64,000 nt of DNA from an uncultured bacterium (GTDB lineage: Bacteria > Cyanobacteriota > Vampirovibrionia > Gastranaerophilales > Gastranaerophilaceae), in the NCBI GenBank assembly GCA_902797965.1, contig CADBUY010000015.1, positions 1 through 64,000 on the forward strand, in the 5' to 3' direction. The notes below the pieces were generated by a model that worked only from the letters and a program-made list of their open reading frames with translations, was not told the DNA's origin and did not search any database. Positions within the stretch are counted from its first letter, which is position 1. Each line of letters opens with the position of its first letter. Both the position numbers and the translations under genes were made by a program. Positions 1-64,000 of this stretch are shown here, in pieces.

Positions 1-1
1 A

Positions 2-199
2 GCTTTAGAAATTCCTGCTGATTTCGATTTCTACTACTTAAACAAAAAAGACAGACAAATGAGATTCAACAACGGTGGTGATCCAATCTATGCTATCTTT
101 GATAAAATCGACAACAGACCGCTTTCTAAAATCGCTAAAGACTTCTTCAAAGAATTAGCTGATGATTCTATCAGATTTGTTTCTACTTTAGTTAAATAG
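2..199 (+). CDS. C-terminal end of an unidentified protein (5' truncated by window)
   Basis: An open frame enters from the left edge and ends at TAG (197-199), giving 65 residues that finish in RFVSTLVK. Codon use (many GCT, AAA, TTA, AAC) resembles that of the strongly expressed genes of this window such as pckA, so it is probably the end of a real, well-expressed gene. A Rho-independent terminator follows at 344-370. The fragment shows no motif I recognise, so no function is proposed. Confidence 0.7.
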   Translation, partial: ALEIPADFDFYYLNKKDRQMRFNNGGDPIYAIFDKIDNRPLSKIAKDFFKELADDSIRFVSTLVK

Positions 200-343
200 G
201 CTTTAATCAATCCATCTCTCTTTAAAAATCTTAAAAAACTCTCTATATCACTTACAATAAATCTCTCATACAAAATCTTTTACAACAATACAATCATAAT
301 TAATATCTCTTATAACATCAATAATTATACATATATGCACTTG

Positions 344-370
344 GCTCTTGTTACTCAAGAGCTTTTTATT
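344..370 (+). terminator. Rho-independent terminator
   Basis: GCTCTTG (344-350), a 5-base loop and CAAGAGC (356-362) form a perfect 7-bp stem followed by a T-rich run. It lies 145 bp after the truncated first gene and upstream of the end of the minus-strand gene, so it most likely ends the plus-strand transcript. Confidence 0.7.
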
Positions 371-441
371 GGGGTAAATATAAACCACGAATATAGCCTT
401 TTTAGGGGTAGCGGGGAATGTGTATAAGGCATTTGCAGGTA

Positions 442-2820
442 TTACAGGTTAATTCTTGCACCTACGGAAAAGACCGCTCTATCTCTTGTTGAATTTAATT
501 TATCATTATATTTTGTATAATTAAATTGTACTGAACCTGTATTAAATTTAACGCCGAGAGATAATCCTAACTTAGTTACATAATCTGATAAAGCGTTAAA
601 ACCGCCAATTCTTAATTGCTGCTTATCAACACCGGCTTCCGCAGAGCCAAAAATTGTAACATTCATTCCCTGTGGTTTATAAGTTGCCTGAGCATTTCCG
701 CCAACTCCCCAATCTGTGGACTGACGAGTTACAACTGCATATCCGTCTACACCGGCTCCAAATGATACTTTATCATTAACTCTTGTCTGAAATACTGATG
801 AACCGTTTAACTTTACACCCGGTGATACAGAAGGAGTTAATGTGCCGCTTTTTAAAGACATGTCAGCAACAACACCTGCACTAACCGCTGTACTTGATAA
901 AGTATTTTTATCACCAACATTAAGTCTTAATCCTTCTTCCGCAAAAAGTCTGACATCTCCGCCAAATGCTAATGAACTTGTTGTTGTAACATTAAATCCA
1001 AGCAAACCGCCTACTTGCCATGCATTTGTTAATTCTATATTTCCATCTTTTACAAGAGTCTTTTCTTGACCAAAAAGTTTTCTTACAAACATACTAAGGT
1101 GGTTTGTATTAAAAGCACCTAACTCTTTTTCGTTTGGAACTTCATCTTTGTTGTAACCGCTTAATGTAGTAATAGAGCCTATGTTATCTTCTACATATTT
1201 TTCACGATACTGATCATAATTATCAATATTATCCTTATATCCTGCCTGCCTTTCCAGTACAAGCTCTTTAGCGCCGTCATATCGATTATTAATCAGATAA
1301 TTGTCCCAATTGTACAATATTTGCTCATCAGCATTCTTTTTACCGAAATCATCTAAATCTTCATAAGCAACGCCGTCACCGCTTTTATAAACTTTATGTT
1401 GATTCGCTATATACTCTTCTTTTGTGATAGGAGAAGCTCCCCTATATTCCTCATCATAATTATCCAAATAACGTTGACAGCAATTATAATGCCAGTTTAA
1501 ATCTTCAATACTGTTGTTTTGCAGATACTCATTATTGTAATATTCTCTGAGTTGTGCCAAATGTTCAGGGTCTCGGATTGTTCTGGATTCTATCGGTTGA
1601 ATTTTATCATAATCTACAGTTAGTGCATTTGTATGCAGTTGACTATAGTCTACAACAACCTTTGTATTAGAGAATTTTTTACCTTCATCAATTATCTGTT
1701 CTGTCTTATGTTCATATTTTGCACCAACGCTTGTTGAACTATCAGCCAATGATGTTACACCACTTTTTTTGTAACCTACTGAAAATGTAGTTTCTTTAGA
1801 TTTTGTATTATCTTCGTTATGGTAAGCAAGAGTTCCTTGAACTTCAGCAGAAACAGAGCCAAGATTTGAAATATTTGCTGTGCCTTGTATAGATGATTGT
1901 TTTGCCACTGAATGATTAAAAACTGATTGGTTGTTATAATCTCTTTTATCAAGTTCGCGACCCCAAACAGCTTCTTCTTTCATTGCAAATTCCTGATAAG
2001 AGCCATTACTGTCTACAAAATAGATATAACCGTTGTTTAAAAGTCCTAAATCTCGTTTATATACTTCTCTTGCAGCATCTTTCATGTTTGCAGCATCTAG
2101 AGTATACGAATGTCCATAATTACTTTGAACAAATTTACCATCACTTCTCTGCCACAACAAAGTTGTATGATTTGTACCATTAGTACCACCACAAAGCATT
2201 GTTGCTTTTATATCACATTCTTCCAAAAGATGCATCCCGAATTCAGATATCGTTGAACAAACAAATCCTGATAAAGACTCACCATCAGGAACATTCAGAA
2301 TTTTTGTTAAAACCTCTTCAGATGTGTCACCCTGATGATTGCGAGTAAAACCCTCTTTTCCAAGCCAGTTATCAGTACTATAATCATAATAACCTTCGGC
2401 ATCTTCTAATAACTGAGCAACTGCCCTTTGTACCAAGTCCGGATTTGTATCTTTGTTATTTAATATAAATGTCCTTAAATCAGAACAAATATCTGATACA
2501 TTCTCTCCATTATCAATACGTTCTTTCATGTTTTGAATGGAAAATGTTTGCAAAAATTCATATCTGTCCTGATATTGTAAATCAAACTCCATTTTTTTTA
2601 TATCAACTTTAACTTTATAATCCTCTTCACCCTCTATACCCTCGGTAAATTTTACCGCCATAGGAGCTCTCATAGCGGGATTGATATTATCATCTAAAAT
2701 AGTCATGTCAGAAGTATTTTTGACTTCTTGCTCATGAGTATAACCAATTTCTCCTGAAACAAATGTCTCTTCAGCAAGGCTGAATTGTTCACTTTTCTTT
2801 TCTTTTTTCTTTTCTGACAT
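442..2820 (-). CDS. Large uncharacterised protein: possible papain/transglutaminase-like domain plus beta-rich C-terminus
   Basis: This 792-residue protein starts with a charged Lys/Glu-rich stretch and has no signal peptide or membrane helix. Around residues 185-236 it shows a Cys188 in GFVCST, a His218 in NHTTLLW and an Asn/Gln group in VQSNYG. That order and spacing resembles the Cys-His-Asn/Asp arrangement of papain-fold transglutaminase-like enzymes, but the assignment is inference. Residues of about 310-400 and 600-792 alternate polar and hydrophobic residues and are rich in Gly, Ser, Thr and Val; the protein ends in SVGARINL, recalling outer-membrane barrel ends, although no Sec signal is present. 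A GGCAATT-N16-CTTTA box lies about 60 bp upstream. There is no clear Shine-Dalgarno before the ATG at 2820. The function is unknown. Confidence 0.85.
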   Translation of the reverse strand: MSEKKKEKKSEQFSLAEETFVSGEIGYTHEQEVKNTSDMTILDDNINPAMRAPMAVKFTEGIEGEEDYKVKVDIKKMEFDLQYQDRYEFLQTFSIQNMKERIDNGENVSDICSDLRTFILNNKDTNPDLVQRAVAQLLEDAEGYYDYSTDNWLGKEGFTRNHQGDTSEEVLTKILNVPDGESLSGFVCSTISEFGMHLLEECDIKATMLCGGTNGTNHTTLLWQRSDGKFVQSNYGHSYTLDAANMKDAAREVYKRDLGLLNNGYIYFVDSNGSYQEFAMKEEAVWGRELDKRDYNNQSVFNHSVAKQSSIQGTANISNLGSVSAEVQGTLAYHNEDNTKSKETTFSVGYKKSGVTSLADSSTSVGAKYEHKTEQIIDEGKKFSNTKVVVDYSQLHTNALTVDYDKIQPIESRTIRDPEHLAQLREYYNNEYLQNNSIEDLNWHYNCCQRYLDNYDEEYRGASPITKEEYIANQHKVYKSGDGVAYEDLDDFGKKNADEQILYNWDNYLINNRYDGAKELVLERQAGYKDNIDNYDQYREKYVEDNIGSITTLSGYNKDEVPNEKELGAFNTNHLSMFVRKLFGQEKTLVKDGNIELTNAWQVGGLLGFNVTTTSSLAFGGDVRLFAEEGLRLNVGDKNTLSSTAVSAGVVADMSLKSGTLTPSVSPGVKLNGSSVFQTRVNDKVSFGAGVDGYAVVTRQSTDWGVGGNAQATYKPQGMNVTIFGSAEAGVDKQQLRIGGFNALSDYVTKLGLSLGVKFNTGSVQFNYTKYNDKLNSTRDRAVFSVGARINL

Positions 2821-2854
2821 ATCTACTCGCTCTCGTGTTTATTTAATATATATA

Positions 2855-2882
2855 TAAAGTATATTTGAATGATATAATTGCC
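2855..2882 (-). promoter_or_regulatory. Recurrent GGCAATT-N16-CTTTA promoter-like box
   Basis: On the minus strand GGCAATT (2882-2876) is followed 16 bases later by CTTTA (2859-2855). The stretch AATATACTTTATATATATA around the second half is shared, at the same distance, with the box upstream of the Gly/Trp-rich gene at 14005. The box lies 62 bp before the ATG at 2820. This is a candidate alternative promoter, not a match to the housekeeping consensus. Confidence 0.35.
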
Positions 2883-3470
2883 TATTTATTAAGATATATT
2901 AATTAAAATTTTGTATAAATGTATTAAATTTGTTCACTAAAGAGTATCGAAGAAAAAAACACAGATTTTAGAATCTCAAAAATTGTAGATCAAGCATTGC
3001 TTGACAATAACTTTTAATCTCATTTAATGGCAGGCGATGCCTGAATTACAAACTATGCCAACAAAAATGTTATTGTCGGTTTAGTAAAACCAACCTACAA
3101 ACTTGCCAAATCGGTAAAAGTTTGATTGCTTCGCCATCACAGGCTCGCAAGGACATGAAACCCTTCCGACCAAATGTCCTGAAAAAAGGTATGAAATTAT
3201 AAAATCAAAATACTTCCGATCGCTATAATTTAGTGTTGTTGGGCAAGAAGGCCCAACCTACCTGCTAAGGGTGCGATTTTTTGCACCAAATATTTAAAAA
3301 GTGACTTTTCGAAATGGCTGTTGTTTAAATACAATAGCCATTTTGGCGATTATGCAAATTCAATGCGAAACAAAATGAGTAGAAAAAGTCACTTTTCGTC
3401 CGATTTGAAATTATAATATAAAAGAACAGTCGGTTTGAGAAGGAAGAACTGAGAGTTTAATATTTGTTTT
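2883..3470. other. Gene-free region with hairpins and degraded repeats
   Basis: No credible gene is seen. The region holds short inverted repeats, a stretch of dispersed-repeat character near 3120-3160 (gcttcgccatcacaggctcg), a hairpin GGTGC...GCACC near 3268-3288, and sequence blocks that recur in shuffled order after the next gene (4113-4273). It looks like decayed or mosaic repeat DNA. Confidence 0.5.
3162..3412 (+). repeat. Left member of a shuffled repeat pair flanking the 3523 gene
   Basis: Three blocks recur on the other side of the gene: ccgaccaaatgtcctg (about 3168-3183, compare 4242-4257), ccgatcgctataattt (about 3216-3231, compare 4159-4174) and aagtcacttttcg (3386-3398, compare 4113-4125). 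The blocks keep their orientation but their order differs (X-Y-Z here, Z-Y-X on the right). The copies are diverged, so any mobilising event is old. Confidence 0.5.
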
Positions 3471-3522
3471 TGTGTTAAAATTATCGATAAATTACAATTT
3501 AATTATATTATTTAAGAATCGT

Positions 3523-4008
3523 ATGAAAATTTTTCCAATTAATTATAAATATAAAACATATCAAAACAAAACTGCTAACCAGAATAAAGAACCAAGTTTT
3601 AATGCAAAACTAAGACTTTCAGGTGATATATGCCGTTCTCAGAATAGTTTTAGTTTGATATTTGATCACATAAAATCAGGTTACTTTAAATCAGATGAAT
3701 GGGGCAAAATAATAGAAACTTTTCGTATGAATCATTCTGATAATATAGTAGAATTGACCATCAAACAAACTAGACGTCAGACGCGTAAATGCAAGTATAG
3801 TGATGGTATAAAATTTGTTTATGGCAAAAATAGGTATAAATATAAGTTTGTAAATCTTAGAACGGGTCAGGTAAGAAAATATCAATTTGATTCAACAGAA
3901 ATGTGCAGAGAGTGCCACGCAGAAGAAAATAAGATTATGGAATTACTAGACAAAATAAATAATGATAATTATTTTTGGAGTTATATAACCCCTGCTTTAA
4001 ATTCGTAG
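3523..4008 (+). CDS. Hypothetical protein with PSFNAK-type N-terminal motif
   Basis: I prefer the ATG at 3523 (161 aa) over an in-frame GTG at 3472, because the protein then begins MKIFPINYK as other small proteins of this region do. The segment EPSFNAKLRL near residue 30 resembles the N-terminal F-x-G/A motif shared by several genes here. The centre is basic and rich in Lys/Arg/Tyr (RRQTRKCKYSDG). A CRECH motif with other Cys near the end could bind a metal, but this is weak. There is no signal peptide or membrane segment, and no clear Shine-Dalgarno. The gene sits alone between two members of a shuffled repeat, which could mean past transfer. I do not recognise the family. Confidence 0.6.
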   Translation: MKIFPINYKYKTYQNKTANQNKEPSFNAKLRLSGDICRSQNSFSLIFDHIKSGYFKSDEWGKIIETFRMNHSDNIVELTIKQTRRQTRKCKYSDGIKFVYGKNRYKYKFVNLRTGQVRKYQFDSTEMCRECHAEENKIMELLDKINNDNYFWSYITPALNS

Positions 4009-4112
4009 GGTGCGTTTATTAAGCAGCTTAATAAGAGCAATTGGTTTAAGGCTTTTAAACAGAGATATTAAGAATTATTTTGGTGCAAAAAATATGTAAA
4101 TAAGTGCAAGAA

Positions 4113-4273
4113 AAGTCACTTTTCGTTCAGTTTGAAATTCAGATTCTCAATCGTATTCCGACCGCTACAATTTTGTGGTGTTGTGAAAATTTGCCAATTA
4201 TAAATTTATCCTCTTCCGAGCAAAATGGACAAAAAAATACACCGACCAAAAGTCCTGTTAAAAGGTACAAACT
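4113..4273 (+). repeat. Right member of the shuffled repeat pair
   Basis: This stretch contains aagtcacttttcg (4113-4125), ccgaccgctacaattt (about 4159-4174) and ccgaccaaaagtcctg (about 4242-4257), each with a counterpart in 3162-3412. An open frame of 62 codons that overlaps it is judged non-coding. Confidence 0.5.
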
Positions 4274-4351
4274 ACTCAAAAAAATACACTAAAAAAAGGT
4301 ACTCATCCCAAAATACAAGACAGCATAACAAAAGTTATACTGTCTTGTATT

Positions 4352-4438
4352 CAGAGGGGATGGGATTCGAACCCACGGTATAGTTGCCCATACACGACCC
4401 TTCCAAGATCGCACCATCAACCACTCGGACACCCCTCT
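4352..4438 (-). tRNA. tRNA-Ser (anticodon GGA)
   Basis: The minus strand gives an 87-nt class II tRNA. The acceptor stem is AGAGGGG (4438-4432) paired with CCCCTCT (4359-4353), and the discriminator base is G as expected for serine. The anticodon stem CGATC/GGTCG encloses the loop TTGGAAG, so the anticodon is GGA, reading UCC and UCU. A long variable arm (GTGTATGGGCAACTATAC) and a T-arm with GGTTCGAATCC are present. CCA is not encoded. The gene stands alone between repeat DNA and the 4666 gene. Confidence 0.96.
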
Positions 4439-4665
4439 TTGATTGAACTTCTTTATTATAATATAATTTCCTTTCTATTGCAAAAAAATTACTCTTGTTA
4501 CAACTTCATCTCTTTACATTATCAACTAAAATTTATCGGAATTTTATTATTACAATTTTGATTATAAATATTCACCTAATAAATTCCCACTATAATTTTT
4601 ATTTTGTTTGAGTAATAATATATTTGCCGATTATATTGTAGTACAGACTGGCAGGAGTCAATTCA

Positions 4666-5913
4666 ATGAATATTCAAGTAACAAACACCGGTTTCTGCGG
4701 TGCCAATGTGTGTAAACTTATCCCACACAACAACAGAGAAACAAAGTACATGCAAGAAGCATGTAATAAATTGAGCGTTATTTTAGGAGAACCGACTTTT
4801 ACAATTGTTGAGTTAACCAAAAATTCTGACATGAAAAGGTTTTCTTTTCTTCAGAAAATGGTTAACAAATATAATTTTCAAAACAAAGATAATATTGTAA
4901 GGAATCCGGAAAGTGTTCTGAACATATACTCTATGGTAGAAAAGCCTACCCCGATGCACTTTAGCATTGTATCAAAAACCAAAGATTCTTTTGAATCAAT
5001 TGAAAAAATATTCTCACTTGCAAATGATGAAAAAACTTTGGAATTTGTTCAGGATGTTCAATATGGCGTTCTTAAAGACAGCGACTATACTTCAAAAATT
5101 ATTATTGATATGCTTTCATCAAAAAACAGAAATAAATACATCAATAATGCAAAGGATTATGCTTCATACTTAAAACTACACGCTGACAATAAGGAAGCCA
5201 TTGCCAATCTTGATAAATTAATTAACTCCGGTAAATTTAGCAAATTACGTTCTGACGCACAACTTGCCGTAAAAAATCTTATGAAAAAACAAAATATGAA
5301 AGTTGCAATGGCCGGAAAAACTCGTAATCTCGAAGCAGCATATACTTCAGAGCGAGAAAGTTTCTTAAAGAAAATTGTTAACAACTTTATTCCAAGAAAA
5401 AATGAACCAACAGATGCTACAAAAAATACTGTTGTGGATATGTATGAAACGCTTAATGCTGAAAATACTAAGTTAAGATATGAGATTATGGACAGATTTA
5501 AATACAACAGAAATGACAAAACTGCTGAAATTGTTGAAATGAAAGTCTTGTTTGATAGAATTGATAAAGACAAAGAGGCTAAAAAATTTGTTCAAAAAGC
5601 AATTATAAAGGATTTAAAAATACCGTCTATTGCAGAATTAAATGAAGTGCTTGACACAGTACCTTTAAGAAAAGCAAACGTATTTTTCAATAATGCAAAG
5701 AGAATTATTGAGCAGGCTTCCGGCGAAGAAAGAAAATCCGCATTGGTTAATGAGCTTGAAAATCCTTTCTTTAAAGCTAAAGAACCTCATAAAAAAGCTA
5801 AAATTATAAGAATGTACAGTCCTTATGAACGTCAGGAAGGATTTTTGTCAAAGACTGCAAGATTTATAGAAAATAAAATCAATCAATTTATATATAATCA
5901 CATGGCTGTATAA
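4666..5913 (+). CDS. Uncharacterised helical protein with N-terminal TGFCGA motif
   Basis: This 415-residue protein begins MNIQVTNTGFCGANV, a clear example of the short N-T-x-F-x-G leader seen on several proteins here. The rest is Lys/Asn/Glu-rich and predicted by eye to be mostly alpha-helical, with no signal peptide or membrane span. CAGGAG lies 8-9 bases before the ATG and fixes the start. Upstream, GCCGATTA (4626-4633) matches a sigma-28 -10 box, but the -35 region does not match. It is followed about 70 bp later by a radical SAM gene and two tandem paralogues with the same leader. I do not recognise the family. Confidence 0.85.
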   Translation: MNIQVTNTGFCGANVCKLIPHNNRETKYMQEACNKLSVILGEPTFTIVELTKNSDMKRFSFLQKMVNKYNFQNKDNIVRNPESVLNIYSMVEKPTPMHFSIVSKTKDSFESIEKIFSLANDEKTLEFVQDVQYGVLKDSDYTSKIIIDMLSSKNRNKYINNAKDYASYLKLHADNKEAIANLDKLINSGKFSKLRSDAQLAVKNLMKKQNMKVAMAGKTRNLEAAYTSERESFLKKIVNNFIPRKNEPTDATKNTVVDMYETLNAENTKLRYEIMDRFKYNRNDKTAEIVEMKVLFDRIDKDKEAKKFVQKAIIKDLKIPSIAELNEVLDTVPLRKANVFFNNAKRIIEQASGEERKSALVNELENPFFKAKEPHKKAKIIRMYSPYERQEGFLSKTARFIENKINQFIYNHMAV

Positions 5914-5980
5914 AATCCAGTTAAACATTTTATTTTAATTTTATAATTTTCAAAGTATAATATTCGTAGGGGGTATGCTT

Positions 5981-6610
5981 ATGTATACACTTGTATATTC
6001 AATTAATAACGAAAAAAATCCTAAAACTGTATATATAAATCTTACTAATGCTTGCACAAATTCTTGCATATTTTGTCTGCGGGAACAAAAAGACGATGTT
6101 TGCGGAAAAGATATGTGGCATGATGACAATTACACACTTGATGATATCATCACTCAGTTTAAAGAATTTGCTAACTCTGCGGAAGAAGTCGTTTTCTGCG
6201 GATATGGCGAACCGTTCTTAAAAAAAGATATGATGAAAGATTTTTGCCTGTACCTAAGAAAGAATTATCCTCAGATTAAAATTCGCGTAAACACAAACGG
6301 ACACGCAAATGCAATTTACAAAACAAACGTAGCGGAAGAATTTAAAAAACTTATTGATTCAGCATCGATAAGTTTGAATGCCGCAAATGCAGACGACTAT
6401 AACGAAATTTGCAAACCCAAAATATCTAATGCTTACGAAGAAATGAAAAAATTTGTAACAGCTTGCAAAACAGCAGGTATAGATGTAACAACAAGCATCG
6501 TAACAGGATTTGATAATATTCATGATATTGATGTTAATAAATGTCAGGAAATATCTAAAAATCTGGGTGCTAAATTTAAAATCAGAGAATTTATAACCAA
6601 CGGATACTAA
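5981..6610 (+). CDS. Radical SAM protein of the TatD-associated type
   Basis: The 210-residue protein has the radical SAM cluster motif C25-x3-C29-x2-C32 (ACTNSCIFCLRE), followed by a glycine motif FCGYGEP that would bind SAM, and a VNTNGH strand. The wording of the first 40 residues (VYINLTNACTNSCIFCLRE then GKDMW) fits the TatD-family-associated radical SAM proteins. These are about this length and their reaction is not established as far as I know. The ATG at 5981 is chosen over 5975 because the GTAGGGGG ribosome site lies only one base from the latter and about 7 from the former. No TatD gene is in the window. It precedes two tandem lineage proteins, perhaps cotranscribed (16-bp gap). Confidence 0.85.
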   Translation: MYTLVYSINNEKNPKTVYINLTNACTNSCIFCLREQKDDVCGKDMWHDDNYTLDDIITQFKEFANSAEEVVFCGYGEPFLKKDMMKDFCLYLRKNYPQIKIRVNTNGHANAIYKTNVAEEFKKLIDSASISLNAANADDYNEICKPKISNAYEEMKKFVTACKTAGIDVTTSIVTGFDNIHDIDVNKCQEISKNLGAKFKIREFITNGY

Positions 6611-6626
6611 AATAAAAGGTAACAAT

Positions 6627-7154
6627 ATGCTCGTTCAATCAATCCAAAGCAACACAAATTTTTATGCGACCAAACCAAGATTTATAACAAATGACATGAA
6701 AGCATCTATTGAGTCTTTGCTTATAAGAATGAATGCTGATGTTTCAAGAGTTACGGATGGTGACCACTTTAAAACTACTATGACAACAAAACTCCATTAT
6801 AATGACATTGCAAGTTTTGAGGATGAAAGACGATTAACAAAAATACTTAATCATAAAGAACAAATGCAAGGTTTTTCTGTTTTAAAAATTGGCAAAAAAA
6901 CCGAATTGGATATCGATAACAAAAGTGGAGAAATTATAGATTTTATAAAGCCTTTTTATAAACCCTGGTTTTTTGTTATAAAGCAAGCTGAACACATACT
7001 TTCAGATATGAGAGCAAAATTCTACGATACAAGTTTTGTAAGAAAAGAATCCCTGACTGTTAACGAATTAACTCCTGATGGAAAAATAAAAATCAAACAA
7101 CTTGTAAAACAAGTTGAAAAACAACGTCTTGAAAACTTACTAAAAGATTTGTAA
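6627..7154 (+). CDS. Tandem lineage-specific protein, copy 1
   Basis: A 175-aa protein beginning MLVQSIQSNTNFYATKPRF, with the N-T-x-F-x-A leader. Its C-terminal half (KIGKKTELDIDNKSGEIIDF, then a Trp/Phe-rich turn and QAEHILSDM) aligns well with the next gene (EMGKTKLNINSSTGEIVSY, QAEYCIKGM), so the two are diverged tandem paralogues. AAAGGT precedes the ATG. No membrane segment or catalytic motif is visible. It starts 16 bp after the radical SAM gene. Confidence 0.8.
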   Translation: MLVQSIQSNTNFYATKPRFITNDMKASIESLLIRMNADVSRVTDGDHFKTTMTTKLHYNDIASFEDERRLTKILNHKEQMQGFSVLKIGKKTELDIDNKSGEIIDFIKPFYKPWFFVIKQAEHILSDMRAKFYDTSFVRKESLTVNELTPDGKIKIKQLVKQVEKQRLENLLKDL

Positions 7155-7210
7155 TAAAATAGCAAATAAATTTTTTACGATTTTTAATAACAGTATCTAT
7201 CGGAGAAAAT

Positions 7211-7726
7211 ATGAAAATTAATAAATTATCAAATACATCATTTTACGGAAAGGAAGAAGTTGTAAAAAAACGCTTTTTAACTCCATACGCACAAAAAGAC
7301 GTACAAAAACTTATGCGTAAAATGAACTACAATACGATATATACTGAAAACGAAGCTCACACAAAATGGATATCAGAGATTCTTGCCAGAATCAGCGTTG
7401 ATAAAAAATACAATTTCATTGATCGCAGAATGTATATTGCACCCATAGAAAAACCTCAAGAATTTGCTTGTGACTGCACATTGGAAATGGGTAAAACAAA
7501 GTTAAACATAAATAGTTCTACAGGTGAGATTGTAAGCTACAAAAAAAGTTTTTTCCGTACTTGGAGTTCTATTTATGAACAAGCAGAGTATTGTATAAAA
7601 GGAATGCTTTCAAACTTTGATAATCCGGAAGTTGTCAAAAAACATTCTTTTGGAATATCCGGGTTTACTAAAAAAGGTCTTGAAATATTAAATAATGCGC
7701 ATATAAATTACTACAGGAACTTATAA
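7211..7726 (+). CDS. Tandem lineage-specific protein, copy 2
   Basis: A 171-aa protein beginning MKINKLSNTSFYGKEEV, the cleanest N-T-S-F-x-G leader in the window. It is paralogous to the preceding gene over the last ~90 residues, with a shared pattern of G-K-x-x-L-x-I-x-x-x-x-G-E-I followed by an aromatic loop and Q-A-E. CGGAG lies about 7 bases before the ATG. It ends two bases before the GTG of maf and may be cotranscribed with it. Function unknown. Confidence 0.8.
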   Translation: MKINKLSNTSFYGKEEVVKKRFLTPYAQKDVQKLMRKMNYNTIYTENEAHTKWISEILARISVDKKYNFIDRRMYIAPIEKPQEFACDCTLEMGKTKLNINSSTGEIVSYKKSFFRTWSSIYEQAEYCIKGMLSNFDNPEVVKKHSFGISGFTKKGLEILNNAHINYYRNL

Positions 7727-7728
7727 GA

Positions 7729-8307
7729 GTGATTAAATTAATACTGGCATCAAATTCGCCAAGAAGAAAAGCTATATTTACAAACATGGGGTTAGATTAC
7801 ACAATAATCCCCTCTGAGTATGATGAGAAATTGGACTCAAATGAATTTTCATACGAGAAAATTGAAGATATCGCAACTCAGAAATGTCTGGATGTTGTCA
7901 GAAGAGTAGATAAGGATTCACTTGTTTTTGCAGCTGACACAGTTGTTGTTTTGCATAATAAAATTTTAGGAAAACCACATACTAAAGAGAATGCTTATAC
8001 TATGCTAAAAGAATTATCCGGCGAAACTCACATGGTGGTTACATCCATTTGTGCAATTAATACAAAAACAAACAGAGCAGTAACTCTTTCAACAACAAGC
8101 TATGTAAGATTTACAGAGTGGACTGACGAAATGATTAATCATTACATAGACACTTATAACCCGTTAGATAAAGCCGGAAGTTACGGGATACAAGAACTTC
8201 CTCCAAATTATATTGACAAATTTGAAGGAAGTTTTGAAAATATTGTAGGTCTTTGCTCTGAATCAGTAAAAACCGTTCTCAACCGTCTTGATTATCCTAT
8301 TCAGTAG
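7729..8307 (+). CDS. maf: Maf family nucleoside triphosphate pyrophosphatase
   Basis: Maf proteins hydrolyse non-canonical or excess nucleotides such as dTTP/UTP or m7GTP to monophosphates. The 192-aa protein has the N-terminal signature LILASNSPRRK, the ADTVV motif near residue 68, a GKPHTKENAYTML helix and the closing GSFENIVGLC. The start is a GTG immediately after the previous stop. The last 11 bases overlap the end of rpsA on the other strand. I cannot tell the dTTP/UTP from the m7GTP subfamily with certainty. Confidence 0.95.
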   Translation: MIKLILASNSPRRKAIFTNMGLDYTIIPSEYDEKLDSNEFSYEKIEDIATQKCLDVVRRVDKDSLVFAADTVVVLHNKILGKPHTKENAYTMLKELSGETHMVVTSICAINTKTNRAVTLSTTSYVRFTEWTDEMINHYIDTYNPLDKAGSYGIQELPPNYIDKFEGSFENIVGLCSESVKTVLNRLDYPIQ

Positions 8308-9358
8308 CATCATCCGGCAAACCAAGAGATATTCTTTTATCTTTAGGATTGAATTTTTCAATCTTTGTATCAATCTTATCACCGGCTGATATCATTTTAC
8401 CATTTTTGTTTTGGAACGCGGAAACCGCAGACTGAGGCAGCAATGCTTCTACACCTGGAAGTACTTCAACAAAAGCACCAAACGGTTTTACTCTGGTTAC
8501 AATGCCCTCTTTTATATCACCCTCTTTAAGATCTGCCTCGGCTTGTATCCAAGGATCCGGCTCTGTATTTTTAAGACTTAAGCTGATTCTTTGTTTATCG
8601 TAGTCTACATCAATAATTTCAACATTAATTTCCTGCCCTACCTTCAACAAATCTGTCGGGTGTTCTACCCACTTCCATGATATTTGTGAAAGAGGCAGCA
8701 AACAGTCCACACCACCTACATTAACAAATGCACCAAAGTCTGTAATTCTTACAACTTCACCCTTTACAATCTGACCTACTTCAACCTGTGAGAAAACACT
8801 CTTTCTTGTTTCAGCCATATTTGTTTCAAAAACCTTTTTATTTGATAAAATCAAGTTATTTTGTGCTTTATCAAGAGTTAAAATTTTAACATCAATCTTA
8901 TCTCCCGGGTTTGCAACCGTTTCTCTTGCACAAAGCTGACCTTGCGGAATAAACCCCTGAACCCCTGATATATCAACAATCACACCGCCTTTTACTGTTT
9001 GAGTTAAAGTAGCTGCAATTGTTTCATCAGCCTCCTTAATCTTTTCCAGTTCTGCCCAGGTATGAGCTGCAGCAACTTTTTTGTATGACAACGTGAACTT
9101 ACCATTTTCATCTGCATCTTGAGTAATTAAAAATTCATACTCTGTATTTTTTTCCAATACATCTTCCGCTTTAGCTTTTCTGTCAGATGAAACTTCATAA
9201 GAAGGTACAAATGCTGTACTTTTTGAACCGATATCAACTATTGCACCGTCAGATTCATAAGCACACACAACTCCATGAACTATGTCACCTCTTTTGAATT
9301 TATAGTCATACTTTGACAAAAGAGACTCAAAATCCTCGTCTGAATACTTCTCAACCAT
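8297..9358 (-). CDS. rpsA: 30S ribosomal protein S1
   Basis: From the chosen ATG at 9358 (353 aa) the protein contains four S1-type OB folds at about residues 22-92, 105-173, 195-264 and 279-349. The third and fourth show the typical G-x-V-x-x-i-t-d-F-G-A-F-V pattern. The length is close to the short S1 of cyanobacteria rather than the six-domain proteobacterial form. The N-terminus after 9358 (EDFESLLSKYDYKFKRGDIV) matches the family, and AAAGGA lies upstream. An in-frame GTG at 9427 would add 23 poorly family-like residues; it sits exactly six bases after a TATAAT box, so a leaderless longer form cannot be excluded. Confidence 0.93.
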   Translation of the reverse strand: MVEKYSDEDFESLLSKYDYKFKRGDIVHGVVCAYESDGAIVDIGSKSTAFVPSYEVSSDRKAKAEDVLEKNTEYEFLITQDADENGKFTLSYKKVAAAHTWAELEKIKEADETIAATLTQTVKGGVIVDISGVQGFIPQGQLCARETVANPGDKIDVKILTLDKAQNNLILSNKKVFETNMAETRKSVFSQVEVGQIVKGEVVRITDFGAFVNVGGVDCLLPLSQISWKWVEHPTDLLKVGQEINVEIIDVDYDKQRISLSLKNTEPDPWIQAEADLKEGDIKEGIVTRVKPFGAFVEVLPGVEALLPQSAVSAFQNKNGKMISAGDKIDTKIEKFNPKDKRISLGLPDDATE

Positions 9359-9433
9359 TTTCTTAACATTCCTTTCAGGACTGTGGCAAGGTAACAATGC
9401 AGACATCTTTCCTTGCCTAATAAACACGTGTGA

Positions 9434-9462
9434 ATTATAACATATTTGTCAAAATTGGTCAA
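9434..9462 (-). promoter_or_regulatory. Housekeeping promoter of rpsA
   Basis: On the minus strand TTGACC (9462-9457) and TATAAT (9439-9434) are separated by exactly 17 bases, close to the sigma-70 consensus. The mRNA would carry a leader of about 70 bases to the ATG at 9358, or start at the GTG at 9427. Confidence 0.7.
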
Positions 9463-9486
9463 TTTTTAAGAGGTTCTAAAGTTAAA

Positions 9487-9999
9487 TTATTTCATATAAT
9501 CCAGAAATTTAATCCTGTTTAAGCGAGCTAAAAGAGAGGTTGGAAAAACTAAAACAGCTTTTCGCAGCGTTTGTGCCGCACAATTATAATCCTGCTTTGC
9601 AAGAGTTATTCCATCATTCAAATCAGAATATTTTTGAATAACATTTTGCAATTCAGAATTAGAAGCTAATACAGGATTCTCTTTTACCATACTGATAAAT
9701 TGTACTGATTTTCTTTCAAGTTCTGCATCTAAAGCAATTCTTCTATCAACAAATTCAGGTTTTAAACCTAAATCTATAACTTCTTCTCTGAGTTTTAATA
9801 TATAGTCAATTAAAGATTGCTCAGTCATCATGCTGCTTTTTGATGCGGATATAATATTTAAAATCAGCTCATATCTTTTCTTCAATTCGTTATCTACCTG
9901 TTCAAATGCCTCAAACGCAGCATCTCTCTTATCTACAACATAATGATGAGCCCAAAATATCCATACACCAAACACACATAACAAAAATAATATTAGCAT
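9487..9999 (-). CDS. LemA-family-like membrane-anchored protein
   Basis: The 170-aa protein starts with a hydrophobic segment (residues 1-17) and continues as a long helical bundle. Features that fit the LemA family are the early F-E-Q-V-D-N-E-L-K-K-R-Y segment, N-S-E-L-Q-N, and near the end the Y-N...V-F-P-T-S-L-L-A-R-L pattern. The LemA role is unsettled; the proteins face the periplasm or outside with a short N-terminal anchor. TAGGAG precedes the ATG. The gene stands alone downstream of its own TATAAT-containing promoter. A generic coiled-coil membrane protein is the alternative. Confidence 0.7.
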   Translation of the reverse strand: MLILFLLCVFGVWIFWAHHYVVDKRDAAFEAFEQVDNELKKRYELILNIISASKSSMMTEQSLIDYILKLREEVIDLGLKPEFVDRRIALDAELERKSVQFISMVKENPVLASNSELQNVIQKYSDLNDGITLAKQDYNCAAQTLRKAVLVFPTSLLARLNRIKFLDYMK

Positions 10000-10085
10000 A
10001 ATCCAATCTCCTATTATATAAATTTAGCATACGACAAAATTTTGATTATTTTTGTAAAGATATGTAACAATTTAGCAATATAGCC

Positions 10086-10112
10086 TAAAGATTTTTGCCT
10101 ATTTGCCGATAT
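10086..10112 (+). promoter_or_regulatory. Sigma-28 (FliA)-type promoter
   Basis: TAAAGATT (10086-10093), 11 bases, GCCGATAT (10105-10112). The E. coli FliA consensus is TAAAGTTT-N11-GCCGATAA, so 14 of 16 bases and the spacer match. It lies 65 bp before the ATG of the 1246-aa protein. Confidence 0.75.
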
Positions 10113-10169
10113 ACATATTGTAATGCTTTAGTAAGATATTGTTTTTTATATCGTTAGTAGGGTTCACAG

Positions 10170-13100
10170 ATGGGTTTTGAAATAGATAAGTCTGCTGAGG
10201 AATTAAAGCAGAGTACATCAAATATTATTCAGAATGAGCAAGCTGTTGTAGAACAAGGAACAGCTTCACTTACTAATGCTGAAAACGAACATCTTACATT
10301 TAGCCTGTCAGGAGAAGCTCAATCAAAAGGTTTTACAGAGAAAGACGCCGAAGAATTAACAAAAAATTTATCAGGCAATAGTTCTGTCGATAATTCCTCT
10401 ATTGCATTCGTACAAGGAAAAGAATTTCAGAATACTGATACATCAGATAATCTTATTTCGTTTAATTTACAATTACTGATAAACAAGTACCCTAATATAG
10501 CAAAAGTATTGATAAAAGACGGAATTGCCACTTTTGCAGACAAAAATAACAACATCATATCGGATAACAACGGCAAACCCTTAACAATAGCATTCAAGAA
10601 TGTGTCCGGCATTAACATGTTTGCAGCACTATTCAAAAATGCTGCCGGTGAAGTGGATACTACACAGCTGATGCAAATTTCTTTTATTCAGGAAAAAATC
10701 AATTCAAAAGAAACATTTGAGAGATTCTTTACGGAGTTAATTAACCAAAATAAATACCCTGAAATTAAGTTAATGAATAGAGAAGAACTTAACAAGTTTA
10801 TTGCATCTTTTCTATGCGAAAATTTTCTGAATAACAGCTTTCCTCCCGAATTAAAAAAAATATTAGATATAAATACCCCTGAGGAAACACAAAATAAGGC
10901 ACAGATAGACATATTATACTATGATAAGAAAAAAGGAATAAAAGAATTAACTCCTATAGAATTTCGCGCAAAAATTAATGACGCAAATAATATAAATGAA
11001 TTGAAAAAAATCAAAAAATCAATTGAAGAAATGCCTTATTCCAAAGCAGAAAAACAAATGCTTAAAAATGAATGTATAAAGCAGCTTGGCGTAATTCAAA
11101 ACAACAGAGATACAGAAATGCAGCAAAATAAAGATTTTGTAAAATCCGAGCTTGAGGAAGAGGGCATAAAATCAAGAGTTGCGTTTAATTTGTTTAAAAA
11201 TTGCAAAACACCAATTCAACGAGAATTGGCTAACATTATTTTGGGCGACAGAAGATTATATCTGGTTAAATCAAGTCATATTTTTGAAAAACTTACCAAC
11301 AGATGTGAAACAGAAACTGATTTGAAAATAATAAAACAACTTCTTGAAAAAGCATTACAAAATCCTCATTTCTGCAAAAATGATGTCTTAAGTGAAAGTA
11401 TACTAAATTCTATAAGCAACGCAACTGCTGAAACTTATGAACTTCAATTAAAATTAATTGAAGAAATGAACGCAAAAAATAATACAGAAAAAGTAAATAA
11501 TTCTATTCAGATGCTGATAGAGCATCTCTTTAAAGATGACAAGCCTGAAATAATTAATTTTTGCAAAAAAATAATTCTTGATAACAATTTGATAAAAAAC
11601 GAAAAAGCGCTTGATATTCTTAACTTTGTGCTAAAATCAAAAAACCTAAGCATAGATAGTTTAAACATCTTATACAGATTTACTCAAACAGATTTCTCGA
11701 AATATTCAGCCGAGGAACTTTTATCAGCAGCAAATTATGCTACAAAAAATCTCTCAAAAGAATTTATTGAAACATACATTAAAAGCGGATTTCACTCTGA
11801 CAAGATAAAAACAAAGGATGAAGAGATTTTAAGTACACTGCTGAATGAAGATGCTGAGATTTATAAAAATTTTATCAACGGAAGAGATTTTTCAAGAGAA
11901 CACCTGTTTGAATTATTTAGACATTCTCAATTCTCAGGCGAGAAGGATATTCTTGTAAATATCTCTGAACAAAATCAATATTCTGCTGAAAACATTATTG
12001 ATATTTTAAAATATACTTCAGAAAAAACATCGTATGTCACAAAACAAGTCTTAGAAAAACGAAACATAACTGTAAATGAAAAAGTTGATGTTCTGTACGC
12101 AATAAGCAATAACTACTCTCAAATAAGTCTTATTAAAGAAATTCTTAACAATGATGATATTAATATAAAGTGTCTGCCTAAAATTTTAACTTCGATAAAA
12201 ACACTTAATAACCATAATATTGAAGATAATGACAAAAACATAGACCCTAAAAAAATTGAAAAATATATTGAACTTATTCAAAACCCAAAAACATCACACT
12301 GGGTAGCAGAAATGCTAAATTCAGGATGGGATATAGAAACGATTTCAAAATTAAATAAAACAAAATTAAAATATTATGCAAATACAGAAGAAAAAGATCC
12401 GGACAGAAAATTTTTTACAGACATTGGATTCAATAGTGAAGAAACTGACGAGATTATTGACGCTATAACAAACAACGGAATTATTAACAACGAAATGAAA
12501 CAAGCTGCAATAGGGCTTCTCCGTACCGGAATTCCTAAGCACAGAGTGGGCGGCGTTCTTAAATCTGCAATGACAACCGGTGAATATAACTCTAAAATTG
12601 CGACTGATGCTATGGCTATAACAAGCCTTGGTGTAAATTCGTTTATGGAAAGATTTTTGCCGATTGCTAATAATTTATCACTTGAAAACTTATCAAAAAC
12701 GCTTAGTCCTGATATAAGAAAACTTCTGATGGTTATGATTAACCAGCTTCCTGCTTCAAAAAAACCTGCTCTTAAAGCAGAAGGTTTTGATTTAGACGGA
12801 ATTATGACTAATTTACAAACACTGGATTCCGGTAACGAATATAATCTTTCTGTATTTAATTCAAATCACGCAAAATCAGAATTTAAAAAGTATATTACAG
12901 ATAAGTACAAGCCATCAGATGAGATTCTGCAATCAGATTCGGCTGCTAACAATTGGGCAGAATTAAAAGTTGATGATATAAAAAACAACTACTCAACAAA
13001 AACTAATTCTTTTGATACAAAAAGAAGCAGTATCTTAAAAACGTGGTTTGATTTTATGGAAACAGACTCCGAAATCAAAAACAACACATTTGCAAAATTA

Positions 13101-13910
13101 GTACTCAGCGAATACATCACACGCGATTTGAACAACAAGCACGCAATGCCTCCTGAATTTAGTAAATCTCTTGCGGCTGCTATTCTTAATAGCGTTATTA
13201 ATAATAAAGAAAAGTATCCTCGTACAGAAATGATATTAAACAAAAGAAAAATGAGTTGGCACACATTTGCACAATCTGATAATTCAAAAGAAAGCTCAGA
13301 TAAATTAAAACAATTATCTGAGAATACAAGCTGGAACACAAAACAAACAGGGAATATTCACATACTTGTTGATGAAAACAATAAGGCACAGGCATACATA
13401 AGAGAAGAAAACGGCATTATTACAGAAATTCAAAAACGTAATAAAGATGGTTCTGTCCCTGTTGCATACATTGATTTTATTAATGAATTTATTTCACAAA
13501 AAGGTCTTAGCGGATATGAAGAAAAAATTAATTCCGCAAACAACGATAAACCTGCTTTTGAAGATACCAAAACAGAGTTACAGACTCTTGCAGAAAATAA
13601 AAATTACAAAGCTATACTCGAAAAAATGGGTATAGAAGTTAAAACCATGCCGGATGGAACATGGGAAATTTCTCATTATACTTCATTTATGAACGATTTA
13701 ACTTTAAACGAATACGGCATAAACGAAACTGAACTTTTATCAAATGTTTCAAGAATAACAGGAGATGCTGATTTAAGAGATTCTAATGCGACTTCGCTTC
13801 ACAATCTGAAAAATGTCGGCGGTAACATATTATTCGGGAACAATGAATTCAATGATTTAAGCACCCTTGAGGAAATTAACAAAAAGAAAATACCATGGGA
13901 ATTGTCTTAA
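10170..13910 (+). CDS. Giant uncharacterised helical-repeat protein with leucine-rich-like C-terminus
   Basis: At 1246 residues this is the largest protein of the window. It has no signal peptide and no membrane span. The first 60 residues are Ser/Glu/Asn-rich. From about 150 to 850 it is a long series of amphipathic helices (phrases such as YSAEELLSAANYATKN and YSAENIIDILKYTSEK recur), which suggests an alpha-solenoid. The last ~58 residues (from about 1189) contain ITGDADLRDSNATSL, NLKNVGGNILFG and DLSTLEEI, the spacing of leucine-rich repeats of the G-D-L/A-x-L-x-x-S type. It is driven by a sigma-28-like promoter. Such architecture is common in interaction or effector proteins, but no function can be assigned. 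Confidence 0.85.
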   Translation: MGFEIDKSAEELKQSTSNIIQNEQAVVEQGTASLTNAENEHLTFSLSGEAQSKGFTEKDAEELTKNLSGNSSVDNSSIAFVQGKEFQNTDTSDNLISFNLQLLINKYPNIAKVLIKDGIATFADKNNNIISDNNGKPLTIAFKNVSGINMFAALFKNAAGEVDTTQLMQISFIQEKINSKETFERFFTELINQNKYPEIKLMNREELNKFIASFLCENFLNNSFPPELKKILDINTPEETQNKAQIDILYYDKKKGIKELTPIEFRAKINDANNINELKKIKKSIEEMPYSKAEKQMLKNECIKQLGVIQNNRDTEMQQNKDFVKSELEEEGIKSRVAFNLFKNCKTPIQRELANIILGDRRLYLVKSSHIFEKLTNRCETETDLKIIKQLLEKALQNPHFCKNDVLSESILNSISNATAETYELQLKLIEEMNAKNNTEKVNNSIQMLIEHLFKDDKPEIINFCKKIILDNNLIKNEKALDILNFVLKSKNLSIDSLNILYRFTQTDFSKYSAEELLSAANYATKNLSKEFIETYIKSGFHSDKIKTKDEEILSTLLNEDAEIYKNFINGRDFSREHLFELFRHSQFSGEKDILVNISEQNQYSAENIIDILKYTSEKTSYVTKQVLEKRNITVNEKVDVLYAISNNYSQISLIKEILNNDDINIKCLPKILTSIKTLNNHNIEDNDKNIDPKKIEKYIELIQNPKTSHWVAEMLNSGWDIETISKLNKTKLKYYANTEEKDPDRKFFTDIGFNSEETDEIIDAITNNGIINNEMKQAAIGLLRTGIPKHRVGGVLKSAMTTGEYNSKIATDAMAITSLGVNSFMERFLPIANNLSLENLSKTLSPDIRKLLMVMINQLPASKKPALKAEGFDLDGIMTNLQTLDSGNEYNLSVFNSNHAKSEFKKYITDKYKPSDEILQSDSAANNWAELKVDDIKNNYSTKTNSFDTKRSSILKTWFDFMETDSEIKNNTFAKLVLSEYITRDLNNKHAMPPEFSKSLAAAILNSVINNKEKYPRTEMILNKRKMSWHTFAQSDNSKESSDKLKQLSENTSWNTKQTGNIHILVDENNKAQAYIREENGIITEIQKRNKDGSVPVAYIDFINEFISQKGLSGYEEKINSANNDKPAFEDTKTELQTLAENKNYKAILEKMGIEVKTMPDGTWEISHYTSFMNDLTLNEYGINETELLSNVSRITGDADLRDSNATSLHNLKNVGGNILFGNNEFNDLSTLEEINKKKIPWELS

Positions 13911-13937
13911 CATTTATTTACAAATCATAAACAACAA

Positions 13938-13965
13938 GGCAATTTTTTAAAGAGAATATACTTTA
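13938..13965 (+). promoter_or_regulatory. Recurrent GGCAATT-N16-CTTTA promoter-like box
   Basis: GGCAATT (13938-13944) and CTTTA (13961-13965) with 16 bases between. AATATACTTTATATATATA is shared with the upstream region of the 792-aa gene at 2820 at identical spacing. It lies 67 bp before the ATG at 14005. Confidence 0.4.
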
Positions 13966-14004
13966 TATATATAAGGGACAGTATAAAATTTTAGGTATTA
14001 TTTT

Positions 14005-14505
14005 ATGAGCTACGGAGATGTCTACAATACTACAGTAAATGTAAATGGGAACACTGTTTTCAGAAGCAGATATAATACAGGCTGCTGTTGCGGTTCTATG
14101 TATTCATCTCGTATGAGTTGCTTTGGATATGGCTTTGGAGGCTTTGGTTTCGGAGGCTTTGGCTGCTGGCCCGGTTCATTTGAAGCCGGCTTAGGAGCAG
14201 GTATCGGATTTGCAGCAGGAAGAGCTTTGGTTCCTGCATTACCTGCAATTTTTAAAGGAATCGGTCAAGGACTCGGCTGGATTGGAAGCAAAGTTATTGC
14301 TCCTGCAGCAACATTTGCTTGGAACAATGTCTTAAAACCTGTTGGAAGCGCTGTTTGGAGCGGACTTAAATGGGCAGGCACAGGAATCTGGAACGGTGCT
14401 AAAGCAGCCGGCAAAGGCATTTGGAATGGCATAAAATGGATTGGGAATAAGATAGGAAGCCTATTCCACAAAAAAAGCAAGGTTAAAACGGAAGAAGCTA
14501 AGTAA
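14005..14505 (+). CDS. Gly/Trp-rich small protein with tandem G-x-W-x-G-x-K repeats
   Basis: The 166-residue protein has three parts. Residues 1-30 are Asn/Thr/Val-rich. Residues 28-55 are Cys/Gly/Phe-rich (GCCCGS, then repeated FGFGG). From about 80 to 155 there are repeated short amphipathic units: AVWSGLKWAGTG, GIWNGAKAAGKG, GIWNGIKWIGNK, ending in a basic tail. No Sec signal is present. The composition recalls membrane-active or self-assembling proteins, but that is only an impression from sequence. It is preceded by the GGCAATT-type box and overlaps the end of the HAD gene on the other strand by 8 bp. Confidence 0.8.
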   Translation: MSYGDVYNTTVNVNGNTVFRSRYNTGCCCGSMYSSRMSCFGYGFGGFGFGGFGCWPGSFEAGLGAGIGFAAGRALVPALPAIFKGIGQGLGWIGSKVIAPAATFAWNNVLKPVGSAVWSGLKWAGTGIWNGAKAAGKGIWNGIKWIGNKIGSLFHKKSKVKTEEAK

Positions 14506-15184
14506 GAGGGATTGGACTCTCTAACAAAGTTCTGTCAAACTCATTGAAGTTTTTTATTATTTGATAAACTTCCGGCATTTGCTTATAAAAATCAATTGGT
14601 TCAAGAGATGCTATTGCTACAATTTTACCAATATTTGCACTCTTTGCAGATTTTATTCCTGCTATTGCATCCTCTATTACAACACAATCCTCCGGTTTTA
14701 TACCTATTTTTTCTGCTGCAATCAAAAATATATCAGGAGCAGGTTTTCCGGGGATGGTACCATCCGAGTAAACAATTTTATCTAAATCAAACCACTTTTC
14801 CAAATTAAATTCTTTGATATAAAATTCTACATTATCCCACTCAGACATAGTAGCAATCGTTCTTGGGATATTATTTTCTTTTAAATAATCCAAAAGTTCT
14901 GCTGCACCCGGTGCAAGTTTAAACTCATCAGGATTAAGCTTGCATCTGGTTCTGTAAACTGCTTCCTTTTCCTTTGCATATTTATCAACAAGCTCCTTTG
15001 ACGGTTTTTTGCCTATCAAATACTCTATAATATCAGCATTGGTATGACCAAACATTTTTGAGCGCATTTCTTCATCTGTAAAGGGTTCTTTTCTCAATAA
15101 AGCTGAATACTCTCTCCAAGCATCATAATGAAGCTGAGAATCCCAATACAAAGTCCCGTTAAAATCAAAAATTATACCTTTCAT
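14498..15184 (-). CDS. HAD-superfamily phosphatase / beta-phosphoglucomutase-like
   Basis: The 228-aa protein starts MKGIIFDFNGTLYWDS: the usual DxDGT motif I is DFNGT here, with Asp7 as nucleophile and Asn replacing the second Asp. Motif II lies at TIATMSEWDN, motif III Lys in PGKPAPDIFL and motif IV in VVIEDAIAGI. This fits the beta-phosphoglucomutase-like HAD group with a helical cap domain, acting on small phosphorylated substrates; the substrate is unknown. The Asn in motif I may lower phosphatase activity. The ATG at 15184 is taken because a TATAAT lies seven bases before it, suggesting a leaderless mRNA; a longer frame to 15325 is not family-like. Confidence 0.9.
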   Translation of the reverse strand: MKGIIFDFNGTLYWDSQLHYDAWREYSALLRKEPFTDEEMRSKMFGHTNADIIEYLIGKKPSKELVDKYAKEKEAVYRTRCKLNPDEFKLAPGAAELLDYLKENNIPRTIATMSEWDNVEFYIKEFNLEKWFDLDKIVYSDGTIPGKPAPDIFLIAAEKIGIKPEDCVVIEDAIAGIKSAKSANIGKIVAIASLEPIDFYKQMPEVYQIIKNFNEFDRTLLESPIPLT

Positions 15185-15191
15185 ATGTGCA

Positions 15192-15236
15192 ATTATAATA
15201 CAAAAATGTAGCAGTATCTTCAAAATATGATATAAT
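15192..15236. promoter_or_regulatory. Divergent promoters with -10 boxes directly at the start codons
   Basis: On the minus strand TATAAT (15197-15192) ends seven bases before the HAD ATG. On the plus strand TATAAT (15231-15236) ends six bases before the ATG at 15243. Both spacings place the transcription start at or near the start codon, and neither gene has a Shine-Dalgarno. Confidence 0.6.
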
Positions 15237-15242
15237 AAGTGT

Positions 15243-15446
15243 ATGAAAAGAATATTAATTTCTCTGATAATGCTGTCATTTGTATGTGTATCCGCATTAG
15301 CGGAATTACCGCAGAATAAACACACAAACTACCCGCAGGGTACATTTAAGAAAAACAAAAGCGGACAAATTATACAGTATGATAAAAACGGCAAAAAGCT
15401 GGGAGTATACAAAGTAACAAACAAAAGGTATTTAAAAACCAAATGA
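15243..15446 (+). CDS. Small secreted protein
   Basis: The 67-aa protein has an N-terminal signal peptide: a positive start (MKR), a hydrophobic core ILISLIMLSFVCVSA and a likely cleavage after SALA. The mature part is about 47 residues, Lys/Asn/Tyr-rich and basic (QNKHTNYPQGTFKKNKSG and YDKNGKKLG). It has no Cys after cleavage and no known motif. Its TGA overlaps the ATG of the PilZ gene by 4 bp, so the two are translated together. Probably periplasmic. Confidence 0.75.
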   Translation: MKRILISLIMLSFVCVSALAELPQNKHTNYPQGTFKKNKSGQIIQYDKNGKKLGVYKVTNKRYLKTK

Positions 15447-16078
15447 AGCTAAATATTAATATTGAAAATGTTAATTATATAAAAATCACATACAAGGATA
15501 AAGATGACTTTACTCATTGTATAAAAGCTTCTTTAAAACGCCTTGATGAGCGAGAGATTGTTGCCTGCGCAAAGTTTGATGAAAAACTGTTTCTAAATAC
15601 CCCACAGGAAATAAAACTTAGTATTGCTTGTGATAACGGATTATACAAAGCAAGTACAATGCTTAAACATATAGAAAATGATGAGCCATACTGTTTTTTT
15701 ACAATTAAAACTCCTGATGATGTTGAGTACCAGCAAAAACGTGAGTATTTCAGAGTTAAAATCAACGAAAATGCTCTTATTTCATATAAAATAAATAATG
15801 AAGTTAAGAAAATTTCCTGTGAAACTTTTGACTTATCAGGTAACGGAGTACGTTTAATTATAGATGAAAAATATAACCTTCCGGAAAATGTTAATCTAAC
15901 ATTATATTTACCAAAGAAAACAGTTGAAACAGAGGCAAAATATATTAGAACGGATGAAGAGGACAAAATCTTGAAAGCCTCTTTTAGCTTTATAAATTTG
16001 CAAGATGTTGACCTTGATTGTATTTCACAGATTTGCCTGCAAAAACAGCTTGAATCCAGAAGAAAAGCGCTTATGTAA
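15443..16078 (+). CDS. PilZ-domain c-di-GMP receptor (YcgR-like layout)
   Basis: PilZ domains bind cyclic di-GMP and control motility or surface traits. In this 211-aa protein the binding motif RxxxR is R100-x3-R104 (QKREYFRV) and the second motif D-x-S-x-x-G is D130-L-S132-G-N-G135. Residues 1-95 form a separate beta-rich domain, as in YcgR-type two-domain proteins. It overlaps the small secreted protein gene by 4 bp (ATGA). Both key motifs are intact, so ligand binding is likely. Its proximity to sigma-28-like promoters is suggestive of a motility or surface context. Confidence 0.9.
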   Translation: MKLNINIENVNYIKITYKDKDDFTHCIKASLKRLDEREIVACAKFDEKLFLNTPQEIKLSIACDNGLYKASTMLKHIENDEPYCFFTIKTPDDVEYQQKREYFRVKINENALISYKINNEVKKISCETFDLSGNGVRLIIDEKYNLPENVNLTLYLPKKTVETEAKYIRTDEEDKILKASFSFINLQDVDLDCISQICLQKQLESRRKALM

Positions 16079-16105
16079 AGTTTTGTAACGTTTTATTCAA
16101 AAAAA

Positions 16106-16133
16106 GGCAAATTTCTAATAAAAAATGTTTTTT
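16106..16133 (+). promoter_or_regulatory. GGCAAAT-N16-TTTTT box, weaker member of the recurrent set
   Basis: GGCAAAT (16106-16112) is followed after 16 bases by TTTTT (16129-16133), 69 bp before the ATG at 16175. The first half fits the boxes at 2882 and 13938; the second half is uninformative in AT-rich DNA. Confidence 0.25.
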
Positions 16134-16174
16134 TAGTAGTAGAAGATGTGTGAAGAACTCTTATGGAGGTTTGT

Positions 16175-16594
16175 ATGACTACAACTATAGCATTTCGCGG
16201 CGGTGAGTCAACCGGCGGCGTGGCCGACAGAAAAATTGAGACTGCCAAACAAGAATCAACCGGAAGTGTTGGTGCGCGAAAAAATCAGGAATCAATTTTT
16301 ACTGTCGATAATGAATTAAAACAGGATACAGTATGCTTCAGAGCAAATCCTTATCAGGAACAAGAAAAAGAAACATCAGTTTTAGGATTATTTGCTAAGA
16401 TTATAGGTGGTACAATAGTACTGGGGGGATTGGCAGGTTTAGCGCATAAATATGATCTGGTTGGTAAAATTTCTAATGAAAAAGCTCAAAAATTCTTTAG
16501 ACATACTGACGCTGTCACAAAACCTTGCCATGATGCTTGTTCATGGGTTAAGAAAAATTGCTATGATAAGATAATTAATATGTTTAAGAAATAG
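16175..16594 (+). CDS. Small membrane protein with N-terminal IAFRGG motif
   Basis: The start at 16175 is preferred over 16163 because GGAGG (16165-16169) lies five bases before it. The 139-aa protein begins MTTTIAFRGGESTGG, a variant of the F-x-G leader, followed by a polar stretch with a second similar phrase VCFRANPYQ. One hydrophobic segment (SVLGLFAKIIGGTIVLGGLA) could span the membrane; the tail is basic with four Cys. I do not recognise the family. A strong terminator follows. Confidence 0.75.
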   Translation: MTTTIAFRGGESTGGVADRKIETAKQESTGSVGARKNQESIFTVDNELKQDTVCFRANPYQEQEKETSVLGLFAKIIGGTIVLGGLAGLAHKYDLVGKISNEKAQKFFRHTDAVTKPCHDACSWVKKNCYDKIINMFKK

Positions 16595-16613
16595 ACATTA
16601 CAAAAAAAGACGT

Positions 16614-16647
16614 AGGCGGTTTTGGCACAAAAATGCCAAAACCGCCT
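16614..16647. terminator. Bidirectional terminator
   Basis: AGGCGGTTTTGGCA (16614-16627) and its perfect complement (16634-16647) form a 14-bp stem with a six-base loop. It separates the convergent 16175 gene and the response regulator gene. Confidence 0.85.
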
Positions 16648-16664
16648 CATTATGATTACAGAAT

Positions 16665-17351
16665 TTATACAAGCCCTTCTTTTACTGCTTTTACAGCAGC
16701 TTGCACTCTGTCATTCACACACATTTTTTGTAAAATTGAACAAACATGAGCCTTTGCAGTATGAACGCTAACAATCAACTCTTTAGCGATTTCTGTATTA
16801 CTTTTTCCCTCAACGAGATGTTTTAAAACTTCGTGTTCTCTTTCCGTTAGCGGAACTCTGCCTTCTTCTGCACTTTTATCTGATAAAATTCCCAAAGTTT
16901 CCTGCTTAGGAAAAGAATCCAGAACCTTTCTTGCTATAACAGGATCTAACCAACAGACACCTTTTTTAACATCTCTTACAACATCTGCTAATTTAGACGG
17001 GTCAATATCCTTTAAGCAATAAGCCATAGCTCCGGCAGAAAGAGCTGCAATAACTTCTTCTTCCCTGTCATGAGAAGTAAGTGCAATAACCATTATATTT
17101 GGATTCATCTCTCTTACTTTTATTGTTGCCTCTATTCCATTCATACCTGCAAGACCCAGATCCATTAAAACAACATCAGGATTATGACGTTCTATTAAAG
17201 CAAGACCGTCAGTCGCATTATCACTTTCAGCAACTACATTTATATCCTTATTTGAATTGAGCGCACAACGCAAACCAACTCTTGTAAGTTTAAAGTCCTC
17301 AATAATTATAACGCTTATGGTATCCTTTTCTGTTTGAACCGGTGCAACCAT
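16665..17351 (-). CDS. NarL/FixJ-type response regulator
   Basis: The 228-aa protein has an N-terminal receiver domain (residues 11-130) with acidic pocket IIIED, phosphoacceptor Asp64 in VVLMDLGLAGMNG, Thr in ALTSHD and Lys in YCLKDIDP. A LuxR-type helix-turn-helix follows (about 165-225: LTEREHEVLKHLVEGKSNTEIAKEL, in two parts). It would bind DNA on phosphorylation by a sensor kinase; none is in the window. GGAGG lies eight bases before the ATG at 17351. It is divergent from the 917-aa repeat protein, with a 378-bp intergenic region between them, so it may regulate that locus (inference). Confidence 0.95.
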   Translation of the reverse strand: MVAPVQTEKDTISVIIIEDFKLTRVGLRCALNSNKDINVVAESDNATDGLALIERHNPDVVLMDLGLAGMNGIEATIKVREMNPNIMVIALTSHDREEEVIAALSAGAMAYCLKDIDPSKLADVVRDVKKGVCWLDPVIARKVLDSFPKQETLGILSDKSAEEGRVPLTEREHEVLKHLVEGKSNTEIAKELIVSVHTAKAHVCSILQKMCVNDRVQAAVKAVKEGLV

Positions 17352-17648
17352 GTTATTTATCCTCCTTTATTTTCTCTACAAATTTATTAAATAATAGGCA
17401 AGTTTCACAGTATATTACCCAAGTCGGCAATATTTTTTTTGTTAACACCTTAAAAACAGGTGAACTTGTGAACAAATACTGTACAGAGAGTCGAAAATAA
17501 ACTATAATTAGAGCGGGTTTATATGGAAAGTGTGAAAATATGAAAAATAAGTATGTATTCCAAGCAGGAATTTAGAATCTTGGAACCGAGTTTTCATAAT
17601 GGATACAGAATTTGGTGTTAACATTTGTAACAAAACTTGCATTTTTAT
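17352..17648. other. Upstream region between response regulator and repeat-protein operon
   Basis: No gene is seen. The region contains a possible degenerate GCCGACTT box on the minus strand near 17423-17430, a TATAAT near 17500-17510 on the plus strand, and an imperfect hairpin TTCCAAG...CTTGGAA near 17560-17585. It is the natural place for binding sites of the divergent response regulator. Confidence 0.4.
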
Positions 17649-17675
17649 TAAAGTTTTCAAAATTTCTGCCGATAA
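17649..17675 (+). promoter_or_regulatory. Perfect sigma-28 (FliA)-type promoter
   Basis: TAAAGTTT (17649-17656), exactly 11 bases, GCCGATAA (17668-17675): all 16 consensus positions and the spacer match the FliA consensus. It lies 62 bp before the ATG at 17730. Confidence 0.85.
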
Positions 17676-17729
17676 AGATAATAAGTAAGTAAAATTTCAT
17701 GAGTTATTATATTAAGAAAGGAGACTCTA

Positions 17730-20486
17730 ATGGGGTTTGACATTCAAGGTTTTATTGCAAAAGTAGAAAAATTTGTTAATGAAGGCAAAACAGACAGACA
17801 GGGAAAAACAGACGGAAAGTTTGATTCTTATGAAAAAGCAAGTTTGTTTAACAACAGAGAATTATTAAACGAACTAGGAACAGCCTGTGAAGAAGACTTA
17901 AGTGTACAACAGCAAGTTCAAAACGATTTAGGCATAAGCCTTTCGTCAATAAAGTCAAGGATTCAAGAACTTACAACAGCCGGTGCTAAAAGTACAAGAA
18001 GCGCCGGAGGAGATAACGGCGGAAACGGTGACACAGCCGGCGGCATCAACATATTCATTAATAACTCAGTTAACATTAATGTTGAAATTAACATATCCAC
18101 AGAGATTAAAAATGAAATTAATAACAACTTAAGTTGCGGCTGCGGAGGTCCCGGTGGCGCTGATGTTGATGCATTAGTAGACATCTTAAAGAAACTTCTT
18201 GGTGATGGCGGTTCTGTTCAAGAATTTATTCTCTACATATTTAACCAATTTAGCGAAAAGCTTGGTTTAGATATGGGAAATATTCAAGAGTTATTGAAAC
18301 AAATTTTAAGCAAGCTTGATTCTCAAGAACAAACTATTAACAAGATGAACGACTACCTTGTTGAATTAATGAAGCAAAACTACAATGCACTTGCTATGAT
18401 GGGTCTTAAAATGGATACCTTAATTGAAATTGTTCAAAAGGGTAATGTTGATAATATTGAAATCTTAGGAAAGATTTATACTGCCATTATGGACTTAACA
18501 GGTCAATTCAGCAACTTTACTCAGGTTGAACAAAATCAATTCAACCAGATTATGGATATGCTGAAAAACGGCAACGTAAATCTTGAACAGGTTCTTGCTC
18601 TATTGAATGCGATTAAGAATGATACCTCTGAGAATAACAAAATCAGCCAAAATATACTGAAAGCTATTGTAGAAGGCAAAAAAGAAGTTCTTAATGCTCT
18701 TACCAAAATAGATGCTAACTTTAACCAATTCGGTGATGATATTAAAAATCAGCTTGTACAAATTCTTGCAGCAATTCTTAATAACCCCGGCGGTTCAGGT
18801 GGAACGGTTAATGTTGATTTGACAGAAGTCTTGAATGTTCTTAAGGCAATGCTTGATAAATTAGATTCTATCGACCAGAATACAGCAGAAAACAAAGAAA
18901 TCAGCAAGAAGATTCTGGAAGCAATTGAGAAATTCGGTGTATCTATTGCAGATAAGCTTGCCGTAATTATAGACGGTATAGGAAATGATTCAACTAAACT
19001 TGATAAACTTATGGCATTCCTTGCAAAAATGGATGAAAACAACAAGGAAAGAGTTGATAAACTTCTTGATGCTATTGCTAAACTTTCAGTTATCGGCGGT
19101 AGCGGCGGAGGTGACGTCAATGTTACATTCGATGTTGACTCCATTATTGATGCCATCAACAAAGCCGGCGGCGATATGAACGCTAAGATGGATGAGGTTA
19201 TCAAGCTGTTAAATAAAATCAACGAAAATGTTGTTAACGGAACAGAAGAAAATAAAAAACAAGCCGCTAAAATCATTGAAGCTATCAATAAACTCGGATT
19301 TGATGTTGCAGGCAGCTTGACGGTTATCATTGAAAATATGAATGGTGATTCCGCAAAACTGGATAAGCTTTATGCATTCTTAGAAAAAATGGATGCAAAT
19401 AACAAAGAAAGAGTTAACAAACTTCTTGAAGCTATTGCTAAATTGCAAATTATCGGCGGTGGCGGCGGCGGTGACGTCAATGTTACATTTGATGTTGACG
19501 CAATCATTGATGCAATTAATAATGCAGGCAGCGATATGAATGCCAAAATGGATGAAATTATCAAGTTGTTAAATAAAATCAACGAAAATGTTGTTAACGG
19601 AACAGAAGAAAACAAAAAACAAGCAGCTAAAATCATTGAAGCAATTAATAAACTCGGATTTGATATTGCCGGCAGCTTAACAACCATAATAGAAAATATG
19701 AATGGCGATTCTGCTAAGATGGAAGAATTGTTAGCTTTCTTAAAAACTATGGATGCAAATAATGAAACAAGAAACAAAGCTATTCTTGAAGCAATCGCAA
19801 AACTTGGCGTTGATGTAATTGAAGCATTAAATAACTTGGATGTTCAAGTAACCGTTGAAGGCGGAGGTTCCGGAGGACCGGTTGACCTGTCAACTGTTAT
19901 TGATGCAATCAACTCTGTTGGCGGCGATATTAACAAAACTCTTGGTGAGATATTCGATTTATTAAAAACACTTAACGGTAACGTTGTTCAAGGCAACATC
20001 GATAACAAACAAATGGCACAACTTATCCTTAACGCTCTTGCTAACATCGAAAATGCTGTAAAAGCAAATGGAGATAAATTAAATCTTGATGAAGTAATGG
20101 CAATCCTGCATGATATACTGGATGCAATCAAAAACCATGAAGTAACTATTACTGTTGAAGGTGATGGTTCTTGCCACTGCCACTGTCATCAAGGTGATGG
20201 GGATAGTGACAGTGACGGTGATGGTGATGACACTACTCACGAAGGAGAACAACAAGACTGGAATTCTGTATTAGGTGCAAGAACCTCTGCTATGATGTGG
20301 GATGACACTACTGGTGTTAATAAAGTTAAAAACAACAATGACAACTCTCAAGGCGGTGTAACAGTAAACGGCAGATACTTAAAACCGGGCAAATATACCG
20401 GTCCGGCTATAGGACTTGGTACAGGTGTTTACATCGTTAAAGACGGTAAAGTATTCGATTTAAGTGGTAAAGAAGTAAACTTCTAA
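17730..20486 (+). CDS. Large repeat protein with EF-hand-like N-terminus, helical tandem repeats and His/Asp cluster
   Basis: The 918-codon gene starts MGFDIQGFIAKVEKF after AAGGAG. Residues 1-60 form a domain shared with the next gene (FIAKVE-x-F...KTDGK-x-D-x-x-EKASLFNN-x-EL). DGKFDSYE within it matches the second half of an EF-hand loop, but the first ligands are missing. Residues 85-150 are Gly/Asn-rich. Residues ~190-810 are amphipathic helices separated by Gly-rich turns; units of 120 residues repeat with near identity at about 436-675. Near 812-838 there is HCHCH followed by an alternating Asp/Ser/Gly stretch, likely metal-binding. No signal peptide is present. It may be a filamentous or tape-measure-like structural protein; function unknown. 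Confidence 0.85.
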   Translation: MGFDIQGFIAKVEKFVNEGKTDRQGKTDGKFDSYEKASLFNNRELLNELGTACEEDLSVQQQVQNDLGISLSSIKSRIQELTTAGAKSTRSAGGDNGGNGDTAGGINIFINNSVNINVEINISTEIKNEINNNLSCGCGGPGGADVDALVDILKKLLGDGGSVQEFILYIFNQFSEKLGLDMGNIQELLKQILSKLDSQEQTINKMNDYLVELMKQNYNALAMMGLKMDTLIEIVQKGNVDNIEILGKIYTAIMDLTGQFSNFTQVEQNQFNQIMDMLKNGNVNLEQVLALLNAIKNDTSENNKISQNILKAIVEGKKEVLNALTKIDANFNQFGDDIKNQLVQILAAILNNPGGSGGTVNVDLTEVLNVLKAMLDKLDSIDQNTAENKEISKKILEAIEKFGVSIADKLAVIIDGIGNDSTKLDKLMAFLAKMDENNKERVDKLLDAIAKLSVIGGSGGGDVNVTFDVDSIIDAINKAGGDMNAKMDEVIKLLNKINENVVNGTEENKKQAAKIIEAINKLGFDVAGSLTVIIENMNGDSAKLDKLYAFLEKMDANNKERVNKLLEAIAKLQIIGGGGGGDVNVTFDVDAIIDAINNAGSDMNAKMDEIIKLLNKINENVVNGTEENKKQAAKIIEAINKLGFDIAGSLTTIIENMNGDSAKMEELLAFLKTMDANNETRNKAILEAIAKLGVDVIEALNNLDVQVTVEGGGSGGPVDLSTVIDAINSVGGDINKTLGEIFDLLKTLNGNVVQGNIDNKQMAQLILNALANIENAVKANGDKLNLDEVMAILHDILDAIKNHEVTITVEGDGSCHCHCHQGDGDSDSDGDGDDTTHEGEQQDWNSVLGARTSAMMWDDTTGVNKVKNNNDNSQGGVTVNGRYLKPGKYTGPAIGLGTGVYIVKDGKVFDLSGKEVNF
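19036..19755 (+). repeat. Two 360-bp in-frame tandem repeats
   Basis: The two units 19036-19395 and 19396-19755 are close copies (120 codons each), beginning at an NNKERV segment and running to EKMDA or KTMDA. A third, degenerate unit begins at 19756. Blocks such as ggtgacgtcaatgttacatt occur in both at 360-bp spacing. Recombination between copies could change repeat number. Confidence 0.9.
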
Positions 20487-20501
20487 ATTTATAATAACAA
20501 C

Positions 20502-20528
20502 CGGGGACGGCTATAAGTCCCCGATTGT
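20502..20528 (+). terminator. Intercistronic hairpin, possible attenuator
   Basis: CGGGGAC (20502-20508) and GTCCCCG (20517-20523) form a 7-bp stem followed by ATTGTTT. The T-run is short, so it may only partly stop transcription between the two related genes, or protect the upstream mRNA. Confidence 0.5.
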
Positions 20529-20568
20529 TTAACACCTTTTTATCTGATATCAAATTAAGGAGCAATAT

Positions 20569-23472
20569 ATGAATTTTGATGTAGCAAAATTTATTGCCAA
20601 AGTGGAAGAATTTGCTAATAGTGACGCTGAACGACAAAATAAAACAGACGGCAAACTGGATAAATTTGAAAAAGCAAGCTTATTTAACAATAAAGAGTTA
20701 ACTCAAGAGTTGACTACAGCGATTCAAAACGGTGCGGTCAATGAGATTGACGCTAAAGAAATATTCGGACTATCCAAAAACGACTATTCTAAATATAAAC
20801 AAATTGCATCCAAATCATCTGCAGAGATGATGCAGGATGATGTACTGGATAGAATCTTTAAAGGCGGTTCATCCTACTTCTTTACAAATGATTCAAACAA
20901 CCAAGTTGTAATTGCAGACGAAATAGACTGGGATACTTTAGTTAGTGACCTGAACAATCGTTTATTGGGTGAAGATAAACAGTCAGTAAACAGAGAATAC
21001 TACGCCAAATTGATGGATGAAGTTACGAATGTAACTGATAAAGTAAAACAAGCGATGGATAAAGCTAAAGAAAACAGGGCAGACGGACAATCTTATGACT
21101 CCAGAGACGATGTTTTAAAATTATACGACCAGTTAAAAAAAGAACTTAAGGCTGACAAAAAAGATGAATTTGCAGATTTTAAATCTTCTGTGCTGAAAAA
21201 CCTTATGTTTATTGTTGAAAAGCATCAGATTGCAAAAGAACAAAATAAATTAACAAATGCATATAATGAATTCAGAAAAAACGGACTCTCAAGAGAAGAT
21301 GCTGTTAAAGCTGTTAAAACAGCTAAAGATGACAATGGCAAACCAAAATTTAAAGGTTCATATTATGAATCTTTCAGCAATCAATTTGGTTCAGTGGGAA
21401 GAAGCAATTCTCACAAAGGTCTGCTATCAGATATGGAAAGCGGAATTGTTCTTGAAGATGCTCGTCAGGAAGTTATGGACGCTATTTGGGCTCAAAGAGG
21501 CAAGGAAATATACAATAGTGGTGACGTAGAAGATGCCGCTAAAAAAGCATTAGGCGACCATAACGATAAATATACCGCTAAAATCTTCAGAGGTGAGCTT
21601 TCTCTTACAGAAAAATTAAAATGGGAACGTTCTTCAATAAAAGACTTCAGAAAAGCTGTTGCCGCATATAACAGGGTAGAACATAACAAGGAGCAACAAT
21701 ATACAGAGACACAATTAACTGACGTAGTGAAAGATAAGAAAATTTTTGCACAGCTGGTTAATGACGGACAACTGATTAGCTGCAATAAAGACAATAAAAC
21801 TTATAATATATCAGGACTCTCTGATTTAATAAGAGATGCTGTCAGTTTTGCAGACTATAGGGCAAATTATCAAACAAAAGACAGTCGAGCTATTGGAGAG
21901 ATAGAAAATGTAATAAATGCCATTTCTGTCCGAACTAATGGAGAAGTCAAAATATCAAGAACAGATGCAAAAAGACTTATCGATTTCTGCGGTTTTGACA
22001 GAGATAAGAAAAATGCGTTGTTAGTCATTTATAACGGACTGATAGGAAGCTGGTTGCCCGGAGTTTCCAGCCTTGCTACAGCACTCCTTGTAGACACTAC
22101 TCCCGGTGGTGTAACACTTGATCCCTCAAACTTAAACAGCAATTTAAAAGATATGGAATTCCCAATAAACATTACAAGCCAAAATGATATTAAATTTAAT
22201 TTAGATGTATCTGTTAAAACAATTGTTGATGGTGTTCCGACACAAAGTAAAACTACTATCAATACATATGAGATAATGAGAAAGCTTGCACAACAAGGAT
22301 TTGGTCCGGGAGAAGCCGGTTTTGAAATTCTGGAAGACGGCACATTCAGATTATGGATTGATAAAGCATCAGAAGCCTCTACAACACAAGTGGCTCAACT
22401 GAAAACTATCCTCGGCGAAAACTTTGAAATTGATGTCAGAGATATTGATGTAGATAAAGAGCCGGATAGCGTTAACAGAAGTAAAGCATTCTTTGCAGGT
22501 TTAGCTATTGGTGCTGCTTTAGCAATATTAGGGGAAGCTCTTAAAGAACTTCCGGGAGAAAAACCAATACTTGCTACTAATCCTCAAGTCGACACTCTGG
22601 AAGACTATAAAAATGAACTTGAAACACAGGCTCAGTTACCTGCTCAAGCACGCACTGGTATCTTGAAAATTGCTGAATACTTTTATAAAAAAGACGGTAA
22701 TCTAAATAACTATAGAAAATTCTTAGCAAGTGCTGCCGGTGGCGAAAGTGTATTGAATAAAAAAGAACTTTTATTTGCAATATACATAAAGCTTGCCGAA
22801 ATCAAAAATGAACTTGTTAAACCTCAACCGGCACCTCAACCTGCACCTGTACCTGCTCAGGAAGAAGTTAAACAAATCGAATACGAAACTGACATGAAGA
22901 AAATTGATGAGGTAACTTATACTCCAAGAACAGTTAAGTTTACAGCTTGGCAAGACCTTGTCAACGGCTATGATTGCTTAAAGGACAAACGATATAACAT
23001 TCCGGTAAAAACTCACAGCGGCAGGAATGTAATGCTTAACAACAGAATGGTTAAGGTTATGCAGGCAATCGACTTGTCTAAAGTTTCAAATCAGGAAACA
23101 ATTGAAAGCGTGTATAATCTTGAAAAACTTGCCGCTTTTGCAAGAAAAGCAATTGAAACTGATATTGATACAGCAATACAGGAATTTCCTGACTTCCCGA
23201 TTGACAAAGATAAATACAATGATGTTGTATTTGCATCAGCCGGCGTAAAGGGTTCTGTTGTTATACCTGATGTATACGATAACGGCACAAAATACGAATG
23301 GGTTGATAACGGTAGAGTCAACATTACACTTGGCGGTACAGATGTTGTAACTGTTACAACTACAACACGTACAATTAATGGAGAAGAACACTATTACAAG
23401 AGGGTGAAAGGCTCCAATGATGCTTGGCAGGAAATATCAAAAACAGATTATGACAGCTTACAGAAAAAATAA
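20569..23472 (+). CDS. Large protein sharing the N-terminal domain of the preceding gene
   Basis: The 967-aa protein begins MNFDVAKFIAKVEEF and continues KTDGKLDKFEKASLFNNKEL, clearly homologous to the start of the preceding protein; after about residue 80 the two differ. It has a long helical part to ~430, a beta/alpha region, a hydrophobic segment near residue 645 (FFAGLAIGAALAILG) that could insert in a membrane, a Pro/Ala linker (QPAPQPAPVPA) near 750 and a globular C-terminus with a Thr/Val-rich strand pair. AAGGAG precedes the ATG. It is probably cotranscribed from the sigma-28-like promoter at 17649 and ends at a strong terminator. Function unknown. Confidence 0.85.
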   Translation: MNFDVAKFIAKVEEFANSDAERQNKTDGKLDKFEKASLFNNKELTQELTTAIQNGAVNEIDAKEIFGLSKNDYSKYKQIASKSSAEMMQDDVLDRIFKGGSSYFFTNDSNNQVVIADEIDWDTLVSDLNNRLLGEDKQSVNREYYAKLMDEVTNVTDKVKQAMDKAKENRADGQSYDSRDDVLKLYDQLKKELKADKKDEFADFKSSVLKNLMFIVEKHQIAKEQNKLTNAYNEFRKNGLSREDAVKAVKTAKDDNGKPKFKGSYYESFSNQFGSVGRSNSHKGLLSDMESGIVLEDARQEVMDAIWAQRGKEIYNSGDVEDAAKKALGDHNDKYTAKIFRGELSLTEKLKWERSSIKDFRKAVAAYNRVEHNKEQQYTETQLTDVVKDKKIFAQLVNDGQLISCNKDNKTYNISGLSDLIRDAVSFADYRANYQTKDSRAIGEIENVINAISVRTNGEVKISRTDAKRLIDFCGFDRDKKNALLVIYNGLIGSWLPGVSSLATALLVDTTPGGVTLDPSNLNSNLKDMEFPINITSQNDIKFNLDVSVKTIVDGVPTQSKTTINTYEIMRKLAQQGFGPGEAGFEILEDGTFRLWIDKASEASTTQVAQLKTILGENFEIDVRDIDVDKEPDSVNRSKAFFAGLAIGAALAILGEALKELPGEKPILATNPQVDTLEDYKNELETQAQLPAQARTGILKIAEYFYKKDGNLNNYRKFLASAAGGESVLNKKELLFAIYIKLAEIKNELVKPQPAPQPAPVPAQEEVKQIEYETDMKKIDEVTYTPRTVKFTAWQDLVNGYDCLKDKRYNIPVKTHSGRNVMLNNRMVKVMQAIDLSKVSNQETIESVYNLEKLAAFARKAIETDIDTAIQEFPDFPIDKDKYNDVVFASAGVKGSVVIPDVYDNGTKYEWVDNGRVNITLGGTDVVTVTTTTRTINGEEHYYKRVKGSNDAWQEISKTDYDSLQKK

Positions 23473-23480
23473 CAAAAAAA

Positions 23481-23505
23481 GCGGTGATTAAACTCACCGC
23501 TTTTT
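23481..23505 (+). terminator. Rho-independent terminator
   Basis: GCGGTGA (23481-23487), loop TTAAAC, TCACCGC (23494-23500), then TTTTT. It ends the two-gene operon of the large proteins. Confidence 0.9.
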
Positions 23506-23648
23506 GAGCTTGCGGAAAAATTAAAATTTTTCTCGCAAGCTCCATAGAACGGTTTCAATGCGGGTTGTGTGCTATCCCGCACACGACCCGCATTTCACAC
23601 GGTCGTGTTTGAAAAAGTTCGAAAAATTGTCATTTTTCGACTTTTTCC
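23506..23648. repeat. Three further hairpins in series
   Basis: Directly after the terminator come GAGCTTGCG...CGCAAGCTC with A/T-rich inner arms (23506-23542), AATGCGGGTTGTGTGC paired with GCACACGACCCGCATT (23557-23594) and GAAAAAGTTCGAAAAA paired with TTTTTCGACTTTTTC (about 23611-23646). None is needed for termination. They look like a cluster of small palindromic elements. Confidence 0.7.
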
Positions 23649-23682
23649 GCACACTCTTTTTGTAACTATTTTGTAACAATAA

Positions 23683-23710
23683 GGCAATTTCATACAACAA
23701 ACTGTTTTTA
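23683..23710 (+). promoter_or_regulatory. GGCAATT-N16-TTTTA box, member of the recurrent set
   Basis: GGCAATT (23683-23689) and TTTTA (23706-23710) with 16 bases between, 49 bp before the ATG at 23732. It has the same first half and spacing as the boxes at 2882 and 13938. Confidence 0.3.
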
Positions 23711-23731
23711 TAAACATGGAAGAAGTGTTGT

Positions 23732-24391
23732 ATGAATATTTATACTGTTAACAATGACTATAATATTTCCATGCAGGGAAAAGGCAAAAGCCCTAATTGG
23801 TTTAAAAAACAACTAAAGCGTGTTGAGCAGAAGTTTCTCGACATGATGCCTTGCAGCACTTCAAAAGAGAGTAAAAATTCAACAAAAAACTGGGATAAAT
23901 CATCGCACTGGGTTGGCGATCCAATGTGGAACAGAGGAATTATGGGAGCAACGGCACTTCTTACCCAGCCGGCAATTGACTACTACAACCACAGAGTTGA
24001 TGACGAAACAAGAACAGTTTCCAGAAACAGAACTGCTGCAAAAATTATTGCAGGTACAACTGTCGGAATGTTTGTTGTAAGAGGTCCTGTCTACAAAATG
24101 GTTGAAAAAATGACTGACTTAACCGGCAAAGGTAAATGGGCAAAAAAACTTCTTCCTAAAACATACATAGAGGAGCTTACAAAAAATCCGAATGCACTCA
24201 AGAATTATCGTTCTTCTGTTGCTATGGCATTAATCCTCGGAGTTAACTGCATTACAAACTTCGTACTTGATGCACCATTTACCATGTTTTTAACAAACTA
24301 TTTTAACAAACAATCCGGTGTTGAAACTTCAGATAAAAACAAGGATTTTATAAACCCGGAAAAAGAAAAAACGGAGGTGGATAATGGCTAA
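23732..24391 (+). CDS. Uncharacterised membrane protein, first of a coupled pair
   Basis: The 219-aa protein begins MNIYTVNNDYNISMQGKGK, a weak form of the short N-terminal leader. Residues 20-70 are basic and Ser/Trp-rich. There are hydrophobic segments near 70-85 (IMGATALLTQPAI), 105-125 (AAKIIAGTTVGMFVVRGPVY) and 165-195 (SSVAMALILGVNCITNFVLDAPFTMFLTNYF, written here in part), so it is probably an inner-membrane protein. Its last 8 bases overlap the next gene. No family is recognised. Confidence 0.8.
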   Translation: MNIYTVNNDYNISMQGKGKSPNWFKKQLKRVEQKFLDMMPCSTSKESKNSTKNWDKSSHWVGDPMWNRGIMGATALLTQPAIDYYNHRVDDETRTVSRNRTAAKIIAGTTVGMFVVRGPVYKMVEKMTDLTGKGKWAKKLLPKTYIEELTKNPNALKNYRSSVAMALILGVNCITNFVLDAPFTMFLTNYFNKQSGVETSDKNKDFINPEKEKTEVDNG

Positions 24392-24971
24392 ATCATCTCT
24401 TTTCAGAAAACCAAAAGAATGGATATTTGAAACCTTCAAAGACGATACGTCAAAAATGATTATCGGCACAGGAACTCTTGGATGGATTATATCTTCACTT
24501 GCACAAATTGGTGCAATTGCAGGAAACCCGAAAATCTCATCAGAAAAGAAGAGCTTTCTGCTTCCGCAGGAACTTATGGATGCGGCAATTAACGTACTTG
24601 GATTCTTTGTTATAACCATGTTAACAAAAGTTGGAATCAAAAAAATGGCTTCTACAGGAAAAATAGCACCGCAAACAGTCAGAGATTTCTTAAATAAAAA
24701 CAAAGATTTATATAAAGACAAAATCGGCAAAATTGATTTTAACTTAGATGAAGTATTATCAAAAAAACCTGAATATAAAGATATTTATAACTCATATAAA
24801 TCTTATGAAAACTTTGCTGCAACTATGGGAACAATTGGCGCAAGCGTACTGTCATGTAATATTGTCACCCCGCTAATCCGAAACAAAACAGCATCCAGGG
24901 TTCAACAAACTTACATAGACATGAAAAACAACCCTGAAGCTTACAGAAACTCAGGCAATATGAAAATTTAA
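24384..24971 (+). CDS. Uncharacterised membrane protein, second of a coupled pair
   Basis: The 195-aa protein overlaps the preceding gene by 8 bp, and GGAGG lies inside that gene's end, so the two are translationally coupled and probably form a complex. Hydrophobic segments lie near 25-47 (MIIGTGTLGWIISSLAQIGA), 65-85 (AAINVLGFFVITMLTKVG) and 147-165 (MGTIGASVLSCNIVTPLI). A charged loop of ~60 residues lies between the second and third. Topology resembles that of its partner. Function unknown. Confidence 0.8.
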   Translation: MAKSSLFRKPKEWIFETFKDDTSKMIIGTGTLGWIISSLAQIGAIAGNPKISSEKKSFLLPQELMDAAINVLGFFVITMLTKVGIKKMASTGKIAPQTVRDFLNKNKDLYKDKIGKIDFNLDEVLSKKPEYKDIYNSYKSYENFAATMGTIGASVLSCNIVTPLIRNKTASRVQQTYIDMKNNPEAYRNSGNMKI

Positions 24972-25050
24972 AATAAAGATATTTTTATTGATTACAAATT
25001 TTAAATTCTTAATATAATTCCCCAATAGTGTTATTCATACAATTAAACTA

Positions 25051-25078
25051 TTGATTTTCCCCCTTGATGTAGTAGAAT
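25051..25078 (+). promoter_or_regulatory. Putative housekeeping promoter of pckA
   Basis: TTGATT (25051-25056), 16 bases, TAGAAT (25073-25078). The leader to the ATG at 25125 is about 40 bases and contains GTTTAAAC and a strong GGAGG. Confidence 0.5.
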
Positions 25079-25124
25079 TAGTGCGTATAGGAAACCGTTT
25101 AAACCTAAAAAGGAGGAAATATAA

Positions 25125-26723
25125 ATGGAAACTTATGGAATCGAAAAATGGGGGATTACATCTCCTAAGGCTGTTCACAGAAACTGGACACCTGCTCAAT
25201 TAACAGAAGCAGCTCTTTTAAGAGGCGAAGGTAAACTTTCTGAAACAGGCGCTTTAGTTGTTACTACAGGTAAATACACAGGTCGTTCACCTAAGGACAA
25301 ATTTATTGTTGATACAGAATCTATCCACAATGATATCGCTTGGGGAAATGTTAACAGACCTATCTCAAGAGAAGCTTTTAACTCAATCAGAGATAAAATC
25401 GCTAACTACTTAAACGGTAAAGAAGTATTTATTTTTGATGGTTTTGCAGGTGCAGACAAGAAATATACTCAAAAATTCAGAGTTATCAATGAATTAGCAT
25501 CTCAAAACATGTTCATTCACCAATTATTAATCAGACCTACAGCAGAAGAATTAGCAAGCTACGGTGAAGCTGATTACACAATTCTTTGCGCTCCTGGTTT
25601 CAAATGCGATCCTGCTATTGACGGAACAAATTCTGAAGCTTGTATAGCTATCGACTACGAAGCTCACACAATTATTATCGCAGGTTCTCAATACTCAGGC
25701 GAAATCAAAAAATCAGTTTTCGCTACTATGAACTACGTTATGACTAAGAAAAACGTACTTCCAATGCACTGTTCAGCTAACATGGATCCTGAAACTCATG
25801 AAACAGCTGTTTTCTTCGGTCTTTCAGGAACAGGAAAAACAACTTTATCAGCTGACCCTGCTCGTAAATTAATCGGTGATGACGAACACGGCTGGTCACC
25901 TGACGGTGTATTCAACTTTGAAGGCGGCTGCTACGCTAAATGTATTAACTTAACAGAAGAAAATGAACCTGATATTTACCACGCAATCAAATTTGGTTCA
26001 CTTGTTGAAAACGTAATCATGAACGATGAAACAAGAGAACTTGATTTCGCTGACGGTTCATTAACTGAAAACACTCGTGTAGGCTACCCTGTTAACTACA
26101 TCAACAACGCTGCTATTCCTTCTAAAGGCGGAATACCAAAAGTTGTTGTATTCTTAACTGCTGATGCATTTGGTGTTCTTCCTCCAATCTCAAGATTAGA
26201 CAAGAACGCTGCTATGTACCACTTTGTAACAGGTTTCACTTCTAAATTAGCAGGTACTGAAAGAGGTATTACAGAACCTGTTCCTACATTCTCAACATTA
26301 TTCGGCGAACCATTCATGCCAATGGATGCATCTGTTTACGCTAAGATGTTAGGTGACAAACTTGACCAATACGGTACTAAAGTTTACTTAGTAAATACAG
26401 GTTGGGCAGGCGGCTCAGCTTCATCAGGCGCTAAGAGAATGAAACTTTCTTACACTCGTGCTATGGTTACAGCAGCTCTTAACGGCTCTTTTGATAACAT
26501 CGAATTCAAGCACCACGATGTATTCAACGTAGATTATCCTACATCTTGTCCTAACGTTCCTGATGAAATGTTAGATGCAAGAGGAATGTGGGCTGATAAA
26601 GCAGCATACGATGAAGCAGCTAACAAATTAGCTACAATGTTCAACGATAACTTCTCTAAGAAGTATCCGAACATGCCATCAGAAATCGTAAACGCTGGTC
26701 CTAAACCATTGAGTTTGGTATAG
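25125..26723 (+). CDS. pckA: Phosphoenolpyruvate carboxykinase (ATP)
   Basis: PckA interconverts oxaloacetate plus ATP with PEP, CO2 and ADP, in gluconeogenesis or, in fermenters, in CO2-fixing formation of oxaloacetate. The 532-aa length is typical. Motifs seen are Arg54 in GRSPKDKF, the kinase-1a P-loop GLSGTGKTT (232-240), the metal site GDDEHGW (251-257) and ENTRVGYP downstream. AAAGGAGG lies eight bases before the ATG. Codon bias is strong, as in a highly expressed gene. It is monocistronic with a terminator behind it. Confidence 0.98.
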   Translation: METYGIEKWGITSPKAVHRNWTPAQLTEAALLRGEGKLSETGALVVTTGKYTGRSPKDKFIVDTESIHNDIAWGNVNRPISREAFNSIRDKIANYLNGKEVFIFDGFAGADKKYTQKFRVINELASQNMFIHQLLIRPTAEELASYGEADYTILCAPGFKCDPAIDGTNSEACIAIDYEAHTIIIAGSQYSGEIKKSVFATMNYVMTKKNVLPMHCSANMDPETHETAVFFGLSGTGKTTLSADPARKLIGDDEHGWSPDGVFNFEGGCYAKCINLTEENEPDIYHAIKFGSLVENVIMNDETRELDFADGSLTENTRVGYPVNYINNAAIPSKGGIPKVVVFLTADAFGVLPPISRLDKNAAMYHFVTGFTSKLAGTERGITEPVPTFSTLFGEPFMPMDASVYAKMLGDKLDQYGTKVYLVNTGWAGGSASSGAKRMKLSYTRAMVTAALNGSFDNIEFKHHDVFNVDYPTSCPNVPDEMLDARGMWADKAAYDEAANKLATMFNDNFSKKYPNMPSEIVNAGPKPLSLV

Positions 26724-26746
26724 GATATAAATAAAATATCTAAAGT

Positions 26747-26782
26747 AGGGTGGGCAAAATCGTAAGATGTGCCCACCTTTTA
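26747..26782 (+). terminator. Terminator of pckA
   Basis: GGTGGGCA (26749-26756) pairs with TGCCCACC (26770-26777), followed by TTTTAATTT. The GTAGGGTGGGCAAA phrase recurs 60 bp downstream without a good partner, so the hairpin belongs to a small dispersed repeat; the tract 26783-26901 holds no gene. Confidence 0.75.
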
Positions 26783-26901
26783 ATTTAAACATATTATTTA
26801 GCAAAGTAGGGTGGGCAAAGCGAATGCGCGCCCACAAAGTAGCAAAGTAGAAGAAATATTAGAAAAAGCAGAAAAGAAAATTGATAAAATATTAAGTGAT
26901 A

Positions 26902-28227
26902 TTAATCAATCTTAACTTCAACTTCAAATTTTCTATTCCAGGGGTAAATGTAATCTATACTTCTTTTAGGAGTTTGCAGGGCACTAAATATAACATCTTC
27001 ATAAGGTTTCATAAGTTTTTTAATATCACAAGGCTTATCAATTTGCCCTCTTACATTCGCCTGATACGCCCAGTCATCAAGGTATCTTATTGCCTGAAGC
27101 TTTTTGTACGCTTCATCATCATATTTAACAGCGTTAAACTTTACTTTTACTCCCGCAAGCAAACTTCCCAAGGTATTTGCACTTGTATTCCATGCAGAAA
27201 ATCCATAATCAGGAAGAGGTATATTTTTTAATAACTCTTTTACGAACTCATTGTCAGCACCATTTGCATATCTGACATCTGCAACAGCAAAAGGTTTATT
27301 AGGTTTAACAAAGCCCCAGCTATAAGGTTCTGTTCCCCAACCCATTACAAGCTCTCCCTGTTTTTCTTTAAAATTATTGACTATTAACACAATATCAGCA
27401 TCATCTTCAGCAGAAACTACATCGAACCCCCCAAGTTCAAGCTGCTCCATCACAGACTTTTGTATTGAAATATCCTCATAATTTGAAATCTTGTCTAAAT
27501 ATTCAGGCTCTATAAATTTCGGATAAACTTTTATATTTTTTTCTATAGCTCTTGCAAGAAGTGTTAATGGAATCTCATCAGCACCTGTTTTTGTTATAGC
27601 ACCCCAGTTATCAAGCATTATTGCTTCCGAAACATTAAAACCATACTGAGCACAATCATCCTTAGAGAATATTAATGCATCAAACAAACCTTCTTTCTGC
27701 CAGTCAAGATACATTGCATTTATATTAAAATTACGCTTTCTTGTATTCAAATAATCATCAAGAATATTTTTTGGAATATCAGTTGGTATCGGCTTTTTAT
27801 ACTTGCAGGAATTATAAGAATAATCAAAAATCTTTTTACCCCAATCTTTCCAATATTCTTTTTCTTCCTCATTGTAATTATTATTTGAAATACGCATTAT
27901 GCTTGAAAAAGCGTAAACCTTTTTACCTCTTAATATCGGTTTTATTTTTTCAATTCTTTTCTTAATATCCCGAAAACTGTCATTTATTCTTCTTGACGGA
28001 ATTAACCCTCCATAAGCCAAAGTATCAAGCGACAATACCATAACATCTGTTTTGGGAATATTCGCCATCCAGTCAAAAATAGCATCAGTATCAGCATACT
28101 TGGTCAGACTGCCTAAATATTCCCTTGGCGGAATAAAAAGCTCTATATCCTTATCAATTGCACAAATATCTTTTGCTAAATTGTAACAAACCGGCCGATT
28201 ATCTATAGGTATAAAACAAATCTTCAT
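26902..28227 (-). CDS. DUF4127 family protein
   Basis: The 441-aa protein matches the DUF4127 pattern: an N-terminal I-P-I-D-N-R-P (residues 6-12), PPREYLGSL near 34, and SLDTLAYGGLIPSR near 85-98. The family's function is not known to me; it is cytosolic by sequence (no signal peptide). The length is a little short for the family. A TAAAAT -10 box with TTTACA 18 bases further upstream ends six bases before the ATG, so the mRNA may be leaderless. No Shine-Dalgarno is seen. Confidence 0.85.
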   Translation of the reverse strand: MKICFIPIDNRPVCYNLAKDICAIDKDIELFIPPREYLGSLTKYADTDAIFDWMANIPKTDVMVLSLDTLAYGGLIPSRRINDSFRDIKKRIEKIKPILRGKKVYAFSSIMRISNNNYNEEEKEYWKDWGKKIFDYSYNSCKYKKPIPTDIPKNILDDYLNTRKRNFNINAMYLDWQKEGLFDALIFSKDDCAQYGFNVSEAIMLDNWGAITKTGADEIPLTLLARAIEKNIKVYPKFIEPEYLDKISNYEDISIQKSVMEQLELGGFDVVSAEDDADIVLIVNNFKEKQGELVMGWGTEPYSWGFVKPNKPFAVADVRYANGADNEFVKELLKNIPLPDYGFSAWNTSANTLGSLLAGVKVKFNAVKYDDEAYKKLQAIRYLDDWAYQANVRGQIDKPCDIKKLMKPYEDVIFSALQTPKRSIDYIYPWNRKFEVEVKID

Positions 28228-28233
28228 AGCTGA

Positions 28234-28263
28234 ATTTTATCACATTTTTACGAGTTTTGTAAA
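28234..28263 (-). promoter_or_regulatory. Promoter with -10 box six bases from the start codon
   Basis: On the minus strand TTTACA (28263-28258), 18 bases, TAAAAT (28239-28234), then six bases and the ATG at 28227. Transcription would begin at the start codon. Confidence 0.55.
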
Positions 28264-28290
28264 CAAATGTAAAATTTAATTGTTTTATAT

Positions 28291-28317
28291 TAAAGTTTTA
28301 CAAATAAATGCCGATAA
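28291..28317 (+). promoter_or_regulatory. Perfect sigma-28 (FliA)-type promoter
   Basis: TAAAGTTT (28291-28298), exactly 11 bases, GCCGATAA (28310-28317): a full 16/16 match to the FliA consensus. It lies 65 bp before the GTG at 28375. Confidence 0.85.
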
Positions 28318-28374
28318 ATAGAGTAAAGGGAAAATAAAAAGAGAAAATTTAAATAAGCTTGGGAGGAATTTAAC

Positions 28375-28929
28375 GTGGCAAATTTGCAGGGGAAAAGCAA
28401 TGCACAAATTCAGAACGATTTCGAAACTTCCGTTGGAGAAATCAAGCTTGTTGCAATGGATACCTTTGAAACAACAAGTTTTGATTATCACAAAATACCG
28501 GAAATAGACGGCAATGCCAGAAATCACGCATTTAGAATTGCAGACAAGATTCAGGATGAAGCACATAAATTTTGGTTATTTCGAAGAAAAAATGTTATTA
28601 GAAACAGACTTCTGGAACTAAATAGACAAAACACATACAGTTTTACAGGATATATGATAACGACATCTGATTCTCAATCAGTTCTTGGTGATATTGAAGA
28701 TTGTATTAGCTTTGAGGTTTTAAAACACATGTTAATATGTCTTTTAAAACAAGCGGAAGATTGCGGACTCGGCGATTCATTTCAATACAAAAAACTAAAA
28801 AAAGAGTATAGTTTATTAATTAAAACAGGGGGTTCTTCTTTAAAAAGAAAAGTAAATAAGAAACTTGTAAAAGAAACCAATATTCATATAGAGAATTTAT
28901 ATATGGAAATGTATAAAATTTTACACTAA
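28375..28929 (+). CDS. Uncharacterised protein with C-terminal domain shared with the 29430 gene
   Basis: The 184-aa protein starts at GTG; GGGAGGAA lies about 7 bases upstream and fixes this start. Residues ~50-184 align with residues ~235-369 of the neighbouring protein: a RIADKI helix, N-x-Y-S-F-x-G (NTYSFTGYMI versus NAYSFIGKFI), L-K-H-M-L-x-x-L-L-K-Q-A versus L-H-V-M-K-A-L-L-Q-Q-A, and the end NLYMEMYKIL versus NLYTEMSKVY. It is predicted all-helical and cytosolic. It has its own sigma-28-like promoter and terminator. Function unknown. Confidence 0.85.
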   Translation: MANLQGKSNAQIQNDFETSVGEIKLVAMDTFETTSFDYHKIPEIDGNARNHAFRIADKIQDEAHKFWLFRRKNVIRNRLLELNRQNTYSFTGYMITTSDSQSVLGDIEDCISFEVLKHMLICLLKQAEDCGLGDSFQYKKLKKEYSLLIKTGGSSLKRKVNKKLVKETNIHIENLYMEMYKILH

Positions 28930-28948
28930 TAAGTTTTATAATCAAGTT

Positions 28949-28977
28949 AAAAAGACCGAAGAATCGGTCTTTTTTTG
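28949..28977 (+). terminator. Rho-independent terminator
   Basis: AAAGACCGA (28951-28959), loop AGAA, TCGGTCTTT (28964-28972) and a T-run. It ends the 28375 transcript. Confidence 0.9.
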
Positions 28978-29016
28978 TTTTTTTGTAAATTTTTGTAAAA
29001 TATTTAAAAATTTTTC

Positions 29017-29043
29017 TAAAGTTTAGAAAAAATTTGCCGATAT
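29017..29043 (+). promoter_or_regulatory. Sigma-28 (FliA)-type promoter with long leader
   Basis: TAAAGTTT (29017-29024), exactly 11 bases, GCCGATAT (29036-29043): 15 of 16 consensus bases. The next sizeable gene starts at 29430, leaving a leader of nearly 390 bases with one possible small ORF. Confidence 0.8.
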
Positions 29044-29226
29044 ATGAATTGTAATATTAAAGGGATTATGTAGAAGGACTTGGTTAAAAACTTACACACC
29101 GAATTTTACCTCAATTAAATAAATAGCAAAAATCTAATTGTAGAAGAAAAGAATAGCGGCATTTTTGGGCTGTCTAACCATTATGCCGAAAACATTTACC
29201 AGATGAAAGGAGCATATAGAATAATT

Positions 29227-29352
29227 ATGATGATTTTTCTCAACCGTTTAAATCGCAGCGATTTTAAAAATTTTGCATTAAAAGTTTTATCAGAAGAAAT
29301 TGTATTTAACCCCAAAAAAGAAATGATTTTTTGCAAACCTGAAGTAACATAA
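29227..29352 (+). CDS. Possible 41-aa small protein in the leader
   Basis: An ATG at 29227 opens 41 codons (MMIFLNRLNRSDFKNF at the start), ending TAA at 29352. AAAGGAG lies about 15 bases upstream, which is rather far. The peptide is basic with a few aromatics and resembles nothing I know. It could be a regulatory leader peptide or a decayed gene fragment between the sigma-28-like promoter and the 29430 gene. Confidence 0.3.
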   Translation: MMIFLNRLNRSDFKNFALKVLSEEIVFNPKKEMIFCKPEVT

Positions 29353-29429
29353 AATATGAATTTTGGCTCTAAAAATTGAAGTGTAGAAAACCGTTAAATT
29401 AATATCAATCAACAAAAGGAGAAATTAAT

Positions 29430-30539
29430 ATGACAGAACTATTCAACATGAAAGTAAACTTAAACAAAGTCTCAAAAGCTGTAAAACACTTTGTAGAAGA
29501 TGTTGCAAAAACAGAGGGAAGCAAAAAAAGAATTGATACAGACAATGAGTTTAATCAACTTAGTATGTACCTGTCCGGAGCAGGAACAAGTATGAATAAA
29601 GATGAAATTGGATACATTCAAGGAATTATGTTTGAATATCAGGACAAAAAAGCAAAAGAATTTGAAGAAAATTGTGTAACAGAAAATACAAAAAAAGAAG
29701 TTTCAAAAATCGCAAAGCGGATGGGTGATAAAAAAATAATTGATACGGATGAAGAAGCACAAGCACTTGCTACAATGTTAAGAAATACTCATAATGACTT
29801 AAATCAGGCAGATATAATATATATTCAGAATCTGCTGTTAACAAGCGGTTACGCAAACTATTTACCAAAACCACCACAATCGCCTGTTCAAGTTGTCAAT
29901 GTAACTATTAACGAAATTTACGTCGATGATAAAGAAGAAAAGAAACAAAACATCGGAGAAGAAACTACAAACGAAGCAAAAGAAAAACCAGTTCACAAAA
30001 GACACACACCAACTCCCAAAGTAAGACCAAATAAACCACAGAAACCAACAATTCCTACTAACCCAACCCCTCCGGAAGACAAAAAAACAGAAAAAGAATT
30101 TAAAATAGAAGAAAAAGACAGAAACAAAGGCTTTGGACTTGCTGACAGAATTGTCCACGAACTCAACAGTCATATCGCAAACAATCAAGTTATTAAAAAT
30201 GCACTCGGAGAAGTTGACAACAAAAATGCTTACAGTTTTATAGGTAAATTCATAAGTGCGGCAAAACAAGGTGTAAACAAAGGAGTATTTAGTGTAAGCG
30301 ATTTATTTAATACATTAAATTACAGAGATACCTTACACGTTATGAAAGCCCTTTTACAACAAGCAAAAAGCATTGGACTGGAAAACACAAAAGCATACAA
30401 TACACTAAAAGAAGAAATAGATTATGCAAAAAGATATTTGTCTGAAAATCCGAAAGCAGATCCAACAAAAATGACAATCGAAAAAGCTGACAGAGCAGTT
30501 AAAAACTTATACACCGAAATGTCTAAAGTTTACAACTAA
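29430..30539 (+). CDS. Uncharacterised two-part protein with internal duplication
   Basis: The 369-aa protein has AAAGGAG before its ATG. Residues ~14-70 and ~85-140 are an internal duplication: each has an I-D-T-D-x-E helix followed 20 residues later by D-E/I-I-x-Y-I-Q-x-x-(M/L). A Pro/Lys/Thr-rich linker (THTPTPKVRPNKPQK-like, about 185-225) joins this to a C-terminal helical domain shared with the 28375 protein. There is no signal peptide. It is preceded by a sigma-28-like promoter nearly 390 bp upstream and followed by a strong bidirectional terminator. Function unknown. Confidence 0.85.
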   Translation: MTELFNMKVNLNKVSKAVKHFVEDVAKTEGSKKRIDTDNEFNQLSMYLSGAGTSMNKDEIGYIQGIMFEYQDKKAKEFEENCVTENTKKEVSKIAKRMGDKKIIDTDEEAQALATMLRNTHNDLNQADIIYIQNLLLTSGYANYLPKPPQSPVQVVNVTINEIYVDDKEEKKQNIGEETTNEAKEKPVHKRHTPTPKVRPNKPQKPTIPTNPTPPEDKKTEKEFKIEEKDRNKGFGLADRIVHELNSHIANNQVIKNALGEVDNKNAYSFIGKFISAAKQGVNKGVFSVSDLFNTLNYRDTLHVMKALLQQAKSIGLENTKAYNTLKEEIDYAKRYLSENPKADPTKMTIEKADRAVKNLYTEMSKVYN

Positions 30540-30552
30540 AATTTAATAAAAT

Positions 30553-30586
30553 GCGGCGATATCTGATGATATCGCCGCTGCTTTTC
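30553..30586. terminator. Bidirectional terminator
   Basis: GCGGCGATATC (30553-30563), loop TGAT, GATATCGCCGC (30568-30578), with a T-rich stretch on one side and an A-rich stretch on the other. It separates the convergent 29430 and 30605 genes. Confidence 0.85.
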
Positions 30587-30604
30587 TTCTCTCTCTTCTC
30601 TTTA

Positions 30605-31693
30605 TTAAGCCTTTATGTTATTTTTTGATAAACTTGCTTTTAAACCTTGTGCCAAATCGTGTCTGCCACTCTTTTCATAGATAGCAGTCATTGATTCTAA
30701 GAACTTTAAGTTATCAATATTTGGATTTCCCTGATTTACGGGAGCTGTATTCACAGGAGTTGTATGTTTTTTAATAGGAGCTTGCTGCGGAGCCGTTGCC
30801 GTTGCAACAGATGTTCTTGGCTGAGCAAGTTGCTGCTGCATTACAGCCTGAGCCATCTGGTTACGCAGCAAAGGACTTACATATTGGTGCATTCTCGGAT
30901 TATGGATAGGTGCTTGTTCATAAGGATTTTCATTTTCTTTCTTATATGCGTTTAAGCCATAATTTACTGTTGTAAACGGTTTATCAGTATTCATATAAGA
31001 ATTGCCGGAAATAGGACTTACACCTTTATACATATCAATTTCTCTTTCATTCAAATTTTGCTGAGGCAAACCGATTTTTGTTTCCGGATCTTTGCGTTTA
31101 AATAATCTTACTACAGCAAACACAAGTAAACCTACTAAGCCATAAGAGAAAACTTTATTCATTGTATCTGATGCTTCACCAACAGAATCCTCTAATTCTG
31201 AACTTATTGATGAAGATTTGTTAGTTATTTTATTAAACAGAGAACTTGTTTTACTTTGAGCAGCATCTTCTCTGTAAATAGGAGCATAATTATCAATTGG
31301 ACTGTTCAACTTTATTTGTTGCTTTTCAGGAGTTTTTTCAACAGCCGCAGGAGCCATTGAATCAAAAGTAACACTTGATTCCTGAGCATTTTCAGCTTGG
31401 AAGAAAATACTTATTCCGTTATTTCCGACATTTTCTACCATTACGGTATCAACATTTGATACATTATTATAAACCGTATTCAAAGTTTTAGAAGCTCTTA
31501 TACCTTTCATATTGAGAGTAATCTTGTTTGGTGCCTGCACTGATTTCTTAACATCTACAGACTTATCTGCCACCAAAACTATATTGTATGTGTCCTTTAC
31601 AGGAACAATTTCAATTGTCTGCAATACATTTTCCTCTGCACAAACTGTAAGCATGGATAATATTAAACCTATAAATAACAACGCTTTTTTCAT
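30605..31693 (-). CDS. Secreted AMIN-domain-like envelope protein with one membrane anchor
   Basis: The 362-aa protein has a signal peptide (MKKALLFIGLILSMLTVCA). Residues 25-110 (IEIVPVKDTYNIVLVADKS..., NKITLNMKGI) have the strand pattern of an AMIN domain, which in AmiC and PilQ binds peptidoglycan and localises proteins. A single hydrophobic helix near 186-200 (GLVGLLVFAVVRLF) precedes RKD, so the remaining part, Gln/Pro-rich with QQQLAQP and low complexity, would lie in the cytoplasm. A short helical module ends the protein. The AMIN call rests on pattern only. Confidence 0.75.
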   Translation of the reverse strand: MKKALLFIGLILSMLTVCAEENVLQTIEIVPVKDTYNIVLVADKSVDVKKSVQAPNKITLNMKGIRASKTLNTVYNNVSNVDTVMVENVGNNGISIFFQAENAQESSVTFDSMAPAAVEKTPEKQQIKLNSPIDNYAPIYREDAAQSKTSSLFNKITNKSSSISSELEDSVGEASDTMNKVFSYGLVGLLVFAVVRLFKRKDPETKIGLPQQNLNEREIDMYKGVSPISGNSYMNTDKPFTTVNYGLNAYKKENENPYEQAPIHNPRMHQYVSPLLRNQMAQAVMQQQLAQPRTSVATATAPQQAPIKKHTTPVNTAPVNQGNPNIDNLKFLESMTAIYEKSGRHDLAQGLKASLSKNNIKA

Positions 31694-31782
31694 AATAAAA
31701 TACTCTCTCTCCCTTAACTATAGTTTACATGATTGCCATGACCATGCCATCAATCAAGAGATTAAATTTAATATGACTCAAC

Positions 31783-31800
31783 CTAGACCATATGGTCTAG
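31783..31800. promoter_or_regulatory. Perfect 18-bp palindrome, possible operator
   Basis: CTAGACCATATGGTCTAG is its own reverse complement. It lies between the AMIN-like gene start and the end of the membrane protein gene. There is no T-run for termination on the minus strand, so a protein-binding site is more likely than a terminator. Confidence 0.4.
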
Positions 31801-31850
31801 ATTAAATTTTTTTGTTAGTATTTACAGCTATTAAAAACTAATAATGGATT

Positions 31851-32807
31851 TTATTTATTTTGATTATTTCTATATCCAATACCTGCTCGATATCCTGATA
31901 TTGAATACAAAATCGGCAGTGATGGTTCAATCCACTTTAAGCCGGATAACAAAGATACAGTTGCTATGTCATCTGTATGTAAACTTAAATCCAAAAGTTC
32001 AGGAGTTCGTTTTTCTTCTTTTTTACCTTTAAACATTATTGGGTTAATAAATTTATTACCAATATAATTAGCTATTAAGCTGCCTCCTATAACTCCGGTT
32101 GTTAATATCCCTGCTACCATTCCTAAGCAACGTGCGGTTTTGGACTTAATATTCATCTGTTCTAAAATACCCAGCGCGATTCCGGCACCAATGTTGCATA
32201 AAAATATATTTGCCAAGTATTGATATATACCCTCATTAACTTTATTCGGAAGTTTCTCTTTCCAATCATCGCGATACAATTTATCAGCAGCAATCCCTCC
32301 TGCTATACCGCCTGCTACAGGGATAGCTCCATAGATAGAAAGCCATCCTATTTCTTTAAAGATATCTTTTGCTTTGATATAATCAGGAGGCGGAATCAGT
32401 TTATTTCCAATTTCCTTATCTTTCTCGAATAATTTTGCAACTTCTTTAACGCTCAACAAATTTTCTTTTGATTTATTTAATATTTCGCTAATCTCTTTTG
32501 AACCATTTGTATACGAATCTGCAATTACTTTATTTTCAGTTTTTACAGATGCAAGAGATTGTGACATTTTTCTACCGGTGATTACTGATGCTATTTTAGG
32601 AGCTAAAATAGCGGATAAGACAGTCATCCCCAGTATAATACCAAGCTTTCCGCCCTCTTTTTTACGTTGTTCTTTAGGAGTATCACAAAGTTCCTTTGCC
32701 AAAACTACTCCTGAACCACCTGTAAGTATCATGGGAATATGCTTATTAATCTTTGCTACTAAAATCGGCTGGTCTAAAAATTTTCCTATGGCTGAAATAG
32801 GAGTCAT
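31851..32807 (-). CDS. Multi-pass membrane protein coupled to a DtxR-family regulator
   Basis: The 318-aa protein has about six hydrophobic segments, near 25-42 (IPMILTGGSGVVLAKEL), 54-74 (LGIILGMTVLSAILAPKIA), 155-180 (WLSIYGAIPVAGGIAGGIAA), 200-222, 234-255 and possibly 290-308. A charged cytoplasmic stretch of ~65 residues lies at 80-145. Its ATG overlaps the stop of the DtxR-type regulator gene by 4 bp, so it is cotranscribed with it and probably metal-regulated. It has no NRAMP or ZIP signature, so a transporter role is only a guess. Confidence 0.8.
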   Translation of the reverse strand: MTPISAIGKFLDQPILVAKINKHIPMILTGGSGVVLAKELCDTPKEQRKKEGGKLGIILGMTVLSAILAPKIASVITGRKMSQSLASVKTENKVIADSYTNGSKEISEILNKSKENLLSVKEVAKLFEKDKEIGNKLIPPPDYIKAKDIFKEIGWLSIYGAIPVAGGIAGGIAADKLYRDDWKEKLPNKVNEGIYQYLANIFLCNIGAGIALGILEQMNIKSKTARCLGMVAGILTTGVIGGSLIANYIGNKFINPIMFKGKKEEKRTPELLDLSLHTDDIATVSLLSGLKWIEPSLPILYSISGYRAGIGYRNNQNK

Positions 32808-33226
32808 AAACTTTCCTTTTTATAATCCTCTATAACTTCTGAATGGCGCTTACAATAAAGAGTAAATTGACGCATTCTTTCCAGCACATCTTTTGATACA
32901 ATGTGTTCAATCTTACATCCAATCTCCTCAGATTCTGCCGGACTCATTGCTAAAATTGTTTCAAAAAAATCTTTTAAAACATTATGCTTGTGATAAACAT
33001 CAATGGCACTCATTTTTCCTTTTTCGGTTAATTTAATGGCACCATAACTTTCGTATTGAATTAATCCTTTTGTTACCAACTTTGAAAGGGCTTCTGAAAC
33101 TGACGCGCGGGAGATATTCAGATGGCGCGCCAGCTCTGCACCCTTAAGTTGTGTCTTATTAAGTTCCGCAATGTAGATTGCTTCTATATAATCTTCTAAT
33201 CCCGATGACAAATTATCTGTATTCAT
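32804..33226 (-). CDS. DtxR/MntR family metal-dependent repressor
   Basis: From the ATG at 33226 the 140-aa protein starts MNTDNLSSGLEDYIEAIY, the standard opening of this family. A winged helix-turn-helix follows (GAELARHLNISRASVSEAL) with the Y-x-x-x-x-L-T-x-x-G-K wing, then a dimerisation domain carrying metal-ligand residues (E-S-E-E-I-G-C-K-I-E-H). It lacks a C-terminal SH3-like domain, as do MntR-type members, which sense Mn(II) or Fe(II). A palindrome overlaps its own promoter, implying autoregulation. A longer start at 33259 would lie inside the promoter. Confidence 0.92.
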   Translation of the reverse strand: MNTDNLSSGLEDYIEAIYIAELNKTQLKGAELARHLNISRASVSEALSKLVTKGLIQYESYGAIKLTEKGKMSAIDVYHKHNVLKDFFETILAMSPAESEEIGCKIEHIVSKDVLERMRQFTLYCKRHSEVIEDYKKESL

Positions 33227-33238
33227 ATTACAGAAATA

Positions 33239-33267
33239 ATTGTAAGGTATACCTAACACTTTGTCAA
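33239..33267 (-). promoter_or_regulatory. Promoter with embedded DtxR-type operator
   Basis: On the minus strand TTGACA (33267-33262), exactly 17 bases, TACAAT (33244-33239). The spacer holds TTAGGTATACCTTA (33256-33243), a near-perfect palindrome of the TTAGG-N4-CCTAA style bound by DtxR-type repressors. The -10 ends 12 bases before the ATG, leaving a leader of only about six bases. Confidence 0.8.
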
Positions 33268-33280
33268 GAAAAAGTTTATC

Positions 33281-34258
33281 TTATTCTCGAGTAATTTTTT
33301 CCTCTCCGGTTTTTAAGTCAGTGACTGTCTTTTTACCGTTTTCTACTACGGTTACTGTATTATTTTGGTGGTCTACGATTTTTTTATATGTTACTTTGCC
33401 TGTTTTAGAATCTTTCACTTCGATAACGTCTGCTTGGACAACAGAATCAAAGATTTTTCTTGTATTGTTTGTTTTATAATCTGTTTCTTCTATATAAGAT
33501 TTATTACTTACCGGATCCTTTTTAAATTCGTGCGTTTTTGCAATTTTTTCGTTTTCGTCTGCAAATCCTATCAAAACAAGTTGTCCTGTCTTACTGTCAC
33601 GTTGTTCTACCTGATACAATTTCCCATTCGGACCATCAATATATATTATTTTTTCCCTTCCGTCATCTGTCATAATAAGTTTATCATTCTTTCCGTAATA
33701 ATAAACATTATTATTACCAATTTCTTCAGATATATATGTATAAGCCGATTTATCATCATTCAGATATGTATTCAAATACTGAATCCCTGCATTTGTAACA
33801 CCTGCAATCCAACGACCCTGCTTGTCATAATAACGAACTTTGTTTTCAGCTTTATTTTCTCTCATGGAAGTGCCGTCTTTAAATTTTGTAATCATCCAGT
33901 CACCCTCTGTTTCAGTACTTACGACCTGAGATTTGTCATCTGCTTTTGTCTGAAAAGACGTTATTTCTTGTCTTATTGAATCCTTTTTGATTTCCTCTTT
34001 ATTTTTATTAAGGTAATTTACGACAGCATTGTATGTATCCTTTGTCCATTCTGCCGCACCATCAGTATATTGCATAACAAATTCCGCCAATTTGCTTGTA
34101 GTACGGTTAAAATCACTTAAAGATATCTTACCGTCACCATCATCTTTTACAAAAATGCTTCCTATCTGCACCTGTTTAAACTCAAATTTTTCTTCGCTTC
34201 CTAAATCAGATACAACCCCTGACTTACTTACACTATTGCCGTTGATATTTAAAGACAT
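33281..34258 (-). CDS. EF-hand protein with beta-strand repeats
   Basis: The 325-aa protein has an EF-hand-like loop near residues 38-50 (KDDGDGKISLSDFN), with Asp at the ligand positions, Gly in place and Asp rather than Glu at the last one. After ~110 it is built of short Tyr/Asp/Lys-rich strand-turn units (RYYDKQGRWIAGV, VYYYGKNDKLIMT, KIIYIDGPNGKLYQV), resembling wedge-type or YD-like repeats. It has no signal peptide. A sigma-28-like promoter lies 33-59 bp upstream and AAAGG precedes the ATG. Calcium binding is likely; the role is unknown. Confidence 0.85.
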   Translation of the reverse strand: MSLNINGNSVSKSGVVSDLGSEEKFEFKQVQIGSIFVKDDGDGKISLSDFNRTTSKLAEFVMQYTDGAAEWTKDTYNAVVNYLNKNKEEIKKDSIRQEITSFQTKADDKSQVVSTETEGDWMITKFKDGTSMRENKAENKVRYYDKQGRWIAGVTNAGIQYLNTYLNDDKSAYTYISEEIGNNNVYYYGKNDKLIMTDDGREKIIYIDGPNGKLYQVEQRDSKTGQLVLIGFADENEKIAKTHEFKKDPVSNKSYIEETDYKTNNTRKIFDSVVQADVIEVKDSKTGKVTYKKIVDHQNNTVTVVENGKKTVTDLKTGEEKITRE

Positions 34259-34290
34259 AAAAAACCTTTCTTTTTACTCTCATAAATCTA

Positions 34291-34317
34291 TTAACGGCAT
34301 TATTATAAAAAACTTTA
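34291..34317 (-). promoter_or_regulatory. Sigma-28 (FliA)-type promoter
   Basis: On the minus strand TAAAGTTT (34317-34310), exactly 11 bases, GCCGTTAA (34298-34291): 15 of 16 bases match the FliA consensus. It lies 33 bp before the ATG at 34258. Confidence 0.75.
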
Positions 34318-34365
34318 ACGATAAAATAAAAATTGTTACATTTTTAAATATATTCAATTTTATAG

Positions 34366-34371
34366 TATAAT
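34366..34371 (+). promoter_or_regulatory. -10 box six bases from a start codon
   Basis: TATAAT (34366-34371) is followed by six bases and the ATG at 34378; there is no Shine-Dalgarno. A clear -35 is not seen. Suggests a leaderless mRNA for the envelope operon. Confidence 0.5.
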
Positions 34372-34377
34372 TCTAAT

Positions 34378-35079
34378 ATGGTTAGATTGTTTGAAGATGA
34401 AGCAGCAGGCAAGGTTGCAAAATTAATATATTCTATTTTTCATTTTCAGGAGATATTTACACACATTCAACGTGTCAATTTTCCGGAAATTACTCCTTGT
34501 ATATATGCAATGTGGCATTGCCATCAGATGTGCAATTACGGTCATCCGAATTTTGAAAAGCTGAACATTATGGTTAGCCGCTCTAAAGACGGGGAAATGA
34601 TTGCACAAGTCATTGAACACATGGGGTTTAAAACCATTCGCGGTTCTAAAGGCAAAGAAGGTGCTGTAGAAGCTTCTATGCAGCTTATATCAAAGCTTAA
34701 AGAAGGTGAAGATGGAGCCATAATGGTTGACGGACCAAGAGGACCGGCAAGAGTTGCAAAAAACGGAGTAATAAAACTTGCTAAAATGTCAGGAGTTCCT
34801 ATTGTTCCGGTAACGTGGTATTCATCAAATTTTAACTGGATAAAATTCCCTTCTTGGGACAAATTAGAAATGCCAATTTTAGATACCAGACTTATTAATT
34901 TATACGGTAAACCAATTTATGTTGCGGAAGAAGACGATATTGAAGAAAAACGAAAAGAACTTCAATCAAGTTTAGAAGAACTGGACATAAAAGCACCGGA
35001 AGCATTCAAAGAGGTATATCAATGGGGATTGTGGAAAAAGAAAAGGTCAGACTCCTCGCAATTCAGATGGAATCCATAA
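34378..35079 (+). CDS. DUF374 / lysophospholipid acyltransferase-like protein
   Basis: Members of this family are related to the LpxL-type and LPLAT acyltransferases and are thought to act on envelope lipids. The 233-aa protein shows a WHCHQ active-site-like motif near residue 44, SRSKDGEMIA near 64, RGSKGKEGA near 85 and VDGPRGPA near 120, all characteristic of DUF374. It has no obvious membrane span. It opens a same-strand cluster with nitrilase, PBP4 and a glycosyltransferase; its last 58 bases overlap the nitrilase gene. Confidence 0.88.
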   Translation: MVRLFEDEAAGKVAKLIYSIFHFQEIFTHIQRVNFPEITPCIYAMWHCHQMCNYGHPNFEKLNIMVSRSKDGEMIAQVIEHMGFKTIRGSKGKEGAVEASMQLISKLKEGEDGAIMVDGPRGPARVAKNGVIKLAKMSGVPIVPVTWYSSNFNWIKFPSWDKLEMPILDTRLINLYGKPIYVAEEDDIEEKRKELQSSLEELDIKAPEAFKEVYQWGLWKKKRSDSSQFRWNP

Positions 35080-35852
35080 TCGGAGAGCTTAACCTTAACA
35101 TTGAAACTGTTAAAAATCTACTTATCGCAAACTTAGACAAATATGACGGAGCAGACTTTGTATTCTTACCCGAAGTTTGGACTGTCGGATGGCATACTCC
35201 GGATTTTATAAAAACGGCAGAAACGCTTGGAGAATCCAAAGCTGTAAAAATGCTGCAGGAAATTGCTGTAAAATATAAGACTAATATCATTGGAGGCAGT
35301 TTTATCAGAAAAGATAAAGATAACTACTACAACACTTGCCCTGTTATAAACCGTAAAGGTGATATCGTTGCAACTTACGATAAAAACCACTTATTTTCAT
35401 ACTATGGAGATAATGAGGGAGATTATATTACGAGAGGTTCTGCGCCTGTTATGGTAGAGCTTGACGGAGTTAAGCTGGGTTTAACAATTTGCTACGACAT
35501 ACGTTTTCCTGAAATATACAGAGCGTACAGAAAAGCGGGAGCAGATATTTTGGTTAATATGGCAGCCTGGGGAAAAGCAAAAAAAATTCCATGGGATAGC
35601 ATGACAACATCCAGAGCCGTTGAAAATCAATCATATATGGTAGCTCTTACTCAGACAGGACTGCTTGCTGATAATAAAGAAAATCTCGGACATTCAATGA
35701 TAATAAATTATGAGGGCAAAATATTAGACGAAATTGAAGAAATCGAAGGCGGAGTATATGCCGAAGTTAATTTACCCGAGATGTATGAATTCAGAAGCAA
35801 ATGCACTGTTTTAAATGATATTAAACAAAGTTATGAGGTAATAATAAAATGA
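35022..35852 (+). CDS. Carbon-nitrogen hydrolase (nitrilase superfamily, omega-amidase-like)
   Basis: The 276-aa protein has the complete Glu-Lys-Cys triad: Glu51 in FLPEVW, Lys121 in YDKNHLF, Cys157 in TICYDIRFPE. The RFPE motif and length fit the Nit2/YafV omega-amidase branch that hydrolyses small amides such as alpha-ketoglutaramate; the substrate is inference. AAAGAGGT precedes the ATG at 35022, though an in-frame GTG a few codons later is possible. The gene overlaps the acyltransferase gene by 58 bp and the PBP4 gene by 4 bp, so it belongs to the envelope operon. Confidence 0.93.
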   Translation: MGIVEKEKVRLLAIQMESIIGELNLNIETVKNLLIANLDKYDGADFVFLPEVWTVGWHTPDFIKTAETLGESKAVKMLQEIAVKYKTNIIGGSFIRKDKDNYYNTCPVINRKGDIVATYDKNHLFSYYGDNEGDYITRGSAPVMVELDGVKLGLTICYDIRFPEIYRAYRKAGADILVNMAAWGKAKKIPWDSMTTSRAVENQSYMVALTQTGLLADNKENLGHSMIINYEGKILDEIEEIEGGVYAEVNLPEMYEFRSKCTVLNDIKQSYEVIIK

Positions 35853-37183
35853 AAAAAATCCTATCCTTAATATTATTATTCGGATTAATAAGCTGCTCTG
35901 TTGACGCAAGAATAACAAACAGAGATTTTAACTCTATAATAAAAGAATCCGGCATACCTGCAAGTTCTGTTGCTATTTCTATAAAAAATATTGACAACGG
36001 AAAAATTATTTATACCCATAACGATAGAATTCTTATGCACCCTGCCTCAGTTCAAAAACTTCTTACAATAGTTCCTATTATGCAGGTTTTAACAGAAGAT
36101 TACAATTTGACAACAGAACTTTATTCAAGAGGTAATAATGAATATGTAATCAAATTAGGTGCCGATCCGTATTTAACGGATTCAGATTTACGTTCATTAG
36201 TAAGCAACATCAACCCTGATAAAGTAAAAAAAATCTATATTGATGATTCAATAATAGAAAAAAAAGATTGGGGAGAAGGATGGCAATGGGATGATGATTT
36301 GAATACATGGATGCCAAGATTTAACGCCTATAACCTTGACGGAAATATTATTTCTTTAACAATTATGCCTACTGTTGAAGGACGTCAGGCTGCAATAATT
36401 AATTCAAGCAAATATCCGTTAGCATTTTTCAATTACGTTACAACAGGTAAACAGACAAATATCAAAGTTTCCAGAAACAACATTATTGCAGCTAACGCAA
36501 TTAAGCTTGAAGGCACAGTAAATTCGCCCTACAAAACCTCAATAACAAATAATAATCTGAAAAGATATTTTGAAGTTAAATTAACTAATGCTTTGGAGGA
36601 TCGTAACATTTACCTTAAAGAAGCATACGGAACAACAACAGTAAAACCTTCGGACAAAAAAATCGGTGAAGTTTTTCGTCCGATAAAATTTGCAGTAGAT
36701 GATATACTTCAAAACAGTAACAACATGGCAATTGAATCAATTGCTAAAATTGCAGCAGGAAAATATTACAAGAAACAGGGTACGGATACAGATGCAATCA
36801 ATCTGTTCAACAAATTTTATGAACAATACGGCTTAAATAAATCCAGAATTAAGATAGTTGATGCAAGCGGTGTTTCTAAAAACAATTTAACGGATGCTGA
36901 TTTTATAACAGAATATTTGGTAAAAAACCAATCCGAAAAAGTTATGGACAGTTTGGCTCAACCGGGTGTAGGAACGCTTACGGAAAGAATGCTGCCACTT
37001 AAAAATAACTTAAAAGCAAAAACAGGAACGCTGTCTGATATAAGTTCAATAGCAGGATATTTAACAGCAAGAAATGGTAATAAATACGCATTTTGTATAA
37101 TAATAAATGACCCTGCTTCAAGCAATTCTTCTAAAAAGAACCTTGAAAACTATATTCTGCGTGAAATATATATGAAACTATAA
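35849..37183 (+). CDS. dacB: D-Ala-D-Ala carboxypeptidase/endopeptidase, PBP4 (S13) family, probable lipoprotein
   Basis: PBP4 enzymes trim or cut peptidoglycan cross-links in the periplasm. All three penicillin-binding motifs are present: SxxK as S67-V-Q-K70, SxN as S290-N-N292, and KTG as K391-T-G393. The signal ends in the lipobox-like LISC with Cys16, so the protein is probably a lipoprotein. Length 444 aa is normal. Its start overlaps the nitrilase stop (ATGA). Confidence 0.95.
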   Translation: MKKILSLILLFGLISCSVDARITNRDFNSIIKESGIPASSVAISIKNIDNGKIIYTHNDRILMHPASVQKLLTIVPIMQVLTEDYNLTTELYSRGNNEYVIKLGADPYLTDSDLRSLVSNINPDKVKKIYIDDSIIEKKDWGEGWQWDDDLNTWMPRFNAYNLDGNIISLTIMPTVEGRQAAIINSSKYPLAFFNYVTTGKQTNIKVSRNNIIAANAIKLEGTVNSPYKTSITNNNLKRYFEVKLTNALEDRNIYLKEAYGTTTVKPSDKKIGEVFRPIKFAVDDILQNSNNMAIESIAKIAAGKYYKKQGTDTDAINLFNKFYEQYGLNKSRIKIVDASGVSKNNLTDADFITEYLVKNQSEKVMDSLAQPGVGTLTERMLPLKNNLKAKTGTLSDISSIAGYLTARNGNKYAFCIIINDPASSNSSKKNLENYILREIYMKL

Positions 37184-37204
37184 AAACGGTTGATAAAAAG
37201 AATT

Positions 37205-39046
37205 ATGCATGATAATTTTAAATCTATGGAAGATGTTGTATCAGTCATTACAGAAGAGAGCGAGCCGGAAAAGTTTGTAAACGAAACAGGCGAAGAATCT
37301 GAGCTTAGCGATAAAAAAGAATTGCAGACATACGGTTTGAGCTGCAAAATTAAGTCTGTGTACAGATTAATACGAAAAAAATTATCGTCTGTATTCAAAT
37401 ATCACATAAAAAAAACCTGTACAGAGATTTTATATATTACAGACGGCAATGTTCCGGATGAATACATCTCAGCAATGCAAAATCGATACCCTGATAAAAT
37501 TATCACAGTTCTTATTCCACACTTTGGGAATTTTAAAAAAGATGACAGGTTTGTTACGGAATTCAGCTATTTTGTAAGAAATAAAAAACATTCCGCAAAA
37601 CTATACAAATATCAGCCAGACACTAAAAATATAAATATTTACGGAATATATTCAAAGATTTTTTCTGACATAACAGTTCCGTCAGATATATATAAAACGG
37701 AATTTTTGGTCCACTATTCCGTTTGCGCAAGGAAAGCTGCTGCAAAGCTAAAACCTGATATTATACATTCAGAAAACATTCCGTTTTTCTTAGGTCTTGA
37801 GTTCAGCAAAAATAATAAAATTTTACCAAAAGTCTTACAAACAATTCATAATTTTGACACCTATTCCGATATGGAACCCTTTTGGGCAGCAATTAATTGT
37901 TTGGATAAAAATGGTATGGACAGACTTTGCAAAGATAATATTATAAGGAAAAATCTTGCGGCTCTTTTTGGAATAAAAAATATTAATAATTTTTCAAAAA
38001 TAAAAGAATGTTTAGAATATTTATACAAAAACTTTGAACTTTTCAGAAAAACCTATAATAAAGATGAAGAAACGAATGAAAATATTCTCATAAAAAGATT
38101 AAACGCAAGAACAGTCGAATTATTCAGCTTCGCATTCCCGCAGGATATGTTTTCACCGGTTTACTTCTCAATCAAAAACTCATATTTTTCAGCACTAAAT
38201 TCTAAAGACACTGATGATCCAATCTGGGCAAAAGATATGTTTAAGAGAAATCACCTTAGAAAAGGCAAAAATCGCAAATTCTCAGGTAAAATTGCCCACC
38301 CGTTTGACGTTTCAAACTTTAGATATTACAGAGATTTTAATAAGCAGTATCTTGTCAAAGAATTTGCAGAAAAACAAATTAATACAAAGTTTGTAGACCT
38401 TAATCTTTTCAGCAAAGATGAAGTTAAAATATATGGTTTTCTTGATTCATTTTATAAAGGCGCCCTGTTATTTGCCGATTTTCATAATATGAAAGATGAA
38501 GATATAAAAATAGTTACAAATAGTGTTCTGAAGTGTTTTGAACTCAAAAAAAACATACAGGTAATTTTTAATTTACCGTTTAATTTTGAAAATACTTATA
38601 TAAAATCATTTATAGATTTTTTAGAACAACAGCCATCTTTGAATGGAAAATGGCTGCTTATTGAGGGCGAAATAAATCTTCCGCAATTTACAGCATCTTG
38701 TGATATGATACTATTTCCGACAAGCAATATAATTGGAGTAGAAGATGTTTTATATACAGCTCTTCAGTATGGCTGCATTCCGATAACAACAAATTCAGGC
38801 ATTTGTGGTGATATTGTTGTTGATATCTTTGATAATATTAAAACAGGGTTTGGTTTCAAAAATTCAAATAATGTCATAAACAATGAACAGGATACTTTTA
38901 CAAACACACTGCTTAAAGGACTAAACTTCTATGTTCAGAACTTCTCCAGCTGGAAGATTTTAATTGAAAATGCCATCAAATTTGACACAAGCTGGAATAA
39001 TGAATTACTTGAAGAATACAACAAAATTTATGACGATGCCCTTTAA
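37205..39046 (+). CDS. Divergent GT-B glycosyltransferase resembling glycogen/starch synthase
   Basis: From the ATG at 37205 this is a 613-aa protein (an in-frame TTG at 37190 is less likely). The N-terminal half has KPDIIHSENIPFFLGLEF and VLQTIHNFDTY, as in the GT5 segment that follows D-V-V-H-x-H-D-W. The C-terminal half has the GT5 order: ASCDMILFPTSN, then GVEDVLYTALQYGCIPITTNSG, GFGF, and SWNNELLEEYNKIY. The usual E-P-C-G-L acceptor/catalytic segment is altered (Glu shifted or lost) and the N-terminal K-x-G-G-L is not seen, so activity may differ. It ends the envelope cluster; a role in surface glycans or storage polymer is inference. Confidence 0.75.
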   Translation: MHDNFKSMEDVVSVITEESEPEKFVNETGEESELSDKKELQTYGLSCKIKSVYRLIRKKLSSVFKYHIKKTCTEILYITDGNVPDEYISAMQNRYPDKIITVLIPHFGNFKKDDRFVTEFSYFVRNKKHSAKLYKYQPDTKNINIYGIYSKIFSDITVPSDIYKTEFLVHYSVCARKAAAKLKPDIIHSENIPFFLGLEFSKNNKILPKVLQTIHNFDTYSDMEPFWAAINCLDKNGMDRLCKDNIIRKNLAALFGIKNINNFSKIKECLEYLYKNFELFRKTYNKDEETNENILIKRLNARTVELFSFAFPQDMFSPVYFSIKNSYFSALNSKDTDDPIWAKDMFKRNHLRKGKNRKFSGKIAHPFDVSNFRYYRDFNKQYLVKEFAEKQINTKFVDLNLFSKDEVKIYGFLDSFYKGALLFADFHNMKDEDIKIVTNSVLKCFELKKNIQVIFNLPFNFENTYIKSFIDFLEQQPSLNGKWLLIEGEINLPQFTASCDMILFPTSNIIGVEDVLYTALQYGCIPITTNSGICGDIVVDIFDNIKTGFGFKNSNNVINNEQDTFTNTLLKGLNFYVQNFSSWKILIENAIKFDTSWNNELLEEYNKIYDDAL

Positions 39047-39048
39047 AC

Positions 39049-39900
39049 CTATCTTCCAAAGCGGATATCAGTATAAGTTTTTCCGTAAGTTTTCTTTATC
39101 CATCTTGAGATTGTTGCGTTGGAAAGTCCTACTGTTTTAGCGATATCATAGAGTTTAACATCATCTTTTATCATTTTATAAGTAATTTCTCTCATCATCT
39201 TATGAGACTGTTGATTTTTTGTAGTAAAACCAAACTTATTCATCCAATACGCAATTCTTGATATAGGACGTCCGGTTATTCTTGATATTTCAGACAAAGT
39301 CATATCTTTTGAAAAATATTCTTCCAGTTCATCCTTTAGACGCATAATCTCAGGATTTTCATCACGTTTAATTTTAATATCATTTTTTTGGCGAATTTTT
39401 ATAATGCCATCACCATATTTATTTTTTATCCAAACTCTAATTTTGTTTCCGGAAATATTCAAAATCTTTGACATTTTTTCTATTGTAAAACCTTGTTCAA
39501 TTAGCTTTGGGCATTCCTCTTCCAATTTTTTATTCAGAGTTTCTCGAGGTAAAAGCAGACCTAATTCCTGTAAACAATTCCTTGTCCAGGTTTCACTTTT
39601 TCCTATAAGTTTTGCAATCTCTTCAATACTTTTGTTTTCATTTATATATTGAACCATTTTTTCTCCGATAGCTTTTTTATCTGCCTGTATCAGAAAAGAT
39701 TTTAATGTTTTACCCGTATATTCTTTTACCCATTTTAATATTGCTGACGGAGCTCTGCCTGTTATCTCAGCCATATGCTCTAATGAAGTATTCTTTACAA
39801 TCAAGTCCGGCATTACCTGAAGCATTTGGGATTGAGTATAGCCGCCCCTTCTGGCGCAAAATGCCAAATTTTTATTAAATGAATTAATTTTTATATCCAT
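39049..39900 (-). CDS. Protein of five tandem helix-turn-helix modules
   Basis: The 283-aa protein (ATG at 39900, GGAAGG five bases upstream) consists of five similar ~50-residue units. Each has a T/S-I-x-x-x-A/I-x-x-x-G-x-x-x-x-x-I-x-x-W-I-K pattern, for example SLEHMAEITGRAPSAILKWV, SIEEIAKLIGKSETWTRNCL, TIEKMSKILNISGNKIRVWI, TLSEISRITGRPISRIAYWM and KLYDIAKTVGLSNATISRWI. Basic residues follow most recognition helices. It is surely DNA-binding. No effector, integrase or catalytic domain accompanies the HTH units. It could recognise a repeated or long operator. It converges on the glycosyltransferase gene. Confidence 0.85.
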   Translation of the reverse strand: MDIKINSFNKNLAFCARRGGYTQSQMLQVMPDLIVKNTSLEHMAEITGRAPSAILKWVKEYTGKTLKSFLIQADKKAIGEKMVQYINENKSIEEIAKLIGKSETWTRNCLQELGLLLPRETLNKKLEEECPKLIEQGFTIEKMSKILNISGNKIRVWIKNKYGDGIIKIRQKNDIKIKRDENPEIMRLKDELEEYFSKDMTLSEISRITGRPISRIAYWMNKFGFTTKNQQSHKMMREITYKMIKDDVKLYDIAKTVGLSNATISRWIKKTYGKTYTDIRFGR

Positions 39901-40069
39901 GATTACCTTCCACGTTGTTAATAAAAACCGTAAAAATATTTTTTGCTCATCAATATTATTTAAAAACAAAATCGCCTTTTTGGTAGTTATACCATTGAGG
40001 CGACTTTGTAGTTTTTATTTTATTTTGGAATTTTGTTCAAAAAGCCGACAGTATGTTCTTTTCTTTTTG

Positions 40070-40102
40070 ATTACTTTTTCTTTTTAGTAAAGAAAAAGTA
40101 AT
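40070..40102. terminator. Long hairpin after groEL
   Basis: ATTACTTTTTCTTT and its perfect complement AAAGAAAAAGTAAT form a 14-bp stem. With the GC-rich palindromes of 40103-40187 it lies downstream of groEL on the minus strand and probably ends that operon. Another imperfect hairpin lies at about 39972-40010. Confidence 0.65.
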
Positions 40103-40187
40103 GTCTTGGATTATTCGGGTTCTCGCCGGAGTAACGTCCGGCTCAAACTTACGGGCTAGGCTTCGCCGTCGCCCTACCGAAAATCCG
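40103..40187 (-). repeat. Palindromic element after groEL, related to the ribosomal-operon elements
   Basis: Read on the minus strand it begins TTTTCGGTAGGGCGACGGCG, which matches the start of the element after rpsM (TTTTCCGTAGAGTGACGGCG). It also contains GCCGGA/TCCGGC inverted arms. It abuts the groEL stop codon. Confidence 0.5.
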
Positions 40188-41858
<1,671 letters not shown>

Positions 41859-42146
41859 TTACTCAACTATAGCTAATGCATCTTTGATAGACAAAATCTT
41901 GTATTCAACTCCGTCCATTTTTACTTCAGTACCTGCATATTTAGCATAAAGAACGATATCACCGACATTAACTCCCATTGGCTCTTTTTCGCCTTTATCG
42001 TTAGTTTTACCTTCACCAACTGCAACTACTTCACCTTTTTGAGGTTTTTCTTTTGCGCTGTCAGGAATGAAAATTCCGCCTGCGGTTTGTTCTGTATCTT
42101 CAATAACTTTAATAACAATTCTGTCTTGTAACGGTTTTAATGCCAT
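41859..42146 (-). CDS. groES: 10 kDa co-chaperonin GroES
   Basis: The 95-aa lid protein of GroEL begins [16 protein letters not shown] and carries the mobile loop [18 protein letters not shown] and the dome/roof pattern [15 protein letters not shown] lies upstream of the ATG. I looked for a CIRCE operator (TTAGCACTC-N9-GAGTGCTAA) upstream and did not find one, so heat control, if any, works otherwise. Confidence 0.99.
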
Positions 42147-42290
42147 AATATAATCCTCCTTTTTATTTAAACCTTTTCTACATTCTAGTTATACTATAGA
42201 TTTTCGTGTTTAACTAAAATGTTAATGAAAAATTAATTATTCGCTTCATAAATAAAAATCTCTCTCAATAATCTCTTAAGAGAGAGAGAG

Positions 42291-42332
42291 AACATTAACA
42301 TTAACATTAACATTAACATTATCATTATCATT
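42291..42332. repeat. Hexanucleotide microsatellite
   Basis: Five copies of AACATT followed by two of ATCATT, next to a (GA)n tract and an imperfect CT/AG hairpin (42259-42290). It lies between murJ and the groESL promoter. Three short imperfect direct repeats of the type AAAAAGGGAGGTT follow up to murJ (about 42355-42405). No gene is present in 42147-42407. Confidence 0.9.
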
Positions 42333-42407
42333 AGGTTTTCCTAGGGTTTTATTAAAAAAAGGGAGGTTATTAATAAAAAAGGGAGGTTTTTGTAATAAAA
42401 AGAGGGG

Positions 42408-43994
42408 TTATTTTTTCAATCTGTTTAATAATTCACTTGCATATTCCATTTTGAAAATTATGTTTAATACAACATAAATTATTCCGCAAGCAAACATTAC
42501 TACAAAAATTTTCACAAGTTCAAATACATATTTTGGAAGCTGAATATATCCAAAATACTTGCACATAAGTAATCCTATTACAAAAGTTATTCCGCCTGCC
42601 ACGCACATTTTCCCAAAGTTTATAAATAAAGATTTGTAATCCAGTTTAATTTTTCTATGGATAAATAATCCTAAAAATGTTGCATTAAAGAGAGTTACAA
42701 AAGATGTTGAAAGTGTAATTCCTGCTATACCCATATTTAATTTTAAAATTAGCAGCCAGTTTAAAAATGCTTTCAGAGCAATTGATGATGTTGCTATCAC
42801 AAACGGAGTTTTCGAATCATTAAAAGCATAATAAACCCTTGTAATAGAATCTCTGAATACATAAGGTATTATAGAGAAAGACAAGAAGCAAAGAGCTTCC
42901 GACACCATAACAACAGCATTAGAATTAAATGCACCTCTTTCAAATACCAGAGAGATACCATCCTGAGCAAGAAGCAATATTAGTATTATCATTGGTATCG
43001 CTGCAAAAAATAAAACTCCGACACCTTTATTAAAATAACTTCTTATAGAATTTTCGTCACCTTCGCCAGCAAGTCTTGAAAATATTGGAAACAGAGGTAC
43101 CAAAAATGCCGTAACCAATATTCCTACAGGGAACTGAAAAATTCTGTTTGCAAAAACAACCGCAGTCCAAGCTCCCAAAACAAGATTTGATGCAAAAAAC
43201 ATATCTATATAAATACTTATTTGCCCGATTGTAGAACTCAAAATTGCAGGGAACAACAATTCACAAATATTTTTAAATTGCGGATTATTTTTTATATCAA
43301 AATTAGGTTTTATTCTGTATCCTATTTGTCTTAACTTCGGAAACTGAAGCATTATCTGGCAAACAGCACCGACAGTAGTTGCAATTGCAAGAACATACCC
43401 TGATTTATCATTATGAGCAAGAGAAATTGCTATAATTACTACAAGGCTTAACACCATTGGCGAAAGATTTGGCAAAATGTATTGTTTATGAACAACCAAC
43501 AATCCGTAATAAATACCTATAATCCCGCCTATTAAAATTATTGGTGACATAATCTTAAAATGAGCAGAAGCAAGAGATACTAATTCCGGTGTTCCTGCCG
43601 ATATAATCAAGCCCATTATTTTATCTGCGAAGAAAAATCCCAAAACAGCGCATATTGCAAAAAACACAAATGCAACTGTTAAAAATGTATTATATAATCT
43701 GTTTACAACTTCATCAGGCTTATCTTCTGCACCGACAAGTTTTGAAAAAACCGCAACTGCCGCACTATGAAAAGGGCCGCCGACACCGCCTAAAATGATT
43801 ATCGCAAGAGATGGTATCTGCAGAGCATAAAAATAAGCATCCGATACAAGAGTTGCGCCATAAAAGTTAGCAACAACCATATCTCTAACAAAGCCTATCA
43901 GCTTGCTTGCAACTGTAACAAGAGCAATAAGCCATGCTGCTTTCAGAACTCCTTGTGTTTCATCTTTTTTAGTCTTAATTTGTGATTCTTCCAT
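42408..43994 (-). CDS. murJ: Lipid II flippase MurJ
   Basis: MurJ moves the peptidoglycan precursor lipid II across the inner membrane. The 528-aa protein has about 14 membrane helices. The N-terminal pattern (KAAWLIALVTVASKLIGFVRDMVVANFYG) and VSDAYFYALQIPSL are typical of MurJ/MviN, as are FPVGILVTAFLVPLFPIFSR in the middle and VYYAFNDSKTPF later. It overlaps the SpoIID/LytB gene by 20 bp, so the two are probably coupled. Confidence 0.96.
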   Translation of the reverse strand: MEESQIKTKKDETQGVLKAAWLIALVTVASKLIGFVRDMVVANFYGATLVSDAYFYALQIPSLAIIILGGVGGPFHSAAVAVFSKLVGAEDKPDEVVNRLYNTFLTVAFVFFAICAVLGFFFADKIMGLIISAGTPELVSLASAHFKIMSPIILIGGIIGIYYGLLVVHKQYILPNLSPMVLSLVVIIAISLAHNDKSGYVLAIATTVGAVCQIMLQFPKLRQIGYRIKPNFDIKNNPQFKNICELLFPAILSSTIGQISIYIDMFFASNLVLGAWTAVVFANRIFQFPVGILVTAFLVPLFPIFSRLAGEGDENSIRSYFNKGVGVLFFAAIPMIILILLLAQDGISLVFERGAFNSNAVVMVSEALCFLSFSIIPYVFRDSITRVYYAFNDSKTPFVIATSSIALKAFLNWLLILKLNMGIAGITLSTSFVTLFNATFLGLFIHRKIKLDYKSLFINFGKMCVAGGITFVIGLLMCKYFGYIQLPKYVFELVKIFVVMFACGIIYVVLNIIFKMEYASELLNRLKK

Positions 43995-45624
43995 ATTTCT
44001 CTACCAGTTCAACATATACATTTGCCGAGCGACCTAATGACGGAGCATGAAAAGTTATCGTATTAAATCCGTCGTCTATATATCTTGAAATATCAATTTT
44101 ATACTCTTTCTGGAAAACAGGTTTATAAATTCCAAACTCGTGTTCTCTTCCGTTTATCATTACAGCTAATTTTGGTGCATTAGTATCTGTTACAACAATC
44201 TGCGCTCTGCCTATAGGAGCCCAGAATGTTTGTTTTATATCCTCTCCGCTTACTGTCACAGGAACAGTTCCTAAATTTATACCGGTGTAGTAATGTCTCA
44301 GAATATTATAATAATCCTGATGAAGCTTTGTTGCCATATATCCTGCACCAAACTGGCTCATTCCGACACCATGTCCAAAGCCTCCGCCATACACAATAAT
44401 TGACTGAACATTGCCAAGATTATCCAATTGTTTTTCAAATATTACATTCGCACTTGGTAACGAAACCCCGTCTTTTTGGAAAACTCTTCTTATAACAAGT
44501 TCTTTTGAAACAATATAATACCCTCTCGTTGTTTGTATCTCAACTTCCATTGCTTTTCCGGATTTACCGCGTTTTTTAACCACTATATCCTTGAGTTTTC
44601 CTATATCATCATTAGATTTTACAACCGGATGAACAAAACCTGTTTTTGATTGTGCAGGTAATGTCTTTTTAAGAACATCTTCCAATTCTTTTGTTCCCCA
44701 TTCCTTTGTCCATCTGTAATACGGTGACTCGATATCAAATGACGGAATCCTGTTTTTATAAAATTCGACAGCTTTATCTTCTTCATCCAAAACCTGAAAA
44801 TCAGATTTATCGGGAACTGCTGCCAAATAATGTTTATTTGGTGAAGGGAAAATTTTTGTATTAGGGTCAGAAAAAGCATTTGCATAACTTTCTGTATAAC
44901 CGCCGGCTGTTGAACTATACAACGCAAGTATAAGTTCGTTATTATAAAGTGCAACAACTCCGTCTGTTTCCATAACCGCTCTTGTTGCAAGTTCTTCTTC
45001 TGTATTTGCTCCAAAGTATACCTGACTTGCAACGCTGTCTACCACGCTAAACTCTTTGTAAGCCTGTGTTCTTGGAGTTAACACGTAATTTCTTGCAGCA
45101 ACTGCCTGTGCCTTTAAGGCTTCCAAACCAAATCTTACAGGCATCTCATTAGGAACTACGCCTTTTAAATATTCCTGAAGTTCAACTAAATTAACAAGGT
45201 AAAATCCATTTCTGCTGTCATTTTGTATAACTTCAAATGCGCCATGATACAACGCAGGAACACCTTTTCTTAACAAGCCTCTTACCCCTAAAAGTCCTTG
45301 TGGACTTACGATAACAATATCCTGTAATAAGGCATTCTGACCATTTATTGCAACTATTAATCCACGTTCCGAATTTTGAACACTTATGTCGTAATTTGCA
45401 GGAACTTTTGTGATTATTTTTCTGGTTGCTCTGTCGCACAATTCCATGTCAGATGTTGCATAAATAGTAATGTTCTGTTTTAAAACATTTTGAAATTTAT
45501 TATCTGTAATCCCGACTCTTACGACATCAAAATCGTTTAAGGCACATGCGATATTAAAAGTAAGCGCAAATGATACAAATATTGCACTTAATACAACTTT
45601 CCACTTTCTATTTTTAACTTTCAA
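43975..45624 (-). CDS. SpoIID/LytB-domain protein
   Basis: SpoIID is a lytic transglycosylase in sporulators and LytB enhances amidase activity; in non-sporulating cyanobacteria relatives it is likewise linked to peptidoglycan. The 549-aa protein has an N-terminal hydrophobic signal or anchor (about 10-28). The domain core shows YLKGVVPNEMPVRFGLEALKAQAVAAR (written in two parts in the family signature) at about 150-175, SQVYFG, and GHGVGMSQFGA near 415. It lies between cysS (21-bp gap) and murJ (20-bp overlap), which supports a role in wall growth. Nothing suggests sporulation here. Confidence 0.93.
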   Translation of the reverse strand: MKVKNRKWKVVLSAIFVSFALTFNIACALNDFDVVRVGITDNKFQNVLKQNITIYATSDMELCDRATRKIITKVPANYDISVQNSERGLIVAINGQNALLQDIVIVSPQGLLGVRGLLRKGVPALYHGAFEVIQNDSRNGFYLVNLVELQEYLKGVVPNEMPVRFGLEALKAQAVAARNYVLTPRTQAYKEFSVVDSVASQVYFGANTEEELATRAVMETDGVVALYNNELILALYSSTAGGYTESYANAFSDPNTKIFPSPNKHYLAAVPDKSDFQVLDEEDKAVEFYKNRIPSFDIESPYYRWTKEWGTKELEDVLKKTLPAQSKTGFVHPVVKSNDDIGKLKDIVVKKRGKSGKAMEVEIQTTRGYYIVSKELVIRRVFQKDGVSLPSANVIFEKQLDNLGNVQSIIVYGGGFGHGVGMSQFGAGYMATKLHQDYYNILRHYYTGINLGTVPVTVSGEDIKQTFWAPIGRAQIVVTDTNAPKLAVMINGREHEFGIYKPVFQKEYKIDISRYIDDGFNTITFHAPSLGRSANVYVELVEKYGRITN

Positions 45625-45645
45625 CTATCCAACCCCTGTTTTTAT

Positions 45646-47028
45646 TTAATTTTTAAGCTCCCAACTGGTTCCTTCTTTTGAATCTTTTAGAATAATTCCT
45701 GTTTTATCAAGAACAATTCTGATTTTATCAGCAAGTTCCCAATTCTTTTCTGCTCTTGCAGCTTTTCTCTTCTCTATAATCTCGTCCATTGAGCTAAAGT
45801 TTTCACCAAGTTCTTTGCTGATATCTCCTAATTTATCCCTCAGTTCTTCTTCGCTTAATGTTGCTTTTTCAAAAGTAAAACCTAATGTTGTTGCAAGTTT
45901 ATGTAAAAGCGTATAAGCATAATCAACACCTTTATTTGCCTTATTTGTTAAATCGAACAAGACAGCGAGAGCTTTTGACGTATTTAAATCATCATCCATT
46001 GCTTCAACAAAAGCCTTATACTCATCATATTGTGTTATATCTAAGGTATCATTTATTTTCTTATTTACCCCCGCATTCAACATACGTTTTGCACCTGACT
46101 GAGCTGATTGCAACGCTTCATCAGAAAACTCTACAGGCATTCTGTAATGGTTTGTAAGAATAAAAAATCTTATTGTGTTTGAATCATAATTTTTAAGCAA
46201 GTCATCAATTGTTAAGAAGTTGCCCAAAGATTTAGACATTTTTTCTTTATTTATAGTTACAAATCCATTATGTAGCCAATAGTTTACAAACTTACATCCG
46301 TTTGCACATTCAGATTGGGCAATCTCATTTTCGTGGTGAGGGAATATTAAGTCTGCACCGCCTGCGTGAATGTCAATCGTTTTACCCAAATATTTTCTGC
46401 TCATTGCCGAACATTCAATATGCCACCCCGGACGCCCGACACCCCATGGTGACTTATATCCGAATTTTTCATCTTTCTTCCACAAAGCAAAATCAAGCGG
46501 ATCTTCTTTTAATTCACCGACTTCAATTCTGGCTCCGCTTTCTAATTTATCTATAGGCTGACCGCTTAAAGAGCCGTATTTACCAAACTTCTTAACTCGG
46601 AAATAGACATCGCCGCCCGCTTCATAGGCATAACCTTTTGAGATTAAATCCTTGTTCATTGAAATCATTTCGCCTAAAGTTTTTGTTGCAAAAGGTTCTA
46701 TATCGGGGGGTAAATTGTTTAGTTTTTTCATAGAATCGCTAAACCTCTGATACCAATATTTTGAAACTTCTTCAGGAGTTTTACCCTCTTTTTCTGATTT
46801 CTTCAGAATTTTATCATCAACGTCCGTTACATTTCTGCAATATGTTACATCATACCCTTTAAATTTAAGGTATCTGTATAAAACATCCCAAGTAATATAA
46901 CATCTTGCATGACCTAAATGTGCATTATCATATACTGTAGGCCCGCAAACATACATTTTAACTTTATTATCTTCAATAGGTTTAAACTCTTCTACCTGAC
47001 TTGTGTATGTATTATATAACTTTAACAT
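45646..47028 (-). CDS. cysS: Cysteinyl-tRNA synthetase
   Basis: The 460-aa class I synthetase charges tRNA-Cys. The HIGH motif is H37-L-G-H40 and KMSKS is K263-M-S-K-S267. Zinc ligands Cys28, Cys206, His231 and Glu235 are present. The length is typical, with a complete C-terminal anticodon-binding region ending KEGTSWELKN. It is the first gene of a minus-strand operon with spoIID-like and murJ. Confidence 0.98.
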   Translation of the reverse strand: MLKLYNTYTSQVEEFKPIEDNKVKMYVCGPTVYDNAHLGHARCYITWDVLYRYLKFKGYDVTYCRNVTDVDDKILKKSEKEGKTPEEVSKYWYQRFSDSMKKLNNLPPDIEPFATKTLGEMISMNKDLISKGYAYEAGGDVYFRVKKFGKYGSLSGQPIDKLESGARIEVGELKEDPLDFALWKKDEKFGYKSPWGVGRPGWHIECSAMSRKYLGKTIDIHAGGADLIFPHHENEIAQSECANGCKFVNYWLHNGFVTINKEKMSKSLGNFLTIDDLLKNYDSNTIRFFILTNHYRMPVEFSDEALQSAQSGAKRMLNAGVNKKINDTLDITQYDEYKAFVEAMDDDLNTSKALAVLFDLTNKANKGVDYAYTLLHKLATTLGFTFEKATLSEEELRDKLGDISKELGENFSSMDEIIEKRKAARAEKNWELADKIRIVLDKTGIILKDSKEGTSWELKN

Positions 47029-47398
47029 TTTATCCCCTTAATCTCTCTTATAACTATCTGTTTTTAGACATAATTTCTATAAAATTTTATAATAAAAAGA
47101 AATACATGTAAATAATACATATAAATAAGTGCGCCTGCTAAACTCATTAGTGTCTAGGATAAAATATATGTAAAATATTGAAAAACAAATAATTTCGCAA
47201 TAAGAAATCAAAACAAAAACGGTTGAGACAAAATACAGAAAAATTCCCCACCCGCAGTCGTAGATTTTGCTAAAGCTCAATACCGACATGCTCCCTCCCC
47301 GATTGGGGAGGGTTGGGGTTGGGATATTAAAATGCTATTGGACAATAATGTTCTAATCGTAAACGCATTTATTTTTGATTATATTATTATCTGCCGCA
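47029..47398. other. Gene-free stretch with a GC-rich hairpin repeat
   Basis: The only notable structure is CCCTCCCC...GGGGAGGG at about 47291-47312 followed by TTGGGGTTGGG, a member of the hairpin repeat family also found at 54833-55163 and 57402-57436. Small open frames here look accidental. Confidence 0.6.
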
Positions 47399-47977
47399 CT
47401 AAAACTTATATTCATTTATATAACCGCCGCCGCGAACAAATCCGTTGAATTTATAATTTAGGTCTTTTCCCTTTGTGTAATTTACATTGACATTCTTCAC
47501 ACCGATTCCTTTGTAAACTTCATCATGATATTCATCATTATTAACATTTATTTCAGCATCAGTCATATCATACAAATACACCTTATCTGAAGTTTGAGAA
47601 CCGTTAAACTTTAATCCTGTAAAACCATCGATAACTTGTTTATATTCTTTTCCCCACTCCGAATCTTCCAACAAAAATTCATTGAGGTTTGGAACTGACT
47701 CTTTGAAATTAAAAAATTCATATTCTTTTCCATCTTTTACTTTTTTACCTGAGTCGTAGACTTTTTGATTAATTTTGCAAATAGCACCGGTATTTACATC
47801 TTTTGCAAAAAAAGTATCATACTCTCTTTGCCCTTGTTCCGGATACTCTGCATAAGCACCGCTTTTCATCCAGACACAATAGATTGGTTTGTTATCCGAA
47901 TCATACTTTACTTCTGTTCGTTCTGCATTGTAAACATTTGCTCCGCCAAATCTTATCGGCTCAATTTCATTCCCCAT
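47399..47977 (-). CDS. Uncharacterised protein with N-terminal IRFGGANV motif
   Basis: The 192-aa protein begins MGNEIEPIRFGGANVYNAER, again an F-G-G/A leader within the first 15 residues, very like GFCGANV of the 4666 protein. The rest is Tyr/Asp/Lys-rich and probably beta-strand (VYLYDMTDAEINVNNDEY, VNVNYTKGKDLNYKFN), ending GGYINEYKF. It has no signal peptide. AATACTTTATAAAG upstream recalls the second half of the GGCAATT-type boxes. I do not recognise the family. Confidence 0.8.
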   Translation of the reverse strand: MGNEIEPIRFGGANVYNAERTEVKYDSDNKPIYCVWMKSGAYAEYPEQGQREYDTFFAKDVNTGAICKINQKVYDSGKKVKDGKEYEFFNFKESVPNLNEFLLEDSEWGKEYKQVIDGFTGLKFNGSQTSDKVYLYDMTDAEINVNNDEYHDEVYKGIGVKNVNVNYTKGKDLNYKFNGFVRGGGYINEYKF

Positions 47978-48267
47978 AAAAAAACTCCTATTTCTTACTT
48001 AAAATTTCCCTATGTCTTTATAAAGTATTTTTTATTAAAATAATTGATAAAAAGTTTACAAAAATTAACACATTTTTTTATGTTAACAAGATTGTTTTTA
48101 TAACTTTGTGAAATTTATTTTTAGAATATAATTCGGCTATTACATAATAATTTAAGGCATGAAAAGACACAATATAAAAATTTAATATATTATGTTTTAT
48201 AACTTATTTTTATAAAAACATTCTATAACAAATCTTTACATTTTCACCTAAGTTTCAATAATAATGC

Positions 48268-48295
48268 TTGCATTAAGATTTTTAGCAAATATGAT
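48268..48295 (+). promoter_or_regulatory. Putative promoter of the ribosomal operon
   Basis: TTGCAT (48268-48273), 16 bases, TATGAT (48290-48295), 54 bp before the infA ATG. The rest of the 370-bp region upstream (47978-48267) holds only AT-rich palindromes. Confidence 0.45.
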
Positions 48296-48349
48296 TGTAT
48301 AAGATGACGAATAGTGTTGTATGTTAAAAGCCGAAAATAGAGGAAAAAC

Positions 48350-48565
48350 ATGGCAAAAGACGTAATAGAAATTGAAGGAAAGATATTGGAATCCATGCCA
48401 AATGCTATGTTCAGAGTTGAACTTGAAAACGGACATGAAATTTTGGCTCATATATCCGGTAAAATTCGTAAAAACTTTATAAGAATACTTCCGGGCGACA
48501 GAGTAAAGGTAGAAATGACTCCATACGATTTGTCAAAAGGACGTATCACATTCAGACTTAAATAA
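48350..48565 (+). CDS. infA: Translation initiation factor IF-1
   Basis: The 71-aa single OB-fold protein begins [28 protein letters not shown] (seen in pieces) and has [22 protein letters not shown] and RITFRLK, the full IF-1 pattern. It binds the ribosomal A site during initiation. GAGG precedes the ATG. It heads the block infA-rpmJ-rpsM-rpsK-rpsD-rpoA-rplQ-truA-rplM-rpsI. The usual upstream genes secY and adk are not adjacent, so the ancestral cluster is split here. Confidence 0.98.
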
Positions 48566-48609
48566 CGCTAATAATATAAATAGTAGAACACATATAAGGA
48601 AACAAAATT

Positions 48610-48723
48610 ATGAAAACAAGAACATCAGTAAAACCTATGTGCGACAAGTGCAAGGTAATTAAGAGAAAAGGCAGAGTAGCCGTAATTTGCGAAAACCCTA
48701 AACATAAACAAAGACAAGGTTAG
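48610..48723 (+). CDS. rpmJ: 50S ribosomal protein L36
   Basis: A 37-aa protein: [20 protein letters not shown] at the start, then [17 protein letters not shown]. Zinc ligands Cys11, Cys14, Cys27 and His32 are intact (C+ form). AAGGAA lies upstream of the ATG. Its stop codon is the first base pair set of the structured element 48721-48846. Confidence 0.98.
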
Positions 48724-48846
48724 ATTTGCCGTAGGCTGAAGCAAACGTCAGTGAGCGGAATGCCGAAGTCCCGCGGAGTTAAGTGAATGACAATTTTGCG
48801 GAGCAAAATAAAATGAACGGCAACGGAGCGTGGAGGCATAATCTAA
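48721..48846 (+). repeat. Structured intergenic element, copy A
   Basis: About 125 nt between rpmJ and rpsM. Outer stem TAGATTTGCC with GGCATAATCTA (one two-base bulge); central hairpin ATTTTGC-GGA-GCAAAAT (48793-48809). Between them come GTAGGCTGAAG and GAGCGGAATGCCGAAGT blocks shared with copy C. The stop codon of rpmJ lies in the outer stem. The element resembles no family I can name. Confidence 0.8.
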
Positions 48847-48895
48847 TACAAACTCAGTAAAAAAATATAAGTAGTAAAAATAAAGGAAGAAAAAC

Positions 48896-49261
48896 ATGGC
48901 AAGATTAGTAGGGGTAGACTTACCTCGTAACAAAAGATTAGAAATCGCTCTTACCTATATCTACGGAATAGGACCTGCAAGAGCAAAGAAAATTCTTGAA
49001 GTAACAGGAATATCTCCTGACTTGAGAACAGATGACTTAACAGAAAACGACATTAAAGAACTAAGAAATGCGCTTTCTGAATACAATATCGAAGGTGACT
49101 TGAGACGTGAAGTTACAATGAACATTAAACGTCTTCAAGAAATCAACTCATACAGAGGTATGAGACACAAAAGAAGCCTTCCTTGCAGAGGACAAAGAAC
49201 AAAAACCAATGCAAGAACTCGTCGCGGTAAAAAGACTGCGATAGCAGGTAAGAAGAAATAA
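48896..49261 (+). CDS. rpsM: 30S ribosomal protein S13
   Basis: The 121-aa small-subunit head protein begins [20 protein letters not shown] and ends with the basic tail [34 protein letters not shown] and [16 protein letters not shown] are diagnostic. AAGGAAG precedes the ATG. It follows element copy A and precedes copy B. Confidence 0.99.
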
Positions 49262-49386
49262 AATTTTCCGTAGAGTGACGGCGAACGATAGTGAGCCTAA
49301 CTCGAAGTAGCACGAAGCGAACGAACGGAACTTTTTACGATAGTAAAAATGGAGTGAGTGACAGCGAAGTGTGAAGGAATAATTTT
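49261..49386 (+). repeat. Structured intergenic element, copy B
   Basis: About 125 nt between rpsM and rpsK. Outer stem AAATTTTCC (49261-49269) with GGAATAATTTT (49376-49386); central hairpin TTTTTAC-GATA-GTAAAAA (49332-49349). Both stems differ in sequence from copies A and C but keep pairing. Confidence 0.8.
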
Positions 49387-49446
49387 AGGTTTAATAAAAA
49401 AACATCACTAGAAAATAAATAGTAAAAAACATAAAGGAACAAAAAA

Positions 49447-49833
49447 ATGGCAAGACCAAAAACTACAAAGAAAAAAGAAAAGAAGAACGTATTACAAGGT
49501 GTTGTACACATTCAGTCAACATTTAATAATACAATCGTAACTTCTACTGATATGCAGGGTAATGCTATTGCTTGGGCAACAGCCGGTGCATCTGGATTCA
49601 AGGGAGCAAGAAAAGGTACTCCGTTTGCAGCTCAATCAGCAGCAGAATCAGTTGCTAAAAAGTCAATAGACCAAGGCATGAAGAAAGTTGAAGTTCACAT
49701 CAAAGGACCTGGTTCAGGTCGTGAAACAGCAATCAGAGCAATTCAACAAGCAGGATTGGAAATTACATTAATCAAGGATGTAACACCAATTCCTCACAAC
49801 GGTTGCAGACCACCAAAGAAAAGACGTGTTTAA
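49447..49833 (+). CDS. rpsK: 30S ribosomal protein S11
   Basis: The 128-aa platform protein has [40 protein letters not shown] and the conserved end [25 protein letters not shown] precedes the ATG. It lies between element copies B and C. Confidence 0.99.
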
Positions 49834-49835
49834 TT

Positions 49836-49960
49836 AAACTTTGCGTAGGCTGAAGTGAGCGTGAGCGAACAGAACGCCGAAGTATCGCGGAACTGAACGA
49901 ATGACAGTTTTGCATCAGCAAAACAAAATGAGTGATAGTGGAGCGTGAAGCAATAGTTTA
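49836..49960 (+). repeat. Structured intergenic element, copy C
   Basis: About 125 nt between rpsK and rpsD. Outer stem AAACTTTGC (49836-49844) with GCAATAGTTT (49950-49959); central hairpin GTTTTGC-ATCA-GCAAAAC (49907-49924). Close in sequence to copy A (GCGTAGGCTGAAG at the start, GGAGCGTG near the end). Confidence 0.8.
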
Positions 49961-49982
49961 AGAATTGACATTAATATTAACC

Positions 49983-50029
49983 GTCGGGGCTTGAGTTCTC
50001 GCCAAGAACACAAACCATAGATGCCCGAC
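49983..50029 (+). promoter_or_regulatory. Structured leader of rpsD, possible S4 autoregulatory site
   Basis: GTCGGG (49983-49988) pairs with CCCGAC (50024-50029), and inside it GTTCT (49995-49999) pairs with AGAAC (50005-50009). The structure ends about 20 bases before the rpsD ATG. S4 is known to regulate its own mRNA in other bacteria; whether this is such a leader is inference. Confidence 0.4.
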
Positions 50030-50051
50030 AAAGAAAAAAGGAGAAAATAAA

Positions 50052-50654
50052 ATGGCAAGATACACAGGACCAAGTAATAAACTTTTCAGAAATAAAGGTG
50101 TTAAAGATTTATCTAACAGAAAATTAACATCATCAATGAGACAGACTGCATCAGGACAACATGGTGCTGACAGAAAAAAACCTTCTGAATACGCTATTCA
50201 CTTAAGTGAAAAACAAAAAATCAGATTTACTTACTTAGTAAGTGAAAAACAATTCGCAAAATATTATCACGAAGCAGCAAGAAAGAAAGGCGTTACCGGT
50301 ACAATTTTACTTCAAATTCTTGAATCAAGATTAGATAACGTTTTGTTCAGAGCTGGCTTAGGTGTTACAAGAAAACAAACAAGACAAATTGTTAACCACG
50401 GACACGCTTTAGTTAACGGTAAAAAGGTTGATATTCCTTCATACTTGGTTAAAGCAGGCGATGTAATCACTATCAAGTCAAGAAGCAACGACTTCATCAA
50501 GACTGTAATGAGTGCTATAGACCTTTCAGGCGTTCCTGCTTGGATAACATTAGACAAAGATGCTTTGAAGATTACATTCGAAAGAATACCTCAAAGAGAA
50601 GAATTAGACCCTGATTTCAAAGAACAACTTGTTATAGAATACTATTCAAAATAA
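50052..50654 (+). CDS. rpsD: 30S ribosomal protein S4
   Basis: The 200-aa assembly-initiator protein begins MARYTGPSNKLFRNKGVKDL. It lacks the N-terminal Cys cluster (C-minus type). The S4 RNA-binding domain lies at about 90-155 (RLDNVLFRAGLGVTRKQTRQ and VNGKKVDIPSYLVKAGD). AAGGAG precedes the ATG. In most cyanobacteria I know of, rpsD lies elsewhere, so its place before rpoA here is notable. Confidence 0.99.
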   Translation: MARYTGPSNKLFRNKGVKDLSNRKLTSSMRQTASGQHGADRKKPSEYAIHLSEKQKIRFTYLVSEKQFAKYYHEAARKKGVTGTILLQILESRLDNVLFRAGLGVTRKQTRQIVNHGHALVNGKKVDIPSYLVKAGDVITIKSRSNDFIKTVMSAIDLSGVPAWITLDKDALKITFERIPQREELDPDFKEQLVIEYYSK

Positions 50655-50673
50655 GCTGATAGGAGAGAATAAT

Positions 50674-51696
50674 ATGGAATTAAAAATTAAAACCGTTAGT
50701 ACAATGACAGGATCAGATGGTTCTCAATATGGTAAATTCACCATTGAGCCATTGGAAAGAGGATTTGGAACAACTATCGGTAACGCATTAAGAAGAGTTT
50801 TACTTTCCAGCCTTGAAGGAACTGCAGTTACTTCTTGCAGAATTGAAGGTATCACTCACGAATATACTGCAATTCCTGGTGTTTTAGAAGACGTAATTGA
50901 CGTTATGTTAAACCTCAAAGGTTTAGCAATCAAGACAGATTCTAAAGAACCTCAAACATTAAGAATTGATGTTGACAAACCGGGCGCTGTTTTAGCAAGC
51001 GACATTCAGCTTCCTGCAGGTGTTAAAGTTGTTAACCCTGACTGGTTAATTTGTACAATTGCAGACGGCGGTTCTTTCCACGCAGATATCGTTGTTGAAA
51101 CAGGCAAAGGCTATCAAGCAAACGATATCCCAAGAAATGCTAAAGCAGGCACTCCTATCGATATGTTGCCGATTGATGCAACATTTATGCCTGTTAAGAG
51201 AGTAAGATATGACGTTGAAAGTGCTCGTGTAGGCGACAACATTGACTTCGATAAATTAACTCTTGAAATCTGGTCAAACGGTACCATTGATGTTACAACA
51301 GCTTTAACTCAAGCAGCTGATTTGCTTATTGAACATTTTGTTCAAATCTCATCAATTGCAGGAACTTCTTCTCACAAAGAACTTGAAGAAAAAGCTTCAT
51401 CATCTTCAGCTATTATCGCTGACGATACAGAAGTTGAAGTGGCTTCTGCAGAAGAACCTTCAATCACTATTGATGAATTGGAACTTTCAGTTAGAGCTTA
51501 CAATTGCTTAAAAAGAGCAAGCATTAACTCAATGGCTGAATTATTGAAAAAATCAGAACATGATTTATTAAATATTAAAAACTTTGGTAAAAAATCATCT
51601 GATGAAGTAATCGAAAGACTTCACCACTTTGGTTTGGACTTAGCTCCAAATCCGGAATTGGATGAAGACGGTATGGTTATTGAATCAGCTGAATAA
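50674..51696 (+). CDS. rpoA: RNA polymerase alpha subunit
   Basis: The 340-aa subunit has the N-terminal assembly domain (GFGTTIGNALRRVLLSSLEG, then PGVLEDVIDVMLNLKGL), an Asp/Glu/Ser-rich linker near 235-265 and the C-terminal domain with LELSVRAYNCLKRASINSM and NFGKKSSDEVIERL that contacts UP elements and activators. GGAG precedes the ATG. Confidence 0.99.
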   Translation: MELKIKTVSTMTGSDGSQYGKFTIEPLERGFGTTIGNALRRVLLSSLEGTAVTSCRIEGITHEYTAIPGVLEDVIDVMLNLKGLAIKTDSKEPQTLRIDVDKPGAVLASDIQLPAGVKVVNPDWLICTIADGGSFHADIVVETGKGYQANDIPRNAKAGTPIDMLPIDATFMPVKRVRYDVESARVGDNIDFDKLTLEIWSNGTIDVTTALTQAADLLIEHFVQISSIAGTSSHKELEEKASSSSAIIADDTEVEVASAEEPSITIDELELSVRAYNCLKRASINSMAELLKKSEHDLLNIKNFGKKSSDEVIERLHHFGLDLAPNPELDEDGMVIESAE

Positions 51697-51700
51697 TTGC

Positions 51701-51742
51701 ATTTTGCGTAGAAGAGGTGTTTATTCACCTCTTCTGCAAAAT
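51701..51742 (+). repeat. Hairpin between rpoA and rplQ
   Basis: ATTTTGC, then AGAAGAGGTG-TTTATT-CACCTCTTCT, then GCAAAAT: a 17-bp interrupted stem. The outer arms are the same as the central hairpin arms of copy A, and the GCGTAG start recalls copy C, so it may be a reduced member of that family. There is no T-run, so full termination is unlikely. Confidence 0.65.
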
Positions 51743-51788
51743 ATAAAAACGAAACATAAATAGTAAAAGACAATAAAGGAACAAAAAA

Positions 51789-52217
51789 ATGAGACACCAA
51801 ACAAAAAAACATACGCTTGGTAAAGCACAAGACCAAAGAAAGGCTTTGTTGCGTTCTCTTTGCACCGAACTTATTACTTATGGAGAAATAAAAACAACTA
51901 TGGCTAGAGCAAAAGCTCTTCAACCATACGCTGAAAATGTTATCTCTATGGCTAAGAAAGGTGATTTGAACTCAAGAAGACTTGCAGGTCGTTACATTTT
52001 CGATAAAGAAATCGGACAATTTATTGATACTGCAACAGGTGAAGTGTTTGAAACTAAGCAAGACGGTAAAAAACTTGCACCACAAACAGTTTTAAGAAAA
52101 TTATTTAGCGTAATCGGCGTTAAATATTCTTCAAGACAAGGTGGTTATACAAGAATCTTCAGACTTCCGCCTCGCAGAGGTGATGCTTCTGAGATGGCAT
52201 TAATTCAATTGGTATAG
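51789..52217 (+). CDS. rplQ: 50S ribosomal protein L17
   Basis: The 142-aa protein begins MRHQTKKHTLGKAQDQRKAL, with RSLCTELITYGEIKTTMARAKALQPYAE (in parts) and the end GGYTRIFRLPPRRGDASEMALIQL. An insertion of about 20 residues lies near 65-85. AAAGGAA precedes the ATG. It ends three bases before truA. Confidence 0.98.
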   Translation: MRHQTKKHTLGKAQDQRKALLRSLCTELITYGEIKTTMARAKALQPYAENVISMAKKGDLNSRRLAGRYIFDKEIGQFIDTATGEVFETKQDGKKLAPQTVLRKLFSVIGVKYSSRQGGYTRIFRLPPRRGDASEMALIQLV

Positions 52218-52220
52218 TTA

Positions 52221-53051
52221 ATGCGATACGCTCTGGATGTTCAGTATAGGGGCAAAAATTATGCAGGAAGCCAAATTCAGTTTGTAAATGGCAAGCAAAT
52301 TGAAGAACCTACAATACAAGGTGAACTTGAAAGAGCATTAAGCACATTGATACGCGATAGCCGGTGTAAGCCGGAGTCGGGACACGAGAGTGTTCCGAGC
52401 ATGGCGAACACTACGGCAAAGCGAATAAATAAACAAGACCGACAGGTTAAAACAATCTTCTCCGGAAGAACCGATAAAGGTGTTAACGCAATTGGGCAGG
52501 TTATTCATTTTGACACAGATAAAGAAATTGTTGCTTCAAGTTTTATCTATCATATAAATGAAATACTTCCTGCTGACATCTCGGTTGACAATTTGAGAAT
52601 TGTTCCCTCTTCGTTTCATGCTCAAAAGTCTGCGAAGGCGAGATATTACAAATATGAACTTATTAACAGACGTTATAAACAAGCGTTTGACGGTGATATC
52701 TTAAGAGTAAAGTACGAATTGGATGTAGAGCGGATGCAAACCGCTTTGAACTTCTTATTGGGAGAACACGATTTTTCAAGTTTCAAAAGTTCCGGAACGC
52801 TAAACCCGAGCAAAGTTTGTACATTAACCAAAGCTGAAGTTGAAAAACAAGGCGACAGAGTTTATATCCATCTTGTAGGAAATCGTTTTCTTTATAATAT
52901 GGTAAGAACTATAGTCGGTACGCTTCTTGAGATAGAAGGTCACAAACTCCCTGTGGAGTATATGAAAGAAGTCCTTGAAGCACATGACCGCCGCAAGGCT
53001 GGGCAAACAGTAAGTCCCTTTGGACTTACATTAATTAAAGTGGAATACTGA
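52221..53051 (+). CDS. truA: tRNA pseudouridine synthase A with in-frame palindromic insertion
   Basis: TruA makes pseudouridines 38-40 in the tRNA anticodon arm. The catalytic Asp85 sits in SGRTDKGVNAIGQVIHF. Other signatures are ALDVQYRGKNYAGSQIQF, FHAQKSAKARYYKYEL and VGNRFLYNMVRTIVGTLLEI. Between STLI (residue 44) and VKTIFSGRTD (76) there are about 31 extra residues (from RDSRCKPESG to INKQDRQ) that the family lacks. They are encoded by a GC-richer palindromic stretch of 93 bp. The frame is kept, so the enzyme may tolerate the insert in a loop ahead of the active-site strand. The gene starts three bases after rplQ. Confidence 0.95.
   Translation: MRYALDVQYRGKNYAGSQIQFVNGKQIEEPTIQGELERALSTLIRDSRCKPESGHESVPSMANTTAKRINKQDRQVKTIFSGRTDKGVNAIGQVIHFDTDKEIVASSFIYHINEILPADISVDNLRIVPSSFHAQKSAKARYYKYELINRRYKQAFDGDILRVKYELDVERMQTALNFLLGEHDFSSFKSSGTLNPSKVCTLTKAEVEKQGDRVYIHLVGNRFLYNMVRTIVGTLLEIEGHKLPVEYMKEVLEAHDRRKAGQTVSPFGLTLIKVEY
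52360..52417 (+). repeat. Palindromic element inside truA
   Basis: Outer arms GCCG-GTGT (52360-52367) and ACAC-TA-CGGC (52408-52417) pair with a two-base bulge; a central hairpin GGGACAC-GAGA-GTGTTCC (52379-52396) lies inside. The layout (outer stem plus central hairpin) recalls elements A-C, and the whole insert (about 52353-52445) is a multiple of three. Confidence 0.7.
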
Positions 53052-53142
53052 TTGTGAAAATATTGTGAATCGGTTTTATAACCTCGAATAACGGCTCACT
53101 AATCGCTATTCCCGAAGTACAGAAACAAGAAGGAAAAAGAAA

Positions 53143-53586
53143 ATGTCAAATAAAACATATTCAGCAAAGCCTCTTGAAGTAGAAAGAAAATGGTATTTAA
53201 TCGACGCTGAAGGAGAAATCCTTGGTCGCTTAGCTACTCGTGTTGCAAACATTTTAAGAGGTAAAAATAAACCTGAATACACTCCAAATGTTGATACAGG
53301 CGATTTCGTTATTGTTATCAACGCTGAAAAAGTGTTAGTTTCAGGTAATAAAGAAACAGATAAAATCTATTATCATCACACAGGTTATCCGGGTGGATTA
53401 AAAGCAGCTTCTGTAAAAGAAGTTCGTGAAAAAGATGCAACTAAGTTAATTGAAAAAGCTGTTAAAGGTATGTTACAACACAATACTTTAGGCGATACTC
53501 AATTCACTAAGTTAAAAGTTTACACTGGTTCTGAGCATCCTCATGCTGCTCAAAAGCCAATTTTGTTAGAAAAGGAGGCTAAGTAA
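53143..53586 (+). CDS. rplM: 50S ribosomal protein L13
   Basis: The 147-aa protein has [20 protein letters not shown], the loop [22 protein letters not shown] and a [10 protein letters not shown] helix, all standard. AAGGAAAAAG precedes the ATG. It follows truA after a 91-bp gap with an imperfect hairpin near 53083-53113. Its stop is two bases before the rpsI start. Confidence 0.99.
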
Positions 53587-53588
53587 TT

Positions 53589-53987
53589 ATGGCAGATTCT
53601 AAAGAAATTATGGCAACAGGCAGAAGAAAATGCGCTATCGCAGTTGTTAAACTTGTAAAAGGTAAAGGCAGAATTTTCGTTAACGGAAAGAAATTGGCTG
53701 ATTATATCGGCAACATGCCATCAGTAGAAATGATGATGTACAGACCTTTAGTTCTTACTGAAAACCAAGAAAAATATGATGTTAGAGCAAAAGTTGTAGG
53801 CGGCGGTATCGTTGCTCAGGCAGCTGCTATCAGACATGGTATTTCAAGAGCATTACTTAAATCTAACGAAGAATACAAAAATGTTCTTAAAGCAGAAGGT
53901 TTGTTAACTCGTGATGCACGTGTTAAAGAACGTAAGAAATACGGTAGAAAAAGAGCTCGTAAGAGATTCCAATTCTCAAAGAGATAG
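53589..53987 (+). CDS. rpsI: 30S ribosomal protein S9
   Basis: The 132-aa protein begins with MATGRRKCAIAVVKLVKGKG after seven extra residues, has VVGGGIVAQAAAIRHGISRAL and ends KKYGRKRARKRFQFSKR, whose terminal KR contacts P-site tRNA. AAGGAGG lies at the end of rplM. It is the last gene of the operon; a terminator follows. Confidence 0.99.
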   Translation: MADSKEIMATGRRKCAIAVVKLVKGKGRIFVNGKKLADYIGNMPSVEMMMYRPLVLTENQEKYDVRAKVVGGGIVAQAAAIRHGISRALLKSNEEYKNVLKAEGLLTRDARVKERKKYGRKRARKRFQFSKR

Positions 53988-54030
53988 GGGTAAATGTAAG
54001 GGATTTATTGCAAATACCCTCAATATATAC

Positions 54031-54061
54031 AAAAAAGAACTCCAAAAGGGGTTCTTTTTTT
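54031..54061. terminator. Terminator of the ribosomal operon
   Basis: AAAAAAGAACTCC (54031-54043), loop AAAA, GGGGTTCTTTTTTT. A long stem with a T-run; it also works towards the minus-strand XRE gene. Confidence 0.9.
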
Positions 54062-54072
54062 GTTGAGATATT

Positions 54073-54294
54073 TTAAATTCCGAAGCATAAAATATGTGGT
54101 TTTGTTTTTAACCCTTCTGATAATATAAAAACATAAGATAACGGCAAGTTGACTGCACTGCCATTTTCAATTTTTATTAAATATTGTTCTCTGATTTTAG
54201 TTTTTTGTGATAATTCTTTAATTGTAATATTCATTTTTTCCCTTTGTTTTCTAACATTTTCACCAAATATTTTTAAAACTTCATCTTCAGTCAT
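54073..54294 (-). CDS. Small XRE-type helix-turn-helix regulator
   Basis: The 73-aa protein is a single Cro/CI-like HTH domain: GENVRKQREKMNITIKELSQ, KTKIREQYLIKIENG and LPLSYVFILSEGL. AAGGA lies five bases before the ATG. It is divergent from another XRE gene 68 bp away, and the two may form a regulatory pair. It has no partner toxin or phage gene nearby. Confidence 0.88.
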   Translation of the reverse strand: MTEDEVLKIFGENVRKQREKMNITIKELSQKTKIREQYLIKIENGSAVNLPLSYVFILSEGLKTKPHILCFGI

Positions 54295-54310
54295 GTTATT
54301 CCTTTCTTAA

Positions 54311-54365
54311 TATGGACTTATAGGTCGAATTGTTATTAATATAATATGGAATAATAGACCATATG
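54311..54365. promoter_or_regulatory. Shared promoter/operator between two XRE genes
   Basis: TATAAT (54340-54345) serves the plus strand gene, ending 17 bases before its ATG, without a Shine-Dalgarno. ATATGG...CCATAT (about 54344-54364) forms an inverted repeat over the likely transcription start, and a further ATATGG lies at 54310-54315. These are plausible operator half-sites. Confidence 0.45.
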
Positions 54366-54572
54366 TCAAGATTAAAATTATTAGGAAACAATATCAAAAA
54401 ATTCAGGAAAGCAAAAGGGTACAGGCAGATTGATATAGCAACTGCTATGGATTTATCAGAAGATTATATTTGTCGAGTAGAAAATGGTTTAAAGTTTTTA
54501 AGCCTTAGAAAATTATTTCAACTTGCTGACATTTTAGAAGTTAAAATGACTGACTTGATTGATTTTGATTAG
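54363..54572 (+). CDS. Small XRE-type helix-turn-helix regulator
   Basis: The 69-aa protein is a compact Cro/CI-like domain: LGNNIKKFRKAKGYRQIDIA, TAMDLSEDYICRVENGLKFL, LRKLFQLADILEVKMTDL. It is of the same type as the divergent 54073 gene but clearly different in sequence. The inverted repeat in the intergenic region overlaps its start codon, so it is probably autoregulated. A repeat field of ~760 bp follows. Confidence 0.9.
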   Translation: MSRLKLLGNNIKKFRKAKGYRQIDIATAMDLSEDYICRVENGLKFLSLRKLFQLADILEVKMTDLIDFD

Positions 54573-54832
54573 GGGTAAATTCAAAGTAGTAGGGTAGACT
54601 TTAGTCTACCTATAAAAACTCTCTTCCTTAACCTACCTCTCAAGAAACGTGACATTTGTCTTGACCTGTTCGCATTAAACGTGTCTATGCAAAAAGACTT
54701 GAATAAAATTATTGTTTTCAAGTCTTTTAGGCTTCGCACTCTGCTCACAGGTCGCTAGTTACCTTTCTTTCGGCAGAGTCCCAAGGGAGGGGGTGTTAAT
54801 TATGATTGAATAAGTTTCAATATACACCCCAC
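54573..54832. other. Gene-free hairpin-rich tract
   Basis: It holds GGTAGACT-TT-AGTCTACC (about 54593-54610), AAAAGACTTGAA...TTCAAGTCTTTT (about 54692-54729, a likely terminator) and ACTCTGC...GCAGAGT (about 54738-54780). No gene is seen. Confidence 0.7.
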
Positions 54833-55163
54833 CTAACCTCCCCTATTGAGGGGAGGTACAAAACTACTACTAACGAGCCTCATAATGACAACATTTGCAC
54901 CCTCTCCTTTTGAGGAGAGGGTTGGGGTGAGGTTTATTCTTTCCCTCCCTAGTTAGGGAGGGTTGGGGAGGGTGTTAATGAGTTTTGATTGTATTAGTTT
55001 TAACAAACACCCCACCTAACCTCCCCTACTGAGGGGAGGTACAAAACTACTACTAACGAGCCTCACAATGACAACTAACCTCCCCTACTGAGGGGAGGTA
55101 CAAAACTACTACTAACGAGCCTCACAATGACAACATTTGCACCCTCTCCTTTTGAGGAGAGGG
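54833..55163. repeat. Array of palindrome-bearing repeats
   Basis: Three copies of a unit beginning ctaacctcccct, with the hairpin CCTCCCC...GGGGAGG and the tail acaaaactactactaacgag, start at 54833, 55016 and 55075; the last two are in tandem at 59 bp. Copies 1 and 3 run on into a second hairpin CCTCTCC-TTTTGA-GGAGAGG. CCCTCCCTA-GT-TAGGGAGGG lies between copies 1 and 2. No coding potential is seen up to gdhA. Confidence 0.85.
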
Positions 55164-55333
55164 AGCAAATACTTTATGACAAACCAAAATATACTTACCC
55201 CTCCCCACCATATAAAAATTTTATAAAGTTTTTGTAATTTCTATTGCAATTAAAAAAAAAATATTGTATAAAGGGGTAAATAAGGGATTAAAAATCTCCT
55301 TTGTAAGACAATAGATAAGAGGATTAGAGAAGT

Positions 55334-56683
55334 ATGAACGAATACATAACTAGGGTACTTAATGACGTAGAGAAGAAATACGCTTGTGAACCTGAATATT
55401 TACAAGCAGTTAAAGAAGTTTTATGTTCTGTTGAACATTTGGTTGATAAACATCCTGAATACGAAAAATTAGCCATTTTAGAAAGAATGGTTGAACCTGA
55501 AAGAATCATATCATTCAGAGTTCCTTGGGTTAATGATAAAGGTGAAGTCAAAGTTAATAAAGGCTTCAGAGTTCAATTCAGTTCTCTTATAGGTCCTTAT
55601 AAAGGCGGTTTGCGTTTTCACCCTACAGTAAACCAAAGTATTATGAAATTTTTAGGTTTTGAGCAAATATTTAAAAACGCTTTAACAGGTTTGCCTATAG
55701 GCGGCGGTAAAGGCGGAAGTGATTTTGATCCAAAAGGAAAATCTGATAATGAAATTATGAGGTTCTGCCAAAGTTTTATGACAGAATTATACAGACATAT
55801 CGGTCATGACGTTGACGTTCCTGCCGGTGATATTGGTGTAGGCGGACGAGAAATCGGATATTTATTCGGTCAATACAAAAGAATTAGAGATGCTTATGAG
55901 GGCGGTGTGTTAACAGGTAAATCAATATGCTACGGCGGTTCTTTAGGCAGAACAGAGGCTACAGGGTTTGGATTAGTTTTCTTCACAAGAGAAATGCTTA
56001 AAACTAAAGGCGAAAGTTTCCAAGGTAAAACAGTTACAATCTCCGGTTCAGGTAATGTTGCAATTTATGCTTGCCAAAAAGCTCAGGAATACGGTGCAAA
56101 TGTTGTTGCAATGTCTGATTCAAACGGCTGTATCTACGATAAAAACGGAATTGATTTACCACTAATTAAAGATATTAAAGAAGTTAAACGCGGAAGAATT
56201 AAAGAATATTTGGATAAACATCCTGATGCCGAGTATATGGAAAGAACATCTGAAGATTCTCCAATCTGGACGATTAAAACCGATATCGCGCTTCCTTGTG
56301 CTACTCAAAACGAAGTTACTCTAAACTCTGCTAAAAAACTTGTTGAAAACGGAGTTTTAGCTGTAGCAGAGGGCGCTAATATGCCTTGCACACAAGAAGC
56401 AACAGATTACTTACTTGAAAAAGGTGTTTTGGTAGGTCCTGCAAAAGCTGCAAATGCCGGCGGTGTTGCAACATCAGCTATTGAGATGAGTCAAAACAGT
56501 ATGAGATATTATTACACATTTGATGAAGTTATAGAAAAACTTGATTGCATTATGGTTAATATATTCAATGCTTGTCGAGATAATGCAGAAAAATACGGAT
56601 GTGCAGGTAACTACGTTGCTGGTGCAAATCTTGCCGCGTTTGACAAACTTGCTGAAGCAATGAAATGCCAAGGTATTGTATAA
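55334..56683 (+). CDS. gdhA: NADP-specific glutamate dehydrogenase
   Basis: GdhA makes glutamate from 2-oxoglutarate and ammonium with NADPH, the main ammonium entry under plentiful nitrogen. The 449-aa hexameric-type protein shows KGGLRFHPTVNQSIMKFLGF, the catalytic-lysine loop GLPIGGGKGGSDFDPKGKSD, PAGDIGVGGREIGYLFGQYK and the dinucleotide fold ISGSGNVAIYACQKA. The motifs match the NADP type rather than the NAD type. AGAGAAGT precedes the ATG. A terminator follows. Confidence 0.98.
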   Translation: MNEYITRVLNDVEKKYACEPEYLQAVKEVLCSVEHLVDKHPEYEKLAILERMVEPERIISFRVPWVNDKGEVKVNKGFRVQFSSLIGPYKGGLRFHPTVNQSIMKFLGFEQIFKNALTGLPIGGGKGGSDFDPKGKSDNEIMRFCQSFMTELYRHIGHDVDVPAGDIGVGGREIGYLFGQYKRIRDAYEGGVLTGKSICYGGSLGRTEATGFGLVFFTREMLKTKGESFQGKTVTISGSGNVAIYACQKAQEYGANVVAMSDSNGCIYDKNGIDLPLIKDIKEVKRGRIKEYLDKHPDAEYMERTSEDSPIWTIKTDIALPCATQNEVTLNSAKKLVENGVLAVAEGANMPCTQEATDYLLEKGVLVGPAKAANAGGVATSAIEMSQNSMRYYYTFDEVIEKLDCIMVNIFNACRDNAEKYGCAGNYVAGANLAAFDKLAEAMKCQGIV

Positions 56684-56701
56684 ATTATTTATTTTAAGAA
56701 T

Positions 56702-56735
56702 AAAAAAGCCGAGCTTTAAAGAGTTCGGCTTTTTA
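56702..56735 (+). terminator. Terminator of gdhA
   Basis: AAAAAGCCGAGC and GTTCGGCTTTTT pair around an 8-base loop, with one mismatch, followed by ATTTAT. Confidence 0.9.
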
Positions 56736-56785
56736 TTTATGTTCTTTCTGATATAATTAAACTATAGGGAGATGTTTTAACAATA

Positions 56786-57400
56786 ATGAAAAAGGGATTA
56801 TTTATAACATTTGAGGGCGGTGACGGCTGCGGTAAGACAACTCAGATAGAACTTTTGAATAAATATTTATCTGGTAAAGGATATAAGACTTTGCTTACAA
56901 GAGAACCCGGAGCAAAAGGTTTGGGTGAAAAACTTAGAGAGATATTATTAAATTATGACGGTGAAGTTTCTCCAAATTGCGAGTCATTTTTGTTTCTTGC
57001 TGACAGAGCGCAACACGTTGACTGCATAATTAAACCTGCCTTAGAAGATGGTAAAATTATATTATGCGACCGCCACACTGATTCAACTGTAGCATACCAA
57101 GGTTATGGCAGGGGACTTAATTTAGAAAGAATATACCAACTAAATACTATTGCAACTAGCGGTCTGAAGCCTGATTTAACAATAGTTCTTGACGTTGATG
57201 TTGAAACATCCATGAAAAGAGTCGGAAAAGAAAAAGACCGCATGGAATCAGCCGGAATTGAGTTTTTTAAAAGAGTTAGACAAGGTTTTTTAGAGATTGC
57301 AAAAAAAGAACCGCAAAGAGTGAAAGTTATTAATTCCTCTGATACAATAGAAAATATACATAAACAAATTGTGGAGTTGGTTGAAATTTGCAAAAATTAG
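56786..57400 (+). CDS. tmk: Thymidylate kinase
   Basis: Tmk phosphorylates dTMP to dTDP. The 204-aa protein has the P-loop GGDGCGKTT (11-19), the TREPGAKGLGEKLREILL segment that binds dTMP, and DRHTDSTVAYQGYGRGL with the DRx motif. The usual Tyr/Phe contacts are present. GGGAG precedes the ATG. It is followed by a small hairpin repeat and prfB. Confidence 0.97.
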   Translation: MKKGLFITFEGGDGCGKTTQIELLNKYLSGKGYKTLLTREPGAKGLGEKLREILLNYDGEVSPNCESFLFLADRAQHVDCIIKPALEDGKIILCDRHTDSTVAYQGYGRGLNLERIYQLNTIATSGLKPDLTIVLDVDVETSMKRVGKEKDRMESAGIEFFKRVRQGFLEIAKKEPQRVKVINSSDTIENIHKQIVELVEICKN

Positions 57401-57401
57401 C

Positions 57402-57436
57402 CCCCTCCCCAAACCCTCCCCCAAAGGAGAGGGAAT
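57402..57436. repeat. Single GC-rich hairpin repeat
   Basis: CCCTCCCC...AAAGGAGAGGG is related to the units at 54833-55163 and 47291-47312. It lies directly after the tmk stop codon. Confidence 0.6.
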
Positions 57437-57486
57437 TATAATTGTTAAATATAATCAATAGATTATTACAGGAGTAATTGTAGTTT

Positions 57487-58548
57487 ATGAATGTAGAAGA
57501 AATAAAAGAACGTATAAATAAAAATAAAGATTGTGTAAATCTCAATCTACTTCTTGATGAACAAAAAAAAATTGAACAACAATTACAGTCACCCGAAGTT
57601 TGGTCTAATCAGAATTTAGCCAACGAACTTGGTCAGAAAGTTCGTGAGATAAAAGATACAATAGAAAAATTTACCCGTTGGGAAAGCATTATAGAGGATG
57701 CTCAAGCTGCACAAGAGATTGGTGATGAAGAGCTTATAAAAGAAAGCGAATCTCAACTTGGTTTGTTAGAAAAAGAACTGGATAAATACGATATACAAAA
57801 AATGTTATCAGGAGAATATGATGAAGCAGACGCATTTTTGACAATAAATGCAGGAGCTGGCGGAACGGATGCACAGGATTGGGCAAGCATGCTTCTTCGA
57901 ATGTATACACGCTGGGCAGAAACAAAGGGATGGAAAGTTGAATTAATCGATAAATCCGATGGTGAAGAAGCCGGCATTAAATCTGCAACGATTAAGATTA
58001 CAGGAAAATATGCTTACGGATACTCAAAGGCAGAAAAAGGGGTTCACAGACTTGTAAGAATATCCCCATTTAATGCTAACGGAAAACGTCAGACAAGTTT
58101 TGCATCATGTGAAGTTTCACCAATTATCCCTGATTATGAAAAAACTATTATAATTCCTCCTGAAGATTTGGAAGTTGATACAATGCGTTCAGGCGGAGCC
58201 GGCGGACAGAATGTTAATAAAGTTGAAACTGCCGTAAGGATTTTGCACAAACCTACAGGAATTGTTATAAAATGCCAGCAAGAACGCTCTCAACTTCAAA
58301 ACAAAGAAAATGCAATGCAAATGCTGGCTTCTAAACTGCTTGAACTCCGACAAAGAGAACACGAGAAGAAACTTGCAGAACTAAAGGGTGAAGCATTTGA
58401 CATAAACTTCGGTTCGCAAATTCGCTCTTACGTTTTTCATCCGTACAAAATGGTTAAAGACCACAGAACAGGGTTCGAGATGGGCAATGTTGATGCCGTT
58501 ATGGATGGTGATTTAGACGGATTTATTGAAGCGTACTTAAAGGGATAA
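57487..58548 (+). CDS. prfB: Peptide chain release factor 2 (no programmed frameshift)
   Basis: RF2 ends translation at UGA and UAA. The 353-aa protein has the stop-codon recognition motif SPF (193-195) and the catalytic GGQ (239-241) in [12 protein letters not shown]. In many bacteria prfB contains a CUUUGA frameshift site about 25 codons in; here the N-terminus ([18 protein letters not shown]) is encoded without interruption from one ATG, so this autoregulatory frameshift is absent. The N-terminus is about nine residues shorter than in E. coli. AGGAG lies about 13 bases upstream. Confidence 0.97.
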
Positions 58549-58550
58549 AA

Positions 58551-59198
58551 TTAAGCCTCATATTCGTATTTACCTTCAGGAGCTTCCGCTTCGGATTTTG
58601 CATAAGCAGCCGCAGCTTTGCTTGCACTTGAGGTTTTAAATGTTCCGTCATCAGATTGTTCTACTTTTGTATCTGATTTTTGTTCTTTTGTTTTGGCATG
58701 CTCTTTACAGTAATCAATATACTCTTTGTAAGTAACTTTATCATCACTATTGGCATCCATTGCTTCGTCGTACTTGGAATCGCCGCGTTTTGCATAAACA
58801 TTACTTGAACCATCTGTTGGTTTAACATCTATCGGAGTAATTGAATTTGATTTGGAATCAGTTTGATGATTTATTAAGTTCTTACTAATATTTTCGGAAG
58901 CTTTTTCATTTGCCTGCAAAGTCCGATAATTATTAGCTTGTTCAACCATTTTCACCATTTGTTTTGGTGAAATATCATTTTCTTTACAATAATCTCTAAA
59001 TTCGTCAAAAGAAACAACGCCATCTTCATCAGCATCCATTTCTTTCATGTACATAGGTTCGCCTTTTTTGGCGTAATATGCTGAATTATTATTTAATTTA
59101 TTGGTATTTTGATTTATACCTGATGTTTTTGAATTTATTAATGATGATTGTAAACCGCTCAAAGATGAGGTTGCTACACTATTCAGGGGTAAACTCAT
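58551..59198 (-). CDS. Two-EF-hand protein
   Basis: The 215-aa protein holds two copies of a module: YAKKGEPMYMKEMDADEDG followed by VVSFDEFRDYCKE, and YAKRGDSKYDEAMDANSDD followed by KVTYKEYIDYCKE. The first loop is a full EF-hand (D-x-D-x-D-G...E); the second has D-x-N-x-D-D-K. Calcium binding by at least the first is likely. The rest is Ser/Asn/Lys-rich and poorly ordered; no signal peptide or membrane span. It starts 3 bp after the prfB stop on the opposite strand. The role is unknown. Confidence 0.85.
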   Translation of the reverse strand: MSLPLNSVATSSLSGLQSSLINSKTSGINQNTNKLNNNSAYYAKKGEPMYMKEMDADEDGVVSFDEFRDYCKENDISPKQMVKMVEQANNYRTLQANEKASENISKNLINHQTDSKSNSITPIDVKPTDGSSNVYAKRGDSKYDEAMDANSDDKVTYKEYIDYCKEHAKTKEQKSDTKVEQSDDGTFKTSSASKAAAAYAKSEAEAPEGKYEYEA

Positions 59199-59402
59199 GA
59201 CCTACTGTCCTTTATACACTCTTTACTATATTCATATTATAAATCATTTTTTAAAAGTTTCAAGTGTTGTGTAATATAATTAAGTACACACCTCGGTCAT
59301 TTTAAGTATATATTTCATCATAATTAATTCAACGGATAATAATTTTAGTTTTGAAATTACAAATTCATTCTTATTGTCAAACGCATAAACTAATAGCTGA
59401 AA

Positions 59403-59852
59403 TTACTTTTTACTTTTAGCATATTCAATGGCATCAAATTTATCAGGATTAGCTTCCGGAACAGGAGTAAATACAAGCATCTTACCATCCGCAAAAGAAC
59501 CTGTAATAACACCGTTTTCTGCATGTTTTACATTAAATACTTCTTCAGGTTCCTCTGAACCTCCAAATCTAAATTTTACGGCATTATCCGTCTGCACGCA
59601 TGAAAACGGTAAACCAATACCCATCTCACTGTCCTCTGTGTAACCGGATTTTTCGTCATAAAAAATATAAAAATCTTTGTATGAAATTTTTTGGTCAGGA
59701 GAAGAAATCATATATACACCTTTATGAAAATAAACAGACGCTGCAGTTTGTGAATTCGAAAAAATACTGTTTTTTATACTTGTACATCCGGTTATAAAAC
59801 ACAAAAATATAACAGGTATAATAATCGATAATAATTTTATTACTTTTTGCAT
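59403..59852 (-). CDS. Putative lipoprotein
   Basis: The 149-aa protein has a signal peptide with lipobox FITGC (Cys near residue 23), so it is likely lipid-anchored. The mature part is beta-rich (VYFHKGVYMISSPDQKISY, FYIFYDEKSGY) and ends in a charged helix. I do not recognise the family. It lies upstream of the EF-hand gene on the same strand, 204 bp away. Confidence 0.85.
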   Translation of the reverse strand: MQKVIKLLSIIIPVIFLCFITGCTSIKNSIFSNSQTAASVYFHKGVYMISSPDQKISYKDFYIFYDEKSGYTEDSEMGIGLPFSCVQTDNAVKFRFGGSEEPEEVFNVKHAENGVITGSFADGKMLVFTPVPEANPDKFDAIEYAKSKK

Positions 59853-59924
59853 AAAATTTCCTAAACGACTACTTTAAAATACGAAAAAAAATGAGTGACT
59901 TATTAATCACTCATTTTATATAAC

Positions 59925-60191
59925 TTAAGCTTCTTCGCCTTTATCCTTATTCAGCATACCCTGAAGTTTATTAATAATCTCTTCGCTTTTCTCCTGTGCT
60001 TCAGAGATTAAATCATCTGCTTTTCTTTTTATATCCTGAACTGTTTCGTCTGTTCTATCTGCTAAATCAGATGCCATTTTTCCTAATTGTTCTCTTGTTT
60101 CTTCGCCTGACTTTGGTGCTAATAAAACACCTGCTACTGCACCGATTGCTGCACCAATTGCAAAACCTGCTAAAAATCTTGTTACTGACAT
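59925..60191 (-). CDS. YtxH-like small membrane protein, copy 2
   Basis: The 88-aa protein begins with a glycine-rich membrane segment FLAGFAIGAAIGAVAGVLLA followed by the YtxH hallmark PKSGEETREQL, then a long charged helix. YtxH-type proteins are associated with envelope stress in other bacteria, but the function is unclear. It closes a four-gene minus-strand block in which YtxH-like and DUF948-like genes alternate. Confidence 0.88.
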   Translation of the reverse strand: MSVTRFLAGFAIGAAIGAVAGVLLAPKSGEETREQLGKMASDLADRTDETVQDIKRKADDLISEAQEKSEEIINKLQGMLNKDKGEEA

Positions 60192-60278
60192 AATATTTTC
60201 TCCTTATCTTTACTTACACATTATACGTTTCAATCTTAGTTTAACCGATTGAAAAGTTTTTTGAATTGTCTTATTTGC

Positions 60279-60647
60279 TTACTTCTTTTTACCAAACATC
60301 TTTAAACCGGCAAACAATCCGCCGAAAAAGCCTTTTGTTACAGTTCCTGCAACTGTTGATAATTTGGTTAAAATTTTAAGCGGTGAGTTTGCAACAAAAG
60401 TTTTTACTTTATTCACGCCTTCTTCAGCTTTAATAATAATTCCACTGACTATTTCTACTGATTTATTAACATTTTTCAGAGTTGGAATGAGTTCTTTTTT
60501 TACTATATCAGCTGTTTCATTAATATTATTTGTCAATTTTGACAGTTCAAACAAAACTTTTACTAACATTATGCCAACAAGAATTACAATAATACCTGTT
60601 GCATAAGCTAAAAAAGTTAAACCTTGATATAATTGTCCTATTTCCAT
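60279..60647 (-). CDS. DUF948-like membrane protein, copy 2
   Basis: The 122-aa protein has one membrane helix near residues 10-32 (LAYATGIIVILVGIMLVKVL) followed by an amphipathic helix (LTNNINETADIVKKELIPTL and VNKSVEIVSGII), as in DUF948 proteins that often accompany YtxH. A Gly/Phe-rich second hydrophobic patch lies near the C-terminus. It is a paralogue of the 61188 gene in layout. Confidence 0.75.
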   Translation of the reverse strand: MEIGQLYQGLTFLAYATGIIVILVGIMLVKVLFELSKLTNNINETADIVKKELIPTLKNVNKSVEIVSGIIIKAEEGVNKVKTFVANSPLKILTKLSTVAGTVTKGFFGGLFAGLKMFGKKK

Positions 60648-60774
60648 TATTATTCCTTCTTATTATTTCGGGCAAATATGCCCGGTCTGTATTTTATTTG
60701 TTATATTTGGAGTTTTGTTTAACTTACGGGCGTGGAGGATGTATTCTCTTTTATTAATATTTACCACTTTACCC

Positions 60775-61098
60775 CTAGTCGTGGTCAAAGTTGAAGTTTG
60801 ATTCACTTTCAAGTTCTTTTGCTTTTCTCATTTTTTTTGATTTAAGCATACTACCAATTTTTTTGTATTGTTTTTCTAACTTGTACTTTAACAAGTCAAT
60901 TGACTCCTTGGCCTGTTTTTTAGCTTCCTTTACTTCAGGTGAATATTTTTCTGCCAAGTCACAAACCGTATCCTTTACCTTTTCTCTCATCTCTTCACCT
61001 GATTTTGGAGCATAAAGAACACCGGCTACAATACCGCCAATGACACCTAAAAGTAATCCTACTCCAAAACCAATTGAGGTTTTATCTTTCTCGCACAT
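60775..61098 (-). CDS. YtxH-like small membrane protein, copy 1
   Basis: The 107-aa protein has GFGVGLLLGVIGGIVAGVLY followed by APKSGEEMREKVKDTV, the same hallmark as the 59925 gene, then a longer Lys/Glu-rich coiled coil. The two are paralogues within one block. It is preceded by a DUF948-like gene. Confidence 0.88.
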   Translation of the reverse strand: MCEKDKTSIGFGVGLLLGVIGGIVAGVLYAPKSGEEMREKVKDTVCDLAEKYSPEVKEAKKQAKESIDLLKYKLEKQYKKIGSMLKSKKMRKAKELESESNFNFDHD

Positions 61099-61187
61099 AT
61101 ATTACATCTCCTATTTTATTATTCACACGCAAATGTATTGTACCATGTTTTTTCAACTTATTAAAGTACCAATATTACCCGAATTTT

Positions 61188-61502
61188 TTATCCGGCATGT
61201 TTTTCAACTTCTCTCTTAACAAGCCAAAAAGTAGCTGCACCCAGAGCGTTTTTAAGCTGTCCGATAACAATACTCATAAAAGCTGATTTTATCTGTTCTG
61301 TTATTAGTGGAGCAAACTTGAGCATCTGCTCAGAAATCTGACGCACTGTTTTTAATAAATCCTTTAAGTTTGGCTTTATTGCTTCAACTAATGAATTATA
61401 CTTCCTTAACTCTTTGCTTAATTTAACAAGATAAAGCAGCAAAGTCGTTCCGATAATTAATTCTGCAATAAAAACTATAAATGTAAAAATATAAAATACC
61501 AT
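61188..61502 (-). CDS. DUF948-like membrane protein, copy 1
   Basis: The 104-aa protein has one N-terminal membrane helix (VFYIFTFIVFIAELIIGTTL) and a helical domain with IKPNLKDLLKTVRQISEQML, similar in plan to the 60279 protein. It heads the four-gene minus-strand block and is divergent from murT with 78 bp between them. Confidence 0.75.
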   Translation of the reverse strand: MVFYIFTFIVFIAELIIGTTLLLYLVKLSKELRKYNSLVEAIKPNLKDLLKTVRQISEQMLKFAPLITEQIKSAFMSIVIGQLKNALGAATFWLVKREVEKHAG

Positions 61503-61580
61503 GCTAATAAACCTTTTTTGTATTATTATAGATTATAATTCATATTAAACAATTTTTAAATACACTTATAGGGGGGATTT

Positions 61581-62906
61581 TTGAGGGGGAAATTTTTATT
61601 ATCATTATTTTTAGCAAAAGCAATAAAGCTTGGATTGAATATAACAAAGCTCACGGGCGGAACTTCCGTTATCGGAAAAATTGTTCTGAAACTTTGTCCT
61701 GATTTTTTATCTCACGCTAATAAATATATAAAAACAAAGATTAATATTACCGGAACAAACGGAAAAACAACAACTTCAGGATTAATTTCTCATTTGTTGA
61801 AAGAAAGCGGTAATTCAGTTATTAATAACGCACTTGGAGCCAATATGATACAAGGCGTGGTTAATGCTCTTGCAACGGAATTAAACCCATTGGAAAAATA
61901 TGATTATTCAATTATTGAATCAGATGAAGCATTTTTGGAAGTAATATACAAAAACTTTGAAGCAGATTATCTTGTTGTTACAAACCTCTTTCGTGACCAA
62001 TTAGACAGATATGGCGAACTTGCCACGACAAAAAGATTTATTCAAAACGGTATTGATATGAAACCAAATTTAACGCTTCTTTTGAATGCTGATGACCCGC
62101 TTGTATCAAGTTTTACAGGTGGGAGTAAATGTATATTTTACGGGGTTCAGGGAGTAACGTATGAAGATGGTTTAAAACCGTCAGAAAGTCATACAGAAGA
62201 GGCTTTTAATTGTCCTAATTGCGGGAAACCTTTGGTGTATAATAAAAAGTTCTACGCTCAACAGGGGCATTATTATTGTGATTGCGGCTACCACAGACCG
62301 GAACCTAAATACAAGGCTAACGTCACATTGTATAAAACTCATTCCGTTTTAAATGTTAACGGTGAAGAATTTGAAGTTCCTCTAGTAGGCTTATTTAACG
62401 CATATAATGCACTTGCTGCAATTTCACTTTGTAAAGAACTCGGAATTGAAACCGATAAAATACAAAAAAATATAAAAACTTTTAAGGTAGCATTTGGAAG
62501 AAGCGAAGTAAAATATCTAAACGGTAAAAGAACGCTTATTCAGTTAATCAAAAACCCGATAGGTGCTAATGAAGTTCTTAAAACCGTTGATTTAGACTCT
62601 AATTTATTAATCATAATAAACGACAATTACGCAGACGGGCGTGATGTTTCATGGCTTTGGGATGCGGAATTTGAAGGGGTAGGAGTAAATAGACATGAGA
62701 TTGTAGTGTCAGGCTCAAGAGCAAATGACATGGCTCTTCGTCTTAAATATGCAGGAGTTGGGGTAAATAACATTAAAGTAATTGGTGATATAGAAAAAGC
62801 TGTTGAATATGTAGGACAAATCGCGGATAATAATATTACAATTTTGCCAACATATACAGCTTTGTTAAAATTGAATAAAATGAAATCATTGAAAAGAGGT
62901 AAATAA
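61581..62906 (+). CDS. murT: Mur ligase family protein MurT
   Basis: MurT with GatD amidates the D-Glu of lipid II to isoglutamine. The 441-aa protein has the ATP loop GTNGKTTT (58-65), a zinc-ribbon insertion with Cys211, Cys214, Cys233 and Cys235, and the C-terminal DUF1727 domain (FGRSEVKYLNGKRTLIQLIKNP, NDNYADGRDVSWLWD, GVGVNRHEIVVSGSRANDMALRLKYAGV in parts). The start is TTG, with GGGGGG four to five bases upstream. The partner gatD usually adjoins murT but is not next to it here: pdxJ follows one base later. Confidence 0.95.
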   Translation: MRGKFLLSLFLAKAIKLGLNITKLTGGTSVIGKIVLKLCPDFLSHANKYIKTKINITGTNGKTTTSGLISHLLKESGNSVINNALGANMIQGVVNALATELNPLEKYDYSIIESDEAFLEVIYKNFEADYLVVTNLFRDQLDRYGELATTKRFIQNGIDMKPNLTLLLNADDPLVSSFTGGSKCIFYGVQGVTYEDGLKPSESHTEEAFNCPNCGKPLVYNKKFYAQQGHYYCDCGYHRPEPKYKANVTLYKTHSVLNVNGEEFEVPLVGLFNAYNALAAISLCKELGIETDKIQKNIKTFKVAFGRSEVKYLNGKRTLIQLIKNPIGANEVLKTVDLDSNLLIIINDNYADGRDVSWLWDAEFEGVGVNRHEIVVSGSRANDMALRLKYAGVGVNNIKVIGDIEKAVEYVGQIADNNITILPTYTALLKLNKMKSLKRGK

Positions 62907-62907
62907 A

Positions 62908-63627
62908 ATGTTATTAGGTGTAAATATAGATCACGTTGCAACACTCAGAAATGCAAGAGGGGGAAATGACCCTGATATTTTAACAGCTGTCAGAATTTGT
63001 AAGGATTGTGGTGTTGCATCAATTACTACTCATTTAAGAGAGGACAGACGTCATATCAAAGATGCAGACGTTGAAGCTATAAGAATGATGCCGAGAGTTC
63101 GTCTTAACTTAGAGATGGCAATGACAAAAGAAATGCAAAGATTTGCACTAAAAATCAGACCTCACGCAGTTTGTATCGTTCCTGAAAAAAGAAAAGAACT
63201 TACTACAGAAGGCGGACTTGATGTTGCAGGACAGTTAAAATGGGCAATTGAATTTACAAAACCTCTTATTGATAAGGGAATTGAAGTAAGTTTCTTTATT
63301 GACCCTGATATAGACCAAATTTCAGCCGTATCAAAAACAGGTGCACCGTTTATTGAACTTCATACAGGAAGATATTCAAACGTATACGGAACACCAGAGG
63401 AAGAAAAAGCTTTTGAAGACTTAAAGGGTGCGGCTGTTTTTGCTCAAAACTTTGGTCTAAAGGTTAACGCAGGGCATGGCTTAAACTATGATAACGTACA
63501 TAGAATGCATGAAATACCAAATCTTGTAGAATTAAATATAGGTCACTCAATTATTTCAAGAGCCGTTTTTGTAGGCTTGGAAAAAGCTGTTAAAGAGATG
63601 AAAACGCTGTGTGAGGTATCAAAATAA
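62908..63627 (+). CDS. pdxJ: Pyridoxine 5'-phosphate synthase
   Basis: PdxJ condenses 3-amino-1-hydroxyacetone phosphate with deoxyxylulose 5-phosphate to pyridoxine phosphate, the last step of the DXP-dependent vitamin B6 route. The 239-aa TIM barrel shows LGVNIDHVATLRNARGG, THLREDRRHI, NLEMAMTKEM, IVPEKRKELTTEGGLD, ELHTGRY and VNAGHGLNYDN, all intact. It starts one base after murT and its last base is the first base of the next ATG (TAATG). Confidence 0.98.
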   Translation: MLLGVNIDHVATLRNARGGNDPDILTAVRICKDCGVASITTHLREDRRHIKDADVEAIRMMPRVRLNLEMAMTKEMQRFALKIRPHAVCIVPEKRKELTTEGGLDVAGQLKWAIEFTKPLIDKGIEVSFFIDPDIDQISAVSKTGAPFIELHTGRYSNVYGTPEEEKAFEDLKGAAVFAQNFGLKVNAGHGLNYDNVHRMHEIPNLVELNIGHSIISRAVFVGLEKAVKEMKTLCEVSK

Positions 63628-63962
63628 TGAAATCAAAAGAAGAAATTGTTAAGGAAATGCAATTAGTCGTTGAACAAATGCGGCTTGATGATATAGAAGA
63701 AAACCCTGATTGTGAACATGAGTTTTTTACTTGTGATGCTTGCGGTGGGGTAAAAGATATGGCAGGATCAGTAACATACGGACATCATAGGCTGTGCAAC
63801 GATTGTGTTTTGCTTGCGGAAGTTGGTTTTGAACTTGGACAAATCAAAGACATTCATGAACTGATTGACGCTATGGAAGACAAACGTCTGGAAGCCGATT
63901 GCGAATTTATTAAAGAAGAAGAAAAAAGACAGCAGGCAATCAATTCGTCAGAACTCAATTAA
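63627..63962 (+). CDS. Small Cys-rich protein, possible zinc finger
   Basis: The 111-aa acidic protein has two CxxC pairs, CDACGG (near 36) and CNDC (near 58), with HH between them (YGHHRLCNDC), a plausible treble-clef or zinc-ribbon site. The flanks are charged helices. The start overlaps the pdxJ stop by one base, so it belongs to the murT-pdxJ operon. I do not recognise the family. Confidence 0.8.
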   Translation: MKSKEEIVKEMQLVVEQMRLDDIEENPDCEHEFFTCDACGGVKDMAGSVTYGHHRLCNDCVLLAEVGFELGQIKDIHELIDAMEDKRLEADCEFIKEEEKRQQAINSSELN

Positions 63963-64000
63963 ACCGTAAGCTTTATCTTACTTATCAAATATTTAGTTCT

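Follow-up and report, generated by a model that had tools for sequence, protein, structure and literature searches.

Why does the truA gene of an uncultured member of the Gastranaerophilaceae carry a palindrome in frame within its coding sequence, and does this segment belong to truA or has it come from elsewhere? The window, which is the whole stretch of 64,000 nucleotides analysed here, lies on contig C15 of a 2.08 Mb genome assembled in 30 contigs. In it, truA is part of a ribosomal-protein operon with the order rpsM, rpsK, rpsD, rpoA, rplQ, truA, rplM, rpsI, and is thus flanked by rplQ (L17) on one side and rplM (L13) on the other. We will argue that the segment is, with high probability, a truncated copy of a dispersed structured element, which is in frame and would be translated and tolerated by the protein.

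The palindrome in truA and the loop it encodes

An initial annotation, made from the DNA letters, had described a nested palindrome kept in frame inside truA. This palindromic insert is real: the arms and the inner hairpin are found as it described them (Table 1), and the reading frame is intact across the insert, with zero stops. Folded alone, positions 52354-52432 give an MFE of -36.0 kcal/mol, compared to a mean of -18.3 for shuffled sequences (z -6.4), and 0 of 200 shuffles are as stable.

Table 1. Features of truA and of the palindromic segment, in window positions.
Feature	Positions	Strand	Basis
truA, tRNA pseudouridine(38-40) synthase, 276 aa	52221..53051	+	ORF; TIGR00071 E 3.1e-54; Pfam PF01416
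Encoded loop segment RDSRCKPESGHESVPSMANTTAKRINKQ, residues 45-72	52353..52436	+	TruA alignment; disordered in AF2 model
Domain-1-only copy of the dispersed element, sense	52354..52422	+	R2 match 52354-52415 (60.6 bits, E 1.7e-11, own genome); R1 match 52354-52418 (E 1.2e-5); fold; core 52354-52415 plus closing pairs
Outer stem, left arm GCCGGTGT	52360..52367	+	Sequence; MFE structure
Inner hairpin GGGACAC-GAGA-GTGTTCC	52379..52396	+	Unique in window at <=3 mismatches, 0 expected; MFE structure
Outer stem, right arm ACACTACGGC	52408..52417	+	Sequence; MFE structure
Conserved strand KTIFSGRTDKGV with catalytic Asp (D85), immediately 3' of the insert	52449..52484	+	Invariant columns, 35 TruA sequences

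The extent of the insert had to be revised. The extra in-frame loop stands, but the part homologous to the dispersed element runs from 52354 to about 52422 and not over the full 52353-52445. The distance from TLI to GRTDKGV is 141 nt in the window truA and 87 nt in the nearest short-loop congeners, a net gain of 18 residues (54 nt) and not of about 31. As expected for a mobile segment from the initial annotation, the element is absent from close relatives: congeners whose TruA is 88-90% identical show only a short loop in the alignment.

The window TruA is otherwise normal, as judged from its match to TIGR00071. In an AF2 model built with 35 relatives (pLDDT 85), the insert, which encodes the peptide segment SRCKPESGHESVPSMANTTAK, is placed between helix 32-44 and strand 78-80, with residues 49-71 below a pLDDT of 50. 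In the model it forms a disordered loop at the protein surface, in agreement with the possibility raised in the initial annotation; by comparison, E. coli TruA is devoid of this loop. According to the model, the insert would sit where the fold and function of TruA tolerate extra residues. Since the insert is in frame and free of stops, its predicted translation product is a flexible loop at the surface, joining helix 1 to the catalytic strand, and the repeat would thereby have become part of the protein.

A dispersed element structured as sense-strand RNA

Several large truA inserts of the family share the motif (G)CGTAAGCCGGTGTGAGCCGGA...GGGCGAACACTACG. When the longest clean one (L153) was used as BLAST query, each of the 11 genomes probed yielded copies, with E-values down to 1e-24 outside L153 itself. 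From twelve copies, we defined a full element of about 127 nt with two domains. Domain 1 has an outer stem, GGTGT/ACACTACG, enclosing a long variable hairpin, whereas domain 2 forms a three-way junction that has CCGCC/GGCGG as its closing stem and contains the hairpin GCAATC-TTT-GATTGC. Among the twelve copies, 16 of the 31 base pairs show changes on both sides. The window truA copy corresponds to domain 1 only (about 65-70 nt).

Two covariance models were used. R1 was made from the twelve defining copies and, because two of these are truA copies, we also built R2 from domain 1 of 16 non-coding copies of other genomes, with none from truA and none from the window's own genome. R2 nevertheless finds four strong matches in the own genome, of which the truA insert is the second best, and R1 finds the same four loci. 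The other three are the rpsH-rplF and rplF-rplR spacers, identified from translations, and a locus that precedes a Mu-type transposase gene. The next R2 match has an E-value of 1.29; the E-values of both models are rough, the strong matches being separated from the next one by about nine orders of magnitude. R2 also matches the truA inserts of L153 (E 2e-13), L045 (1e-9) and, weakly, L004 (0.0016), whereas truA loci with other loops are not matched, except for a weak partial match in L142. Plain BLAST of the truA insert detects zero copies in the own genome. The dispersed copies that the initial annotation had anticipated are therefore borne out by R2 (E 1.7e-11, three other loci), and the truA insert belongs to a dispersed palindromic element family.

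These matches bear on the simplest alternative, namely that the segment is an ordinary protein-level loop insertion, produced by slippage or recombination, and that its palindrome is coincidental. The truA loop is indeed variable in length within the family and tolerant of change, but the fold (z -6.4) and the strong R2 match to non-coding copies elsewhere contradict this explanation, whose probability we consider practically negligible.

The initial annotation had also related the insert to three spacer elements, A-C, at 48722-48850, 49262-49386 and 49834-49972. Both kinds of element bear hairpins and occur in the same operon, and A-C are dispersed in the genus too. This kinship has to be rejected, as A-C form a separate sequence family (77% mean identity, with more copies in the own and congeneric genomes) that is matched by neither R1 nor R2. 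They fold weakly (z -1.2 to -1.5).

A known Rfam RNA was rejected: at gathering score, neither the window element nor its copies match any family, the hits in L181 and L210 being to the host RNase P RNA. The simple motif AGCCGGTGTNNGCCGG is too strict as a detector (7 sites in 6 of 97 genomes), and a viral origin was dismissed, as IMG/VR does not contain the exact pattern of domain 2.

The element is restricted to Gastranaerophilaceae in the samples searched. The covariance models match 32 of 60 genomes of the family and, in a sample of the phylum, 34 of 146 genomes, all 34 belonging to Gastranaerophilaceae. Copies are often in tandem or near contig ends, as repeats would be. Their neighbours are mostly translation genes (L3-L4, S11-S4, S8-L6, L6-L18, rpoA-L17, S19-L2, L14-L24, S6-SSB), together with genes for a GGGtGRT protein, GroEL and tuf. 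The element is also found inside RNase P RNA genes (RF00010), which it enlarges (L181:1300-1827, L210:1216-1640). In genus g10, relatives of the element form an expanded subfamily, with 52 copies in G110 and 23 in G073, most of them about 95 and 147 nt long. Three congeners have the element in the same context (L212:1501-1626, L183:1501-1605, L202:1477-1602), L212 being the own-genome copy just upstream of the Mu-type transposase gene. An extra palindrome, CCCCGCAGATGGCGGGG, is nested in the tip of the element hairpin in L212 and L202, and is missing in L183.

Of the 39 copies in co-directional spacers shorter than 350 nt, 38 are in sense orientation, a number that does not count independent events because some of the spacers are orthologous between genomes. 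The helices of 80 unique copies contain 170 G-U oppositions versus 10 A-C, or about 91 versus 10 without one invariant U-G pair; the alignment was fitted to a model that favours G-U, with columns anchored by conserved sequence. A DNA palindrome, or an element acting on either strand, would give similar numbers of the two, and the structure is thus maintained on the sense RNA strand. Selection or the mode of movement probably favours the sense strand of abundant transcripts. One could imagine that the element spreads at the RNA level: abundant transcripts (ribosomal-protein mRNAs, RNase P RNA, tuf, groEL) would receive it in sense orientation, and reverse transcription would bring the new copies back into the genome. 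On this view, truA would have been hit because of its place within a ribosomal-protein mRNA, and the fact that it codes for a protein would be incidental. We consider such a route rather improbable.

Turnover of the truA loop and insertion into other protein genes

In order to follow the loop through the family, we surveyed 118 distinct truA sequences of Gastranaerophilaceae. The loop is missing altogether from some basal genera (ACAAAAACAAAAACC), which still keep TruA. In almost all of the rest, a hairpin is encoded by the loop, with stems unrelated in sequence (e.g. GAGTC-AAA-GACTC, CGGGGCAAATAATTGCCCCG, GGCGGGAAACCCGCC), and a few congeners of the window genome have other large inserts at the same position, of 129-204 nt and always in frame. 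All loop lengths are multiples of three. On a quick TruA tree, where only the label for carrying the element motif was used since the loop-start rule misfired and made the short- and large-loop labels unreliable, this label changes seven times, at least five of the changes being forced by well-supported branches. In truA, the element stands in place of a short hairpin rather than in an otherwise empty site, which counts against the reading preferred below.

The small hairpins allow a second explanation, in which a resident functional hairpin of the truA mRNA near codon 45 acts as RNA, e.g. in processing or pausing, or in autoregulation by TruA, an enzyme that works on a tRNA anticodon arm. The large inserts would then be variants of this hairpin, which might sometimes resemble or recruit the dispersed element, and, with no constraint on the protein loop, its sequence would be free to turn over. 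Several observations are consistent with this: almost every loop-bearing relative has a short hairpin at this position; a stem of at least 5 bp, G-U allowed, is present in 54 of 63 non-redundant loops of 30-62 nt, and a strict Watson-Crick stem in 48 of 86, with about 60 distinct stem sequences; G-U exceeds A-C in the short loops (16 versus 6 cases); and local folding at the loop is stronger than in synonymous-codon shuffles (t about -9.5). Moreover, perfect hairpins in the coding sequence of the window as a whole are not in excess (22 vs 17.9 +- 4.5), which rules out a general hairpin excess. Nevertheless, several further truA positions also beat synonymous shuffles, so that folding of the loop alone does not prove a special RNA. 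In addition, the basal genera keep TruA without loop or hairpin, the stems follow no common sequence, loop or distance rule that we could see, and the match to the dispersed element of the spacers and rnpB is left unexplained. A resident hairpin is thus a possible but somewhat unlikely explanation, and it could coexist with a truncated copy of the dispersed element.

Two hairpin observations were made along the way. The truA stretches about 360-520 nt after the GRTD codons outfold synonymous shuffles in most species, and may be further conserved mRNA hairpins. At 31854-32807 of the window, a coding sequence contains a perfect 10-bp hairpin with a 3-nt loop, the longest among the window genes.

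One pair of truA genes gives an indication of how the loop changes. Between L153 and L142, from two species of one genus, the difference is a segment of exactly 135 nt flanked by 22-nt direct repeats, GCGTAAGCCGGTGTGAGCCGGA, which suggests that element copies can leave truA by recombination, with a small hairpin remaining. Together with the difference between L212 and L183, this pair suggests that the small truA hairpins may be footprints or targets of such elements.

TruA is not the only protein concerned. A radical-SAM gene of G075 is longer by about 37 residues (SGSRCEPELTCEEQVKQGEHNDSEVKVCEANFTGAK), read in the frame that the truA copies also use, and its orthologues in the other genomes searched align as two adjoining pieces that flank the insert, which is itself missing. 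The radical-SAM gene is thus a clean second protein case. A chorismate-binding (PabB-type) fusion gene of G084 is a probable third case, weaker because the copy is short. Outside truA, 2 of the 45 copies examined are coding and in frame. Read in the truA frame, only 6 of the 56 non-coding copies are open, but every coding copy seen is. Since coding copies are open, truA loops keep to multiples of three and the AF2 loop is disordered, translation of the insert as a tolerated, flexible surface loop of TruA seems the most economical reading.

Our preferred explanation is therefore that of a dispersed element. A truncated, domain-1 copy of the element of about 127 nt would have landed in, or replaced, the small hairpin-forming loop of truA, and the same element would enter, in sense direction, the spacers of ribosomal-protein genes and RNase P RNA, as well as one or more further protein genes. 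We regard the element as probably selfish or neutral for the most part.

Relation to known palindromic repeats

Palindromes that code for protein have so far been regarded as a peculiarity of the Rickettsiales, mainly Rickettsia, and Wolbachia has equivalents of the Rickettsia palindromic elements (RPEs). RPEs are dispersed palindromic repeats of roughly 100-150 bp, found in frame in unrelated protein genes in a way compatible with function, and nearly half of their copies are inside ORFs (PMC10969869, citing Ogata 2000 and 2002). The element described here is likewise dispersed, palindromic and of RPE size in its full form, with covarying stems. It also shows in-frame, stop-free insertion in truA, the radical-SAM gene and probably pabB, and is absent from relatives at the same site. 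There are differences: our element is from another phylum, most of its copies are in operon spacers, with few coding copies outside truA compared to RPEs, it occurs in RNase P RNA, its structure is that of the sense-strand RNA, and one truA site is reused across the family. The parallel with RPEs drawn in the initial annotation thus holds in kind, as an analogy based on the description of RPEs in a review, and does not extend to demonstrated homology. By this analogy, the element is best read as an RPE-like, protein-coding palindromic element.

The literature (open-licence papers) yielded no description of palindromic elements in Gastranaerophilales or Melainabacteria, and this RNA-structured repeat of Gastranaerophilaceae has apparently been undescribed until now. 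It would be the second case, apparently of independent origin and in a different phylum. With dozens of genera of this gut lineage sequenced, it may offer a test of how such elements enter proteins. The sense-strand RNA structure, the insertion in RNase P RNA and ribosomal-protein operons, the reuse of one protein site across a family and the hairpin kept under complete sequence turnover are features that the sources read do not report for RPEs.

ERIC, BOX, RUP and Correia elements/MITEs are also short, non-autonomous and dispersed, sometimes in tandem and sometimes fused to ORFs (PMC10969869). The ends of the present element, GCGTAAGCCGG...CACAGGCGG, are not inverted repeats. It differs from MITEs in its two structured domains with RNA covariation. 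Membership in the REP/RAYT class, with mobilisation by a genome-encoded Y1 transposase, deserves consideration, as the nested palindromes recall BIME/REP designs and the own genome has three Y1_Tnp (PF01797) genes, some also being present in congeners. Nevertheless, copies do not correlate with PF01797 genes: G133, G077 and G073 carry copies and have no PF01797 match, whereas G065 has the gene and no copy. The element, at 65-130 nt and strand-specific as RNA, also differs from REPs, which are 20-40 bp long (PMC3733652). RAYT mobilisation was accordingly rejected, and we consider an origin in this class very unlikely.

Other palindromic repeats were encountered in the same genome. One is present in at least five near-identical copies (GGATTGTCGGCAGAGTGCGAAGTTTGTTTGCGTAAGCAAACAACGTAGGCACG...; L248, L249, L250, L251 and L252, on contigs C8, C5, C2 and C12). 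Another is an intergenic array at 54830-55163 of the window, in which a 92-nt unit, with the palindromes CCTCCCCTACTGAGGGGAGG and CCCTCTCCTTTTGAGGAGAGGG, occurs in three direct copies.
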